Shown: positions 1-64,000 of the stretch, one piece after another
Numbering within the stretch: position 1 is the stretch's first letter
Layout: the number at the start of each line of letters is the position of its first letter
NCBI GenBank assembly: GCA_026770025.1
Contig: JAMXDE010000022.1
Span: forward strand, 372,001-436,000
Source of the DNA: Craspedostauros australis
Taxonomy: Eukaryota > Bacillariophyta > Bacillariophyceae > Mastogloiales > Achnanthaceae
Length of the DNA: 64,000 nt
Direction: 5' to 3'
Notes under the pieces: generated by a model
Database searches by the model: none
The model's input: only the letters and a program-made list of their open reading frames with translations
Told to the model about the DNA's origin: nothing
Translations under genes and position numbers: made by a program

Positions 1-519
1 CTCCAGAACTTCGTCGTCCGCCACGCTGGGGCCGTCGAGATTGGAGGCCTCGCCCAGGAAGGCGTTGAGGTCCTCCGCCGCTCCGCCCTGCAGCAGCGCC
101 TCGCGGTACCACGATGGCTGCCGTTGCTGCTGCCCGCGGCGCTCCGTGGGCTGCTGCTGATTGGCGGCCACGTTGTTGGACGTCATGAAGCCGCCGCCGC
201 CCGCCATGCTGGTGGGTTCATTGCCGTCCACCGTGTTCATGGATGCAGCAGCGGCCGCCGCGGCACTTTGCAGCATGCTGGCATCCGACGTCCCGCCAAA
301 GCCACCGCGCGATCGACGTCGCGAGGATCGGCGGCGCTGCGCACGCGGCGTTCCCATGGTCTGCCCTCCGAACATATCGCCGCCTGCACCCGGCTGTCCT
401 GGTCCGCCTTGGCCTCCGCCTGGTCCGCCGCCGGCGTTTCCGTATCCGTAGGGATTGTCATTGCCAGCGCCTGCTCCGGCTTGGAAGAAGGATCGTGCGA
501 AAGAGCTGGATCGTTCCAT
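1..519 (-). CDS. LSD1-zinc-finger-type protein, copy 1 (5' part, cut by window edge)
   Basis: This is the N-terminal 173 residues of a protein that runs off the left edge of the window. It starts at MERSSSF (ATG at 519). It matches the N-terminal half of the complete gene at 8766-9749, with two base differences inside the coding part: one is silent and one changes a Val to Ala near the NNV-A-NQQQ stretch. The visible part is low-complexity: a Gly/Pro-rich segment, an Arg/Ser-rich patch (RRRSSRRRSRGGFGG), an Ala run and a Gln-rich stretch. The C-terminal zinc finger of the full copy would lie outside the window, so whether this copy is complete cannot be told. Function is unknown; the RS patch hints at a nuclear role, which is inference. 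Confidence 0.6.
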   Translation of the reverse strand, partial: MERSSSFARSFFQAGAGAGNDNPYGYGNAGGGPGGGQGGPGQPGAGGDMFGGQTMGTPRAQRRRSSRRRSRGGFGGTSDASMLQSAAAAAAASMNTVDGNEPTSMAGGGGFMTSNNVAANQQQPTERRGQQQRQPSWYREALLQGGAAEDLNAFLGEASNLDGPSVADDEVLE

Positions 520-540
520 GGTTGTGCGCGAAATGCAATA
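1..540. repeat. Segmental duplicate, left copy (partner 9231-9770)
   Basis: Bases 1-540 match 9231-9770 at a constant offset of 9,230 with three substitutions seen (167, 385, 532), about 99.4% identity. The match reaches the window edge on the left. It stops sharply at about 540, just upstream of the start codon, where copy 1 continues into TATCA repeats and copy 2 into unrelated AT-rich sequence. Confidence 0.9.
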
Positions 541-554
541 TGTTATTCTATATA

Positions 555-576
555 ATATCATATCATATCATATCAT
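555..576. repeat. TATCA pentamer repeat
   Basis: Four uninterrupted TATCA units lie directly upstream of copy 1 of the duplicated gene. Related repeats occur at 827-837, 1237-1256, 8625-8643 and, on the other strand, 62295-62306. Confidence 0.8.
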
Positions 577-2733
577 AATAGTACAAAGAGTCCATCATGT
601 TTCTCTCTGGAGAGAGAGGCTACTTGTACGAACCCTGGCAGAGAGCAGGATCGTTGTCCCCCACTCTGCTGTGCGCGGGTATTGTACGATGCCGAGAAGC
701 ATGCAGCGTCATCCGCGAAGAGAGAGAGAGGGAGACAGACAGCTCCTTGGCAACACCTGTGCCTTGTCAAGCCCCTTTCCAAGACTCCACATCGTACCCT
801 TCCATTCGACCATTCTCTAGAATAGTATCATATCATGCATTCAAGCCCCACCTACTCCACCCGCTTCCGCGGCGCCCACGTGAATTCGGTCTCGATCGCA
901 GCCTCCTCGTTGTCATCTTGAAAATTGTGCATTCCACAATCGGATCGCCTTTGTCCCGGTGCGTTCGATCGTGCAGATGCCGATGCAGACGTGGATGGTT
1001 GTTCACGAGGAATCGATGCAAACGTTCGATGCGCGGCCCAAGGGATGGTTGCATCCAGAGGGCAGAATGACTTCAACCGTGCAGGAAGGATGGCAGACTG
1101 GATTCCACCGTGCGAGCGGCTGAGGCCACGCCATTCCGTGGCGGCCGCAAGTTGGCGATGCCTGATGACACGCATACTGTGCGGTGCTGGGTTGCGCTGT
1201 TCCTATTCAGCTGATGATGATCTTTGGTCAGCATGTATAATATCATATCATATAATACAATAGAATACAATAGAATACTCTACAAGTGGATGGACGCTTG
1301 AATTCTCATTTGTGCCAAGTCAGCACGAACCTCACGAAACAGCCGAGATTGTACTCACATCCGGTGGCTGTACCATCATCGTACCAGAGTAGAATACCAA
1401 TATCTCATTCCGTGGTGGAACAGGTGGCAGGAAGATCGAAAGTGCAACAGATGATTCGTCGTATGGCGTATTGCGCCGTCTCTTACATCAGCCCAACGCC
1501 CACAGGATGCCAGCCAACCAGGTCCCACCCACCACTGTCGCTGTCAAGCTGTCTCCACGCACATTTTCGCAAGCGTGTGGTACAGCGTACAATGCGATCT
1601 GACACACCAGCTCCCAGATCGGTCACAAGCCTTGGTGATACCGAAGTGTCGACCCTCTGTCGTCACCGTCGGAGACTGGCGTTCATCAGCATCTTGCGAA
1701 TCTGGAATAAGAGCCGAGAGCTCGTTGACCACAACACTGGATACCGGAAGATCGGTCATGTTCAGCTGGAGTATCCTGGTGATATTCGACGCTGCTGGAG
1801 TGCAAACGCATGCCGATACCAATGCCGATACCGATGCCGATAACCACTCCTATGATGTATCATGTTATATGAGTGGAGAGATGCTCTTGATCTTGATCTT
1901 CATCTTGATCTTCATCTTGGTCTTGATCTTGATATGCTTCGGCTCGTAGCTGGTGATTGCCAAGTTGACCATCAAGTCTGGTCGTTGCGTCCTCACCGTC
2001 CGCGGGGATCGATCCCCTTCCTCAAAGCCCCGCGGACGAGAGGGAGCACATGATGGCACATGATGGAACTGTTGATGTCATTGTCCATCGGGGTGCTGAT
2101 GTCCGTACGACTATAATACTTCTGGAGAGAGCGTTGGTTCCGTCGACGTTGTTCTTCTTTGCTCGTCGGTATAGCGCATGTCGTGGTCATTGTTGTTCGC
2201 GGAGGTGTGGCCTGTTTGTCTGATCAACAGTGGGGGATGTGATGGGCGATGGATGACGCCTTTCGGCAGAAAATGATGAGTGCGCTTTCTGTGGGTGTGG
2301 CTCGCACACGATTCCGTGGGCATCGATTCGGAGTAATCGTTGCTCGCTCGCAAAACGACAGAAAACAGACCATGTGCCAATCTGTGTCGAGTCGTACCAT
2401 CCCAAAGCGTTGTTGTGTTGTGGTGCTGTCCAGTCCGTTCGTACGAACGATACACATGTTTGTTCCTGCCAGGAAACGAACACCAAGAAACATCGTGCCG
2501 TTTGGCTGACACGTCGATCGCTGTTGACCAACACCTGACAGAACTGATCAGAACTGACCAGAACCGATCAGAACAGAGGAGAGCACCACGCAGAAACACG
2601 TGGAGCAGAGTGCTCCAATTTCGCTGTTGTTGACCTTCTTTGGTACCCACCCACATGGCCACATCGAGACAACTCAAATCGCAGAAACTGATCAGAAACA
2701 GACACTGAGAGACAGACGCAGAGAGAGAGAGAT

Positions 2734-2764
2734 CACCAACACCAACACCAACACCAACACCAAC
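2734..2764 (+). repeat. CACCAA hexamer repeat in the 5' leader
   Basis: Five near-perfect CACCAA units end six bases before the ATG at 2770. They probably lie in the 5' untranslated leader of the NTPase-like gene and make an A/C-rich, unstructured start context. Confidence 0.7.
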
Positions 2765-2769
2765 GAAAC

Positions 2770-5700
2770 ATGAGCACAGCGATGGCACCGGCAGCCAGCG
2801 TGGCTGGGGCCGGCGGAGCCTCTGAGAAAGTGCCACACACCGAGTTCTGGTTCCTGAAGACTAATGCCGAGAACGATAGGTTCAAGGATTTGCGGGAGAG
2901 GGTCCTGCAAAATTCCGGTCCTATGAAATTCATGGCCTTTGCGAACGCGATGAAGTCTCTGTGTGATAAGGGTACTGAACTCGAGGATGCGCTCAACAAA
3001 GCACTCACGTTCGCGAAGAATCCTTCGGGTAACAAAAGACGCCTCGATAAGCCTAAAGACGAGAATGCGTGGATGTTGCAGATATTGGAGGCGATCTACC
3101 GTGCCATCAAGCTTGATCCACTCTTCAACGACTCCGAATTCTGGGACAGAGACTTGAGTCAAGACGGGTTGCAAACAATGATAACTTTGGCGATCAAATC
3201 AAGCGATGACACCAGCGCAACAGATGAAAAGACCATCGACGACATCGACGACATCGAAGAGGCCAGGACGAACGCAATCAAAGTCATGACGAACCCCCCT
3301 GATGAGGGGGCCGCCAGGGCGTTATGGAACGAGTCGATTGTGTGTGTAGTCAAGATGAAGTCCTCCAATCCACTGCACCGATGGCTCACCGACCCCCATA
3401 ATGTGGCGCTCGCTTGCGAGCTAAGCTCGGCTTCCGAGATAAACGACGCCGTGCTCGAGGCGCCGCTCCCGGTCATAAGAACCAAATTGAATCAAGTTTA
3501 TGCCAGTCGCTTCAAGGACCGTCTTCGTCGCTTATCCTGCGATTCATGCAACGACAAGCAGAAGGACCCGTCATTCTACATCGGCCATCTGGCTTTTCGA
3601 CACAAGGGCAACACCACCAACGCCCTCGGGACAGCCTATGTTCCAGATGATCAGAACGAAGCTGGAAGCGGCGATCTGGTTCTTGTGTACTACTCGGGCA
3701 GCGGCAAAGGCAAGACGGTGGATATCGCAGCAAGCTCTGTGACCAGGAAGGCTGCTCTCACGATGGTACTGAAGATCGATGACGACATTTCGGACGGAAT
3801 GGAGGAAGCCAAGAACCAAGCGCCGGATGCAACCGATACGGTCGAGCAAAGGGCGACAGCGATTCGGGAGAGATCGTCGTATAATGTGCTCCAGGAGGCC
3901 ATGGTGGAAACGGCCACACGATCGAAGGCAGCAATTGACAAAGTTGTCGGCTTCATCGAGAAGATGAACGAATACCATCGAGCAAAAAACCCGGGTGTTG
4001 AGGTCACCGAAGCAAAAAAGAAGGTGATCAGAGTGGTCGTGGCCATCGATGAAGCATCCTTCCTCAAGAATATATCCCGATCCATTATTCGCCACCACAC
4101 AGACTTTGGAGAGCGCCTGGGGAAATTCTTCATGAACCGGTGTGCGGGTGACGACGCAAGGCAGGATTCCAACGACCTATTCCGAGTCCACGTCGTCTTC
4201 TCCATCGCAGGGACGGGTGTGTACGGGATTGCTGTTGGATCTCAGCATGGCAACTACCTGCCCGTCAAGACCATCGCAGACCATCCGGATCGCAGAAAGA
4301 ATGTCTACAACGTCCTGCGGAACGAATACACCTGCCATGAGAAGAAAGATGTCAAAGCACGTTCACTCCCTGACTTCGCTGATTTCGACGACTTCCCTTT
4401 TCTTCGTGCCATAGTCCACAACAATTCGAGGATGACATCGATCTTGTTGAACGAGATGAACGCCACCCAGTTGTCTCCCAGGCATCCACATGAGGAGGCC
4501 AGACTCTTGATCCGGGTCTTTGATACCTTCATCGAAAGCAATGGGATGCGAATGCTTCAGGATTCCCCATCCGAAATGATGCTGACAGGAGCAAGGGCGA
4601 TCGCTGTCTTCCTCTACCAAACAGAGTTCCATCCCGAAAAGCTCAAAGAGGAAGTCGCAGCAAGCAAGTTTGCAGATATGGACTATGGCCTGGAATTCGA
4701 AGAGGTCATGACTGATCCCAAGTTTACGGAAGACGAGGGAACCGACGAGAGAAAGGAGCTCAGCAAGAAAACGATGATGTGGCTACTCGTCGCGAAGTTT
4801 GGTCTGGTGACACCAACTATCGACAAAGAGGTTACCAAAGCAGGACACAACGCAGTCTTGACCCATGCAATCCCCAAGCCATTCGAAGTCGACGAGGCAA
4901 TGCTGCTCTTGTCACTTTACATGGTGTCAGGGCGCGAGGCTGCAATGTCGATTGAAGCCTTCACGGGGACCACACCCTTCGCCTTTGAGATGATGTCAAC
5001 TCAGCTGATCAACTGCGTCATTGCTGCTGCCATGACAGTCAAGCTGGAGAAACGACTTGATCTCAACCTTCAACACATCCTGAAGACACACCTGAAGATG
5101 TACGCCAACAGCTTGGGCAAGACAACGGAGGACTACCCCGAAGGCACACCTCTGCTTGTCAATGAAAGAATCCAAGAGGTATGGAAGAAACTTGCCAACT
5201 TCGTGCCAATTTCGTACAGAACCCCCCAAGCTCTCCAAGGTTCCTACTACCACAAGGGCAACTTCAACTTGAAAGTAGAGGATCCAGCAACAAAGGAGAC
5301 GGGAGTTATCATCAAGAAGCTGAAGCTGACGCCGAAAGACGAGGTGGATAGCCAACTACAACCGACCACACGTGAGAATGGTCGGGATCTTCTCCGGCTT
5401 ACGCAGAAGACAGCCTTCTTGAAGATCGACAACGATCTATCGAACAACATGCGCAAGGTGTTGAGGGAGGTGGAAAAAGATCGTGAACGTGTCAAAGCAG
5501 CAAAGACTTTCGAGCTGCCTGGGCCGGACAATCGAATCGCAAAGCAGTTCTTTCCGCCAATCACAACCCTTCCGACTCGGACCAGCAACCTTGCCGACGG
5601 ATACGTGTCTTGTGTTGGTGTCCAAATAACACAAGAGGAACAAGATGGGAAGCAGATCTTACGGGTCGAAGACCTCGATATGTTCACCATTTGCAACCAA

Positions 5701-6288
5701 TCCAAAGACTATTTCGGAGCGGTGTCGTGCACGAAACTTGAATTGAACATGAACAATGTGCACAACGAAATCCTGGACGAAGAGCTTGGGCAGCATCGCT
5801 TTTACTGTGTTTCGAGCCGATCCACCAGCTTCCCGAAAGCACCTCGACACAAAAAGGCGCGTATCCCTTTCGGATCGTTTCCTGTGGATAAGGTACCTCT
5901 TCTTCGGGGGCCCATAAAGAGATTGGAAAGCCTCCGCAGCGACGGAGCGATGACACACAAACATGGAAAGACTTGCGTGAAGGTTTTGTCTGGTGAACCA
6001 AACGCAGTTGTTGGCGTGGCCGATCAGCTGAATCAATCCTCAGGCGATGGTGAAGGGGCGGATGGTGAAAACACGGATGGTGAAAGCACGGATGATGATG
6101 CAAACGCGGACGACGATGCAAAGATGGATGATGATGAAAGCACAGACGACTATGCAAGCATGTTCGGTGGTGCAAGCATGTTCGGTGGTGCAAGCATGGT
6201 TGGTGCAGGCATGGAAGGTGCAGGCACGGATGATGATGAAAGCATGGACGATGATTCCGACTTGCCATACCTGGGGGAAACCAGCTGA
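2770..6288 (+). CDS. Large P-loop NTPase-like protein (possible Crinkler/RHS-type family)
   Basis: A single exon of 1,172 residues. A Walker A-like loop SGSGKGKT lies at about residues 309-316. A Walker B-like strand VVVAIDEAS follows, with the acidic pair at 427-428, then a sensor-like strand ending SIAGTG at about 478-483. These suggest an AAA/STAND-like ATPase core. An N-terminal helical region of about 240 residues precedes it, with a CDSC pair just before the core, and a long helical region follows. The last 90 residues are an acidic Asp/Gly/Ser tail with repeats (MFGGAS units at about 6160-6200). The layout resembles the NTPase module of Crinkler and RHS proteins, but no LFLAK-type leader is seen, so the family is uncertain. 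A decayed paralog lies 1.2 kb downstream. The start is the first ATG after a CACCAA leader. Confidence 0.75.
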   Translation: MSTAMAPAASVAGAGGASEKVPHTEFWFLKTNAENDRFKDLRERVLQNSGPMKFMAFANAMKSLCDKGTELEDALNKALTFAKNPSGNKRRLDKPKDENAWMLQILEAIYRAIKLDPLFNDSEFWDRDLSQDGLQTMITLAIKSSDDTSATDEKTIDDIDDIEEARTNAIKVMTNPPDEGAARALWNESIVCVVKMKSSNPLHRWLTDPHNVALACELSSASEINDAVLEAPLPVIRTKLNQVYASRFKDRLRRLSCDSCNDKQKDPSFYIGHLAFRHKGNTTNALGTAYVPDDQNEAGSGDLVLVYYSGSGKGKTVDIAASSVTRKAALTMVLKIDDDISDGMEEAKNQAPDATDTVEQRATAIRERSSYNVLQEAMVETATRSKAAIDKVVGFIEKMNEYHRAKNPGVEVTEAKKKVIRVVVAIDEASFLKNISRSIIRHHTDFGERLGKFFMNRCAGDDARQDSNDLFRVHVVFSIAGTGVYGIAVGSQHGNYLPVKTIADHPDRRKNVYNVLRNEYTCHEKKDVKARSLPDFADFDDFPFLRAIVHNNSRMTSILLNEMNATQLSPRHPHEEARLLIRVFDTFIESNGMRMLQDSPSEMMLTGARAIAVFLYQTEFHPEKLKEEVAASKFADMDYGLEFEEVMTDPKFTEDEGTDERKELSKKTMMWLLVAKFGLVTPTIDKEVTKAGHNAVLTHAIPKPFEVDEAMLLLSLYMVSGREAAMSIEAFTGTTPFAFEMMSTQLINCVIAAAMTVKLEKRLDLNLQHILKTHLKMYANSLGKTTEDYPEGTPLLVNERIQEVWKKLANFVPISYRTPQALQGSYYHKGNFNLKVEDPATKETGVIIKKLKLTPKDEVDSQLQPTTRENGRDLLRLTQKTAFLKIDNDLSNNMRKVLREVEKDRERVKAAKTFELPGPDNRIAKQFFPPITTLPTRTSNLADGYVSCVGVQITQEEQDGKQILRVEDLDMFTICNQSKDYFGAVSCTKLELNMNNVHNEILDEELGQHRFYCVSSRSTSFPKAPRHKKARIPFGSFPVDKVPLLRGPIKRLESLRSDGAMTHKHGKTCVKVLSGEPNAVVGVADQLNQSSGDGEGADGENTDGESTDDDANADDDAKMDDDESTDDYASMFGGASMFGGASMVGAGMEGAGTDDDESMDDDSDLPYLGETS

Positions 6289-7439
6289 TTCCCCAGAAGC
6301 TGGAAAGACAGCACCGAGACTCCCACCGCCCCAGTTCCACCAATTCACTCGCGTTGGTGTTGGTTTTGGTGGCTCCTGCGATCGATAGTCGGGAAACCAA
6401 CAATCCTATGGCTTTCGCATCACGAAAGCGCATGCCGCTTCTTCTTCTGTGGCCTGCCGTTCTCAAGTTCAGCGATGTTGGTCAATGCCAAGAGACAAAC
6501 GACGATGGCGGTCACAGTATATCACAGAGTATCACAACATATCACATCGCACAAATGAAAGTCCAGATAACTATTATATGTACAATAAGAGTAGAACCCG
6601 TTGAGATGAACCACGTGAGCGACCCTTGCTTCACAGTTTCTCCGTTCACGGCGCTGCGGAGTTTGCAGTGTGGTATGATGCGTGTCGATGATCGTTGAGG
6701 AGTGGAGTGATGCCAATGGCGCTGTTCTCGCCTTTGGACTGTGCTGGAACGAGTGCCTCTCATGAAGGCAACTCGTTGCTCGCCGAGTGTGGACTAGTCG
6801 TAGTACGCCATCCAAGAGCAGCTGATGGAATCAACAGCAGCGAATGCGATGGCATGACTACGCCATGGCGAAGCGTTCGGCCACGTCGGGTTGGACTTGG
6901 ATTTGGACTCGAACTGCGTGCGGCTCTGTGTTGGACCCACTGCGTTCGTTGGCCTCGCGCATGCTGCTTCCGTCCATTTGCCATCCCATCCATTTGTCAT
7001 CCCATCCTGTTCCGTTCATCGACGGATCTGTTGCTTTGTGTGATGATGATGATGATGCCATCGTCGCGTTTCTTTCGTGTTTTGTTTGGTGTCTGAGAGA
7101 TCATCGAAGATCGGTTCAGTCACGGGAGTGGATTCCAATCGTGTTTCACGATGGTGTCAATTCGTCGATTCTGACGAACTTGTTTCGACATCGTCCAACA
7201 AACACCATCGTCATTGTTGTCAATGGAGGAGAGGTCTGGAGGTTGGTGACCAACGCAACGGCACAACACAACACAGCATGGCATGGCATGGCCACGAGAT
7301 GAACGAGATGAAGCGACATGATACGCAGCCATGATGACACCCAACGATGGATGGAACAGTTATTGGCATCAACATGACCTTCCTTGCACGAGGATGCGGA
7401 TACGGAAGGTGCATTGAGCCGTCTGTGATGGTTGCGCAG
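6289..7439. other. Intergenic, no supported gene
   Basis: The sequence between the NTPase-like gene and its decayed paralog. Only short frames without recognisable motifs are present; a short GATGAT run lies near 7044. Confidence 0.5.
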
Positions 7440-7736
7440 ACGGCTCACCGACCCCAAATCGTGAAGATCGTTTGCACCCAAAGCTTGGATGCTCAGATAA
7501 ACAGGACAATGATCAATGCATCCATTGCATTCATTGCATTGATCAGAAGCGATTTAGCAAAACTGTGTCCAGGTACCCGCAAACGTGGCTTCCATCACCT
7601 ATCCTGCGACTCGCGCTGAAACACGGGGAAAGCTCTCGGCATTCTACATCGGCGATCTATCGTTTCGGCACAAGGGCAACATCAATGCCCGAGGGCTCCA
7701 CGGCAATAGCATCAGCAACAGCAGGAGTAATAGCAT

Positions 7737-7771
<35 letters not shown>

Positions 7772-8330
7772 TCAGCAACAGCAACAGCAACAGTGATACC
7801 GCCCGATGATTCCACCCGAGCACGACAGCCACGGAAGCTGTTCATGACCGATGATGTGATGCAGTTCGTCTGCTGGTATTCTACATGATATCGGAAGGCA
7901 AGGCAAGGCTGTCCTCACTCCAAGGCTTCCAGGTCACGACGCCGGTGTCGTTCGAGTCGCTGTCGAGGCAGCTCATCAGCTGTGCCATTTCCGCCGCTAT
8001 GTCAATGAAACAGAACGAGCGGCCTGATCTCCAGACCATCGTGACAAATGGTCTGCGCATGTCCATCGCTGCTGTGGCCGAGACGCGAAACGTTGTAGGC
8101 GCGGATACCACCGCAGACGTAGATGCAGAGATATCGACGACAACGATGATGTAGCTCAAGGATCCTGGAACAAGATTGGTGGTTTCGTGCCGATTTCGAT
8201 CGTCTCACCCGCTGTGCTGTGTTGCGGGCCGATCGAAGAAGCTCGCAAAGATGTGGGCACGGCAGATAGAGACTGAGACGGTTCCCTTCGTATCCTTTCC
8301 GGTGGCAGAGAGCGGTCTCTTGAGGAATCA
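7440..8330 (+). pseudogene. Decayed, internally deleted paralog of the NTPase-like gene
   Basis: Blocks of this region match the 2770-6288 gene in the same order and strand. About 7570-7690 matches 3515-3625 (shared FYIG..(L/A)(S/A)FRHKGN). About 7893-8070 matches 4915-5095 (shared TTP.(S/A)FE, QLI.C.I.AAM and DL). About 8161-8200 matches 5181-5221 (FVPIS). About 8247-8320 matches 5860-5930 (P(F).SFPV). The whole ATPase core is absent, replaced by a CAGCAA repeat tract, and the blocks no longer share one frame. It is a fossil copy produced by an older tandem duplication. Confidence 0.7.
7713..7794 (+). repeat. CAGCAA/CATCAG microsatellite
   Basis: An imperfect hexamer run of AGCAAC and AGCATC units sits inside the decayed paralog, where the ATPase core is missing. 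Confidence 0.85.
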
Positions 8331-8765
8331 GATGGTGATGTTGGGTATCCAGCGCAACGGTGATTCGAATGGGGAGGAAGACGCGACTCGCATCGTGCGT
8401 GAGAAGTAGTGGATAGACTGTGCCTCGAAGCAAACGAATTGCACAGATGGCGTTTACGCAGACGGTGTTTGAAGACATCGGCAGAACACGCCAACGAAAA
8501 GTAATCAATGTTGATGTGAGTACAAGTGTGGAGAGACATGTCATGTGTAATAGGTATGCAAGTGTTGGAGGATGGTATCTGTTGCGAATGAGCCCTACCA
8601 GATAGAGAGTGATTTATACTATAGAATATCATATCATATCATCTTATGTAATGCAATATAGTATTATGGTATTATACTCTACAATGCGTTGTCGATCCAC
8701 ATGTATTTGCGTAATGACAGCAAAGTATCTGCGGTTGTCTCCTTGACGATCTGTTCTAATCTGTT
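8331..8765. other. Intergenic, with TATCA repeat at 8625-8643
   Basis: No gene seen. The TATCA array lies 3' of the zinc-finger gene and resembles the one at the end of the left duplicate. A short CTGTTCTAAT direct repeat lies at 8751-8770, partly inside the end of the gene. Confidence 0.5.
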
Positions 8766-9749
8766 CTAATGCCTCGTGGTGGTGGCCGGACTGACTGTCT
8801 TGCATCTCGGACAGTTGACCAGTGATGACAGCAGCTTGACGCTCAACTGCGTCCGACAGCCCAAGCACTGCACCAACACTTCGCCAGGCGGCGCTGATGC
8901 GTTGTCGTTGACCATGGTGCCGGCGCACAGCTCCGGCACGCGCAAGGATCGCTGGTCCACGAATCGGCGGTTGACGCGCGGTGGTGGCAACGGTGGTTCC
9001 TCCGCCTGCATGCCACCGATGCCGCCCATGCCGACGATGCCACCCACTGCGCTGGCGGCCGGCGTGAGCTTGCGCGGTTCGGGGAAGATCGGCTTCGGCT
9101 TCTTGGAGTAGTCCCCGCGCGATGCGTTGTCCGGATTCATCTGACGCCGCTCCTCGTAGGATGCCAGATCGAAGCCGATATTCTCCTTGACCTGCTTGCT
9201 GGCTTCCATGTGCGCCATGATGCGGTACTGCTCCAGAACTTCGTCGTCCGCCACGCTGGGGCCGTCGAGATTGGAGGCCTCGCCCAGGAAGGCGTTGAGG
9301 TCCTCCGCCGCTCCGCCCTGCAGCAGCGCCTCGCGGTACCACGATGGCTGCCGTTGCTGCTGCCCGCGGCGCTCCGTGGGCTGCTGCTGATTGGCGACCA
9401 CGTTGTTGGACGTCATGAAGCCGCCGCCGCCCGCCATGCTGGTGGGTTCATTGCCGTCCACCGTGTTCATGGATGCAGCAGCGGCCGCCGCGGCACTTTG
9501 CAGCATGCTGGCATCCGACGTCCCGCCAAAGCCACCGCGCGATCGACGTCGCGAGGATCGGCGGCGCTGCGCACGCGGCGTTCCCATGGTCTGCCCTCCG
9601 AACATATCGCCGCCGGCACCCGGCTGTCCTGGTCCGCCTTGGCCTCCGCCTGGTCCGCCGCCGGCGTTTCCGTATCCGTAGGGATTGTCATTGCCAGCGC
9701 CTGCTCCGGCTTGGAAGAAGGATCGTGCGAAAGAGCTGGATCGTTCCAT
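8766..9749 (-). CDS. LSD1-type zinc-finger protein, complete copy
   Basis: The 327-residue product starts at MERSSSF; the frame stays open further upstream but has no better ATG. The N-terminal half is low-complexity: Gly/Pro-rich, an Arg/Ser patch, an Ala run and a Gln-rich stretch. The middle holds a conserved-looking helical part around SWYREALLQGGAAEDLNAFL and IMAHMEASKQVKENIGFDL. The C-terminus ends in CLGC-R-x2-L...NCPRC, whose 22-residue spacing fits the LSD1-type zinc finger (CxxCRxxL...CxxC). LSD1 fingers occur in transcription and cell-death regulators of plants and protists; the role here is unknown. The 5' 519 bases and about 20 bp of leader are duplicated at 1-540. Confidence 0.8.
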   Translation of the reverse strand: MERSSSFARSFFQAGAGAGNDNPYGYGNAGGGPGGGQGGPGQPGAGGDMFGGQTMGTPRAQRRRSSRRRSRGGFGGTSDASMLQSAAAAAAASMNTVDGNEPTSMAGGGGFMTSNNVVANQQQPTERRGQQQRQPSWYREALLQGGAAEDLNAFLGEASNLDGPSVADDEVLEQYRIMAHMEASKQVKENIGFDLASYEERRQMNPDNASRGDYSKKPKPIFPEPRKLTPAASAVGGIVGMGGIGGMQAEEPPLPPPRVNRRFVDQRSLRVPELCAGTMVNDNASAPPGEVLVQCLGCRTQLSVKLLSSLVNCPRCKTVSPATTTRH

Positions 9750-9770
9750 GGTTGTGCGCGAGATGCAATA
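9231..9770. repeat. Segmental duplicate, right copy (partner 1-540)
   Basis: This is the partner of 1-540 with three substitutions seen. The right boundary lies 21 bp upstream of the start codon, where the flanking sequences become unrelated. Confidence 0.9.
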
Positions 9771-10790
9771 TAATGTAATATATATGATGTAATACGTGTG
9801 ATGGTGAGAACTCTCTCTCTCTCTCTCTCTCAATATGAAATAGCTGGGTGCAAAAGAGTTGGGTATTGCGACTTGGGAGGGCCAGTCGTCCGATTGGTGG
9901 ACGAGGTGGTGTGACGGAGCCCACGGATAGAGTCAATACAGGAACGGGGGCGCAGCTCGTGTGGCGACCTGGCGAAAGCTGGCTTTGTGATTGGGCTGAT
10001 GCGAACAAGAATGCAATAGTGGGGATAAAGTCCTGTTCTTGCTTGGCCTCGTGTGAGATGCAAATGTAATACGAGAGAGGGACGTTCAATGGGCCAGATG
10101 GCTCGTTGCTTTGTTGATTTGTGTATGATAGTGTATGATAGAATATAGTCGGTTGTAACAATACAAATACGGCCTTTGTTGGATGCAGTGCTGCTGTTGT
10201 GTTCTCTCTGTTTCCTTCTCTTCTTTGTGTCTTCCGCTCCTGTGGAAACGCGCCTGGAATTTGGGTGTGTGTGTTTGTGGGCACACAGCGTTGTTGTGAC
10301 CGTTCTCTGTTTTGCTGTTGATTCTTGTGCACGACCATCGAAGCCTTGTGTCTCGGAAGCTAGACCAAGAACCAGTTGGCGAAAACCGTTGGAGGACGAG
10401 CCATCGCACCACACAAATACCCGCGAAGTGCCATTCGACTCTACTCGACTTCGTTTGGTTTCAATTCACTTTACTCCATCAAGTCAACATCTATGTACTC
10501 CATGTAACTCTCTTCCAAGTAGGCAGTCGGTTTTGTAGGCAGTCACGCAGCTCGCATACGCCAGAGTACTAATACTTCTACTTCGACTTGAAGGTTCAAG
10601 TGTGGCGAAAGCCTTGATTTCAGCAGCCACACAACCCATCGACGAGAATCTGAGTTGAATGAAGAATGGTTTGTTGATTTGTTGCAGATCTCAGCTTGGC
10701 GTCGGTGACATGCTCGTATGCACTCATACCCATACTCGTCGCAGCCGCACTCTTTGCCCGCTTGCGCTTCCGTGGAAAGAAAAGAACTGA
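9750..10790. other. Intergenic, no supported gene; CT-dinucleotide run at 9808-9831
   Basis: This lies between the divergent 5' end of the zinc-finger gene and the 3' end of SNRNP27. A CT repeat about 60 bp upstream of the zinc-finger start may be part of its leader or promoter. No conserved frame was recognised. Confidence 0.5.
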
Positions 10791-11297
10791 TCAATCCATC
10801 TTCTCCAGCGCCCGATTGAAACCACCCTTGCGATTCATGTACTGTCTGTACTTCCTCGCCTTGGTCTTGGACGACACACCACGCGCGGCCGAATTCTGAT
10901 TGTCGGCCACGGCCTCACCATTGGTGGAACCAAATCCGCCCGAAAATCCCAGCAACCGCCTCATCTGCTCCTCCTCGTCCAGACCCTCGATCTCGTCCTG
11001 ATTCACCTGGATGATGTTCTCCGTCGGTTTGGGTCGGTTCATCTCTTCGATCTTCTTCTGCGCCTGCTCGTGCTGCCGCTCCTCCAATTCGGCGAGCCTC
11101 TGATCCTCGTCCTGCATCTCGCGTCGCAACCGCGCCATGCGGGCCTTGCGGTCGTCCTTGGGTTGTTCCTGCGGTTGGCTTTCGGCAGCTGCGACATCGT
11201 CGTCACGTTGGCTGTCATCTTTGCTGCGTTTGGTGGGCGAGATGCTGGTTTCCTCCTCCCGCTTGCCGGACTTGCTCTTCCTCTTGCGCTTGCCCAT
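10791..11297 (-). CDS. SNRNP27: U4/U6.U5 tri-snRNP 27 kDa-type protein
   Basis: A 168-residue single-exon protein starting MGKRKRKSKSG. The N-terminal half is Lys/Arg/Ser/Glu-rich, and a charged coiled-coil-like stretch follows (ARLRREMQDEDQRLAELEER). The last 55 residues carry the SNRNP27 signature: MRRLLGFSGGFGSTNG, then NQNSAARGV and KARKYRQYMNRKGGFNRAL, close to the human MGFGGFDSTKG...KRKYRQYMNRRGGFNRPLD. In other eukaryotes the protein belongs to the U4/U6.U5 tri-snRNP in the nucleus and helps fix the 5' splice site. The length matches the family (about 155 residues in animals). Intron-bearing neighbours are consistent with an active spliceosome. Confidence 0.92.
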   Translation of the reverse strand: MGKRKRKSKSGKREEETSISPTKRSKDDSQRDDDVAAAESQPQEQPKDDRKARMARLRREMQDEDQRLAELEERQHEQAQKKIEEMNRPKPTENIIQVNQDEIEGLDEEEQMRRLLGFSGGFGSTNGEAVADNQNSAARGVSSKTKARKYRQYMNRKGGFNRALEKMD

Positions 11298-13661
11298 CGT
11301 GTACTTTCCGTATGAATCAATCAATGGATGAACGATGAACAATGAACGATGGACGGTGGCAGAACGTGAGAGATGGGCACAGACCATGATCCTGTGGATC
11401 GTTGTGGAGGTCGATGCACCATCGTGTTCCGTCGCGTTATTCTCTGCAGTGCCGTTTTGCCAAGAAACAGCACTTCCTTTTTCGTTGGTTGTGCGAAACA
11501 CGATTCGTTCGACCAAAAAGGTACTGGTATAGGTTCGTATATAGTTTGTATTAAATGTAGACTAGATAGATGCTCAGAGTTTTCACAGTGTGGTCCTTCA
11601 ACACAAGCAAGCAAAGGTCTACTCTACTCAAATATACTATTGATGCGCTGCCATACCACAGGTGGACGGTTGGTGCCAAGATACAGATACTCTCAAGAGT
11701 AGCAATGCGAATCAATGTCAAGGTGAAGCTGATGAGAACGTGCGCAATACAGCAAAATAAAGATAGTGTAGCGTTGTACGTGTTCCTCCAAAGCCGCGCG
11801 ACAGATTGTGACAAGGGCTGACATGGAGGATGTCGATTGATTGCTGATCTTTGGTCGCGTGGCGGACTTGATAGGGGTCGTATGGCACGGATCGCTCTTC
11901 TGGATCGTTGGTTTGGGGAATGCAACTGCCATCGGAGGAGGAAATTACATCGGCCATCTCACCCATTTCCCCAAAAGCGTCCGCACATGCTTTCCTGATG
12001 TGGATCTTGACATTGCCGCCTCCAGGATCGGAATCAATGAGAACATGAGATGCACATGGCATTCGTGTGTACGTCACAGGGCACGCATTGCTGACAACCA
12101 ATGCGAAAGATCGTGACATGGGCTGCCATGGAAGGTGCTGATTGGCGGTCGCTCATCGCGGACCATTGGTCACGTGCTGGCTTGATGGAGATCGCATGGC
12201 TCTTCTTGATTGCCTGATCGCACGCTTGGTTCCTTCGTCCACCCAGGCCTTCACTCGTTCATTGATCCACTCGTGCGCCGGAGGGCACGGTACTTCAAGA
12301 GATGCACTCTTGTTGCGATAGTATGCCATCATCGGAATCCAATTGCCGTGGGAGCATGAATACCAAGAGACGTCATTTCTTGTGCGGTCTTTCCATTGCG
12401 TACGAGTATGGAGATCGTGTAAGACATCGCACACCAACTCTTATGGCATGAGTACGCACGCAAAAGAGTATTTGGATGACGGGTGTTGTTGTTGTTGTTG
12501 TTGTTGTTGTTGTCCAAGCTTCGTGCCGCCTTCTGTCTTCCTCTTGATGTGAATCTTGCCATTGTCCCATGTGACGACATGACTGGTGTCAAGTGTGTGC
12601 GAAGGGATCGGATCGGCACTCTCTTGAGCTTTGCAATCGGCGATGTGGCTTTGTCTTTGGTTGTGGCAGTTGTAGAATACGAAGCCTCTTGTGCGAGTGG
12701 TTCGGAACGACCACTGCATTTGCGTGCACTGTCGACGCAGGTTTGCGCTGCACAACAACATGAGGGCGCGATTCCTCTACCGTGTTCTGAATCGTGTCGC
12801 AAATGACCGTCGCCCAAAACGAATGACACACTCCGAGGCCCACGCGCAGTTGATTGAGAAGCTCTGTTGCGCGTAGTGTTGCGCGTAGATGGTACTACAC
12901 GCATCAACACAAGACACACGACCACAACGTTGACGCGAAAACATCAACGAACCATCAACGAACCATCAACGACACCCATGAGCGCCTTTGAAACGTGCGA
13001 ACTGCCCACGATCGCACATTGGAGAAGGGAGTTGTGGGGTGATGTCTTGCTTTGCGATCCCGTGTCACTCACATTTTAGCCTTGATTTGACATGATGTGT
13101 CTTCACAAGGAGAGAGAAAGCCATCAACAAGTAAGTCAAGGAGGAAGAGAGGAGAGTTGCGAAACCGAGCCCATGTTGGCACGTATTGGTTCGTGTTGTG
13201 CAGGGGCGACGTATCTACGGTACGGGCGATGACAAGATAGTTGTGGTTGTTCCACACCACGAGTGCGGCCAACCAGCGCAGTTTTTGACGGAATTCGTCG
13301 TTCTTCGTGCGATTCGTCCTTCTTCGCGGTTGATTGAAGAAGTTGGAGATTCGTGAAACATTTCGTGGCTACGCGCAACCACTGATTACCCACTGGTTCC
13401 ACGAGAACGATTTCAGCGCGTTCCATTCTTTCGCTCTTTCGCTCTTTGTCGCTTGGTTGTTGGCCGCATGAAACCTCTCGCTCTCGTTGTGCCTGGTTTC
13501 ATCCATCGCACAATCATCCTCACAAAATCAAATTCAACACAACCAACAACACATCACCAACATTGCAACACAATAAGACTACACCACCACCACCACCACC
13601 ACCACCACATAACAGACAAGAAGCAATAGCAAGCAACCAACAGCGAACAACCACCATCACA
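11298..13661. other. Intergenic, no supported gene; degenerate 300-bp duplication and GTT run
   Basis: No gene is supported. Segments near 11808-11910 and 12108-12215 look like diverged direct copies about 300 bp apart (shared GTGACA.GGGCTG.CATGG and later GGTCGC/GGTCAC, GGCTTGAT, TCGCATGGC). A GTT microsatellite lies at 12482-12512. A CAC trinucleotide run near 13580-13607 and a C/A-rich leader precede the gene at 13662. Confidence 0.45.
12482..12512. repeat. GTT trinucleotide microsatellite
   Basis: About ten uninterrupted GTT units in a gene-free stretch. Confidence 0.85.
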
Positions 13662-14531
13662 ATGACGCACTCCATGCAGAAGGCGACCAACCTCCTCTAC
13701 AGCGTCCTAACCAAGCCGTCGAACGTCGCGACGGCCTTGGATTGGAGACAGATGGGGAATGCAACCATCCTCACCATGACATTGCATTCCGATTCCATCG
13801 GCTTGGCCGTGGCACCTCATCCATCGCAGAGCATCGGCCCCGGCCGCTTCAACGGCTTCCGTCCGCCGCTGCACGAGACCCATGCGCCCGTCCGCACCCT
13901 GCCATCGATACCGTTGGCAGGCCGCAAGCGGACCAAGGTCACGGCCGAAGGGCTCAACGAGCTGCGGGCCGTCATGGACCAGAACCAAGTCTGCGGCGTG
14001 GTGCTGTCGTGGCCCATGCAGAGGGACACGGCGCGCATGGGTGCCTCGTGCGGCCGAGCGCTGCACGTCCTGGACCAAATCATGCTGAGCCAAGATGGTG
14101 CCGGCGCCGATCAGAACCAACCACAAGCCAGCAACCCCATGATGTTCTCGCAGCAAGAGCGACCAATCTGCCTGTGGACGCCACCGTCCATCGAGCACGA
14201 AGGAAACAAGACAGATAGATGGGGACGCTCTCCAATCTACGCCGGAACTGATTCCAAGAAGACAATCCACAGCGCCAAGACGGAGCAGTACCATCAGCAC
14301 GACAGTGTCGTTGCCCAAGACGTATGGGAAAGCTTCTGCCAAATGCAGTGGCCGCAATATTCGGAACTCATGACGGCAGCAAAGGAGGAACAACAGCTGC
14401 ACGAACAAGTAGAAACGGCAGCAGCAGTGGCAGATTCAGCGCAACAGCAACAGCCAGAACAAGCAGCAGAACAGGGCCCCTGGGAGTACGATGGAGACGA
14501 CTACTCCTACGATGAGAGAATGGCATTCTAG
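13662..14531 (+). CDS. YqgF/RuvX-like domain protein
   Basis: A 289-residue product from the ATG in a CACAATGACG context. The first third resembles the RNase H-like YqgF/RuvX fold: a strand TILTMTLHSDSIGLAVAP in place of the usual LGxDxGxxRIGVA, then VCGVVLSWPMQRDTARMG, which parallels the RuvX VVGLPLNMDGSEGP segment and is followed by a helix (CGRALHVLDQI). The first catalytic Asp appears to be replaced, so nuclease activity is doubtful. Bacterial RuvX acts on Holliday junctions or rRNA ends. The C-terminus is Gln/Glu/Ala-rich and ends in an acidic Tyr-rich tail. The assignment rests on these two motifs; a divergent protein of unknown function remains possible. Confidence 0.55.
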   Translation: MTHSMQKATNLLYSVLTKPSNVATALDWRQMGNATILTMTLHSDSIGLAVAPHPSQSIGPGRFNGFRPPLHETHAPVRTLPSIPLAGRKRTKVTAEGLNELRAVMDQNQVCGVVLSWPMQRDTARMGASCGRALHVLDQIMLSQDGAGADQNQPQASNPMMFSQQERPICLWTPPSIEHEGNKTDRWGRSPIYAGTDSKKTIHSAKTEQYHQHDSVVAQDVWESFCQMQWPQYSELMTAAKEEQQLHEQVETAAAVADSAQQQQPEQAAEQGPWEYDGDDYSYDERMAF

Positions 14532-15147
14532 AAAGAAACGAAAGAGAGCGCGAAAGAGCCATGGCATAGTAGCATGGTATGGTATACCATACGCGTACGA
14601 CACCATGGTCACGTAGGCCAGCGGACCGTGCTTGAGGGTCGCATATAGCATGCTAGATTGAATTATAGAATAGAATGGACATAGCAAGCAAGCAAATAAT
14701 CGACATCACGGAGGGAATAGACTAACAAATAGAGTAGAGCAGAGAAAGGCACGCATCAGGAGACATTCTCATCGGAGAAAGTGGAGACATCACGATTATC
14801 AAGAGGTCGTATTCGAGAACCCCGATCAAAAAGGCCTTGTTTGCGTGCCCTCTGACACAAAGCGAAAAGCAACATCTCAACGCACATTTTCACATCAAAG
14901 CCGTTCCGTTTTCCACGTTTGGGGTTGTGCGCGTTTATGACTCAATCGACTATAACGCTTGTTCCCAATCGCGAAATCGTTGTCGTTTGGGAAACGCATC
15001 TTTTGTGGCTGCGGCGCGACCATCACAACTCACAAATCTGTTTGTATGACACTCTGTTCCGCAACCTGCTCGCATTGGACATCGAGATCCGCTGAACTGC
15101 CCATCGACATCAGAGACAGCAGGCAGTAAGCAATACCCGTAACCACC
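14532..15147. other. Intergenic between co-directional genes
   Basis: No gene seen. It presumably contains the 3' end of the YqgF-like gene and the promoter of the RCC1-repeat gene. A 10-bp palindrome, GGTATACC, occurs near 14580. Confidence 0.5.
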
Positions 15148-16689
15148 ATGATAATGGGCAGGGCAACGTTGCTGCAACGCGGGTTGCGCAGGGCAGGCGC
15201 TTCTCGTCGCACAAAGATCCCAACCACAACCTCTCATGGCAGTCACGATCCTCATGGTGGCCATGGCGGCGCTCGGTATTTGTCCAAGCACGGAAGTCTG
15301 CATCATGAACAACGAAGAAGCATGGCCGTGTACGCCGTCGGCGAGGGCTGGACGGGCGCCATGGGCGAGCGCTTTTGCAATGCCTTCATTCCGGGCCATC
15401 AGGATATGCAGGAAACCAGCGAGAGCATGGAGATGCTGATGCAGAATCCGCCGCAGAAGATCTACGACGGCCGCGTGCAGCAGGTGGCAACCGGATGGGG
15501 GCACACCGTCATCCTCGATGCCGACACCAGCCGCGTGCACTGCATCGGACGACCCCACGACTTTCAGAGCCTGCTGCGCTTGAATCGATTGCCGTCCGTG
15601 GTGCGGGGTTGGATCGCGCAGCGCATCAACACGAAAGCGCACTACGACTCCAATTCCGTCGTGTCGTCCATCATCGGATTCGCGACGGGCAGCGGCACGG
15701 AGCATCCGTCGCAGAGCAAGACGACGTGGCAATACGCGCGCGATCACACCTTCTTGGCGGATTGGACGGAGATCGAGCTGCCGTCGGAACCGCGCAACGA
15801 AGCGTCAGTGATTGCGGCGAATGCGGGTGTGACCGCCGTGATTGGGAAATCCGGGATGCTGTACACGTTCGGGTTGAACAACCGTGGTCAATGCGGTGTC
15901 GGTTCGATTGATAACAATGTGTGGTTGCCGCGACGTGTCGTGGGATTGACGTCCGTACAAGGCGGTGCAGCAGCAGCATCTGCGTCAACATCGCCATCAG
16001 CGTCATCGAAGCTCGGTGGATCCGCCAATGATCGCACGGATCAGGAAGAGCCCATGGTGGATGTGTGCTTGGGTTTGCAACACGGACTCGCGCTATCCTC
16101 CACAGGCAACGTCTACAGCTGGGGCAAGGGCAGCCGAGGCCAGTTAGGTCGGGAGTTGCAGTCCGATCAAGACGAATACGCCGGCGTGGTATGGAACCGC
16201 AGGAACGCAATCCAGATCGCAACCGGCATGTACCACGGGGCCCTGCTGACGTCTGACAACGAGGTCTACTTGTGGGGCAAGAACATGAAGACCGTGGACG
16301 GCAAACTGTCTGACATCCCCTTGCCCGAACGGCTCGAGACGCTGCCAACGCACCATCCCGTCCTCCAAATATCTTGCGGATCCCACCACCTCTCCATCCT
16401 CTTCGAGGATGGCAGCGTCTACGGCATCGGCCTGACCGCCGACCACGCCGTGCTGTCTGACCCCATCGAGCTGATGCCACCGCAACCCATGCCGTACAAG
16501 CAGTTCGAGGCCCACCAGGATCGCACGACGATCGTCGATCGCAACAACGACGTGCATCAGGCCCATCTGTGGCAGGCCAAGTCATTGCAGTTGCATTCCA
16601 CATTTGCACCCATGTGGGATGTGCAAGGTTGTGCCATCGCATCCGTGCATCGCGGGTGGCGCAGTACGATGTTGGTAACGCAGGAATAA
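15148..16689 (+). CDS. RCC1-repeat protein, likely organelle-targeted
   Basis: A 513-residue single-exon protein. RCC1/BLIP-II blade repeats are visible: ATGWGHTVILD, ANAGVTAVIGKSGMLYTFGL with NNRGQCGVG, CLGLQHGLALSSTGNVYSWG with KGSRGQLG, IATGMYHGALLTSDNEVYLWG, and SCGSHHLSILFEDGSVYGIG. This fits a seven-bladed beta-propeller, with some blades degenerate. The N-terminus is basic and free of acidic residues for about 50 residues (MIMGRATLLQRGLRRAGASRR), like a mitochondrial presequence. Mitochondrial RCC1L-type proteins are known in animals, but a direct orthology claim would need alignment. RCC1 folds act as exchange factors or scaffolds; the partner here is unknown. Confidence 0.85.
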   Translation: MIMGRATLLQRGLRRAGASRRTKIPTTTSHGSHDPHGGHGGARYLSKHGSLHHEQRRSMAVYAVGEGWTGAMGERFCNAFIPGHQDMQETSESMEMLMQNPPQKIYDGRVQQVATGWGHTVILDADTSRVHCIGRPHDFQSLLRLNRLPSVVRGWIAQRINTKAHYDSNSVVSSIIGFATGSGTEHPSQSKTTWQYARDHTFLADWTEIELPSEPRNEASVIAANAGVTAVIGKSGMLYTFGLNNRGQCGVGSIDNNVWLPRRVVGLTSVQGGAAAASASTSPSASSKLGGSANDRTDQEEPMVDVCLGLQHGLALSSTGNVYSWGKGSRGQLGRELQSDQDEYAGVVWNRRNAIQIATGMYHGALLTSDNEVYLWGKNMKTVDGKLSDIPLPERLETLPTHHPVLQISCGSHHLSILFEDGSVYGIGLTADHAVLSDPIELMPPQPMPYKQFEAHQDRTTIVDRNNDVHQAHLWQAKSLQLHSTFAPMWDVQGCAIASVHRGWRSTMLVTQE

Positions 16690-17111
16690 ACACACTACAC
16701 TACGTTTGTAAGAACCGTGTTGCTTTTGTTTCGCCACAGCGTGGCCAATTTTGGAGCAACCCAACGGAACAATTTGAATGTTTGGTTGTGCTGGTATAGT
16801 AATACTCGTACGAGCAGCGTGGCGTGCGTTGTCTCGTCCATCCCGTTTCATTGGAATGTTGTGGGGGTGAAGAGAGACCACGATGGATCGAAATGGAATG
16901 GTGATCGCACTCGTGGACTGTCAGACGATCGTACCATACTGGGGCCAGCCTCTTCCCACACTCCGTACGAGCCACGATTGCGCAATGCTCCACTATAATC
17001 GTGTGTTGTTCGCTTAGTGCTTTGCTTTACTTACATTATTGTTACATATTTACAATTTATTGCGGTACGTTCATTCGTACATGTCTCTATTGGTGGCGTG
17101 TCGTCGCCCCT
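16690..17111. other. Intergenic between convergent genes
   Basis: This is the 3' flanking sequence of the RCC1-repeat gene and the convergent unknown gene. No coding sequence or clear terminator recognised. Confidence 0.5.
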
Positions 17112-18107
17112 CTACTCCGATCGAATTTCAATGATCCTTCCCTCCAGATCATCACCTACTCGGCTGCATTCTATGTGTGGTTCTTCTTGTCGTTGTTCTT
17201 CCTGCTGCGGTTGTTGCCGCTTTGGTGATGGTTGCGTCGTCGTCGATTTGTGGCAATTGGCCATACCCAGAACGTCGTAAAAGTACGAAATGAACGTGTC
17301 AACGACCGTGAAATCGATCGAGGACGGCTGCGCGATGTGTGTCGGTTTGCAGGTCGCGGAATCGTCCAGGACCGTGGTCAGAGCGACGTCCTCGCAAGTT
17401 GGAACGGACAGCGGTAGGTTGCCACAGTACGTGTGCACCTGCTGAGCCAGCTTGACGGCCTTCTGATGCGCGCGTTTGCGATCGCGGCTGCTGCAGTCTC
17501 TGCAAACGGATGGCAAGGAGGTCTCGTCGGATCCCATGGCCTTGAGCGTTCGGTAATGGAAGAGGATGCGTCGTCGTGTGTTGTACGTGCGCGCTTCGGT
17601 CGATCTGTACTCTCTGCAGGACTCCTTCTCGAGGAAGCGGTCCGTGTCTTCCGGTGAATACCAGAGATGCGGTTTGGAAGACAGGTTCGTTCGAGCAAAG
17701 ACGCGCACCTGTCGATCCTCGTTGAATCGGACGGCCTTCTTCGGCTTTGATGATGGTGACTGCGGGTGTGATGATGACAATGATGATGATATAGGTGATG
17801 ACATTGGTGATGGAAGTGCCGATGAGAGCATTGTGGTGGATGAGCAGGCTGTGAGCGGAGCCAGGCTTGCTGCAGCTGAAGTCACTGCTGATGTCACTGC
17901 CGCGACGCGGTGTGTGATGATGTCGCCCATGTTCTTCTTTTGTTCTTTCCGTTGTTTCCGTTGTTTCCGTCGCTGCTGCTGTCTGTGCTGGCTTCGTCGT
18001 CTGCTGTTGTTGCTGTGGCTGCTGCTTGTGCTGCTTCCACCAGTGTTGGTGGTTGTGATGCTCGGGATGGTAGCGTAGATGATGGGACTGCGCGATGGAG
18101 GACACAT
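17112..18107 (-). CDS. Stramenopile-type protein of unknown function with VRF...WYS motif
   Basis: A 331-residue frame from the first in-frame ATG (MCPPSRSP); an internal ATG at 17930 (MGDIITH) gives 272 residues and is equally plausible, because the intervening part is only Gln/Arg/Lys-rich. The N-terminal third is Ser/Ala/Pro-rich. The core is KKAVRFNEDRQVRVFARTN followed by LWYSPEDTDRFLEKESCR and a basic helix; this pairing of VRF and WYS(P/K)xDxxxF is frequent in uncharacterised diatom proteins as I recall them. A CRDCSSRD patch lies mid-protein, and the C-terminus is Gln/Glu-rich. No catalytic motif is recognised. Confidence 0.65.
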   Translation of the reverse strand: MCPPSRSPIIYATIPSITTTNTGGSSTSSSHSNNSRRRSQHRQQQRRKQRKQRKEQKKNMGDIITHRVAAVTSAVTSAAASLAPLTACSSTTMLSSALPSPMSSPISSSLSSSHPQSPSSKPKKAVRFNEDRQVRVFARTNLSSKPHLWYSPEDTDRFLEKESCREYRSTEARTYNTRRRILFHYRTLKAMGSDETSLPSVCRDCSSRDRKRAHQKAVKLAQQVHTYCGNLPLSVPTCEDVALTTVLDDSATCKPTHIAQPSSIDFTVVDTFISYFYDVLGMANCHKSTTTQPSPKRQQPQQEEQRQEEPHIECSRVGDDLEGRIIEIRSE

Positions 18108-20170
18108 GGCAATTGTGTGATTGCTTGTGATTGTGATTGCTTGTGATTGTGATGGTTTGTGCAGTTTGGTATGGCGTACGACCCAAACGCTGTTGGTGTT
18201 GATGGGCTGTATCGTAGAGTGCTGCAAATGGTACCAAAGACCCGAATGGCGGATTTGCGTTGGCTCCGTGTTTGTCCTTGTCCTTGTGGTTGTGCTTGAT
18301 AACAGAGTACAAGTACTGAGCGGCGTGATTGAAGAGTATGCTTTGGAACTAGATACGGTCCAGTGATCTCTGTCTGGTTGTCTCTTTGTGAGTGTTGAAT
18401 GCGTGTTGAGCGAGTGCGAAGAGATGGAGCAGCTCACAAGGTTGGTGGCAACGAGCAGCGCGATGATGTTGATGTTGATGTCTTATCACAACTGCTTTGG
18501 TGACGATGGTACACGATGATACTACTCCGCTCGTCGCGAGAAAGTACGGGATACGGTCGTTGATGAAGGTGCGCTGTGGATGTGCAGTATGTGTTGTTGA
18601 ACTGGCCGGTTTCTGTGTTTTGATGAAGAACGGGAATGATTTTGTCTTTGTTGCGTGTCTCTGTGTGGTCTTGCTTGTAAAAGACTGTGACAAGGGCGCG
18701 TTCTGTTGTTGTGCGTTTGAGAACTGATGAGAACTCCGGACGATTGTGTGAGTACGATCGCTGGAAGGATTTGGCTCGGCTTTTGGCTTGGCTCTGGCTT
18801 GGCTCTGGCTTGGCTTCTTCGTTCCAATTGTTGGAGGGAGTTGATGTTGTCGTGGATACGGTCTTCGTTGGATGTCGTGGTTGGTTATTGTTGGTTGTTG
18901 ATGTTGGTTGATGTCGTTGGCGCTGGTTCAGGTTGATCCCTTGTTGTGATACTCTATTGCACTCCTATTTGATGTTCGTTGTGATGATGATTGCGATTAT
19001 GGAAACGATCAACCTTTCACTCGCTGCTCCACCATTGCTGGCGTCACACGATCGACGCTTCTCTCTTCCTCCTTGGGCCTCCCTCCGCCTCTCTTTTCTA
19101 TGAGCCCGACAAACTTGGTCTGCACTTTCGCACTCGCACCCGTCTCCTCCTTGCGCATGGTCCACCGTTCTCCGTTTCTCTTTCCGATGCGGACCCCCTT
19201 TTTACCTCCGTTGGGTGGCAGTCTTGGAGATGCCTTTCTCAAACGCCATCAACCCAAATTGAAAAATGGGCAAACGGGTCGACTGTGCCAATTGCAACAG
19301 GTCGGAGACTCGCGCTGATTCTTGTTTTCGTCGAAGCCGCCCACGCCAAGTTTCAACAACCCACACAATAACGGCCAACGGCGAAACGGTCGCCGTTGTG
19401 GCAGACCCGTTGCCAACAAATTATCGGAACTTGTCAAGACTTGGCTCTTGTTTGGGGTTTTCCATCCGAGTCATCGCGAAACTTCAGTCGAAGAGATCGT
19501 TGATGACTATTGACTCATGCGATTCGGTACATTCGTATCTTTCATGTCACAAATGGCTTTCGTTGCAACGAGAAAGGTGGAAACGCAACACGCAGAATGC
19601 GTCGAACAACAACAACACACAGAAACTGCGCATCCGGAGTCAACACGATGACGGTAACCTCATTCTCGTGATGTGGATACAGTAGCGAATGAAACATTCA
19701 AAACAATCCGTGGCATTGCATTTCGCTCTTTGTCACGCTTCCGCGGCAACAGGAATGCTTCAGCCAGCGAGTGGTGGTGATGACAACGCCACACGATAGT
19801 GCTGTGTGTGTGCGCATATCCCTCAGGTTTTGGAGGGAACAACGCGTACGATGGGCCACGTTCTCTTCTCTCACGCGGAAGCGTGTGGAGTGATCGAAGC
19901 GTAGTATGGTACATACGTACACATGCGATGACCGCTCAGCCGAGACCAACGGCGTGCTGCAGTCAGAGGATTGCAGTCACAGCATCAACGTCGTGTAGTG
20001 TTGGGTTTCACGCACTCATAGCTCAGCCTCACCGTCAAGCCTCATCGTCGGTGGTTTTCGTCTTCCCCAACACGCTCACGCAGGTGCAAAGCCGCTTCAT
20101 CAATTGACTTGGGGACGTCGCAAGCACAGCTACAGGTACGGCCGCCAGCGCAGGGACACTGAGAATCAAG
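18108..20170. other. Long intergenic region, no supported gene
   Basis: Two divergent genes flank 2.06 kb with no convincing frame. It contains a GGCTTGGCTCT-type repeat at about 18773-18815 and several short frames without motifs. A frame at 19266-19685 starting MGKRVDCANCN looked briefly like a zinc finger but has no second Cys pair. Confidence 0.45.
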
Positions 20171-21730
20171 ATGCCCAGCTCAAAAACCACGAAATTGAGG
20201 CTGCTCGATGCGGCAGAGAAAGGTGATCTTGAAGCTCTCAAGAAATGGCGAGCTCAGAATCGACATACATCCGTCAACGCGATCCGATCGGCGGACAGCT
20301 ACGCAACGCCGTTGCACAATGCGTGTAAGGGAGATAAGCTCGCCGCTGTTCAATTCTTGATAACGTCGTGCGATGCGGATCTCACTTCCCGGAACAAGAA
20401 GGGCTGCACCCCGCTGCACGTGTCTTGCCGAGCAGGAGCGTTGTCAGTGCTCAAATACCTCGTTGAAGTACACCAAGTGGACATCACCGCGCGCAACGAA
20501 TCGGGAAAGACCGCGTTCCAAGTGGCATGCGGATACAACAGAATTGCTTGCATGAAATATTTGGTGGAGTCCTGCTCAGCAGACGCCAATCTTCAGAACA
20601 GCAAGGGCGACACTCCGCTCCACGACGCGTGCAGATTCAATCGTTTCACGGTCGTCAAGTACCTCGTCGAATCCTGCGGTTGTAACGTAGATATTCGAAA
20701 CAACTTCGGCGACACACCGATGGACCTTGCGAGAATGCGCAAAAATGAAAGAGTCATCGAGTATCTGCAAACCAAGTGCGGAACTTCGCAGGTGGGGCAG
20801 CCAAAACGGATGTCAACGACGAAGGCCAACAAGACCAACCAGGCAAACCCGAAGCATCAGCGCCATCGTCGTCAGCACGATTCAAGTAGTTCAGAGTACG
20901 AAGCAACATGGGCATCCAATATCAACGTAAACCATGACAGACTCAGGGCTCTTAAGCATCAGTTCGCTGCGGATCTCACACTCTTGGTAGGACACGTCGA
21001 TGAACGACAGATGATCAAGGTTAACAGCGGAGTTCTGCTCACCGCCGTTCCTGGCATCGAAGCGGTCCTCGATCAAGGAATCGTTGATCAGTCCACTGCT
21101 CTCCAGTTCGACACCAAAAGCAACACCACCATCGCCACCACAACAAACACCATCATCTTGCTCCCGGACAACAAGCCGAAAGACGTCAAGAACATCCTCC
21201 GATTCATCTATGGCAACGATACTTCCTTCTTGCGACAAGATGGTGTCACACAGCAAGACCTCCTGGACCTCATTCCTGTCGCAACCACATTCCGCTGCTG
21301 GAAACTCAAGCTCATCATCGAAGCCACCCTCATCCGCAAGCATATGACACAAGAGACTCTCGTCGATCTGCTCGTCTTCGCTGAACAACACGGATGCTTC
21401 ATGCTGAAGGATGCCGGTGTTCGCAAGGCTGCCCAAGACACATCGGCCCTGTTCTGCCATCCCAAGTTTGGTCTCCTCGTGGGACACACTGAGTTGTTGG
21501 CAGAGATCCGCAGTCAATTCGATGACAGCAACACATCTCCTGGTGCCAACAGCATGCATGAGGATGAATGGAGTCGCATGTCGGTGGGGGAGCTGTACAA
21601 GGAGCTGTTCAAGCAGGGGCATGAGCTGCTGACGGTCGACTTGGACCGTGCGTCGTTGTTGGAGATGGTTCGTGCTGTGAAGAGCAACAGTACATCACTC
21701 GAATCAGTGGATGAATGGGTGAATGAATGA
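20171..21730 (+). CDS. Ankyrin-repeat and BTB/POZ domain protein
   Basis: A 519-residue single-exon protein. Residues 1-205 hold about five ankyrin repeats with the usual TPLH consensus: ATPLHNACKGDKLAAVQFLI, CTPLHVSCRAGALSVLKYLV, KTAFQVACGYNRIACMKYLV, DTPLHDACRFNRFTVVKYLV and DTPMDLARMRKNERVIEYL. A basic Thr/Lys/Gln linker follows. From about residue 255 comes a BTB/POZ-like domain: ADLTLLVG, then VNSGVLLTAVPG, PKDVKNILRFIYGND and a helical extension with LLVFAEQHGCFMLKDAG. ANK-BTB proteins are typically Cullin-3 substrate adaptors or transcription cofactors (NPR1 and BTBD11 type). The ankyrin-first order differs from plant NPR1, which has BTB first. The substrate is unknown. Confidence 0.88.
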   Translation: MPSSKTTKLRLLDAAEKGDLEALKKWRAQNRHTSVNAIRSADSYATPLHNACKGDKLAAVQFLITSCDADLTSRNKKGCTPLHVSCRAGALSVLKYLVEVHQVDITARNESGKTAFQVACGYNRIACMKYLVESCSADANLQNSKGDTPLHDACRFNRFTVVKYLVESCGCNVDIRNNFGDTPMDLARMRKNERVIEYLQTKCGTSQVGQPKRMSTTKANKTNQANPKHQRHRRQHDSSSSEYEATWASNINVNHDRLRALKHQFAADLTLLVGHVDERQMIKVNSGVLLTAVPGIEAVLDQGIVDQSTALQFDTKSNTTIATTTNTIILLPDNKPKDVKNILRFIYGNDTSFLRQDGVTQQDLLDLIPVATTFRCWKLKLIIEATLIRKHMTQETLVDLLVFAEQHGCFMLKDAGVRKAAQDTSALFCHPKFGLLVGHTELLAEIRSQFDDSNTSPGANSMHEDEWSRMSVGELYKELFKQGHELLTVDLDRASLLEMVRAVKSNSTSLESVDEWVNE

Positions 21731-22106
21731 GTGAGTGAGTGCGAGATGAAGGACAACCAGAGTGCACACAGAGGAAGGAAAGAGTCGTCAGAGACACCAG
21801 AGAAGGTTAGCATTCTGAGTCTGAAGCGTATCGAACACAAACTTGCAAGACAGCATGCCTCCTTGAGAGAGCGCATGGCACAAGCGTCGGCATAAGAATA
21901 AGCACTAATCCATACAAGTAGAGGATGAAAGAGCAGGCTGAATGTGAATGTTGTATCGCATTGTATGTATTACCACAGATACCAGTACTCGTACTGGCGG
22001 GTGAAGTTCCCGAGGGAAGGAGAGCTCTGCCTCGCAATTGGGCTTCCTCAAAGGAAGCCCTTCGAGAAAGTAGTACCTCGCTTGTTTGCATGTTTGTTTC
22101 TGCAGC
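21731..22106. other. Intergenic between convergent genes
   Basis: No gene seen. This is the 3' flank of the ankyrin-BTB gene and of the Patched-like gene. A short GAGTGAGTGAGTG run follows the stop codon. An inverted repeat GGGCTTCCT...AGGAAGCCC at about 22040-22059 could form a 9-bp hairpin near the 3' end of the Patched-like transcript. Confidence 0.5.
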
Positions 22107-25100
22107 TTAGTAAGTCTGCACGCGCGGTTCGTCGCTGGTATCCTCTGGATTCTTTGTCTTGTCGAAGCTGGCGTCCGACCGTTCCGAGTTGTTGTTGCCG
22201 CCGCCACCGCAGCTGCCGACAATCGTGTTGTAAAGCTTGAGCGGGTCCGATGGTCCGATGCAAAGCACCAACGCGACGAAAACGATGAAGCAGCCAATTG
22301 TGGCTTGGACGACCGTCATAAATAGAATGACGGCGAACTTCTGGAAGAAGCTGATCACGGTTCCCAGCATGATGCAGGCCGATGCCAGTGTTGTGAAGGC
22401 ACCAGCGAGGATGGATGGACCCATGTAGATCAGGGCAAACTTCGTGCGTTCTTCCCGCGACACTTCACCTTCCTTCGAGGCGTAGGCATGGCTGAAATGG
22501 AGCACGAAGTCACATGAGATACCGATGAGGATGGCGAAGCAGATGGACTCAAGGAAACCAAGCGTCCATCCAAGAGACACCAATGTGGCTGTGACGGATA
22601 CTAGGACGTAGGCGACTGTGGAGGTAGAGAAGAGAGTCAAGACGAGGGATCTTGATGTCAGCAGGAGCATGGCTGCGGCGGCACCCAAAGCGATGCCGGC
22701 AGATCCATACGCCGTTGCAAGCATCTTTCCGTTGGTGTCGTACCACCAGAAATCTTCGGACGAGAAGAACGCTCTTCTCGCTTCACGCGGCGCTTCGTTG
22801 TTCATCATCTTCATCCAGTCTTCGATCTCGTTCCATTCGTCATCGAGCACGTCGTACGGGTCGTCATATCGGACCCCGGATCCGAATGCGAAGATGATGA
22901 TCTCGACCTTGCTGTTGCGGATGAGGACGTTGTTGTCAGCAGAATACAGCGTCCAGGCCTCGATGCAGGCATCGAATTTGTCAGATGCCATTGGCACACC
23001 TGTGGCGCCATCGCAATTCTCTGTGTATGAGGCAACTGGCGTGTCTGATCCGCTCTGATCAACCAACCACTCATGGAACTGGTTGATGGAGCATTTGTAC
23101 TCCTTGTTTGGCTTGTCGGCGAAGTCCTTTGCGAACATGGCGTCGCAGAATCCAAGAAGGTGCTCCTGTGCCTCCGTCGTGGATGGGTCGAAGCTGGAAT
23201 CCAATTCGAGTGTGGACCATTCGTCGGGGTTGTCTGCGTAAGCACATGGGCAGGGGTAAGGGCAAGCGCGAGAACAAGGATGGTAGAATGAAATGGTGGA
23301 TAGTGCATGTGGCATTCGGGTGGAAACATGATGCAAGAAGAGAACAGATGTTGGGAAGGTGAGATGGATGCGGGTCGATACTCGAACATCACAAGATGCC
23401 TGGTCTGTGCAGTCATGGTTCCCGCGGCATGCGTGTTCCCGTTGAATGTTGCCATCGTCGGCATCGTTGGCATCATCATTTTCACAATGAGCACGAGTGA
23501 TTGTTAACTTACTGTGATCGCCTGTATCGGCCGGATTGACTCCCCAAATAACGTAGGCTGTGCTGCCTCCAGATCTGTCGAGCTGATCGTACAAGGTCTT
23601 CTGTCTCCAAACGTAGTTGGCTTCAAATTCGTAGCTCTCGTCCAGGAGGCGAACATCGGACGAGGTTGGAAGTTCCAGCGTTGATGCGAAGTACGTGGTG
23701 ATGCCGAATGCTGCCACACTCGCGAGCAGGAGTACCCATCGCAACTTCGAGGCGAGGTCGAAGTACGACAGGAGTGTGCGACGAATGAACGATGGTCGTT
23801 CGTCGGCCTCGGCATCGTTGTCATCATCGTCGCTCTTTTTCGCGCAGCATCCCACGATGGAGATGCAGCAGTTCGGACGTCCATCTGGCGATGCCTGGAT
23901 GTAACGGTCGTACAAGCAAAGGGCCGGGAACACCAGGAGAACATCCATGATGTAATCAAATAGGACCAGCAATCCGCAGAAGATGGCAAACATCTTGACC
24001 GGAGCGACAGGGCAGATGGCTGTCGCGAAGAAAGCAACTGCAGTTGTGACTGTGGTGAGGAACATGGCACCGGCGGCATCCGGGAGAGCCTTGGCCGCAA
24101 CATACTCGGTGGTGGCATTTGGATGTTCCAAGCGAGTATTCTTCCATTTATCCACCGCGACGAAGACCTGTTGTCGTCGTTGTCGTTGTCGGTGGTAGCG
24201 ATTGGGTGTGTGGCGTTGGCGTAATCAGTGCGAATGTATTTGTAGAAAGGATGAGGTGGTGTGTGTGAGAGTATGCTGATGGTGGTGGAAGTTGTGGCAG
24301 CGCTGTGGTGGTGCAATGCTTGATGTATCCCATCATCATTGTCAACATAATGATTGTCATGGTCGTCATCAACGATGCAATCACATTGACAGGCATCATC
24401 GCTGTTGCGTCACTTACATCATCCGCTCCAAGAGCGAAGATCACAAACACTCCGATGAAGTTGAGGAACGGAAAGAAATCCAGTCCGATGACGAGCTTGT
24501 ACACGAAGAAGGCAAGCGGGAAGCTGAAGATGATCTGCAGCAATCCAACTCCAGTGAGGAATGGACTGCGGGTGTGGACCAAGATGGCGATCCCCACAAT
24601 GACAGCAGAAGCCATGGCCAAGGACATGTCGCGGGTCAGCATGGTGTCGACGAAGAGATTGTTGAAGTCCTCGTATTGCGTGTCGTACTTGGCGGAAATC
24701 TTGGATGATCCCCGATCGTATGACCCTTCCTTGTCGTACATGTTTTCCACGTTCTCTGTGGAGGGATATGTGACGAAGACAGTCGAGGTGTACTCGAGGA
24801 CGCCTGTCGTGTCGAAGCTTTCGTCAATGAAGGTGGTCGAGAAGCCAAATGGACAGATCTCCGGAAGCTGAGTGCTCTCGGGATCGAAGTTGGCCTTGAT
24901 CTGCTGCACGCAGCTCTTCCACGTTGCCTCGGTGTCAGCCTGGAGCGGTGCCCATGCCGTGGCAAGATCTTCGCAGGACATGGTGTGTCCATTTTCGACG
25001 TGGTAACGTGCGTAAAGGACGATGGAAGATGGCGGCGCGCATTTGGTGTTGCTTTCGCGACACTTGGAGCAGAAGTCGTTGTCCTCAAGAACCTTCTGGG

Positions 25101-25947
25101 TATTCTCCTCGGCGATGCAGAGATCCTTGAGCACCTCCGGGTGGAGGGCGGTGCCGTAGCTCGAGGAGGTCTTCCAGATGGGCCAAAGGCGAGTGTTCTC
25201 GAAGAGAGCACCTTCGGTGTACATGGTGATATCGCAATCACCCAACCAGCTGGTGAAGTCCTCCTGGAGATGGCGGGAAGGCCCCTTGGTTGCCTGGGAC
25301 GTAAGAAAATTGGCTCGGCTCTCCTGGCCATCATGTGAGACGAGGAAGCGATCCGTCTGAGGCTTGAGGAAGTCGACGAGAGAATCGGCACGAGCAGGAA
25401 AGTCGTGAACCTCCGCGAGGCGACTCTCAATGATACCGACTCCGCTGCCATCGGAAGGTGAGGCATCGACTCCGCGCAGGTTGCGGCGGCCGCCCTCATC
25501 ATCGTCATCGCCCTGTCCCTCCTGGATGTTGGTGGTGAGGTCCACCCACAGGGCTTCGTTGGCAGACGACAAGCCATCGCCGAAGGTGTTGACGAGCCCG
25601 ATCTGCGTCTGGCGGTCTGCGATGAGGGTTCCTCTCGTCGACCAACCACCGGTGTTCGCGCTGACGGAGAACTCGCCGACCACCAGGCCGATGGCGGACA
25701 CGACGATTGCGGAGATGAAGGATGCCCAGAAGTAGGCGCATGGATTGCGCGCGACGTGCTTCGCCTGTCTCTCCAGGATGCCGTTCAGATCATCCTCGGT
25801 TTCGTTGGCTTCTTCGCCGCCGTTGTTGCCGGCCGTCTTCTTCATCTCCTTCTCCGGTTGCATGTCATGATTGTCGTTGTTGTCATCAGACGAGTCATAG
25901 GACTGCGCCCGGACCTCGAAGCCGTTGCCGTTGTCGGTCTCCGCCAT
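22107..25947 (-). CDS. Patched/Dispatched-like RND permease, three exons
   Basis: Exons 25947-24418, 24167-23513 and 23233-22107 join in frame to 1,103 residues. Both introns (250 and 279 nt) have GTAAGT donors and CAG acceptors. TM1 lies at about residues 72-92, followed by a large Cys-containing ectodomain. A sterol-sensing-like membrane block comes next. It contains GADDVFVAVDKWK across the second splice junction, matching the GxDD motif of Patched and NPC1. A second ectodomain follows, then a second membrane block with GISCDFVLHFSHAY, the second RND Asp motif. The C-terminus is Ser/Asn/Asp-rich and cytosolic. Such proteins export sterols or lipids using ion gradients. The substrate is unknown, and Dispatched-like versus Patched-like cannot be settled by eye. 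The start is the ATG at MAETDNG. Confidence 0.9.
23234..23512 (-). other. Stop-free 279-nt intron of the Patched-like gene
   Basis: The donor is GTAAGT, with first base 23512, and the acceptor is GCAG at its 3' end, 23234. Its length is a multiple of three and the host frame runs through it without a stop, so retention would insert 93 residues into the ectodomain after GDH. Confidence 0.8.
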
Positions 25948-28006
25948 GGTGGTGGTGTTTCTATTGGTCTTCGTGGTGATGGGAGGGAGGGGCTTTTTGC
26001 GTTCTGTCACGATTGTGAGATTGTCTGCCTCCTATCTCTGTATCTCTCTGTATCTCTCTCTTTGGTGGTTGGAGAGAGGCGTTGGTGGGGACTTGTCGAT
26101 CGTTGTGTTGCAACGTCTCTGTCTTTTAATTTTATGATGACAGAGAACGAACAAGTCGGAGTCACCCAACAATGGAGACGGCTCTCGTCGTGCGTGTGTT
26201 GTTGTTGTTGACCGTGACCACGCAAGGAGAGGGAATGTGTGGAGCGGAGGCGTCGGAGGCTTTGCTGGAACTTCTGACCGGGACATCGCTGCGCAACTTC
26301 TGACCGGAACATTGCTGCGCGTTGAGTGGTTGTGTGTGAAGAACAGCGCGGATCAAGACGCCATGCTGCTTTTGGTAATGATCTTTTCAATTTTGCGCCG
26401 CCGCTTCCCGCGGTCACCTGCACAAGGGAGTCCCCTTCGCGACTGTCACTGGTCTACTCAACTCTGCTCAGGCGAAGTGTACCGCTCGTTGCGAAGGAAA
26501 GAACGCAGCGACGAGTCGCACCATCACAGGTCGTGGGAATGACAAACTGGAGTTGTGCGTCTGGATGTCATGACAAGAACTTCTAGGAACATTGCTCAAA
26601 CAGCGCGTTCGAAATGGGCGTTAAATGGTGCTGCCGGCGAAGGAGAAGACACTTGAGCGCACGCACCCCCGTAAAAAAAACGGATAAGTCTTGTCCGTCT
26701 TCGCTGTCCTTCCGTCGTCGTTGATCACATCGGAAGATCCAAGAGGGGTTCACGCTTGCGATGCTCGAAACGATCGTTCCATCCGGAGTCGTGTTGGGAC
26801 GAAGTGAGGAATTGGAGGCGGAAAACGGAAGTCAAGGATGATCCTGGCGGCGTTTCGTCACCTGAGGATGGAGTCGTGAACTTCACAGCGGGGAGACAGA
26901 CACAGGAAGAGGTTGGTATAGTAGTGCCTTTTCATCTTCATCCTCCGCCCTCTTCGTCGCCGACGTTTGGCTCATCAAGACGATGACGATGATCTCCATT
27001 GCGGAATAGATTTCTGTGCCTGTCTCCTCTGCATCCGTATTGCCGTGTCGCTCGACGTCCCACGACACTTTGCTCCGAACAAACAAGACCATGGATCTTG
27101 CGCACACGTTTCGGGATGAAAAGATCGCGCGATCAGTTGCGATGACCAGGAGGTGACAATGGCGCGATGGTTTCATCCTTGCCTTCTGTCCATGTTGTGG
27201 TTGGCCGCCGACCGGCGACAGAAACAGGAGGACGCTGTCAGCAGAATGCTGCTCTGCGCAGGCGAGAATAGTACCAAAAGAGTCGGGCAAGAACAAACAG
27301 GAAAAGACGGTCCACAAAGACGCTGGACTCTCCTTGTTGGATGGTTCGTTCGTCGGTCTTCGTGTTGTCGATAAGGGAGAGAAGACTGGCATGCGCGAAA
27401 GGTTCGAGATGCTCCTGCAGCTATCACACAAATAGACCGCACGCTCTCGACAACCTGCTGCTTTTGACACTCGTCATCGTGTTGCGCGTTCTTATCTGTT
27501 AGAATGGTTTTTATTGCTTTATGACGTGCACGGTGTGGTGTGGAGTGCAGAGTCTTGATTGATGATGGCCTCTTGTTCCCTTTGCCGCTGATACGTGGTT
27601 GCTGTCGGTGGTGGTCGGATGCGCTCTATCCATAGGCTCCCATGTGGTCAACGACTGTGTGTCGTTGTTGTTTGTCTCTTCGACTGCGTTTCTCCTTGTT
27701 TGCGTGCATGCATGCATGTGTTTGTATGGTAGTAGCTGTCTTTCTATCGTTATGTGCAGTCTGTCGGGTTCACGATTGTGCGTCCCCTCCTTCCTATCTT
27801 CCTGATACTTGTGGGCACGCACCTGTGCGTGCGTTCTTTTCATGTTATTGCATCTCATCTCTTTTCATTTTTCTTCTCGTTCAAAATCGCATTCATCATT
27901 TGATTGTGTTGGGTTGTATTGTATTGTGGTGTCTTTTCTTTTGTTGGGTATTATTGGTTGACTCTTGTTTGGTGGCATCAGTCGTTGCTGCTTCCATGGT
28001 CGACTC
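25948..28006. other. Long intergenic region, no supported gene
   Basis: 2.06 kb between the 5' end of the Patched-like gene and the 3' end of the RS-rich gene. A tandem duplicate of about 25 bp lies at 26264-26315 (GGAAC.T.CTGACCGG.ACAT.GCTGCGC). An A-run follows CCCCCGT at about 26672. The frame at 26883-27470 on the minus strand shows no motif. Confidence 0.45.
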
Positions 28007-30553
28007 TTACAGCTCCGTCTCGAATGGATTACGCCAGTTCGAGGAGGATCCGTTATTGTTGTTATTGCTGTTGGCGCCGCTGGCGGTGTTGTTGTTGTTG
28101 GTATTCGCAGTGTTGGTGTTGTTCGCAGTGCTGCTGTTGACGTTGGTGTTTGTGGATGATGATGGTGCTGCGTTTGCCTCGCTCGATGGTTGGGATGCTG
28201 CTGGCGCTGCTCCGCTCGCGATTGCCGATGATTCGTTGCCGCGCCCAACTTCTCGAGCACTGCTGCTGGCCTCTGCCTGCTCTGAGCGCCGACTGCCGGA
28301 ATCACCGTCGCTCTTGCGATGATCGTAATCTCGATCCCTGTCGCGGTCACCATCTCGGCGGCTATCGTTGGAACGGTTGCGACGGCGCCGGCGTTTTGAG
28401 GAGTCTCGGCTGCTCTTCTTTTTGCGCACGGATGAGGAGACGCTGCGTTCCGATCCGCTCAGAGACCCCGTCGTTGTCATCGTTGTGTTGGTTGCGGTCG
28501 TGGTGCTGCTGCTGCCGTGATTGCGACGCTTGCGCTCACGTCGTGAGGACGAACGACGGTCGCGTCGGCTTCGGCGTTCGCTGCGTCGCTTGCGATCGCG
28601 CGTGCGTTCCGCATCGCTGGAACGCTGTCGCCCATCCCCATCGGTTGTTGCATTGGCATCCGTTTGAGATCCTCCATCTCCGGTAGCGCCATCATCCTGA
28701 CTGATGTTGCTGCGGTCGTCCATCTCATCATCCTTGCTGCCACGTCGGCGTTTGTGACCGGACGTTGTCCCGGATCGACGCTTGCGGTCGTTGCTTGGAC
28801 TCAGGCTGCGATCCCGACTGCGGCTGCGACTGGATCGTCTGCGGTCGCGAGATCTCGATCGCGACCTGCTGCTGTAACGTCTGCGGCTGCTTCTGCGTCG
28901 GCTGCTGCTCCTGTACTCACTATCGTTGTCATCGATTCGGCTGCGACGTTGATCTCCGCGTCTGGAACGATCCCGATCACGTTCCGATGTGGATCGCCGA
29001 CCATTTCCCTCGTCGCGGGTGCTACTTGCCGTTGCTCCTGTTGCGTCACCTTCCTTTCGCGATGAACCCACCTGTCCCTCATACTCATACTGCTGCTGCT
29101 GCCTTTGATTGTCATGATCTGTTGGTTGCGTTCGGCCGTCGTCGTTGGATGGGCGATTGCTCGTTGAGCCGTCCACGGAAGAGTGTGGATGCTGCTGTTG
29201 CTGCTGCTGGCTTCGATTGGCGCTGCTCTGTCGCGAGTTCCGCTCATTGGACCGCGAGCGTGACGGAGAACGACGCGAATCGTACGACGCCGATCGGGAT
29301 GGACTGCGGCGACGATGATGGTCATGGTAACGCCTGCTGCCACCCCTGGATGATCTGGACCTGGATCTGGATCGCGATCTGCGTCGGTGATGGTACTGGC
29401 GGCTGCTGGATCCATGGCTTCTGCCCGGACTTCTGCTTCGACTGCGACTGGATGACAACGACCGTCTGTAATGCCGTCGATCTCCACGATCGCGGTTGTA
29501 GTACGAGTCGCCATCATCATCATTGTGCTTCGACGGGCTGTTGCGTCGACCACGTCCCCTCATGCGTCGGTCGTAGTCCCGTTCATCCGGACCGCCACCA
29601 CCACTTCCGCTACCTCTGCGAGGCCTTCCATCCCTGCCGTCCATACCTGGCCCACCTCTGTCATTACCTGCACTACGACCACCGCCACCACCACCGCCGC
29701 CGCGAGGATCACGTTCCATGGAGTACCTGTGCTCGTCGTATCTACCCTCGCCTCCGTAGTGACCTGAATCTGGCCCGTACGCACCATGATGCGATGGTGG
29801 TGGCTGTTGCATGTGCGCCGAATGTCTCATCGGCGGTGGTCCGTAGCTATTGAAATGATCGCCTGGTGGACCATAATGACCATGAAAGTCGCCAGAAAAA
29901 GGAGGCTGAGGACCTCCTCTCTCTCCACTGCCACCGCCGCCGCCACCATTGCCACCGTAGTGCATGTCATGCGGATGACCCGGATGATGATGCGGATGAA
30001 AGGGTGGGGGAGGATGACCGGGATGGTGATGCGGAGGGAATTGCGGTGGCGGCATGCGCGATGGATGGCCCATCGGGGGTCTGCCATTCGGGTTGCCACC
30101 ACGGCCACCACCACCGCCGTCTCCTCCTCTGCCGACATCTCCTCTTCCACGACGACGTCTATCTGCACCAGCACCCTTCATGCGAACGACGCTGTCATCG
30201 AAGTACCGTTTGGCTGCGTCCATACACCCGCGGTAGACCATGGCGGTGATGCCCTGGTCGATGATCTTGCGCTGCTCCTCCGTGAGATCCCTATCGTACC
30301 ATTCTGTGGAATTGACTCCGCTGGGCGTCCGAACGTTGGGCTTCCCGCCTGACCGCGATTGTCTCAGCGAAGCATCGAAGAAGGCCACCACATCGATGGG
30401 TTGCGAGGCGGGGGGCAAGGCAGATCCAGAGGATGCGGCTGCGTTCAAAGGACCTGCTGCTGCTGCTGACGACGACGAAGACGGTTGGGCTCTGTGACTT
30501 TCGTTGGCATTCGCGCCATTTTCTCTGTTCCTGCGTGAATCCCCACCGACCAT
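28007..30553 (-). CDS. RS-rich and Gly/His/Pro-rich nuclear protein, splicing-regulator-like
   Basis: An 848-residue frame from the ATG at MVGGDSRRN; the frame is open a little further upstream without another ATG. A short conserved-looking helical segment near residues 75-125 (EWYDRDLTEEQRKIIDQGI, AMVYRGCMDAAKRYFDD) is the only globular part seen. A Gly/Arg-rich segment and a His/Pro/Gly-rich segment follow. Then comes a very long arginine-serine region with RRYSSRSRSRSRDRRRSS-type runs and SR/RD dipeptides, and finally an Asn-rich tail ending NPFETEL. RS domains of this length are typical of splicing cofactors such as SRRM1/2-like proteins. No RRM is present, so RNA binding, if any, would use the RGG and RS parts. 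The specific identity is unknown. Confidence 0.75.
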   Translation of the reverse strand: MVGGDSRRNRENGANANESHRAQPSSSSSAAAAGPLNAAASSGSALPPASQPIDVVAFFDASLRQSRSGGKPNVRTPSGVNSTEWYDRDLTEEQRKIIDQGITAMVYRGCMDAAKRYFDDSVVRMKGAGADRRRRGRGDVGRGGDGGGGGRGGNPNGRPPMGHPSRMPPPQFPPHHHPGHPPPPFHPHHHPGHPHDMHYGGNGGGGGGSGERGGPQPPFSGDFHGHYGPPGDHFNSYGPPPMRHSAHMQQPPPSHHGAYGPDSGHYGGEGRYDEHRYSMERDPRGGGGGGGGRSAGNDRGGPGMDGRDGRPRRGSGSGGGGPDERDYDRRMRGRGRRNSPSKHNDDDGDSYYNRDRGDRRHYRRSLSSSRSRSRSPGRSHGSSSRQYHHRRRSRSRSRSRSSRGGSRRYHDHHRRRSPSRSASYDSRRSPSRSRSNERNSRQSSANRSQQQQQQHPHSSVDGSTSNRPSNDDGRTQPTDHDNQRQQQQYEYEGQVGSSRKEGDATGATASSTRDEGNGRRSTSERDRDRSRRGDQRRSRIDDNDSEYRSSSRRRSSRRRYSSRSRSRSRDRRRSSRSRSRDRSLSPSNDRKRRSGTTSGHKRRRGSKDDEMDDRSNISQDDGATGDGGSQTDANATTDGDGRQRSSDAERTRDRKRRSERRSRRDRRSSSRRERKRRNHGSSSTTTATNTTMTTTGSLSGSERSVSSSVRKKKSSRDSSKRRRRRNRSNDSRRDGDRDRDRDYDHRKSDGDSGSRRSEQAEASSSAREVGRGNESSAIASGAAPAASQPSSEANAAPSSSTNTNVNSSTANNTNTANTNNNNTASGANSNNNNNGSSSNWRNPFETEL

Positions 30554-31887
30554 ATCTTTCCGAAGCGCTGCCGCTGATGCAGCCACGTCAATCCTACGTA
30601 TACCACTGAGAGTACTCGTACGCTGGCGGCGATGCTATGTTTGTGTTGTGCCGTGATGTGCTGCTGTATCTTGCGTTTGGGCTGTCCTCAGTGTGGGTTG
30701 GCACGATGCGCTGGTTTTGCTTTTGTTGCAAACGTGTACGCCTGTGCCTTTTTGTTGTGTGTCTGGGTGTTGAGCTGAAATGGTCACAATGGTCTTGTTG
30801 TTGACGATACTGCCCGTGTGCAATCGTTGTTCAGGAGCAGGACGAGTCCAAAGGTGTTGCGAGAAATCGAAGTCCCAGGCGTGTTGGAGTCCCTCGTCGG
30901 CTTCGCCCTGTTGTGCCAGTTTGTGGTAGGTGTGGTAAATATCTAAAATCGGTGTTTATTCACCACGCACTTCCGTTGTTTCTAGTGTGGAATTATCCTG
31001 AACCTTGTATTTTACCGTGGCTCCTGTGTGGTTCCACGTGGAAGTAATACAACAATTCGCAACGAAGTGGAAAGAACCGGGATGAATTTGTGGCTGCCGA
31101 TGATCTTCCTCTCTCTCTCTCTCTCCTTGGTGGTGATCACCAGGTTGTTGGATGGGAGCGCCGTCGCAATACGAGTGTGCAGCGGTGGTTGGTTACCTCG
31201 ATTGTTGGCCGACCAAACCTCTTCTGAGCAGAGCTTATCGATCGTCGCGGATTGCGTGTTGCTGGTGTTGTTATTATTGTTGTTGTTGTTGTTGTTGTTG
31301 GAGAAGGATTTGTCAAACTGAACTGAGTTGAACTGAACCAGATCGAACCCTGTTGAATGACAGTGATTACGAATTGAGACGGGTTGAACCGGCGATGGTG
31401 AGGTCGATGCCTGCGTTCAGTGTGCGTCCGGTTGCGCTGGAGGAGTGGACGGCGGAGGTTGTCTCACGCAATCACTCGTTGGTGGTTGGTGGAGGAACCG
31501 ATACAGTCGGCCATCGAGACGGATCGTCAATTCGTCGTTGGTGCCGTCGTCGTTGTTCGCGTTGTTCGCGTCTGCTCTCCCTGTTCTGTCGGTGATGGTG
31601 ATGTTGGTTGGTGTTTGAGGAGGTGTTGTGTGGTGGTGGATCCTCGTCCTTGCTTTGTTGGTCTTTCCCAATGACTGAGCTGACGGCAGCGCGCCATCGC
31701 AGTCGTCTTTCGTTGGTTGGTTGGTTGGTTGGTTGGTTGTTGTGTGGGCGCAGGAAAAGATTTGATTGGATTGAGTTGTTCTGTTCAGCGGTCGGCGGAC
31801 GCACAGAGTATCGCTTTGGGTTGGATTGTAGTAGTCATTCGAGTCGTTCTTGGACTCATTTCTTTGATCGAAACAAAACGAACCACC
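30554..31887. other. Intergenic between divergent genes; microsatellites
   Basis: The shared upstream region of the RS-rich gene and the carbinolamine dehydratase gene. It contains a TC run near 31110-31126, a GTT run at about 31268-31302 and a GGTT run at about 31713-31740. No coding region is supported. Confidence 0.5.
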
Positions 31888-33212
31888 ATGACACCCCATC
31901 AACAAGATACCGCGACATCTTTGCGAATCCGCAGATTGCCATGCATGAGGTGCGTGGGACAACGCTGTGTGCGGAACACATCACGATCGACATAGAAGGC
32001 ATAGCTCATTCCCATGCCACGCGTGTAGCAGGTGAACAGCACTGAAGCTGGAACTGACAAGAAGTCGGACGGGTGGAAGCGCAAAGAACAAGAGCAACGC
32101 AAGCAACGGATCTACTGTACGAAGAGCAGTGCCATGAATAGCCGAACAGGAAGAAGCATCGCTTCACAGATCGCGCGGCGGTGCTGCAGGACGCGGGCTG
32201 CCCCTTCGATAACATCTGCGAATGCATGGCACGGCCACGGTTCTGCAAGTAATGCTGTTCACAACTGGCACAAGCACGCAACAGGACAGCTGCGATACGC
32301 GACCAGTTTGCCGGTTGCCGCGGACAAAGAACCCGCCACTGCCTTGTCCGCAGATGCGCGTGTGGCCTCGCTGAAGAAGCTCTCCGAGATGTCGCCCATA
32401 CCGTGGATAGATGTACGTACTCGCATGAATCCTACTGCTACCGCTGCTGCTGCGGTGGTCTACATTTGAGCATTGTGAGCATGCATGTATGGTATGCATG
32501 TATGGTATGCATGCTTTCAATCACTATGTTGCTGCATTGAGTAACATACGAGTGGTACCAACAGAAATGAGGAAAGCTCAACGCAGTGGCAATGTCCATC
32601 CGTCTCTGCCTGCGTGCATTTCCTGGAGTATCTCACACTGTTCTCGCAAAGCATGTACAATGCGTTGCTTTGTATCGCACCTCTCTTCACTCGCCGACTC
32701 TTTTGCCAAACTCACACTCGTACTAACGACAGAACGAAGACGCCAAGACCATTTCGAAGACATTTGTGTTTGCTGACTTCAACCAGGCATGGTCCTTCAT
32801 GTCGCGCACAGCGTTGTTGGCAGAAAAGATGGATCATCATCCCGAATGGTCTAACGTGTACAATTGCGTCGAAGTTACACTGACGACGCATGACTGTGAC
32901 GGTGTTTCGTTGAAGGTGAGGAGATTGTGTGTATGGTGGTGTGGATGGATATTGGTGATAAAGCGTCGAATCATGTCGAGCGCAATGGAATAAAATCATA
33001 CTGACCGCACTTGCTTTGCTTTGGAGGGACGATCTCTCACCACTCCGTTGTGAGATCCCGATCGACGTTGTTGTTCTGTTTTGCGTCCGTACTTGCGTCC
33101 GTACTTTGCTTCCGGTGCTTCTCCGTAGGATATCGACATGGCCAAAGCGATGGAACGATACGCGATGGGCCTCATGCCGGGCGCGTTCGATTTGGATGAT
33201 GAGGACGTGTAG
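31888..33212 (+). CDS. PCBD: Pterin-4a-carbinolamine dehydratase, five exons
   Basis: Exons 31888-31949, 32150-32248, 32307-32412, 32733-32915 and 33129-33212 join in phase to 177 residues. The first ATG is in a strong ACCACCATG context. The enzyme dehydrates 4a-hydroxytetrahydropterin, recycling the cofactor of aromatic amino-acid hydroxylases. The family signature is clear: [22 protein letters not shown], then [18 protein letters not shown] and SLKDIDMA; the His-His pair and the later His are the catalytic residues. The length without the extension matches the family (about 100 residues). The roughly 70-residue N-terminal extension is unusual and has a cluster of four Cys ([17 protein letters not shown]). 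Exons 3-5 are secure. Exons 1-2 rest on phase and splice-site fit; the 58-nt second intron is the least certain. Confidence 0.82.
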
Positions 33213-33835
33213 AGTACCGTACTCTCTGTACGAAAGCGATAATGGCGATGGCGGATACATGCACAAAGTGCAAGGCATGCAAGAAGGACACACGGCAAGC
33301 CACGCATTGCCGCTCCATAACACGTTATGAGAACGCAACAAAGAGGAAGATGAAGGGCAAATGTTGTTGAGCAAACCATCAACATACAAGGCCGTCCCCA
33401 GACGTTGACATCCAGGAGATCGACAGGGGCACGTGCGGAACGTCGTCGTGCTATGCGTATGGCATGGAACCATGCTCGCACAATGATTGCTTGAAAGGAC
33501 AGCATTCTCATCATATTGGACGTCGAGGAGTATTGTTGCACAAATAAGCCAATTATTCTGATCTTTCAGGACGCCATTCTGCATGGACGGTACGACCTCT
33601 GTACTACTTTTGCTGTTGATGCTGTCTGTATAAAATCACATAGTATGATATAATAGAATACTAGCATGACACGATGTGTTCATGTTACTCGGTGTTGATA
33701 TCCATTGTCTCGTCTCTGTTCGTCCCTCCATCCCGCTGCGTCGTGTTGCTTTTCGTTGCGGCTTGTCGCATAACTGCTATGCTTGTACCATCGCGCGAGT
33801 ACGGTACACGCTATCTCATCAAATCGCCCCATCGC
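33213..33835. other. Intergenic between convergent genes
   Basis: No gene recognised. Short AT-rich ATATAATAGAATAC sequence near 33649-33662 resembles the repeats seen at 1236-1277. Confidence 0.5.
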
Positions 33836-34456
33836 TTATTCATCCCCAATGAACCGATTCCTCGTATCAAAGATCTTGCGATAGTCGTCATTCTGCAAAC
33901 TCTTGCGCAGGCCGTATATGCTGGCCGCCACATCGCGATCGGCCAACGAGGACGACACAGCATCCTCCTCTTCCTCATCAGGAAAGACGACGGCCAGCGG
34001 GCGCTGCTCCCACACTTCCTGCTCCGACAGCTGCGCCATGATATCGCCGTCCGTCGTGATGAGACCTTTGTCGTTCTGCGTTTTCGTGACGAGTTCCTTC
34101 TTGCTCGACGATTGCTGCGGGATGTTGTCCGTCGCTGTCGCGGCAACAGCAGAACCATCGTCCATCAACTTGGCCTTGCTCTTTGCGAGCATCGCCTTTG
34201 CTTTTGCCAGTTGCTGTGCGATTTCATCCTCCATCTCGGCCATTCGCAGTTGCGTTGACGCGCTGTTGCTTGTGGTGTGGGATGGTCGTTGTTGTTGGAA
34301 TTGCTGCTGATGTGTGGTGAATGAATTGGTCGTGACGCCAAAGGCATCGACGGCCGGGGTCAGCATGGTAGTGGTGGTGGTGATTGTTGTGTATAGCTGC
34401 GCCAAGCCAAACATCATCAGCATCATTGTCGTCGTCTTTTGGGATGCGGTCTTCAT
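33836..34456 (-). CDS. Putative plastid-targeted protein of unknown function
   Basis: A 206-residue single-exon protein starting MKTASQKTTT. The first 45 residues look like a signal peptide with a hydrophobic Met/Leu/Thr core (MMLMMFGLAQLYTT) ending at VDAFGV, an ASAFAP-like motif with Phe after Ala, as in secondary-plastid presequences. A Gln/Thr/Ser-rich transit-like stretch follows. The mature part has a coiled-coil-like helix (MEDEIAQQLAKAKAMLAKSK), a central ITTDGDIMAQLSEQEVWEQRP, and a C-terminal VAASIYGLRKSLQNDDYRKI segment. No enzyme motif is seen. Plastid import is inference from the leader. Confidence 0.65.
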   Translation of the reverse strand: MKTASQKTTTMMLMMFGLAQLYTTITTTTTMLTPAVDAFGVTTNSFTTHQQQFQQQRPSHTTSNSASTQLRMAEMEDEIAQQLAKAKAMLAKSKAKLMDDGSAVAATATDNIPQQSSSKKELVTKTQNDKGLITTDGDIMAQLSEQEVWEQRPLAVVFPDEEEEDAVSSSLADRDVAASIYGLRKSLQNDDYRKIFDTRNRFIGDE

Positions 34457-35363
34457 GGTTGTATCGTGGTGGGGTAGGATGGGTTGTGTTGCAATGCAGT
34501 CGGCTGTGATGCGATGTACGTATTGCAGAAAGTGAGAATGATCGAAGCAGCGGAAGTGGAGTATGGCTCTAGTTGGTTTGATGGGTGATGGCAAGTGCGA
34601 TGATTGGGACTGTGAATCTCAAATTTACAGGCATACGAGACAAAGCGAAGCGAAGATTGTGGTGAAGTTACAATTGGCGGCCTCGGATGCAGATGTGATT
34701 CGGTTGTTGCTGTTTTGGTTGTGTGCTGCGATGTGATGTGATGTGGTGCGATGTGATGTGATGGCTGTCTTCTCTGTCCTTGTCCTTGTGGTTGTTGTGG
34801 ATGTTGTTGCGAACGTGGAAGTTCGTGGCGAAACGTTTGGTTTTCTTCTTTGTCACTTTCGTTGTTGCGTGCGTTTGGGTGATTTGCGTCTGTCCACCGT
34901 TCCATTCAGGTCACGAGTAAATGAATGACTGACGTGGTGAATCTGATCATCGCTTGTTCACTGATCCACAATGTGTCTCAGAGTGACGTGATTTGGGCAG
35001 CACAACCACAACGTTTTGGCAGTGTTCTCTTTTCGGTCAGTTCGGAATCCACGTTTCCTCCCAATCTCTTCTGGTATCGATGGGTTTGGATAGTCGTGCG
35101 ATCGAGAAGCGTGGATTTCTTTCGCTGGTCTTCCAACATTTTCGGCAACACTACGACCTAATAGGTTAGGATTAATCTGGACTGGTGTACGTTTTGTAAT
35201 GTTTCTTGTCTTTTTATTTCGTTGGAGTTGGCTTATCTGCTTGGGTGTTTCTTTGTTTGCTTGCTTGCGTCTGGTGTCAGGAAGGACAACTCGATGCTCT
35301 CTGGCGTTGCATTGCAACAGAGCATGTCGAGTTGAAAGAAGAGGATGAAAAGCGAATGTTCGT
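34457..35363. other. Intergenic, no supported gene
   Basis: The 5' flank of the plastid-protein gene and 3' flank of THF1. A GATGTGATGTG repeat at about 34729-34762 is the only structure noticed. Confidence 0.5.
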
Positions 35364-36936
35364 TTAGGCTGTCTCCTCAACTTCGGCCTCCTTGGCTTCC
35401 TTCTCCTTCTGGACCTCAGCCTGGAACTGCTTTTCTCTCTCGGCGGCACGCAGGGCGGCCTCGGCCTTGTCCTCCAATCGCTCGGCCATGCGCTTCTTCT
35501 CGCGGATCTCGATTTCCTTCATCATGGTCTCCATCATGTCGAGCTTGTTCTTCACTCGGAAGTACATGTCGCTGTCGTTCTGTTGTATCGGGGAGCGAAG
35601 TGAAGAGAAAAAAGTTGTTTGGGTGGTTGGCGAAAGCAATTGTTTGAATTGATGGGTGAGAGCCAGGATCATAGTCCGCGTCGCACTCATGGAGGGCAAC
35701 ATTCCGAATCATGAAACCGATACAAAACGAATGCAACACAATGCAATGAATGAACTTACGCATGCGGTGAGACTTGATCGGCCAAGACGCTCCTTCATCC
35801 ATTCCTCCATGATTGGGTAGACCTCGTCCTTGTCCATCTCGATGCCGACGGTGTCCATGATGCTGACAAGTCCCAAACCGAAGTATCTGGAGTAGTACCA
35901 GTATTCGTCCTCCTTGATGGTGGTGGCGATGGAACCGAGCGGGCTGGATGGGTCCTCACCGGAGAGGGCGGCCTCGATCTCGGCACGGGTCTTGCCAGTG
36001 GCCCATTCCTTCATCTTGGCGGCCTCCGCGCGCACGTCGCTCTCCTCCATGCCGACGCACTTGAAGAGGGAGTCAACGATCTTCTCGCCGATCTCCGTCT
36101 CTGGGTAATTCTTGAGGAGGAGGTCGAGGGTGGAGATGATTCCGAGACACCACACTGCGTCTCTCTGGAAGCGTGCGTTGACGACGATGAGGTGGGTGGT
36201 TCCGACGAGGTCGGTGACCATGTTTTTGTAGAGGGCGTTGACGGAGAAGCCGAGCAGCTCGGTGAAATCGGCAAAGGCCTCACCGACGGTGCGGATCTCC
36301 TTGCCGGCCTCGCCGCCGAATCGTCGTGCGAATTCGGTGTCGGCATTTCCGGCGACGTAGGTGATCTGTTTTTGTGTTGTGTTGTGATTTGACGCAATAC
36401 GATACGGTTGATTTGAATGCGAGCGTGAATGGAGGGATGGCATTTGTGAGGTTGTGATGAAAGCCAATAAATGGAGCATACGCAATTGAATGCGGTGCAT
36501 CTCGGACAGGCATTCCCATTTCCATAATCATGGGATTTCAATTGCGCGCCGCAATTTGAGAACGGCTTGCCAACACAGGCGGGATCCGGAGTGTGCACAG
36601 CGTCGTTGTCATTGCCATCGTGATGCATCAGAATTGTAAGTGCTGCCATGCCATTCCCAATTAGTTCGCCCATGTATTTGCATTGTCATATCCAAGTGCG
36701 TTAATGCAAAGTCATTTGTTGTTGCCGTTGCTGTTGGAGCAACTCTCCGACTCAGAGGGCACGAAATGGTATGATGCAAAGCCGAAGTGACTGACCTCAT
36801 CCTCGACGTTCTTCAACTGGATTCCACCGACGGAGTCCTGGATAGAGGTGGTGAAGGCTGGTCGGGCAGCTGGTGCGAAGGCAGCGACGGATGTGGCGAG
36901 GCACAGGGCGGTGAGGGCGGTATTTCGGATCTGCAT
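35364..36936 (-). CDS. THF1: THF1/Psb29-like plastid protein, three exons
   Basis: Exons 36936-36796, 36365-35760 and 35579-35364 join in phase 0 to 320 residues; the introns are 430 and 180 nt. The N-terminus is a signal peptide with the diatom plastid cleavage motif ([13 protein letters not shown]). The mature part matches the Thylakoid formation 1/Psb29 family: [76 protein letters not shown], and a charged coiled-coil C-terminus ([20 protein letters not shown]). THF1 acts at the thylakoid in photosystem II assembly and repair and in FtsH stability in plants and cyanobacteria. Length agrees with plant THF1 (about 300 residues). The first intron separates the targeting presequence from the mature protein. 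Confidence 0.85.
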
Positions 36937-38287
36937 GATGTCTGTTTTGTTTGTGTGTTTGTTGTATGGAGTGCTGTTGGATTTATGGGTCGTTGCGATT
37001 GCGATGGCGATGGCGTTGGAGTTGCGATTGAATTGAGGTTATGAGATGTTCGTCAAGGTTGGTATGGTAACAGGTGAGTGAGTTGTGTCTTTGTTGCGTC
37101 TTTGTTGCTGGTTTGGACGATGTCAATTTCATGGTCTCAATGTGGGGCAAACTCAAAGAGACATCGACAGTTCCGCTGGGAAGACTCTTGAGTACAAGAT
37201 CGTCATCATCAACATCAACATTCGTGCAGGTGTTCCCACTCTCCAATCATCCAGTCATGCCGTTCGTCTCATCTCATGACATCCCATGGCATGCATCAGC
37301 GCTAAGCTCCACGCAGTTGGTTTCACTCACCTTGTCAATTGGTTGTTGATTGGTCGTCAATGAGTTGTTGTGAGGATGACGATGACTGCGAATGTTGTTG
37401 TGGTTGACTGCTGATGCGGATCTCGCTGCTCTGGGCTGATCTCGTCAGTTGCGAACTCAACCGGTCTCGGTAACCACGACGACAACCAGGCACCAGCACA
37501 AGTTGATGGGTGATGACGATGTCGTGACCATGGCAGTGCTCCAGGCACACAACCGTTGCTGGTGTCACCACGCACTGTCCTTGCTATCTTCGGTCGTCCT
37601 CTTTGCGCTTCGCACATGTCATCACCACGCACGAAACACGATGTTTTTCTGTGCTCAGCCTTGATGGGCATCGTCTGAGTCATAACGTGCGGTCGACAAC
37701 ATGACGTCAACAGCTCACACAACACGTATCTCACTATTTGTTCATGACATTATATTGTCTTGGTTATGTCTCAACCATGTCGTATATGATGCAGTTCGAG
37801 CAAAATCGCCCGAAAGATACCTCTGACTAAGATTTGTGGTGTGGTCTGTTCGCCTTTGTCGGCGGTGTGACGTACACAGACCAACACAACACACCAACAC
37901 GACAACACGACAACAACACGATCAGCGCAACACAACAAACGAGAACAAGAAAAAGAACACACCAATCAACGAGAACCAGCACCGCGCCACAATGGCACAC
38001 ACCCCAACACGTCCCAATCATGATGCCAACGACAATGACCGTCGAATCAACAGCGCAGAGCATCCCAACAACTCTCTGACGGCAACGACGGCAACAATTC
38101 CGAAGGCAACTCTGACAGAACGGGATTGTGTCATCCATTCTCACTAGCGCAGATCAATTCAATTTGAATTTCAATTGAAGACCGTTGGGAGAAAGCGAAA
38201 TCAGATATCGCATTCGGATCCGTGCTTTGTGTTCGTTGCCGTATTGGAGCTGCTGCTTCGCCACGCCACCCACGCACCCACTTCATC
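36937..38287. other. Intergenic between divergent genes, no supported gene
   Basis: Upstream of both THF1 and the S51-like peptidase. An A/C-rich stretch at about 37870-38050 may be part of the peptidase 5' leader. Nothing else recognised. Confidence 0.5.
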
Positions 38288-39727
38288 ATGACGCTGTTCA
38301 ACTTCTCGATCGTCGTATTGGCCACATTCACGTGCTCACACCATCAGCTACTGTCATCAGCATTCCACATCCCATCTCCTTCAGCGCAGCACTGTCGTCA
38401 TCGTGGAAATCACCATGGACATGCATCTGCGAGTTCCAACGTCCCTGTTGTCCAACAGCGGTGGATGAAAGGCGACCATGTGATATCTGCAGACAAAGAC
38501 ATTCTCGCAGTTCTACCAACACCATCTGCGTTGCATGCTCACGATCAAGATGCAGCAACAGGCAATGAACAAAGACGTCTGAATCATGCGCTACTGGTAT
38601 CTTCCTTCTCCGACGGCATCCAGCCCAACCCTGAAGCACAGCAATTCCTTATCGACGGCATCATCGAGGCCGATCGCAAACAACGCCAGCAGCACATCGA
38701 AGACGATCTGCGCCAATCCGTCCTGGCCAGTCCTTGCAATGGTCCCGATCCGGAATTGCTGTCGCAGCTCGAGAATGTTGCAGACAGTGAATTGAAGGAG
38801 TTGAGATTCCTCTACATCCCGACGGCCATGTACGCTCTGCGCGCCGAGTCCATGCAAACGCCCGGCAAACAACGCCAGCGGGCGCGTGCGGATGGCAAGA
38901 AGCGGCGCAATCAGATCGTGGCCATGTTGCAGCAGCATCTGTCCGATGACGCGGAAGTTCATGTCACGACGTTGGATTTCATGGATGGCAGTCTCAAGCA
39001 GTCGGAAGGTACCGACGATACTTCTAAATTTCCTGTGGTGCGTCATTCATTGCATTTGTGATTGTGGTGCATTCAGCTGGGTTGGATTCAACTGGATTGG
39101 TATTGCATTGCGTGGGGTGGTGAAGTCATGCATGCAGCGCAATTGATGAAATCTATTTCTCACATGTTGTAAGTATAACTGCCATCATTTGCATTGTATT
39201 TTCATCGCTGCATTGCACTGATCCAGACCGCCCGCGAAGCATTAACAACGTGGCAACCCCATTTCGTTTATGTCCCTGGTGGCAACACCTTTTGGTTGCA
39301 CCATTGCATGCAGGAATGGCGCGACGATTTCGTGGACACCGTCTGCTCCAACTGCGTCTACTGCGGAACTAGCGCGGGCGCCATCCTCATGGGACGATCG
39401 ATGCAGACGGCGTGTTGGAAGGGATGGGATGATCCGTCCGTTGTGCCGGATCGTCCGACCTACGAGGATTGGCAGGATGTGAAAGGGTTGGATCTGGTCA
39501 ATGGCGCCTCCTTCTTTCCGCATATGACGCCGGAATGGCAGGATGTTGTGTATGAGAAAATGTTGCAGCACGACAAGCCTGTGTATTGTTTGGCGGATGA
39601 AGAGGCGGTGTGCTACAAAGGAAGACTTGGAGAGGAGAATGAAAGTGATGTTGCTGACGGATCGGAAGAGTTTCGCATGCTATCTGCGGCAACGACTGCC
39701 AGCAGTTTGGAGGTGCCATCCAATTAG
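38288..39727 (+). CDS. S51-like serine peptidase (dipeptidase E/cyanophycinase superfamily), two exons
   Basis: Exons 38288-39037 and 39227-39727 join in phase 0 to 416 residues. The nucleophile elbow CGTSAGAILMG is clear, with Ser at residue 299, preceded by FVYVPGGNTFWLHH; both are hallmarks of peptidase family S51. The family includes alpha-aspartyl dipeptidase and cyanophycinase, with a Ser-His-Glu triad in a class-I amidotransferase-like fold. The N-terminus is a signal peptide ending near LLSSAFHIPS, which could be an ASAFAP-like plastid motif or plain secretion. The protein is much longer than bacterial PepE (about 230 residues): an extension of roughly 110 residues precedes the FLYIPTAMY strand that starts the fold. 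The intron falls between the first and second parts of the fold. Confidence 0.82.
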
Positions 39728-41368
39728 CTTCAAGTAGCGCGGAGTAGAGTGGAGTGGAGTAGTTGGCTACGGCGACACACTCACGACATCAAAGAGAAAC
39801 ACAAGAGATGATGAGAAAGACAGGAGGAGCCATCCCTCCTTCTCATCATCATCAATCTGAACATTGTAGTGTTTGTTTGTTGCTCTAAGTATCAACAGAG
39901 TACATGCAACTTCGCTGTGGTTCCAAACTCGTCGAATGATCCATTGTACACATCATACACAGCATACGCATGGGAACTCCACAAATGACCCCAACATGCC
40001 AATGCATGCAGCTCGTGAAGTATGATGATCTCGTCTCCAACTGGAAATATGCTCCACCTGTGCTACAAACGGAGCATACATCACATGGGAAGTGCCGACA
40101 CAACATCATACAAGACAGCAGCTGAGAATAGGACGAGTTGAGTTGTGTTGAGTTGAGTGAAGGTGGAGCAAGTTGGGGTCAGTTCATACTCCAAATGTCG
40201 TCAAGTGAACTTCTTCCAGTTGAGTCAATCTTGGCTGAGCCATGTGTGTTGAGTTGAGTCAAGTCGAGTGGCAGTTGTCTCTTCATGTGTGCGTGTGTGT
40301 GTGTGAGAGAGAGAGACCAGTGAGGATGCTGGGTTCCGGAGGAAGGATGCAAATTCAACAAAGTACTCTGCGGTACCATTCAACTCTCCAGAAAGAGACA
40401 GAACCAACGCCCAACGTCGATGGAGAAAGCAAATGCGAAAAAATCGGGATCGAACTTTCCCTTCCCCTCCCAACCTCCAACCAGGCAACAACTGCACCAA
40501 CCACCAAAGTCAGTCAACCAAATCGTCGTCCAACTCTTGTGAATGGAGAAAACGGCAATGCCTTTCTCTCCTTGCTTCCGACCGTCTCCCTTTTTCGGTT
40601 CCTCACCGCAGACGCCACAAATTTGTGAGGCCTTCCCACATCCACTCCACTTGTATCCCGTGGGATTTGGCGGTGACCGGATCTTGTGCGTGAATGTCTG
40701 TTTCACGAAGCCGCGCTCATGACTCGTGGGAACAAACCCGGCAACAGGACTGACGCGCGCGTAGTATAACGTCCCACATGTATTTTAACGTGGCCGCAGT
40801 AGAAAAGCAACGCTTTTGAACAACAAGAGTCAGCAACGGTTGACGCAATTCTGGCGATACGAGTTGCGCATCTCACAAGACTCACGTGAGGCAAGTTGTT
40901 GATGGCGACGATGTCACGCCGAAGACTGCACAGTTTACGTATAAAATCAGAACCCACACGTTTCACGCCTCCGATCCCATCATAGCACCTCTCATCCGCG
41001 ACTTCGCTCAATCGCACCACTCCCCAAGCAACGAACACAACGAGGAGAAGTCCAAAGAGGCATCAGCACACCAAGACAAACCAAGACAGAGACACAAAGA
41101 GAACAAAGAGAGAGAGAGAAACGATTTCGTGTGGACATTCCCCTCGATCAACGTGAAGCACAGCGCCGATTCAACAGCAACCACGGTCATCGCCTAACAC
41201 AGTCCGTAACGACAGTCACCGCAATCACCTTCACATCCTCACAAACCCAACAAATCCAGCTGGCAACCAAACCTCATCTGCGACCAATACCATACCATAG
41301 CACAACACATTACATCACAAGTATACAGCAGCATACCAACACAACACAATACAGCACAAGACAATATA
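39728..41368. other. Intergenic, no supported gene
   Basis: 1.64 kb between two co-directional genes. It contains GAGTTGAGTT-type repeats at about 40133-40160 and 40248-40275 and a GT/GA dinucleotide stretch at 40287-40318. The last 250 bases are A/C-rich and read like a 5' leader for the gene at 41369. Confidence 0.5.
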
Positions 41369-41770
41369 ATGAACCAGCAACAGCAACAGCAATCAACCGC
41401 GCAGCCCAGCATGATGATGCAAGCCGCCAACGACGCCGTCCACAGCGATGACCGCAGCATGATGGAGACCATAGTGAGAGCCGCCACAGCCGCCAACAAC
41501 CTCTTCCTGAAGAACTGCAACATGTGCACGGTGTACTGCGACAAGCAGGTAGAATACGAGCACGTCGTCGAGCAGTACAAGGTCGTGATGGCCAGCACAG
41601 CCGCTGTCGAAGGCCGCACGCTGGACGATCTCTTCAAGGTTCTGGACACCACGAGCAAACCAGCTGTGGAGCAGTGCCAGCAGTTCCTGTTCGATGAAGA
41701 GTCGGTCGTGAGACAAGTCAACAGCCGCAGTGAAGACGAGGGGGACAACGACGATCTGCTGTCGCAGTAA
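41369..41770 (+). CDS. Small Gln-start, Cys-motif protein of unknown function
   Basis: A 133-residue single-exon frame starting MNQQQQQQS in an A-rich context (ACAATATAATG). After a short disordered start it reads as amphipathic helices: TIVRAATAANNLFLKN, then CNMCTVYC (C-x2-C-x3-C), a helical VEYEHVVEQYKVVMAS, TLDDLFKVLDTT and an acidic Ser/Glu/Asp tail ending DDLLSQ. The pattern suggests a small helical-bundle subunit of a larger complex, but I recognise no family. The long A/C-rich leader with no ATG immediately upstream and the composition support it as real. Confidence 0.5.
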   Translation: MNQQQQQQSTAQPSMMMQAANDAVHSDDRSMMETIVRAATAANNLFLKNCNMCTVYCDKQVEYEHVVEQYKVVMASTAAVEGRTLDDLFKVLDTTSKPAVEQCQQFLFDEESVVRQVNSRSEDEGDNDDLLSQ

Positions 41771-43186
41771 GAGCGTGCGAGTGGAGGTGTGGCGTGCAGC
41801 TCAGGCCAGAGACAGCGAGAGGACGAGGGAGGGAGAAACGAGCAGGATGAAGGAGGCGGAACGGATGTACAAAGAGAGACGAGAGGAGATGGAATGGGAA
41901 CAGGTATTGAATGGAGAGATGGATGGAGGACGAAACGCACAGACGAACCGACGGGCGATTGAAGAAGAGCAGCACACCCACAACAACAACAACAAGCAAC
42001 CATGAAGAACGCAAACAACACAATGTACGTGTACGTGTACGATAGAGAACTGAATACCCGTGAAGCGTGCGACCATCATCATCATCAACAACAACATCCA
42101 CAACAACATCAACAACAACATCACCGTGATCACGATCACCATCACCAACAAGAACAACGTCACTGTTTAACATTCCTGGCACACACAAAGCCATCCAAGA
42201 CACCAATCACGACATCAGCCAAGTTCTTTTCGGAACCTTCCCGATTCAAGTTTGATCACATCAAGGTGCAAGGAAGTCAACCACGACTTCGCGAAGCAGG
42301 GCGAAGCCACCCCCCAACTGTTCTTCAGCCGGGATAACGCGAAGCACTGAGCGATGCAAACAACGACTTCTTCACCACTACGACGACAACAAAGGCAGGA
42401 CGGCTGATGGACGGAGCTGCTATACGCACAGTATGCAACTGGGGCATGTAGCTTCACCGACCTCGTGAGACCCATCCTTGCTTCGCTCGTGTGAGGCACA
42501 CAGATCAATCAAAGCAACAACAACAACAACGAGAGCATCCAGGAACAAAACGTGGAGGCGGCAAGATGACAAATCTCGAGTTGAGTGATTGGCGGATGGG
42601 GGGATGGTATGGTACACAGGCGCAAGTGTGCACAAAAGATACAAACGATGATGATGATGATAACAGTAACGCAACAGCTACTTCCATAGTTAGGTGGAGA
42701 GCAACAATCAATAGAGAGAAAATTAACAGCTCACAAAGACACCTGCAACTGTTGCTTGATTGTACTCGGCAGAAACTTGGTTGGCTATGCATGCCAATAC
42801 TCAGCGCATACTCTCTTGTCCATGTGCTCATTGATGACTCCCAGCGCCAGAACATCTACGACTATGATGATGATGAGGAGGAGGAGACTCGGAACCAGCC
42901 AACATTCGGGAGAAACAGCCAAGTTCGAGATGGCACCAAAAGCACACACGCCGGATACTGTAAACATAGTTTCGAAGGAATTAGCCCACGTTGAGCGACA
43001 CGACACATTCAAAATTGAAAAAAGTCCCACCATGGCGTGGTTTGTTTTTCTTTGGAGAGGTTGCCTGCACAGAAACAGAGATGCAGGTGGAGCAAAGACA
43101 GATTGGAAGGACTGGCAACCAACACCAGCATCGGAAGCAACTTTGACGCCAATAGCAATAGCAGCAACGGAAAGAACGACGCCACC
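41771..43186. other. Intergenic, no supported gene
   Basis: 1.4 kb containing CAA/CAT-rich sequence at about 42071-42155 and a GATGATGAT run near 42648-42662. A frame at 42002-42337 is mostly His/Gln low complexity and the frame at 42491-42994 shows no motif. The last 50 bases before 43187 fit a leader ending in a GCCACCATG start context. Confidence 0.45.
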
Positions 43187-45406
43187 ATGACGATCGCAAC
43201 CGTGAAGATGGACGAGCTGCTCGTCTCGTGGTTGGGCAGCGACGCGGTGTACGAGAATGCGCTGCGGCTGATTGAGCAGTACCAGGAGGTGGCTGCAGCA
43301 GAGCAGAAGGCAGCAGCCGCGCAGTCGCAGGACGTGCCGGACGATGAGGAGAAGGAGGACTACAACAACAACGGCAGCAGCAGCAACGACAAGAAGAAGC
43401 AGATCGTGATCCCGCCGTTCTATCCGCTGGTCACGCCGCTGGGCAAGAAGCTCACGCGGCGAAGGAGCTTCCCGCGGCAGGCCGACACCTGGAATCCGCT
43501 GCCGCCGGAGGCCCTGATCCTGACGGGCGACATGCCCAAGAAGGACGCGGCGGCCTCGGACGACAACGACGCCAACAGCGAGCCGCCGCCGTTGCAGATC
43601 GATCGCACGGCGACGGATGGCACGGCAGCCCTGGATGCGCCGTCCGCCCCGCCCATGTGCGTGCGCGATCAGGTGCAGCTCATCATGAATGAACATGGAC
43701 AGACGATGCCGCAGCAGCCCGAGCCGTTCTTGACGCTGGAAGGATTCGTGCGCATCACGAAGGAGGTGTTCCGCTTTCCATCCTTCTTCAACCAGCCATT
43801 GTACGAGCGCATTCTGCATCGCTGGAATGCCACGCATTCGTACGCCACGCGGCAGCCGCAAGCCACGGTCGTCACCACCAAGATGCTAGAGTGGTACTGG
43901 GATACCGAGATGGAACCCTACGATGCGTCGGAACGATTCTTTCGGTTGGTCAAGCAACCGCATCATGATTCGATTGTGAGAGATGATTTCTTGCCATTCA
44001 TTAAGGCATTGCTCAATGATCATCCGGTACGTGCCTTTCTTTTCTGTTCTGTGCTTGCTTGGTCGGTTACTGCATTGGGTTCATTGGGTTCATTGGGTTT
44101 GGTGGTATTTGTATGGGCATTACATTGGCATTGTATGAGCATGGTGTACTTTTGTTCATGCATGTCCAACCAACTCACTAATTTCCACGATCTCAACGCC
44201 CACGTGCATTCCACCACTACCATTGACAATGACAACGACAACGACAGGGTCTGGAATTCCTTACCAACCACGCTGAATTCCAAGAAAAGTACGCCGTCAC
44301 CGTCATCACGCGCATCTTCTACTCCGTCAATCGATGCCACTCCGGACGCATCACATCCAGGCAGATCCGACGTTCCGACCTCCTCGAGGCATTCCAGCTC
44401 GTCGACGAGGAGGAGGACATCAACAAGGTCACGAGGTACTTCTCCTACGAACACTTCTACGTCCTTTACTGCCGTTTCTGGGAATTGGATCATGATCGGG
44501 ATTACAAGATCACGAGGGAAGATCTTCTCAAGTACGGCGATCATTCCCTCTCGCATATGATCGTCGACCGTATCTTTGATGCGGCACCCAGGCCCTTTGA
44601 AAATGAACGTGTGGATCGGGAGTATCTCTCCTACGAAGATTTCATTTACTTCATGCTCAGTGGTACGTGTGCTGTGTTGCTGTCTTGTGCTGTCTTGTGC
44701 TGCCAGGTGTTGTGGATTGCTTTGTTGCGTATGCGCATGTGCTTTGTTATGGTGTTGCATCGCATTCATTGAGTCTTCTCACAACCATCAATCGTCACTG
44801 TCTTTTGGTATTGCGACCAACTCTCCATCCAACGAATAATTATTATCCAACAACGCAAACTAAACTGAAACTGAACATCATGCAGAGGAAGACAAGGCCA
44901 ACGAAATATCCGTGCGGTATTGGTTCACATGCGTCGACGTGGATGGTGACGGCAAGCTCAATAACATGGAGATGCGATCGTTCTACGCCGTCCAGCTCCA
45001 CCGCATGCAATGCATGGGCCACGAGATCGTCCCCTTCGAGGACATGCTGTGCCAGATGATGGACATGATCAAGCCCAAGACCACGGACCACCTCATCGTC
45101 GAGGACTTCCTGCAGACCGAATGCGCATCCGTCAGCGGCGCACTCTTCGATGCCCTCTTCAACCTCAACAAGTACCTCATGTTCGAACAGCGCGATCCCT
45201 TCGTCGAACGTCAGAAGCGCGAGGACGAGTTCGAGACCGACTGGGATCGCTTCGCCTGCATCGATTACAACCGTCTCGCCATGGAGGAAGAAGTTAAGGA
45301 GGAGGAAGCCATGGACATTGATTGGGTCAGCGTCGATGAAGATGACGAGGACAATGAAGAATTCCATGGTGCGGCGCTGGCCAACAATCCCGATGAACCG
45401 TATTAA
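43187..45406 (+). CDS. PPP2R3: PP2A regulatory subunit B'' (PR72/PPP2R3 type), three exons
   Basis: Exons 43187-44026, 44248-44662 and 44886-45406 join in phase to 591 residues, starting at a GCCACCATG context. The B'' family core is unmistakable: HPGLEFL across the first junction, [53 protein letters not shown] and [11 protein letters not shown]. Two EF-hand-like loops are present, [12 protein letters not shown] and [12 protein letters not shown]; the second has a good calcium-binding pattern. In plants and animals B'' recruits the PP2A A/C dimer in a calcium-responsive manner. The N-terminal 150 residues are variable, with Ala/Glu/Asn low complexity. The C-terminus is strongly acidic. The first two introns are 221 and 223 nt, both with GTACGT donors. 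Confidence 0.95.
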
Positions 45407-45757
45407 CCATCTATTGTACGAGTAGAGTATTGTATTGTATTGATTTACATTACGCATTGTACTTATGAGGGTGTGTTGTGTTACTGTTGTTCAATTCGAT
45501 AGTTCCGCGATCAGAATTAGAGTCATTTGAGAATGCTCCAATGGAATTGCGGACATGGCAATACCAACTGCTGCATACCATCCATCATCAGTCGCGACGT
45601 CATGTCCATGCCGCAATGATCTGCACCACCCGGAGTGCTGCACAAAGTGATAGTCTAGATTCTGGAGACTCTTCGTTAAGAATGGATACTGCTAATGTAT
45701 GCTCGATCTGTCATTTGCATGACACCGCCTTACGCTATTTCGTGCAAATCATCACAC
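45407..45757. other. Short intergenic region between convergent genes
   Basis: The 3' ends of the PP2A B'' and TM9SF genes face each other here. A TATTGTATTGTAT repeat at about 45427-45440 is the only structure seen. Confidence 0.6.
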
Positions 45758-48429
45758 TTAATCCACCTTGAGCGAACCAAAGATGGTGAGGTTGAACCAG
45801 AGCGAGGCGAAGAATCCGATGGATCCCGTCATGAGGAAAAGTCCCAAGCTGGCCAATCCCATGTACCCAAAGTAGAGGAGGTAGGTAGCGAGCGAGTTGG
45901 CCCCGAGTGTCTTGAAGTAGACGATGCTGTGCAAGAAGACGTAGATGGCGGTGCTGCCGGCGGTGCAGAAGGACCTCCACCACCAGTGATAGTCCTCGTT
46001 GCAGAGCTGGAAGTAGGTGAAGAGGAGGGTGATCTCGGCGCACGTGATGATGAGGATGACGAAGACGACGAGCAGGAACCCGAAGACGTAGTAGTAGTAC
46101 TCATTCCAGACGGAGGCCATGATAAAGTAGAGCTCGACGAAGCAGGCGCCGAAGGGGAGGATGCCGCCGATCATCATGGTGAACGGAGCACCCATGAACC
46201 ACGGTTGGTCAGGAATCTGGCGTGGGATGTTGGAGGTCTTGACAGGGAATTCGATGATCTCCGCCTTGTAACCGAAGAAGGCACCGGCGAAGACGAGCGG
46301 GACGGAGATTCCGAACCACATGATGATGAGGACGAGCATGGTGGTGAAGGGCACGGCATCCGAGGATCCCATCGACCATGCCATGATGTCCATGGCGAAG
46401 AAGAGGAAGAAGGAGAGACCTGGGAAGCCGAGGGCGGTGGCCAAGGTGGCACGTTGCCAGGCCTTGCCCTTGAGGTTCTTGTAGAGACGAGCCGTGACGT
46501 AACCGTTGACGAAACCCATGAGGACGAAGAAGAGAAGCTCCGCCATGAAGAGCGCACCGCGCTTTGCTGGGCTGAGGAAGCCCATGGCGGAGAAGATGAT
46601 GGTCCAGAAGGCCATGCATAGGAGCTGCGCGCCGGTTCCGCACGCAATACTGAGGGCCATCGGGGAGAAGGATGGGGTGCGGAAGACATCGGCGTGGACG
46701 AGCTTCCAGCCGCGTTCCTCGAGCTCCTCGGCCTTCTCCTCGTCGGTTGGGACGCGGTTGTAACGGGCGAGGTCCTTACGCAGGTTGCCGACGAGGACGG
46801 AGATGATCATGGCGCTGAGGACGCAGACGATGACGAGGGAGTTGAGGATGGAGAGCCAGTGCACGCGGGCCGGGATGGCGTTGTCCATGGAGAGGTAGAC
46901 ATCCCATCGCGACGCCCAGTGCGTCTTGGGGTCCTCCAACCAGATGACATCGTAGGTGAAGAGGACGGGTCCGAATGCCTCCTGCGGGATGTGTCCGGCC
47001 TGGACCACCATCTCGTAGGATGTGTGAGTCTTGCTGCCATCCTGGCAAGATTCAATTGGGTTTTTGAGCTTGTAGATGGGCGCCTCCGTAGGGCTGTCCT
47101 CACGTTCGTACGTGTGCTTGATCGAGAATGGCTCCACGACGAACTTGACGATGCGGAATTTGTCTTTCCGGTCCTCGACCTGATGGTAGCTGATTTCCAG
47201 GTTGACGTGGTTGTGGATGTAGGCCTTATCATCATCGTCCGAGACGAATCCGAGAGGGAAACCCTGCCAGTATCTGGTGACTTCGTTGTCGTCGGTCTCC
47301 GTCCTGCTGGCGGAGTTGAGGTTGTCCACGATCCAGTTGTTGTGGTACTGCTGTCGGATGGCCCGCACCATCTTGTTTGGCTTGACGCCCTTCCTTTCTT
47401 GGTTTCCGAGGTTGACGTTGCCGCAAAGATGCGCGCAGTATTTGTCCTTCTTCATGTTGAGCTTGTAGGGCGAGTTTTCGATACGATCTCCGGCCAGGAA
47501 CTCTCCCAGATTTTCGTCTTCGTGCTGGATTTTTCCGTCTGGTCTGCAGAATGGAAGCTTGTAGAACTCGATCGGTAGCAGCGTCTTCGAAGATGTGATC
47601 TTGTTGACATGCAGATCGACCCTGTTGTTGTGAGTGTTTGTTGGTGGGTTTGGTTAGCGATTGTGAAAGCGTCGTTGTTCACAGGAGCAGGACCGATATC
47701 AATAGAGTATGTATGTATGAATGGCATTGGTTGATGGTTGTCGTGGTTGGTCGGATGTAGACGAAAGTTGAACAACGCATGGTTCAGAGAAACGCATTCA
47801 AGTAGAGTAGGGTAGAGCGTAGGTTGGCAGCGCAGGGTGGCATTGTAGATGGCAGTAAATTGATGGTGGAAATGATGATGTGGATTGGTATTTCAGCCGA
47901 AGGAGTGGAACGGCAGAGTTGTGCGGAATATGAATGAAATGGAACGGAGTGCAAGGCAGAGAACCATCATTTGTGTGAGTGAGCTGGCTGCTTGCCACAG
48001 ATACAGCACAGATACAGCACATCGCGAGTCACATGAAGTGGGATCGAATGAAGCAGAGACCATTTCCAGGAACGGCGACGACGACGAGCTGAGAATTCGC
48101 CATGGCCATCTCAACCAGTTTCCACGATTGGCATTTGAGTCCGCGGTAGTGCTGCCTGAGCCAGGCCCGGAGACATGGATTGATTGCTTGCTCGCCTCCA
48201 TCGCTCTGTTGCAGCCATCTCCTGCAAGGTGTCTCCTATTCCATCCACTCGAGCCATACGCCATGGTGCGTGACCATGACTGATCCAATCGACATCATTC
48301 CGCCAAAATGGCTACTTACTCGTCATTCTCTGTGTACGAGCGCGGGTTGGCTCCCGGAAGGTAGAATGCTTCAGTGCCAGTGGCAGCCATCAACGTGGCC
48401 CCCACGACGGAAAGCAGGAAGCGGGTCAT
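45758..48429 (-). CDS. TM9SF/EMP70 nonaspanin, two exons
   Basis: Exon 48429-48320 encodes the signal peptide (MTRFLLSVVGATLMAATG) and the start of the lumenal domain. It joins at phase 2 to exon 47621-45758, restoring AFYLPGANPRSYTENDEVDL; the total is 657 residues. The lumenal half has VNKITSSKTLLPIEFYKLPF, CRPDGKIQHEDENLGEFLAG and DRIENSPY, all family hallmarks. Nine membrane segments follow, with LRKDLARYN, FRTPSFSPMALSIACGTGAQ and SSYYYYVFG-like segments. The C-terminus ends KVD, the KXD COPI-binding signal used by TM9SF proteins for Golgi retention. These proteins work in Golgi/endosome membrane traffic. The single 698-nt intron cleanly separates the signal peptide. Confidence 0.95.
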
Positions 48430-49219
48430 GGTGATTTGCTCTTGTCTTCACTTGTGGCTCTACCAGTATCAGTACCAGTTCCAGTATCAGTGTCTGTGCC
48501 AGTATCAGTGTCTGTGTGTGGTGAAGATCACGAAGGTTTTGCGTTCTATCCTCTTGTTCGGATTGGTCTCCGCAGTGGATGCCTTGTCCTGCCAGACTCA
48601 GTCGTAGTCGTATTGGAATCTGCTCGTACTAGAAGATATGAGCAACTATTCTCCTTTTCAACTCAGCACTGTCGCAATGCTTTGGGCTCTCTGCTGGTTC
48701 TGTTGTGAGCTGCGGGTATGAGGCTCCGATCCTGTTTGAGGTCTCTCTGCTCTCTGTTGTGTCTGCAACCTGACAATGCATTTGTGGCGGGTCTTTTTGC
48801 TGTCTTTTGAGCGTGTTGTTGTTCGTGGTCCAACAGCGTGTTCCTTTTTCGCCTCCCGAAAGTGACTGCGATGACTCAACGGCTCCACGCGGGAATCATT
48901 TCCCAACCAGGACTGGCACAAACCAGCGTATCCGCGTAGGCTATCGAAACTAATCGAGTCATGTTCCCGAAAACATATATTGTTGGGGGAATTGTAGCGT
49001 ACTACCATACGAATATTCCACAATAACAGCGCATGCAGAGTATTCGCAATTATGATAGTATAATCAGCTCAAGTAAACTATGGTACCATACGAGCAGAGG
49101 CTTCGACGTTAGTATCGACATGAATCTAAACAAAAGCAACAGACCAGCAATGGAAATGGACATGGACATCGGCATGGACCACCGCAGCAACCCCTTCTGC
49201 CTCCAGAGGACAATCATTC
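48430..49219. other. Intergenic: TM9SF promoter side and urease 3' flank; CAGTATCAGT repeat
   Basis: A repeat of CAGTATCAGT/CAGTACCAGT units at about 48463-48517 lies 35-90 bp upstream of the TM9SF start and probably falls in its leader or promoter. No gene seen. Confidence 0.55.
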
Positions 49220-52200
49220 TTAGAACAAGAAGAACTGCTGCGCCAATGGAACCTTCGTGACGGGCTCGCACTGCAGCACCTCGCCATCGGCCTTCACCTC
49301 GAACGTTTCGGGGTTCACCTCCATGTTGGGCGTCGCATCGTTCAGGATCAGATCCTTCTTCGTCACGCCGCGGCAGCCCGAGATCGGGGCCACGAGCTTT
49401 TGCAATCCAAGCCGTTCTCCGATGCCACGGTCGGCGGCTGCCTGGCTCACGAAGGCCACGGAATGATCATTCCACGACGTCGCGCCGAACATGGGCCGCA
49501 TCTTCACGGGCTGCGGGGTCGGGATGCTGGCGTTGGGGTCGCCCATCTGCGCCCATGCGATCGTGCCGCCCTTCACGATCATGTCCGGCTTGGAGCCGAA
49601 GAATCCGGGCTTCCACAGCACGAGGTCCGCCATCTTGCCGACCTCGATGGAACCGATCATGTGGGACATGCCGTGCGTGATGGCGGGGTTGATGGTGTAT
49701 TTGGCGAGGTACCGCTTCACGCGGAAGTTGTCGTCTTCGTTGGCGGCGTCCTCATCCAACGCCCCGCGCTGCAATTTCATCTTGTCGGCCGTTTGCCATG
49801 TTCTTGTGATCACTTCGCCGACGCGTCCCATGGCCTGCGAGTCGGATGAGATCATCGAGATGGCGCCCATGTCGTGCAGGATGTCTTCGGCCGCGATGGT
49901 TTCCGCCCGGATTCGCGATTCTGCGAATGCGATGTCCTCGGGGATGGAGGAGTCCAAGTGATGGCACACCATCAGCATGTCCAGATGTTCGTCCATGGTG
50001 TTCACGGTGTAGGGGCGGGTGGGGTTGGTGGAACTCGGGAGAACGTACGGTTCTTGGACGATCTTGATGATGTCGGGCGCGTGTCCGCCTCCGGCTCCCT
50101 GTTATGTGTGTGTTGTGTGTTACGCGTTTTGTAAATGAATGGTTGAATTTGAGTGCGTGCCGATCACGTTAGAGTGAGAATCATTGAGCATACCATTGCG
50201 GTGTGGTTCCGCTTTCACACAATGTGGCTGCGCAATCGCAACTGTTTGAAGATGCACATAGCTTACCTCCGTGTGATACGTGTGGATTGTCCTGCCCTTC
50301 ATCGCTGCAATGCTGTCATCCACAAAGCCGGATTCGTTGAGGGTATCGGTGTGGATCGTGATGGCAACGTCATTCTCCTCCGCAAAATCCAAACAGGCAT
50401 CAATCGCCGATGGCGTTGTCCCCCAATCCTCATGCAGCTTGAATCCTGCCGCTCCAGAATTGAGGACATCCTCCAGCACCTTGGGATCGCTCGTGTTTCC
50501 CTTGCCGGAGAAACCGAAATTCAACGGGTACTTGTCTGTGGCCTGCAGCATCATCTCGACTTGCGATGGCGCTGGTGTGCATGTCGTGGCGGAAGTTCCT
50601 GCTGAGGGGCCGGTTCCTCCACCAAACATGGTCGTCAGACCGGATGCGATGGCATCTTCGATTTGTTGTGGGCTGTTGATGGCAATGGCGGTGACGACGG
50701 TTGGGCAAGATTGGATGGAATGGTGTGAGAAGTTGGAGTGTTGCAAGCAGCAACAATCAGGAATCGAGCGACATCGTGATTCAAGCGCAATGCAAATAGA
50801 CTCAACGCAACGCGATAGAGTACCAACACTCACCAAATCCAATGCACATGCGTGTCGATGCCACCGGCCGTGAGGATCATTTTCTCTCCTGCGATGACGT
50901 CCGTCGTGGCGCCGACGATCATGTTGGGATCGACGTCGGCCATGATATCCGGATTGCCGGCCTTGCCAATGCCGACGATGCGGTTGCCCTTGATACCGAC
51001 ATCGGCCTTGATGATGCCCGTGACGGAGTCGACGATGAGCGCGTTGGTGATGACGGTGTCCAAGGCATCGGCGGAACTCACGCCAGTGGCCTGTCCCATG
51101 CCTTCTCGCAGCGATTTGCCGCCTGCGGTACGAGTAGAAGCAGAGCACATGATGAGTATGATGTTGAAGATGGGTTGAAGGAGTGAGAGAGAGAAAGGTA
51201 GACAAAAGCGACATCACACTATGTTAGGACGACATGATGACAATGGGAACGCTGCGAACTGCTGCAATCACAACACCAGAGGGATGAATCTCTTCCCTCC
51301 AAGGCAGACGTACCTCCAAACTTGCATTCATCACCATAATGGGTGAGATCCTTCTCCACTCGAATGGAAAGGTTAGTATCGCCGAGCATGACCCTGTCGC
51401 CCGTGGTCGGTCCATACTGCAGTTGCAAGTGCAAGACGAAAGATGCATGAATAGAAACGGGAACAGCAGCAACGCATGATTGCAACGATGCTCAATTGTG
51501 GTGAGATGACAATGTTACGCGGGGAACGATTGCATTGAAGGACGAACATACACATGTGCCGCATTGCAAACAACATCATCAGCACCGTTTCCGTGCAAAC
51601 CTCCCTCCACTTACCATGTCGGCATACGACGACCGATCGATGACGAACGGCTTGCCTTGCGGCGCCTGCGCGGCCGGCGCATGCTGGAATCCTCCATCGA
51701 CAACTCGCTGCATGATCTCATCGACGCGATCGGGCGAGGCGACGCCGTCCGTCAAACGATTGCCGCTGAGCACCTTCTGGTTGCCGGCGATCTGCACGAG
51801 CGTGACGGTCTTGGTCTCGCCGGGTTCGAAGCGCACCGACGCGCCCGATGGCACATTGAGACGTTTGCCGATGGACAGCTCGCGATCGAATGCGAGGTGT
51901 TTGTTCGTCTCGACGAAGGCGTAGTGCGAACCGACCTGGATGGGACGATCGCCCGTGTTGGTGACGGAGACCTCGACGAGCGGACGATCGGCGTTGAGCG
52001 TGATGCCATCGCCGTCGTCGTCGGGCAGGACCTTGCCCGGCACGAGGGATGCTTCGTCGGCATCGACGTCGAACTCGGCGGGCACGGGCAGAAAGCTGCC
52101 GGCCAACGCGGCTTCGAGATCGCCGTGCAAGGCCGCGATGGGCGAATGCACCGTGAGCAGCTTGGTGCCATCCGGGAAGGTGGCCTCGACCTGGATGTCG

Positions 52201-52628
52201 GAGATCATGGCGGCGACGCCGGGCAGCACGTTGGCGCGGCCCAGCAGGGACTGTCCCAGCGTCATGAGATCGGCGACGGTGCGATCGCCGTCGCGGATCT
52301 TCTCCATCATCTGCATCGTGATCAACGCGACGGCCTCCGGATAGTTGAGGCGCACGCCGCGGGCCAAGCGGTATTGCGCGAGTCGGCCGACATTGTGCAG
52401 TTGGAGGTGATCGATTTCGCGGGGGGAGAGATGCAGCTGTCGTTGTTGTTGTCCTTGTTGTCGATGTTGTCGATGGGGTTGACTCTGATGATGGCAGTTG
52501 ACTGCATTGACGCCATCCCTAGTCGTATTGACGAGATAGGAGGTCGATGTGGAGATCGCGCGCGGCAACTGACTGCACAGGACGCCACGCCGCAAGATGG
52601 CCTTCGTTGCGCTCTTCAATCGTATCAT
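49220..52628 (-). CDS. URE: Urease, single-chain eukaryotic type, five exons, one apparent frameshift
   Basis: Exons 52628-51615, 51416-51314, 51122-50834, 50672-50267 and 50100-49220. The chain has gamma, beta and alpha parts in plant/fungal order. Gamma starts at [19 protein letters not shown], beta at VPGKVLPD, alpha at [14 protein letters not shown]. Nickel and catalytic residues are present: HVH (464, 466), the carbamylated Lys in GFKLHEDW (547) with His 549, [10 protein letters not shown] (His 576), [12 protein letters not shown], flap MVCHHL and SSDSQAMGR. It hydrolyses urea to ammonia and carbamate. A 65-residue N-terminal extension precedes gamma; its first half is basic and Ser/Thr-rich like a mitochondrial presequence. 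In exon 5 an extra 2 nt within 50039-50044 shifts the frame between VQEPYVL and [13 protein letters not shown]. With it removed the protein is 896 residues. No accessory gene is nearby. Confidence 0.95.
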
Positions 52629-52812
52629 GTTGCGGCGTCAAAGGTGGGTGCTTGGATGTAGTCGTAGTGGGATGTGCTGAAGTACGACCTGCGGAGTGAT
52701 GCTGCCTGAGGCCATCAACGACACATGCACTGCGTGTATGGCTATGAAGTTGCGGTTATCGATGCTATGGCCACGAGTATTCGCATAGTCGTAGTAGTAG
52801 TAGTAGTATTAG
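52629..52812. promoter_or_regulatory. Urease upstream region, truncated by transposon
   Basis: Only 184 bp separate the urease ATG from the transposon end. It contains a GTA trinucleotide run at 52788-52808 touching the insertion point. No TATA or Inr element can be claimed by eye. Confidence 0.4.
52809..52812. repeat. Candidate target-site duplication TTAG (left)
   Basis: TTAG directly abuts the left inverted repeat and recurs directly outside the right one at 58825-58828. With only four bases, and a GTA-rich left flank, chance cannot be excluded. Confidence 0.6.
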
Positions 52813-52860
52813 GAGCCCGATCAGTGAGTCGACCTGCACTTTGTCATGGGACTCAATAAC
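52813..52860 (+). repeat. Left terminal inverted repeat, perfect part
   Basis: It begins GAGCCCGATCAGTGAGTC. An exact inverted match lies at the right end. The diverged inner part extends to about 52975. Confidence 0.95.
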
Positions 52861-53474
52861 TTTTATCTAGTAGATCCAAACCAAGCACATATTAGTAATC
52901 CTTATAATCTTCTTACAAATAATTAACCGATCGATTTTTGTTGTATATCCTTTTTTAAGTTTTATGTACAGTCAAAGATATGCTAAAGTCCTATGAGTCG
53001 ACCCCATGAAACTCGTGGTTGTTTTTCAGAAGGTTCCATGCTGTTCCGAAGTATTTATCGCCGGGTGATCAGTCACGGACCTGCTCCGGAAGGAGTCGTT
53101 CGTTTGGTACACGTTAAATACACGTTAGCATCTGCGACATGATCTCACATTTTGCTCGTCACAAAACACATCACACAAAACACATCACACATCCAAAATC
53201 ATCGCCATCCGCCCACAATTTCGCAAATCATCGCCACTCTTTCGCTCCATCTCACAACTTTCCTCGCCAATGCCATGCGCACTCGCTGTTGTGTTCCATG
53301 CTTGTGCTCGCCCTGGTAGTGTAGTAGTAGTAGTAGCAGCAGCAGTTGTTGTTGTTGTTGTCAACAAATGGTCGACCTTCATCCCATGCTCTCCTTTCCT
53401 CACTTCGTCTCAGACCAGTGCAGTTCATCACAGACAACCAGCCAACAACTACTCTCTCCAGCACCAATTCAACC

Positions 53475-56400
53475 ATGCTCCCCTCTGCCGCTGCCAAGGC
53501 CCTCCCCAACGATGCTAACCCCTCCCCCAGTAAGAAACCGCGTTCTGCTCGCCTTGCATCTGCTCCTCCCTTCGATTCGAAGGGGTTCCTGCTGCCTACT
53601 GCAGAGCAACTGTTGCCTGACAAGCCGTCTGCTACGTTGAGGAAGCCGAGCACCATCACGCAAGTGATCGATGTGAAGCCGATGCATGCAGCGGATGGCG
53701 GCCTCGTCCCGAACAGTACGCATGCGCATGCTCGCGAGCTGCACGTGTTCGTACACATCCTCGATGACAATGGAGGTGTCTACGACAACTCCAACGTCAG
53801 GGTGCGCTCGGAAGGACGAGGTGTCGGCGATGGTACGTTGGTGAGCGTTATCGTGAACGCGCCACCCCCGCCTGCTGCAGCTGATGTTGCACCACCTGTC
53901 GAGCCTGCCCCACCGGCGAGGCTCCCTCGTCGCTGCAATGCTGTTGTTGCTGGTGGCTATGCAGACACCTCCAATGACAGCGACACCACCTACGAGGACA
54001 ACGACAGGGGGAAACGAACGCGCGCCAGCAGGAACAGGAGAGGAGGTCAGTTTGGGTATGACCCGGAAGAGGGGGGAAATTGGAGGCGCCCTGCTGTGAT
54101 TCGTGTGATGGAGGAGCTCACGGATCACTTCGATGTGAACGTGTTCAATTCCATGCCTCCCACAGGATTCGTGCTAGGTGGCAATTGCGACAGGCGCACA
54201 TGGTGGAATGCAACACGTGTGTGGGTCACTGTGGCAACTGCGCTCTGGGGTGTCTTGCTCCCTCAGGAGGCTCCGCCAACTCGCCAGATGCAACAGGTGG
54301 TGGCGTTTGTCCATGCTCGCGTGGACCTCCCGCCTCCTGCACTTGGTGCGAACCTGTACACCCTATGTGTGAGGGGAGAAAAGACACTTGCGAACGCTGC
54401 CAGAGCTGTGCTCGCTGCATCTACATCATTCACTAACAGCTCCGCAATCCTGTCTCGTCATGTGAAGACTCTTCCGGAGGAACAACGCAATCGTGTCGAG
54501 CCCACGCGTGCCACTATTACTAGGAGTCAGCTAACAACATTGCGACGTGGGTTTGATATGTTTAGCCGTGGCGAGGTCATCCCATCGCGAGTTCTCCAGT
54601 ATCGCGTGCCTGCCTGTGACCTGTCTGGCGTGGTGTCCTTCCTCATGACAACAACAACATACAAGCCAGGGTTGAGTCACATGGTACAGTATGGTGGAGT
54701 TGAATTCGAGAATGTCCCGGTGTTCGATCGTGGTAGCACCACCATCAAACAACTATTGGACATGTACTCCTCCACGACCAGCAACCCAGTTGGAAGGCCC
54801 GCGTTCACCCTCATGACGAACCTCCTCACACGCAAAAGCAAGATCAAGACGGGCCTTTCTTCCTTCGAGAGTTACTTCTGGATGGCAACACAGAAGCTCA
54901 AACAGGCAATTTCGCGCCTAGTGGACCTGCTGAAGGCTAAGTATGATGCGGATGGGGAGGGAAAAAACGATGCCAATGACGAGAGCGACAACGACGACGA
55001 GCCGGATGACGTCATTGCGCAGCATGTGCGCACTGCCGATTCTCTGTTGCATGCACTCGAACTGCTTGTCGTGTTCGTCAAATGGGAATTCACCGCGTCG
55101 CACATGCAGCTTCGTTGTGACGACCCCATGCATTCGGCCGCGTTCGCTCTCACCACCGAAAAGGCGAAGAAGGGAGCAGGCTCATCAACCAATCAACGCA
55201 GAGCACGCACCAACAAACACAAGTGCAAGGAGAACACCACCATCACAAATGACATTTCTCCCGCCACCTCAAACAAACAACCACGTAAAGTATGCAACAG
55301 ATGTGGCGCAGCAATGCGATTTGTGGATGATCGTTTTGTTCCTTTTGTCACCATGCTTAAGGACAACGAACTCACAGAACACAAGGACGAGTTGCAGTCA
55401 ATGCTTGTGGCAGCGCCGGGATTCGCTGATGAAATTGTTAACTACATGGCTCACAAAGTGCGTGCAAAGGTTCAATTCAGACAAATCGACATTTATAAAT
55501 CCACGACCAACAACAATGGCAAAAGAGCCTATGTGGTACTCGACCATAAGCAAAAAATTCTACCGACAGGCCAAGGCGAAGCCCAACAAGAATATTGGGG
55601 GAAGAAGGGAATGTCACTGCTTGGGGCGATGGTCATCACGTGTCACAATGATATTTTTACTTATCAGTTCATTGACATTGTGGTCGGTGGAAGACCGACA
55701 CAAGACACTCTTCAAGTTGGTGGACTACTTGACATTGTGCAAAAAAAGGTCAAAGAAATTCTCCCATCCGTGACTGAAATCATCCTACAGAGCGATAACG
55801 CGTGTTGCTTCGCCAGTCACGAGCACATCCCACTGATCACATCGGTACTCAACAAGAACCTTGCGACACGAAAAGCAGCCAAAATCATCGCGTGGATCTA
55901 CACGGAGGCCCAAACCGGTAAGAGCATGCTGGACACCCACTTTGCGTTCATCACCCGTGTACTGCGAAAATACGTGCAAAGCGGACGCGACATCAAGACC
56001 GCCCGCCAACTCTACGAAGCACTGAAAGCTGGTAGCATCGCGGGGACAACAACGGTATTGGTCAATGCACGAAACCTCCAAGGCCACATCACGACATTGC
56101 CAGGCGCACCAAAAAGACGATTCCGAGCGTCTGGACAACAGGTACGTCAGACTCATGAGGTGAAGTATGACGATGGCCAGGCGCGGCTGGTGGCTGCATC
56201 TGGCATCACGGAAGACGTCGTGGTGAAGACCACCGAATGGGATGGCTGGATCATCAATGAGGTGGGTGTCATCGAGGACAGAACGTTCACGTCCGAGAAG
56301 CCGGCAATTACGTCCGAATCATTCAGGAAGACGGACAAGACGCGAAAACTCGGTCGCACAGCAGCAGAGAGCAAGGGGCTGGTGTTCGGCAAAGCCCTCG

Positions 56401-56975
56401 AAGACGGACATGAACACCTTCCGTGTGATCACACCACGGCGCTACAAGACCAGACCGCGGAAACACAACACCCACCACTCGCTGTGCCAGGCTGGGCTAG
56501 CAAAACCACGCGCAAACCAGCGAAACTACCAGACTACATCGCGGCAAAATTGAAGGACATCAGTGAAGCGTCCGCGAAGGACCCGAAAAACAGACCGTCC
56601 GAACACGAAGCACATGAGCAATTGATGGACGACAACAGGACCAAAACTGACTGGTACGTACAACTGCACGCAAACCCCATGCGCGTCAAAGCGTCGCTGT
56701 CGGCAGCGTACAACACCAAACAACGGAAGGAAAAGAAGGAGGCTGCCCTCATCAAGACGGAAACCACCACCAACCCAACAGGCAACACAACAGCAACAGC
56801 ATCTGCAATTGTGGCGACCCACGATGCGCCAGCTGAAACACAGGAGGAACGAAGAGAGGAGGAGTTGCAGAGAGAAGAAGAGGAGCTGGATCATCAGATG
56901 TGGTGTGATGCTGACACACTGAAGGCCAACACAGAAAGTGAGGCTGTGTTGGATGATGGGACGGAAATTTTGTGA
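53475..56975 (+). CDS. DDE/D-like transposase of unassigned superfamily
   Basis: A 1,166-residue single frame; the first ATG is in an AACCATGC context, although the frame is open upstream. The N-terminal 240 residues are Pro/Ala/Arg-rich. A Cys/His region at about residues 540-620 (LRCDDPMH ... VCNRCGAAM) may bind zinc. A candidate catalytic core follows: YVVLDHKQK (Asp 690), a Gly-rich EYWGKKGMSLLGAM, ILQSDNACCF (Asp 774), and WIYTEAQTGKSMLDTHF (Glu 811). The order and the strand-like context fit an RNase H-fold DDE triad, and the E-x-Q-x-GK-x3-D-x-HF pattern resembles transposase-like genes scattered in fungi, cnidarians and protists. The KDZ-type families are one possibility, not established. 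The C-terminus is charged, with Glu-rich helices. Confidence 0.75.
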   Translation: MLPSAAAKALPNDANPSPSKKPRSARLASAPPFDSKGFLLPTAEQLLPDKPSATLRKPSTITQVIDVKPMHAADGGLVPNSTHAHARELHVFVHILDDNGGVYDNSNVRVRSEGRGVGDGTLVSVIVNAPPPPAAADVAPPVEPAPPARLPRRCNAVVAGGYADTSNDSDTTYEDNDRGKRTRASRNRRGGQFGYDPEEGGNWRRPAVIRVMEELTDHFDVNVFNSMPPTGFVLGGNCDRRTWWNATRVWVTVATALWGVLLPQEAPPTRQMQQVVAFVHARVDLPPPALGANLYTLCVRGEKTLANAARAVLAASTSFTNSSAILSRHVKTLPEEQRNRVEPTRATITRSQLTTLRRGFDMFSRGEVIPSRVLQYRVPACDLSGVVSFLMTTTTYKPGLSHMVQYGGVEFENVPVFDRGSTTIKQLLDMYSSTTSNPVGRPAFTLMTNLLTRKSKIKTGLSSFESYFWMATQKLKQAISRLVDLLKAKYDADGEGKNDANDESDNDDEPDDVIAQHVRTADSLLHALELLVVFVKWEFTASHMQLRCDDPMHSAAFALTTEKAKKGAGSSTNQRRARTNKHKCKENTTITNDISPATSNKQPRKVCNRCGAAMRFVDDRFVPFVTMLKDNELTEHKDELQSMLVAAPGFADEIVNYMAHKVRAKVQFRQIDIYKSTTNNNGKRAYVVLDHKQKILPTGQGEAQQEYWGKKGMSLLGAMVITCHNDIFTYQFIDIVVGGRPTQDTLQVGGLLDIVQKKVKEILPSVTEIILQSDNACCFASHEHIPLITSVLNKNLATRKAAKIIAWIYTEAQTGKSMLDTHFAFITRVLRKYVQSGRDIKTARQLYEALKAGSIAGTTTVLVNARNLQGHITTLPGAPKRRFRASGQQVRQTHEVKYDDGQARLVAASGITEDVVVKTTEWDGWIINEVGVIEDRTFTSEKPAITSESFRKTDKTRKLGRTAAESKGLVFGKALEDGHEHLPCDHTTALQDQTAETQHPPLAVPGWASKTTRKPAKLPDYIAAKLKDISEASAKDPKNRPSEHEAHEQLMDDNRTKTDWYVQLHANPMRVKASLSAAYNTKQRKEKKEAALIKTETTTNPTGNTTATASAIVATHDAPAETQEERREEELQREEEELDHQMWCDADTLKANTESEAVLDDGTEIL

Positions 56976-58776
56976 TGGGTGTGCATCACCGCGATAACAC
57001 TAGTTGTGGAGTTTTGTGGGTGGCAGACCATGCTACTAAAACGAGTCTAGAGGCCATCCAAAAAGCACATCCAATATCTGCTTGTCATGCTATATCTCAA
57101 CAACACATCGCTTAAAATTAAATCTAAACATTGCATTCTGACGCATGACTATCGGTTTATCAGAATATTGAAGTTAAATGAGTATAGAAAATATTTTGGA
57201 AGTCATGTTGGTTTGCTGTGTGTTGTGTGGTGGATTCGAAAAAAAATGGTCGATGGCACAATGTTGCCCTCCAATGAGCACACATGATGATCATCATCAT
57301 CCTTGTATTTCAGCAAACTGTGCATACCGTTCGCTCTGAATACCCCCCAGCTATCCACTCCATGAAGGCTGGCCACAGACATTGGCTCTGCATGCAGCAA
57401 TGCAGCCACACACTGAAACAGAGCGATTGCCAAAAATGTTTTCAATCCGGATGCGGTATGGATACGGATCCATACCTCATCCATACAATCCTTTCATCCC
57501 CTCCAAGCACTCCTCGTGCATTCCCACACTCCATGGCGACACGCGGATGCATCCAGAATGGGCTGGGAGTGCATGGCCGACATGATACACCTCCATGTGA
57601 TGATGTTGTGGTGCATTTTTTGCTCCAACCGAACATGACCATTCTGCAGATATGGTTGGCTGCAGCCTCTTCCAGACAACTTCAGCAGAGCATACTTCAC
57701 GACGTGCATCTTCAATTGATGTCGCACGCATCTTGCATGGGGGCCTTGGCGATTGAGGGGCGTCTTCCCATTGCCCCTCACCGCCAAAGCCACGCAACCG
57801 GTGCTGCGCGAGCCCCAACCAAAACTCCTGAAAACCACCTTTGTGTCCGCGCGGACACCTTCCCGGTGCTCCGCGAGCCTCAAACTTCGAGGGCGCCTTC
57901 TTCGTGCCCCTCTTGAGGCGTCTTGACCATCCATAGGCGCTGACATGGCCTGTATGTGCCACACACAGGCCAAAACCAACGAGCCGATTTGGAGCCAAAT
58001 CGTGATCGTATTTCTGGGGCCTACGACGGCCCCAAATCAACCCCTCTTCCCGCCTCCGTTCGTCCACCCACCAAACGTTGCGTGGAGGTGACGGCGATGT
58101 TCTTGGATCTTGAATTGGCCGGCTGGTTGTTGCGGCGCCAAGCATACCGTTCGACGGCCATTGTGGTATTTTTTTGTGTTGCTCCACTTCCATGTTGGTG
58201 TGTCGAGTTTGCCACTCTCGGCCAGCCTCACATGTTGGGGGATGTGGAGATTTTCCTCCAATTGTACCGACTGTCCAAAAAGACCACGACACAAAACACT
58301 CGAGGAGTACCAACCCCACTCAACCACTTCGCCACGACGAAGCAGACCTGATGATGTTGCACATCGTGATATCATTGGTGTTTCGTGACGACGTATCTAA
58401 TTGGGTGACGTCGATGACGGATCGGCCGAGCACATGGTTGAATGCATGTAAACTCGCATGCACCGCTTCTCCCAAAACTCCACAACTAGTGCTATCGTGG
58501 AGGGACTGTTGGATGGTCCCATCCGAACACCTGAAAAAGAGACTAAACAATTCAAAATCGGAACAAAGTTGCTGAAACAAAGAACAGCAAAAGGTTAAAT
58601 TGGATCGATGTAGTCGGAGGAAAAAGGCTGAGTCCCTAAAGCAGTCTAAAAATGCTCACATTGACGGGTCCATAAAACTTAAAATAGGATCTAACTTAAA
58701 AATCTATTGGTTAATTATTTATATGGAGATTACGAGGATTACGAATATGTGCTTTGTTTGGATATCGGAGACAAAT
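56976..58776. other. Transposon non-coding right part with palindrome cluster
   Basis: AT-rich blocks at about 57060-57250 and 58540-58776 enclose a GC-richer 1.3 kb stretch. Four inverted repeats lie within 190 bp: a perfect 16-bp palindrome at 57843-57858, an imperfect 11-bp stem at 57947-57971, an 8-bp stem at 57985-58002 and a 6-bp stem at 58016-58033. A near-identical 16-mer, CGGTGCTGCGCGAGCC, repeats about 73 bp apart (57799 and 57872). Overlapping frames on both strands (57284-57916, 57477-58319) lack motifs and are not called. Confidence 0.6.
57843..58033. repeat. Cluster of four hairpin-forming inverted repeats
   Basis: The arms are GTGTCCGC/GCGGACAC, GGCCTGT/ACAGGCC, CGATTTGG/CCAAATCG and GGGGCC/GGCCCC, in that order on the plus strand. 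They are unrelated in sequence to each other and to the terminal repeats. Confidence 0.8.
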
Positions 58777-58824
58777 GTTATTGAGTCCCATGACAAAGTG
58801 CAGGTCGACTCACTGATCGGGCTC
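58777..58824 (-). repeat. Right terminal inverted repeat, perfect part
   Basis: Exact inverted match to 52813-52860 over 48 bp. The diverged inner part extends left to about 58660. Confidence 0.95.
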
Positions 58825-59175
58825 TTAGTAGGATGGTGCACGTAGATCGTACGGACAACACCAGAGAGCGCTTCTGTTGCTTTGGGAATTCGCACAGACA
58901 CCAAAAGATCCAAAATTCTCTCATGTTCTTGGGAATCAAAACAGGTGGCGCGAAAGATACGATTTCGAGATCGTTGCACCGACGGGGCAGTTCATGCAAT
59001 GCTCCCATGAGTGCAACATTCAATACTCGCTCGCCATGCACAATGCATGCATCTCAGCCTATGCTGTCCAAGATCCCACTCGTATTGCCGTTGAAGCGTT
59101 AGCAATTCTATCATCACAGTTACTTCCTCCTACGCTTGCCTTGCTACGAGTATCCTCATTCTACACTGCGCTGCT
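58825..59175. other. Intergenic between transposon and FKBP gene
   Basis: It starts with the second TTAG. No gene seen; it includes the 3' flank of the FKBP gene and the sequence that, before insertion, was joined to the urease promoter. Confidence 0.5.
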
Positions 59176-60138
59176 CTACTTCTGTTTGACGACATCCAAC
59201 AACTCCAACCTCCACCACAATCGCACTTGTCCTGGCACATCATACTTGTCCGAACCATATATTCCATAGCCCAACGCATTGGGAATGTCCAACTCCCGAA
59301 TCTCGCCCACGCACATGCCAGCCATGCCCACATCCACGCCGTTGACGACGCGTCCCTTGCCCAGCGGGAATGTGATGGAATCTCCCTCGTCGTAGATGGG
59401 CCCACCGGGCGACGCCACACGCGCCTCGTACCGGATCGTGACCAAATCACCACGCTTGGCCTTGCCGGCATCGCACTGTCCTTTCCGAATCGTCTTCGTC
59501 ACGAGCCCCGTGCCCTTCGTCGACAGCGGCGGTCCCTCACCCTTCTCTTGTTGCAGCATCCCATCCAACGCCTGCTGCGGCGTCGCCGCTGTCGCTTCCG
59601 CCGTATTGTAGAACTGCAGCACGATGGGATACGGCCCATTCTGCAACCGCCCCACGACAGCGGACGACGACGCGAATCCCAGCACCACCATGCCCGGTTG
59701 CACGGTCTGCGACATGCTGGCCTCGACGACGCTGTACGTGCGGCCTTGCAGCGTGGCGTCCTTCAATCGAACGCCCGCCTTGTCGTCTTTGGTGTCGAGG
59801 ATGATCGTCGTGATGAACTGCGGCGATGGTTTGGACAGCGACGATTCTGTCTCGGCCTGGGCAGGTTGCGATGCTGTTGCCGCCGTAATCCACAGCGCGT
59901 TGGTCAGCACGGATCGGCGGTCCAATGATTCTCCAACTGGCAACGCTTGCGACGATGGCGATGGTTGTACCGATGGTGGACTATTGGCACTGCGAGGAGT
60001 CAATTTGCTTGCAGGATCGTTGGATGGACGTCCCATCGGCTGAAGTGCCGAACATCGCTGCGGTTGAAGTAGCACCAAAAGTGCACAAAAGAGCAGGATC
60101 GAATAGCGAGAACAGTCGTCCTTCATCGTCATCACCAT
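59176..60138 (-). CDS. Thylakoid-lumen-type FKBP peptidyl-prolyl isomerase
   Basis: A 320-residue single-exon protein. The leader is tripartite. First comes a signal peptide (YSILLFCALLVLLQPQ) ending at CSALQP, an ASAFAP-like motif. A Ser/Pro-rich transit stretch follows, then a twin-arginine lumen signal (RRSVLTNALW ... ASQPAQAE). The FKBP domain is C-terminal: RGDLVTIRYEARV, DSITFPLGKGRVVNGVDVG, MAGMCVGEIRELDIPNALGYG, RLWWRLELLDV. The Trp at the base of the FKBP12 pocket (VIxGWD) is Val here, so isomerase activity or drug binding may be weak, as in several lumenal FKBPs. About 110 residues between leader and FKBP domain are of unknown fold. Nearby ATGs at residues 3 and 5 could also serve as start. 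Confidence 0.88.
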   Translation of the reverse strand: MVMTMKDDCSRYSILLFCALLVLLQPQRCSALQPMGRPSNDPASKLTPRSANSPPSVQPSPSSQALPVGESLDRRSVLTNALWITAATASQPAQAETESSLSKPSPQFITTIILDTKDDKAGVRLKDATLQGRTYSVVEASMSQTVQPGMVVLGFASSSAVVGRLQNGPYPIVLQFYNTAEATAATPQQALDGMLQQEKGEGPPLSTKGTGLVTKTIRKGQCDAGKAKRGDLVTIRYEARVASPGGPIYDEGDSITFPLGKGRVVNGVDVGMAGMCVGEIRELDIPNALGYGIYGSDKYDVPGQVRLWWRLELLDVVKQK

Positions 60139-60983
60139 CCTTGGCTCGCTATGTGCTCTCTCTCCAGATAGTTACTGGGATCAAATGATCGCTGATCCCT
60201 GTGCTATTACCTGAATTTCCTCTGGTGGAATGGACTTGCGATGCTGGTGTCCAAGTTGGCATCCACCTTCCACAGTCCGATGTTGATGGGTGGGTGGATC
60301 TTTCTTCCGTTGCTTTAGTTCCTTGTGGTTGGTGACGTTGTGTGGCGAACCCTGTGATTTCTGTTTTCTGGATTCGTTTTTAGTCACGAGACATTGGTGC
60401 GATCGAGTCACGGTTATCCTCGCTTCGCCTTTTGTAGTCGATTCAGTCGATCTTCCTCTCTTGTGAGAAGTTTGGAAGGGAACCGACATGATTGGCACGA
60501 CAGATGACATGGAGCGAACTTCCGTGTTTGGCACACATTTGACACCAACATCTGTTGTGCCTTTCTCCTTCCTTGTTGATGGGCGACGACCACCATCGCG
60601 AGTCTCGTCGCGGAGAAGAGGGTGTTTGCTTCAAGCCGGCTCAACAATCTCTGCTCCAGAGAGAATCCTTCTCCACGATTTCGCTGTTTGCATTCTCATG
60701 AATGGCACACCTCTTGTATTCGAAGCGGCGGCACATTCAGACACGCCGCCACGTATTATACTTCTCCATCGGGTCAGACTCTTCACGTGCCTGCTTCCCT
60801 CATTCATTCGGTCATCCATCCATCCATCCATCCATCCATCCATCCATCCATCCATTCATAGCAACATCGCAGCACTGCGTTGGCGAAGCATTCCAAGTCA
60901 CTCGATCCGTCTTCTCAGCTGCAACCGCAACAGCTCGTACAGACGCTGTCCGTCCATCCATTCAGCTCGGCTCAAGTCCAGGA
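60139..60983. other. Intergenic or leader region with ATCC repeat
   Basis: It lies between divergent genes. The aspartoacylase frame is open back to an ATG at 60702, but this part includes the CATC repeat and basic low-complexity sequence, so it may be untranslated leader. Confidence 0.45.
60813..60855 (+). repeat. CATC tetranucleotide microsatellite
   Basis: About ten CATC units. The aspartoacylase frame runs through it, coding an HPSI repeat if translated. Confidence 0.9.
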
Positions 60984-62294
60984 ATGATATCCCCTCCTTC
61001 ATCTCCTTCATCCCCCTCAAGTGCCTCCATTCCAATTCGCAGCAGCGCCCGCCGCAGCACACGCATTCACTCCTGCGTCCACAACTTCATTTGCATGCCA
61101 ATGCTCATGATGACCTTGCTCACAGCAGCGACGATGCCTCGGTGCGCGGCCTCACTTCTTCGCAACGTCGTTGTGGTGGGTGGCACGCACGGCAATGAGT
61201 ACACGGGTGTGTGGGTCGTCAAGGCCATGGCCGCCGCGGCTTCCATCAACGGCAACAACCTCAGCCACAGCAAGCATCTCACAAACCTCGTCAGCCTCGA
61301 CCGCGGCAGCCTCAAGGACAAGTACCCCTCGCTCAACATCGCCGTGCTGCTGGCAAACCCGGACGCGCACATGGCCAACAAACGCTTTGTGGAGGCCGAT
61401 CTCAATCGCCAGTTTGCGTCGGACGTCTGGAAGGATGCTGCCACGACGGTCGAATCCAAACGCGCCAAACAACTCAGCGACCTGCTGGGACCCAAGTTCC
61501 TCGCCGACGGCGTCACGCTCAACGAGGATCCCGCCACGGACGTCGTCGTCGATCTGCACACCACGACGACCAACATGGGCGTCACGGTCATCGTGGCGCA
61601 GGGCGACACCGTCATGACGCAGGCCGCGGCGTACGTCATGCAGCATTTCGACGATGTGCGCTGTTTGATGCACACGCATCCCAACCGTTCCGTGCGGCCC
61701 AACCTCTCCTCGACGGGCAGGCACGGCTTCACCATCGAGGTGGGCCCCGTGCCGCAGGGCGTCATACGGCACGATATAGTCGAAAAGACGGAGGGCGTGC
61801 TGTACTGTCTGCTGTCCTACCTCGAACAGCGCAACCGCGACGCCGACAGCGTCCTGCAGCAGCTCAAGCGGCATTACGGCGGCATCGTCGTGCCGTGCTT
61901 CCGCTCGGCGGCGGCGCAAAGAGAAGGCGAGATGAGCGGCAAGATTGTGTGGCCCACGGATGACGACGACAATCCAAACTTTCCCCAATGGATGACCCAC
62001 AAGAACATCCAGGACCGCGATTTCGCGCACGTCCACACGGGTGATCCCATCTTCATCGACATGGAGGGCAACGTCATCACGTACAACGGATCGCATGGCT
62101 CGCCCGTGCAGCTCATGTTCATCAATGAAGGTGGCTACTATTACAAGAGTTCCGGCACCGGCATTGGCGTCGCGGTGCAGGCCGAGTACGATCTCGTGAC
62201 GGGCATGCTGATGGATGCGGCATCGGCGCACGGGGCAACGATGGGAGATTTGGTGACGGCTGGTGCGGCTGCGAGATCGATGCGGGAGCTGTAG
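60984..62294 (+). CDS. ASPA: Aspartoacylase (AspA/AstE family)
   Basis: 436 residues from the ATG at MISPPSSP; the frame is open to an ATG at 60702 (530 residues), and a later ATG at 61095 is also possible. The zinc carboxypeptidase-like fold shows all family motifs: GGTHGNEYTGVWVV (zinc His and Glu at about 69 and 72), NPDAHMANKRFVEADLNRQF, VVDLHTTTTNMG (third zinc ligand), GFTIEVGPVPQGV (catalytic Glu), HVHTGDPIF and a C-terminal beta domain with EGGYYYKSSGTG. It removes acetate from N-acetyl-aspartate or related N-acyl amino acids. The N-terminal 50 residues are Ser/Arg-rich, then MPMLMMTLLTAAT, which could be a targeting leader. It is divergent from the FKBP gene. Confidence 0.93.
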   Translation: MISPPSSPSSPSSASIPIRSSARRSTRIHSCVHNFICMPMLMMTLLTAATMPRCAASLLRNVVVVGGTHGNEYTGVWVVKAMAAAASINGNNLSHSKHLTNLVSLDRGSLKDKYPSLNIAVLLANPDAHMANKRFVEADLNRQFASDVWKDAATTVESKRAKQLSDLLGPKFLADGVTLNEDPATDVVVDLHTTTTNMGVTVIVAQGDTVMTQAAAYVMQHFDDVRCLMHTHPNRSVRPNLSSTGRHGFTIEVGPVPQGVIRHDIVEKTEGVLYCLLSYLEQRNRDADSVLQQLKRHYGGIVVPCFRSAAAQREGEMSGKIVWPTDDDDNPNFPQWMTHKNIQDRDFAHVHTGDPIFIDMEGNVITYNGSHGSPVQLMFINEGGYYYKSSGTGIGVAVQAEYDLVTGMLMDAASAHGATMGDLVTAGAAARSMREL

Positions 62295-62321
62295 TATGAT
62301 ATGATAATACGTATGCCTGCC

Positions 62322-62361
<40 letters not shown>

Positions 62362-62644
62362 AGAAGAATCGTGAATCGCCGTGTGCGATGTTACATTCAT
62401 TAATGTTATTATATGAGAATATTACACACTTCATCACAAAAGTCGAGAAGATTGCCCGTGGTACTCTGTCTTCGTTTACTTGCACACTTGCGGCACCGGA
62501 GGCATTGGCCATCCATCTTTCCGTGCCCCGTGAGGGTACCAACGCCACTTTGCATCATCATCTCCGAATGTAATACATATTCCATTCTATGGTTGCGCTC
62601 TCTATTGGTTTGTCGGAATACAATTGCAACCCTCGACCCTCTCT
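62295..62644. other. Intergenic with TC dinucleotide run
   Basis: Between convergent genes. It contains a TATGATATGATA repeat right after the aspartoacylase stop and a CT/TC run of about 36 bp at 62325-62360. No gene seen. Confidence 0.6.
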
Positions 62645-64000
62645 CTAGCCCGACAAGTCCGTCAGTACGGACACGTCGTCATCGTCGTCGATGTCGTTGC
62701 TTTGATGCTCGTCCTCTTTCACTCCATCGCTCTGTTCGCTGGAGATATGCGACAAGCCAGCGCCTTCTTGTTCATGCATGCTGCCTTTCGTGGAAGTCTG
62801 CGTCCACTTCGTGTCGTGATCGTTCATGCTGCGACCAGCGATGGATTTCGGTGCAACGCTTCCCGTCATCAATGTTCCAGCGGTTACCTTGTTGTGATGA
62901 TGACCTGCGAGATCCACCACTCTACCATCGTTGGCATCCTGTAACTGCATGCTGCCATCCAGCGTCAGATACTGCGATCGGCGCTTCTGGATGTCCTTCA
63001 CCTTGATGGAGCAGCCCCATTCGTTGTAGTATGCGACGGCACGCGTCATGTACTTGCAGATCGATTCCTGCAGCAATCTCTGCACATCGCGGTCGGTAGT
63101 GCTCAAATGTTTGCTGCGCGGAAGCTTCTTCATCGTTCGGATCAGGTCTTCGGCTGCGTTTTCGCATGCGATGGCGCAGTAATGCACCAGGGAGACCTTC
63201 TCTGCCACCATGATGGCCGTGTCGTACGCCTTCTCGGACCGGTAGATGTCGGCGAGGCTTGGCTTGACGCCGTTCACCGCGAGCCGCTTGGCCTTGAGCA
63301 GCTGCAAGATGCTGGTCGCGTTGCTTCCTTTCTTCGTTACGAACGTCCTGACAAGTCCAATCTGACGCTTCAGCTCTTTCTTGTGCTTTGCTTTGCCCGT
63401 GGATTTGTACAAGGCGAACGCTGAAAGTCCTTGCACGAGCATGGTCGTGGATTCGGAACCGAAGGTTGTAGCATTGCCCGGGAGCTGACGATACAGCGCG
63501 ATCATGCGTTGTGCAAGCTCGTACTTCCGGAACAGAAACGCCAGCAAAGGCAGGCCCGAGTAGGTGGTGATCAGTCGGTGCACTTCGTTACGAATCACAG
63601 CCTTGTCGTTGGCGTCGCGCTCCAGCTTGCGCTCTATGTCGCTCCAGTCGATTGGATCGAGACCAGCGAGGTACCTTGTCATCATCAGCACGGCGATCGT
63701 CGTTTCATTGTTGAATGTCACGTTGTAGACCTTGTGCTGCTGAATTGTGTGCTCAAGAGCCGCAACCAGCTGCTGGAGCTTGTAGCCAATGTAGAATGCC
63801 AAGACGTTGCGGAACCGGAGATTGGTCAACCCCAGCTCAAAGTCGCCAGACTCCATCCCGAAAGCGTAGCCTTTGTCCAAGGTCTTGATGCAGAAGGGAA
63901 ATGGCTCGCTGGATGGGAAGATCCAGCCCGCCGTGATGGAGTACACCGTGCTGGATTGCTGCCGAACTCTCGTCAGCAGCTTATGTGCGATACCCGCGCA
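62645..64000 (-). CDS. C-terminal part of a large helical-repeat signalling protein (partial)
   Basis: The frame is open through the window edge and gives the last 451 residues. It is mostly alpha-helical: IAHKLLTRV..., KGYAFGMESGDFELGLTNL, VLAFYIGYKLQQLVAALE, MLVQGLSAFALYKSTGKAK, LLKAKRLAVNG, ADIYRSEKAYDTAIMVAEK and YYNEWGCSIKV, followed by a disordered acidic tail ending VSVLTDLSG. The A-x-E-x-GD-x-E-x3-N-like pattern and overall layout resemble the TPR-like C-terminal region of multi-domain AAA-ATPase/protein-kinase sensors (the multi-sensor multi-kinase architecture known from cyanobacteria and expanded in diatoms). The ATPase and kinase parts, if present, lie outside the window, so this is a tentative family call. 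Confidence 0.55.
   Translation of the reverse strand, partial: CAGIAHKLLTRVRQQSSTVYSITAGWIFPSSEPFPFCIKTLDKGYAFGMESGDFELGLTNLRFRNVLAFYIGYKLQQLVAALEHTIQQHKVYNVTFNNETTIAVLMMTRYLAGLDPIDWSDIERKLERDANDKAVIRNEVHRLITTYSGLPLLAFLFRKYELAQRMIALYRQLPGNATTFGSESTTMLVQGLSAFALYKSTGKAKHKKELKRQIGLVRTFVTKKGSNATSILQLLKAKRLAVNGVKPSLADIYRSEKAYDTAIMVAEKVSLVHYCAIACENAAEDLIRTMKKLPRSKHLSTTDRDVQRLLQESICKYMTRAVAYYNEWGCSIKVKDIQKRRSQYLTLDGSMQLQDANDGRVVDLAGHHHNKVTAGTLMTGSVAPKSIAGRSMNDHDTKWTQTSTKGSMHEQEGAGLSHISSEQSDGVKEDEHQSNDIDDDDDVSVLTDLSG

Follow-up and report, generated by a model that had tools for sequence, protein, structure and literature searches.

The window, as we call the whole 64,000-nucleotide stretch of diatom DNA analysed here, contains a transposon of 6,012 bp on the forward strand (positions 52813 to 58824), flanked by two copies of its target-site duplication, TTAG (52809 to 52812 on the left and 58825 to 58828 on the right). 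The termini read GAGCCC..GGGCTC, and the outermost 48 bp (52813 to 52860, forward strand, and 58777 to 58824, reverse strand) are perfect inverted repeats. Imperfect pairing runs on to about 52969 on the left and starts at about 58668 on the right, giving in this copy a 163-nt inverted pair of 85% identity that encloses the perfect ends. These ends are far beyond chance, because further copies, located on other contigs, have the same ones. A single intron-less open frame on the forward strand, from the ATG at 53475 to a stop that ends at 56975, encodes a transposase of 1,166 residues (P0001). The sequence-only reading had described the same structure, with 48-bp identical inverted ends, an intact 1,166-residue frame and TTAG on both sides, and its coordinates proved exact. 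The 1.85 kb downstream of the transposase was considered for a second gene; the open frames there vary in length and position among 15 copies, and such a gene is therefore unsupported.

The motif TGAGTCGACC lies within the left end (52825 to 52834, forward strand), within the right end (58803 to 58812, reverse strand) and at a subterminal position on the forward strand (52994 to 53003, element offset 181). This makes three occurrences in the element against a mean of 0.34 in 100 mononucleotide shuffles, at one mismatch or fewer, and the motif is a candidate transposase-binding site. The subterminal occurrence is found at offset 181 in 11 of the 15 full copies and is absent from the other four, which counts against such a role.

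Duplications were surveyed in 21 copies (20 fetched, plus the one in the window); 16 of these have two recognised ends, and in the remaining five one end was unrecognised. Fifteen of the 16 have an exact 4-bp duplication of the form NTAN, in which no match extends beyond 4 bp when up to 12 bases are tested. The sixteenth, L012, lacks a matching pair and has a rearranged right end. What had earlier been given as a possible 4-bp duplication is now firm, and comparing the flanks of copies across the genome sets its length at 4 bp. NTAN is also the left flank of all 28 copies with a recognised left end (of 30), in a window where TA accounts for 2.3% of dinucleotides. Uninterrupted sites were sought for eight of the 15 joined sites, with 40 of 138 candidates scored. 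Across the junction, the full 156 positions of the joined L018 flanks are matched at 39 places, and 146 positions of the L019 flanks at three places, in both cases at 90-97% identity; these are uninterrupted target repeats elsewhere in the genome. No excision footprint was seen, and a copy-out route could therefore still account for the insertions.

The window copy has many intact relatives. A stop-free match is present in 38 of the 40 scored coding copies of the diatom genome (window copy counted), and dN/dS lies between 0.19 and 0.28 in all 45 pairs from 10 copies; the transposase frame is kept under purifying selection. Copies L016 and L017, which sit on different contigs (C1 and C4) within different duplications, differ at one of 6,008 bases, while the window copy differs from the nearest of 14 other full copies at 84 of 6,011 aligned positions. 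The description of the element as young thus suits the family well and the window copy less so. We conclude that the element is a real, recently active diatom transposon.

The transposase carries its motifs in the order VxDxK - YWGKKG - TQD - SDNA(C/G)CF - TEAQTGKxxxD, and the codons discussed here are all on the forward strand. The pair C607-x-x-C610 (55293 to 55304), whose cysteines are the same in all 14 alignment rows, may bind zinc. D690 (55542 to 55544), the proposed first catalytic acid, is present in all 14 rows and in 30 members of a wider set of 33 whose identity to the window's core is 54-100%; the exceptions are D690G in L140, D690N in L149, and L146, in which the position is not covered. 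The matched part of the two altered copies is stop-free, which counts against a catalytic role. D774, in the SDNA motif (55794 to 55796), is the proposed second acid and is found in 33 of 33 members and in 13 of the 14 rows of alignment A1, the single exception being D774N in L015, a change that likewise counts against the assignment. The third acid is either E811 (55905 to 55907), as the sequence-only reading had it, or D820, which follows G815-K816 (55932 to 55934). Both occur in 33 of 33 members, so the triad D690-D774-E811 is not established; we think that D820 is better placed.

Whether the three acids cluster in an RNase H fold had been raised as a check on that triad, and modelling gave no usable answer: AlphaFold2, run on the single window sequence, reached a mean pLDDT of 37.5 for residues 638-910 and 45.8 for residues 672-850, both too poor. 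The latter model has a strand before D690, two long strands, helices, a strand that ends just before D774, and a helix that starts at D820. The order up to D774 resembles the opening part of an RNase H fold, a likeness to which we give no weight because of the pLDDT of 45.8. Foldseek against the PDB had no match at E 0.001, and the best 50 of its 305 rows (E up to 10) included neither a transposase nor a retroviral integrase; the rows were unrelated chains, some of them Cas9 at a TM-score under 0.2, and were set aside.

Taken together, the element is very probably an autonomous DNA transposon mobilised by a DDE/D transposase, and it creates 4-bp NTAN duplications by a route that we propose to be cut-and-paste. 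Hypothetically, the transposase would bind both terminal inverted repeats, probably at TGAGTCGACC, bring the ends together and cut the element out. The element would then be joined to a target with a central TA through cuts 4 bp apart, and repair of the gaps would leave the NTAN duplication. We infer the RNase H fold, the triad D690-D774-D820 (or E811), the binding sites and excision rather than copy-out.

The sequence-only reading could match the transposase to no named superfamily with confidence, and our searches agree. With an E cut-off of 10, P0001 had no Pfam match, and searches of NCBIfam and the PDB returned no recognised entry, only scattered weak rows. Scattered Pfam rows of family members (best E 0.034 and 0.065 in two scans), four PDB rows (best E 0.45) and a PHROGs tail fibre (E 0.018) were taken as chance. 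The KDZ, MULE, hAT and Ginger-type models that had been suggested for comparison gave no match in Pfam. Ginger has a Gypsy-integrase-like core (rve), which did not appear, at E up to 10, when 14 full-length members and the cores of 13 were scanned with Pfam. Among phages and plasmids, tblastn found nothing at E up to 1. In IMG/VR, alignments A1 and A2 had no match, and the sole match of the core query (L060) was rejected, as its neighbours are, by eye, phage structural genes and a short KTARQLYE stretch had seeded it. Motif patterns found 3 and 40 stretches there, seven of the 43 in frame and open and all unlike the transposase; of 20 further stretches a single one, L130, was matched by tblastn within an E cut-off of 1 (0.77), in the wrong place. 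GTDB patterns found 75 and 68 stretches and no relative. Because the IMG/VR and GTDB scans were seeded by short peptide patterns, they could reach only fairly close relatives. In a limited library of papers, none of six transposase motif strings occurred and no paper on the family was found. With no match in the protein-family libraries searched, the enzyme is therefore either a remote member of a group already named or an undescribed lineage.

The second of these is a possible reading, well short of an even chance: the element may represent a DDE/D superfamily of its own, common to diatoms and animals and recently expanded here, with 4-bp NTAN duplications, its own motif order and no Pfam model, a reading for which Sola was compared by description only. 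The animal side consists of uncharacterised proteins which we take to have the motif order WFGKRG - SDNAGCY - EPQAGKDxCD. A fragment of such a protein, reconstructed after P0001 had been read rather than taken from a sequence record, and hence a lead rather than a test, shares 26% of 178 aligned columns with P0001 (E 7e-19), and the four acids fall in line. In the diatom genome it has 150 matches with E no higher than 1.5e-12, one of them in the window. If the element does stand outside the named superfamilies, the few known types of eukaryotic transposase gain a further branch, and diatoms, which are major marine primary producers, a native family of which many members are intact and the target preference is known.

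Sola, a superfamily absent from the list considered in the sequence-only reading, offers a rival on filing and not on mechanism. That the element is a member, perhaps a distant one, of Sola1, 2 or 3, with only the family being new, is a credible reading that falls somewhat short of an even chance. In the excerpt of PMC10741241 consulted, Sola elements have DDD transposases, 4-bp duplications, a size of mostly 2-9 kb and inverted repeats of 11-1124 bp; by that description, the 4-bp duplication, the 6,012-bp length and the inverted repeats (48 bp perfect, 163 nt imperfect) all fit, and the DDD triad can fit if D820 is the third acid, E811 being equally invariant (33 of 33). Sola has also been reported in the diatom Cyclotella cryptica and the brown alga Ectocarpus (excerpts of PMC7466962 and PMC12477816). 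Against this, a fragment provisionally taken to be Sola-like had no match in the genome and reached 0.2% in hhalign against alignment A2, and the AWWT-type duplications given for dictyostelid Sola2 families in part of PMC3627910 are seen in only two of 15 duplications here, the form being NTAN. If the element belongs to Sola, the family would still be rich in intact, recent copies, and would be of use for dating and for the study of how elements spread.

The invariant central TA of the target could instead point to an element of IS630-Tc1-mariner type whose cuts around the TA are staggered by 4 bp. We regard this as very unlikely, since the outer bases are duplicated as well in 15 of 15 cases, against the 2-bp TA of mariner duplications (excerpt of PMC5199201). 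Nor was there a mariner-type Pfam match among the 14 full-length members.

Two TTAA-type superfamilies also make 4-bp duplications with a central TA. piggyBac has a TTAA duplication, cut-and-paste movement and a Pfam-recognised transposase (DDE_Tnp_1_7, PF13843), and its domains are abundant in the diatom genome. That our element is a piggyBac or a Kolobok whose target choice has relaxed is nonetheless scarcely credible: only two of 15 duplications are TTAA, the others being further forms of NTAN; PF13843 is absent from P0001 at E up to 10, and none of the 160 genome matches of the piggyBac model overlaps the window element among the matches listed; and P0001 has no C/DxxH between D774 and D820. 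Kolobok shares the 4-bp duplication, and its 5'-RR..YY-3' termini resemble GA..TC here, but the excerpt of PMC9587614 describes it as TTAA-specific with a C/DxxH signature, neither of which applies here.

The poor fit to hAT, MULE, CACTA, piggyBac and Harbinger noted earlier was borne out by the 4-bp NTAN duplication, the absent signatures and the lack of a Pfam match. MULE, hAT, P and Dada carry C/DxxH after the second D (excerpts of PMC9587614 and PMC3706591); P0001 does not, if D774 is the second D, and matches no such Pfam model, while the MULE model PF10551 has nine matches in the genome. The CMC group (CACTA, Mirage, Chapaev) has C(2)C and H(3-4)H between the second D and the last acid (PMC12730594), and neither lies between D774 and D820. 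According to the same source, Harbinger and ISL2EU make 0-, 2- or 3-bp duplications and Zisupton 8-bp ones, as against the 4 bp of all 15 duplications here; the Pfam scan likewise gave no KDZ match. Fungal IS3EU families pair a 6-bp duplication with TAYGG..CCRTA ends (PMC12730594), whereas this transposon pairs 4 bp with GAGCCC..GGGCTC.

The element in the window is a complete TIR transposon (52813-58824). Its ends, GAGCCCGATCAGTGAGTCGACC..., form a perfect inversion over 48 bp, an imperfect inverted pairing extends over 163 nt, TTAG lies on both flanks, and a single gene (53475-56975) predicts a transposase of 1,166 residues. The perfect 48-bp repeats, intact long frame and TTAG flanks described in the sequence-only reading were all seen again. 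Minus-strand frames on either side (51579-52637 and 59176-60171) resemble by eye a urease subunit and an FKBP-type isomerase, which suggests that the element lies between genes.

Further copies, which the same reading proposed seeking as a check, are plentiful: a protein search of the 74.8-Mb, 90-contig genome returned at least 40, the window's included (40 scored of 550 candidates), which are 82-100% identical, and in 38 of these 40 the match contains no stop. That the genome belongs to a diatom agrees with its RuBisCO large subunit, whose best PDB matches are the diatom chains 5n9z, 5mz2, 5oya, 6ftl and 7yk5. Two copies at L022 (contig C44, ~388564-388567) stand head to head with their left ends separated by ATAT only, and a tail-to-tail pair with ~230 bp between its members lies at C4:3209864-3222143.

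Both ends were inspected in 21 copies (20 fetched and the window copy), and two ends were recognised in 16; in the other five, one end was unrecognised in the available piece (left in L014; right in L020, L023, L027 and L028). The 4-bp duplication previously put forward as possible is borne out, as 15 of the 16 two-ended copies carry the same 4-mer on each side, with agreement no longer than 4 when tested to 12 bases. These duplications are TTAT (five), TTAA, ATAT and CTAG (two each) and TTAG, ATAG, ATAC and GTAT (one each), all 15 of the form NTAN, where N is any base. Among 30 copies looked at, the left flank is NTAN in 28 of the 28 with a recognised left end. L150, from a more distant subfamily (core 72% identical), has a similar left end, ATAA followed by GAGCC; its right end was not found within the piece fetched. 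The one two-ended copy lacking matching 4-mers, L012, has a rearranged right end. There (L012 with L041, contig C19), the terminal bases have been replaced in such a way that the right end and its flank make up a palindrome (GATCGTGTTATAACACGATC), which looks like copying of the end by fold-back repair.

Insertion of the element is precise. The flanks of eight of the 15 sites were joined and searched against the genome, with 40 of 138 candidates scored. At least 39 places match all 156 positions across the L018 junction, and at least three match across the L019 junction over 146 positions, at 90-97% identity. Judged by their lengths (155-157 and 144-145 bases, respectively), these places contain neither the element nor the 4-mer in duplicate. 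For the remaining six joined sites, none of the scored candidates matched. The matched places look like copies of older dispersed repeats, and the targets of L018 (contig C62) and L019 (contig C22) may be parts of one repeat family, because both kinds lie within ~400 bases of each other, on opposite strands, at C1:749318-749827 and C23:463043-463537.

The family is a genuine transposon that has recently been mobile. L016 and L017, which differ at one of 6,008 positions, lie on separate contigs and are flanked by unlike duplications (CTAG and TTAT), and L011 and L013 differ at five of 6,048 positions plus 33 gap columns. Of the 14 further full copies, L010 is the closest to the window copy (84 differences in 6,011 positions plus 48 gap columns), and it has one in-frame TGA. 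For all 45 pairs among 10 representative copies, dN/dS lies between 0.19 and 0.28, which indicates purifying selection on the transposase.

At the level of sequence similarity, the predicted enzyme falls outside the libraries searched. The lack of a match to a named superfamily held, as neither Pfam (E up to 10) nor NCBIfam (E up to 1) yielded a matching model; a PDB sequence search gave chance rows only for the transposase and none for the family profile, and other members gave weak, scattered Pfam rows. The Pfam library, run on this genome as a control, did find 160 piggyBac-type matches (some genes counted twice) and nine MULE matches. The piggyBac type is thus abundant and MULE scarce, and many of the piggyBac-type matches contain TGA.

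The triad proposed from the sequence, D690-D774-E811, finds partial support. D774 and E811 are invariant across 33 members of 54-100% identity, and D820 is equally so; D690 is kept in 30, being changed in L140 and L149 and lacking coverage in L146. In known DDE enzymes, the helix that follows the fifth strand carries the third acid. D820 follows G815-K816 and falls at a helix start in a low-confidence model, which would make it a better fit than E811 to this arrangement, and we lean slightly towards D690-D774-D820, with E811 almost as probable a third acid. Natural changes at the proposed acids occur in members whose matched part contains no stop: D774N (L015), D690G (L140) and D690N (L149). 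L015 retains a full frame; either its enzyme is probably dead or the mutation is very recent.

The main rival for classification is Sola (Sola1-3), which the window element would fit in the features compared with its published description (PMC10741241). The duplication and motif signatures do not fit piggyBac, Kolobok, MULE, hAT, P, Dada, CMC, Harbinger, IS3EU, Zisupton, Ginger or Tc1/mariner, and the poor fit to hAT, Mutator, CACTA, piggyBac and Harbinger remarked on earlier thus persists.

Searches of phages, plasmids, IMG/VR and GTDB, the last two scanned from short peptide patterns, turned up no independent relative. An uncharacterised animal protein presumably shares the motif order of the transposase, and a reconstructed fragment of 175 residues of it was used as a query. 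This fragment matches the transposase with 26% identity across 178 columns (E 7e-19), and matches no Pfam model. In the diatom genome it matches at least 150 places scored of 313 candidates (E up to 1.5e-12), six of the 150 with a stop within the match by our count. Since the fragment was written after the transposase had been read, bias may have contributed to these matches. However, the fragment has SDNAGCY where the transposase has SDNACCF, and diatom members with SDNAGCF came to light only later, which argues against bias as the whole explanation.
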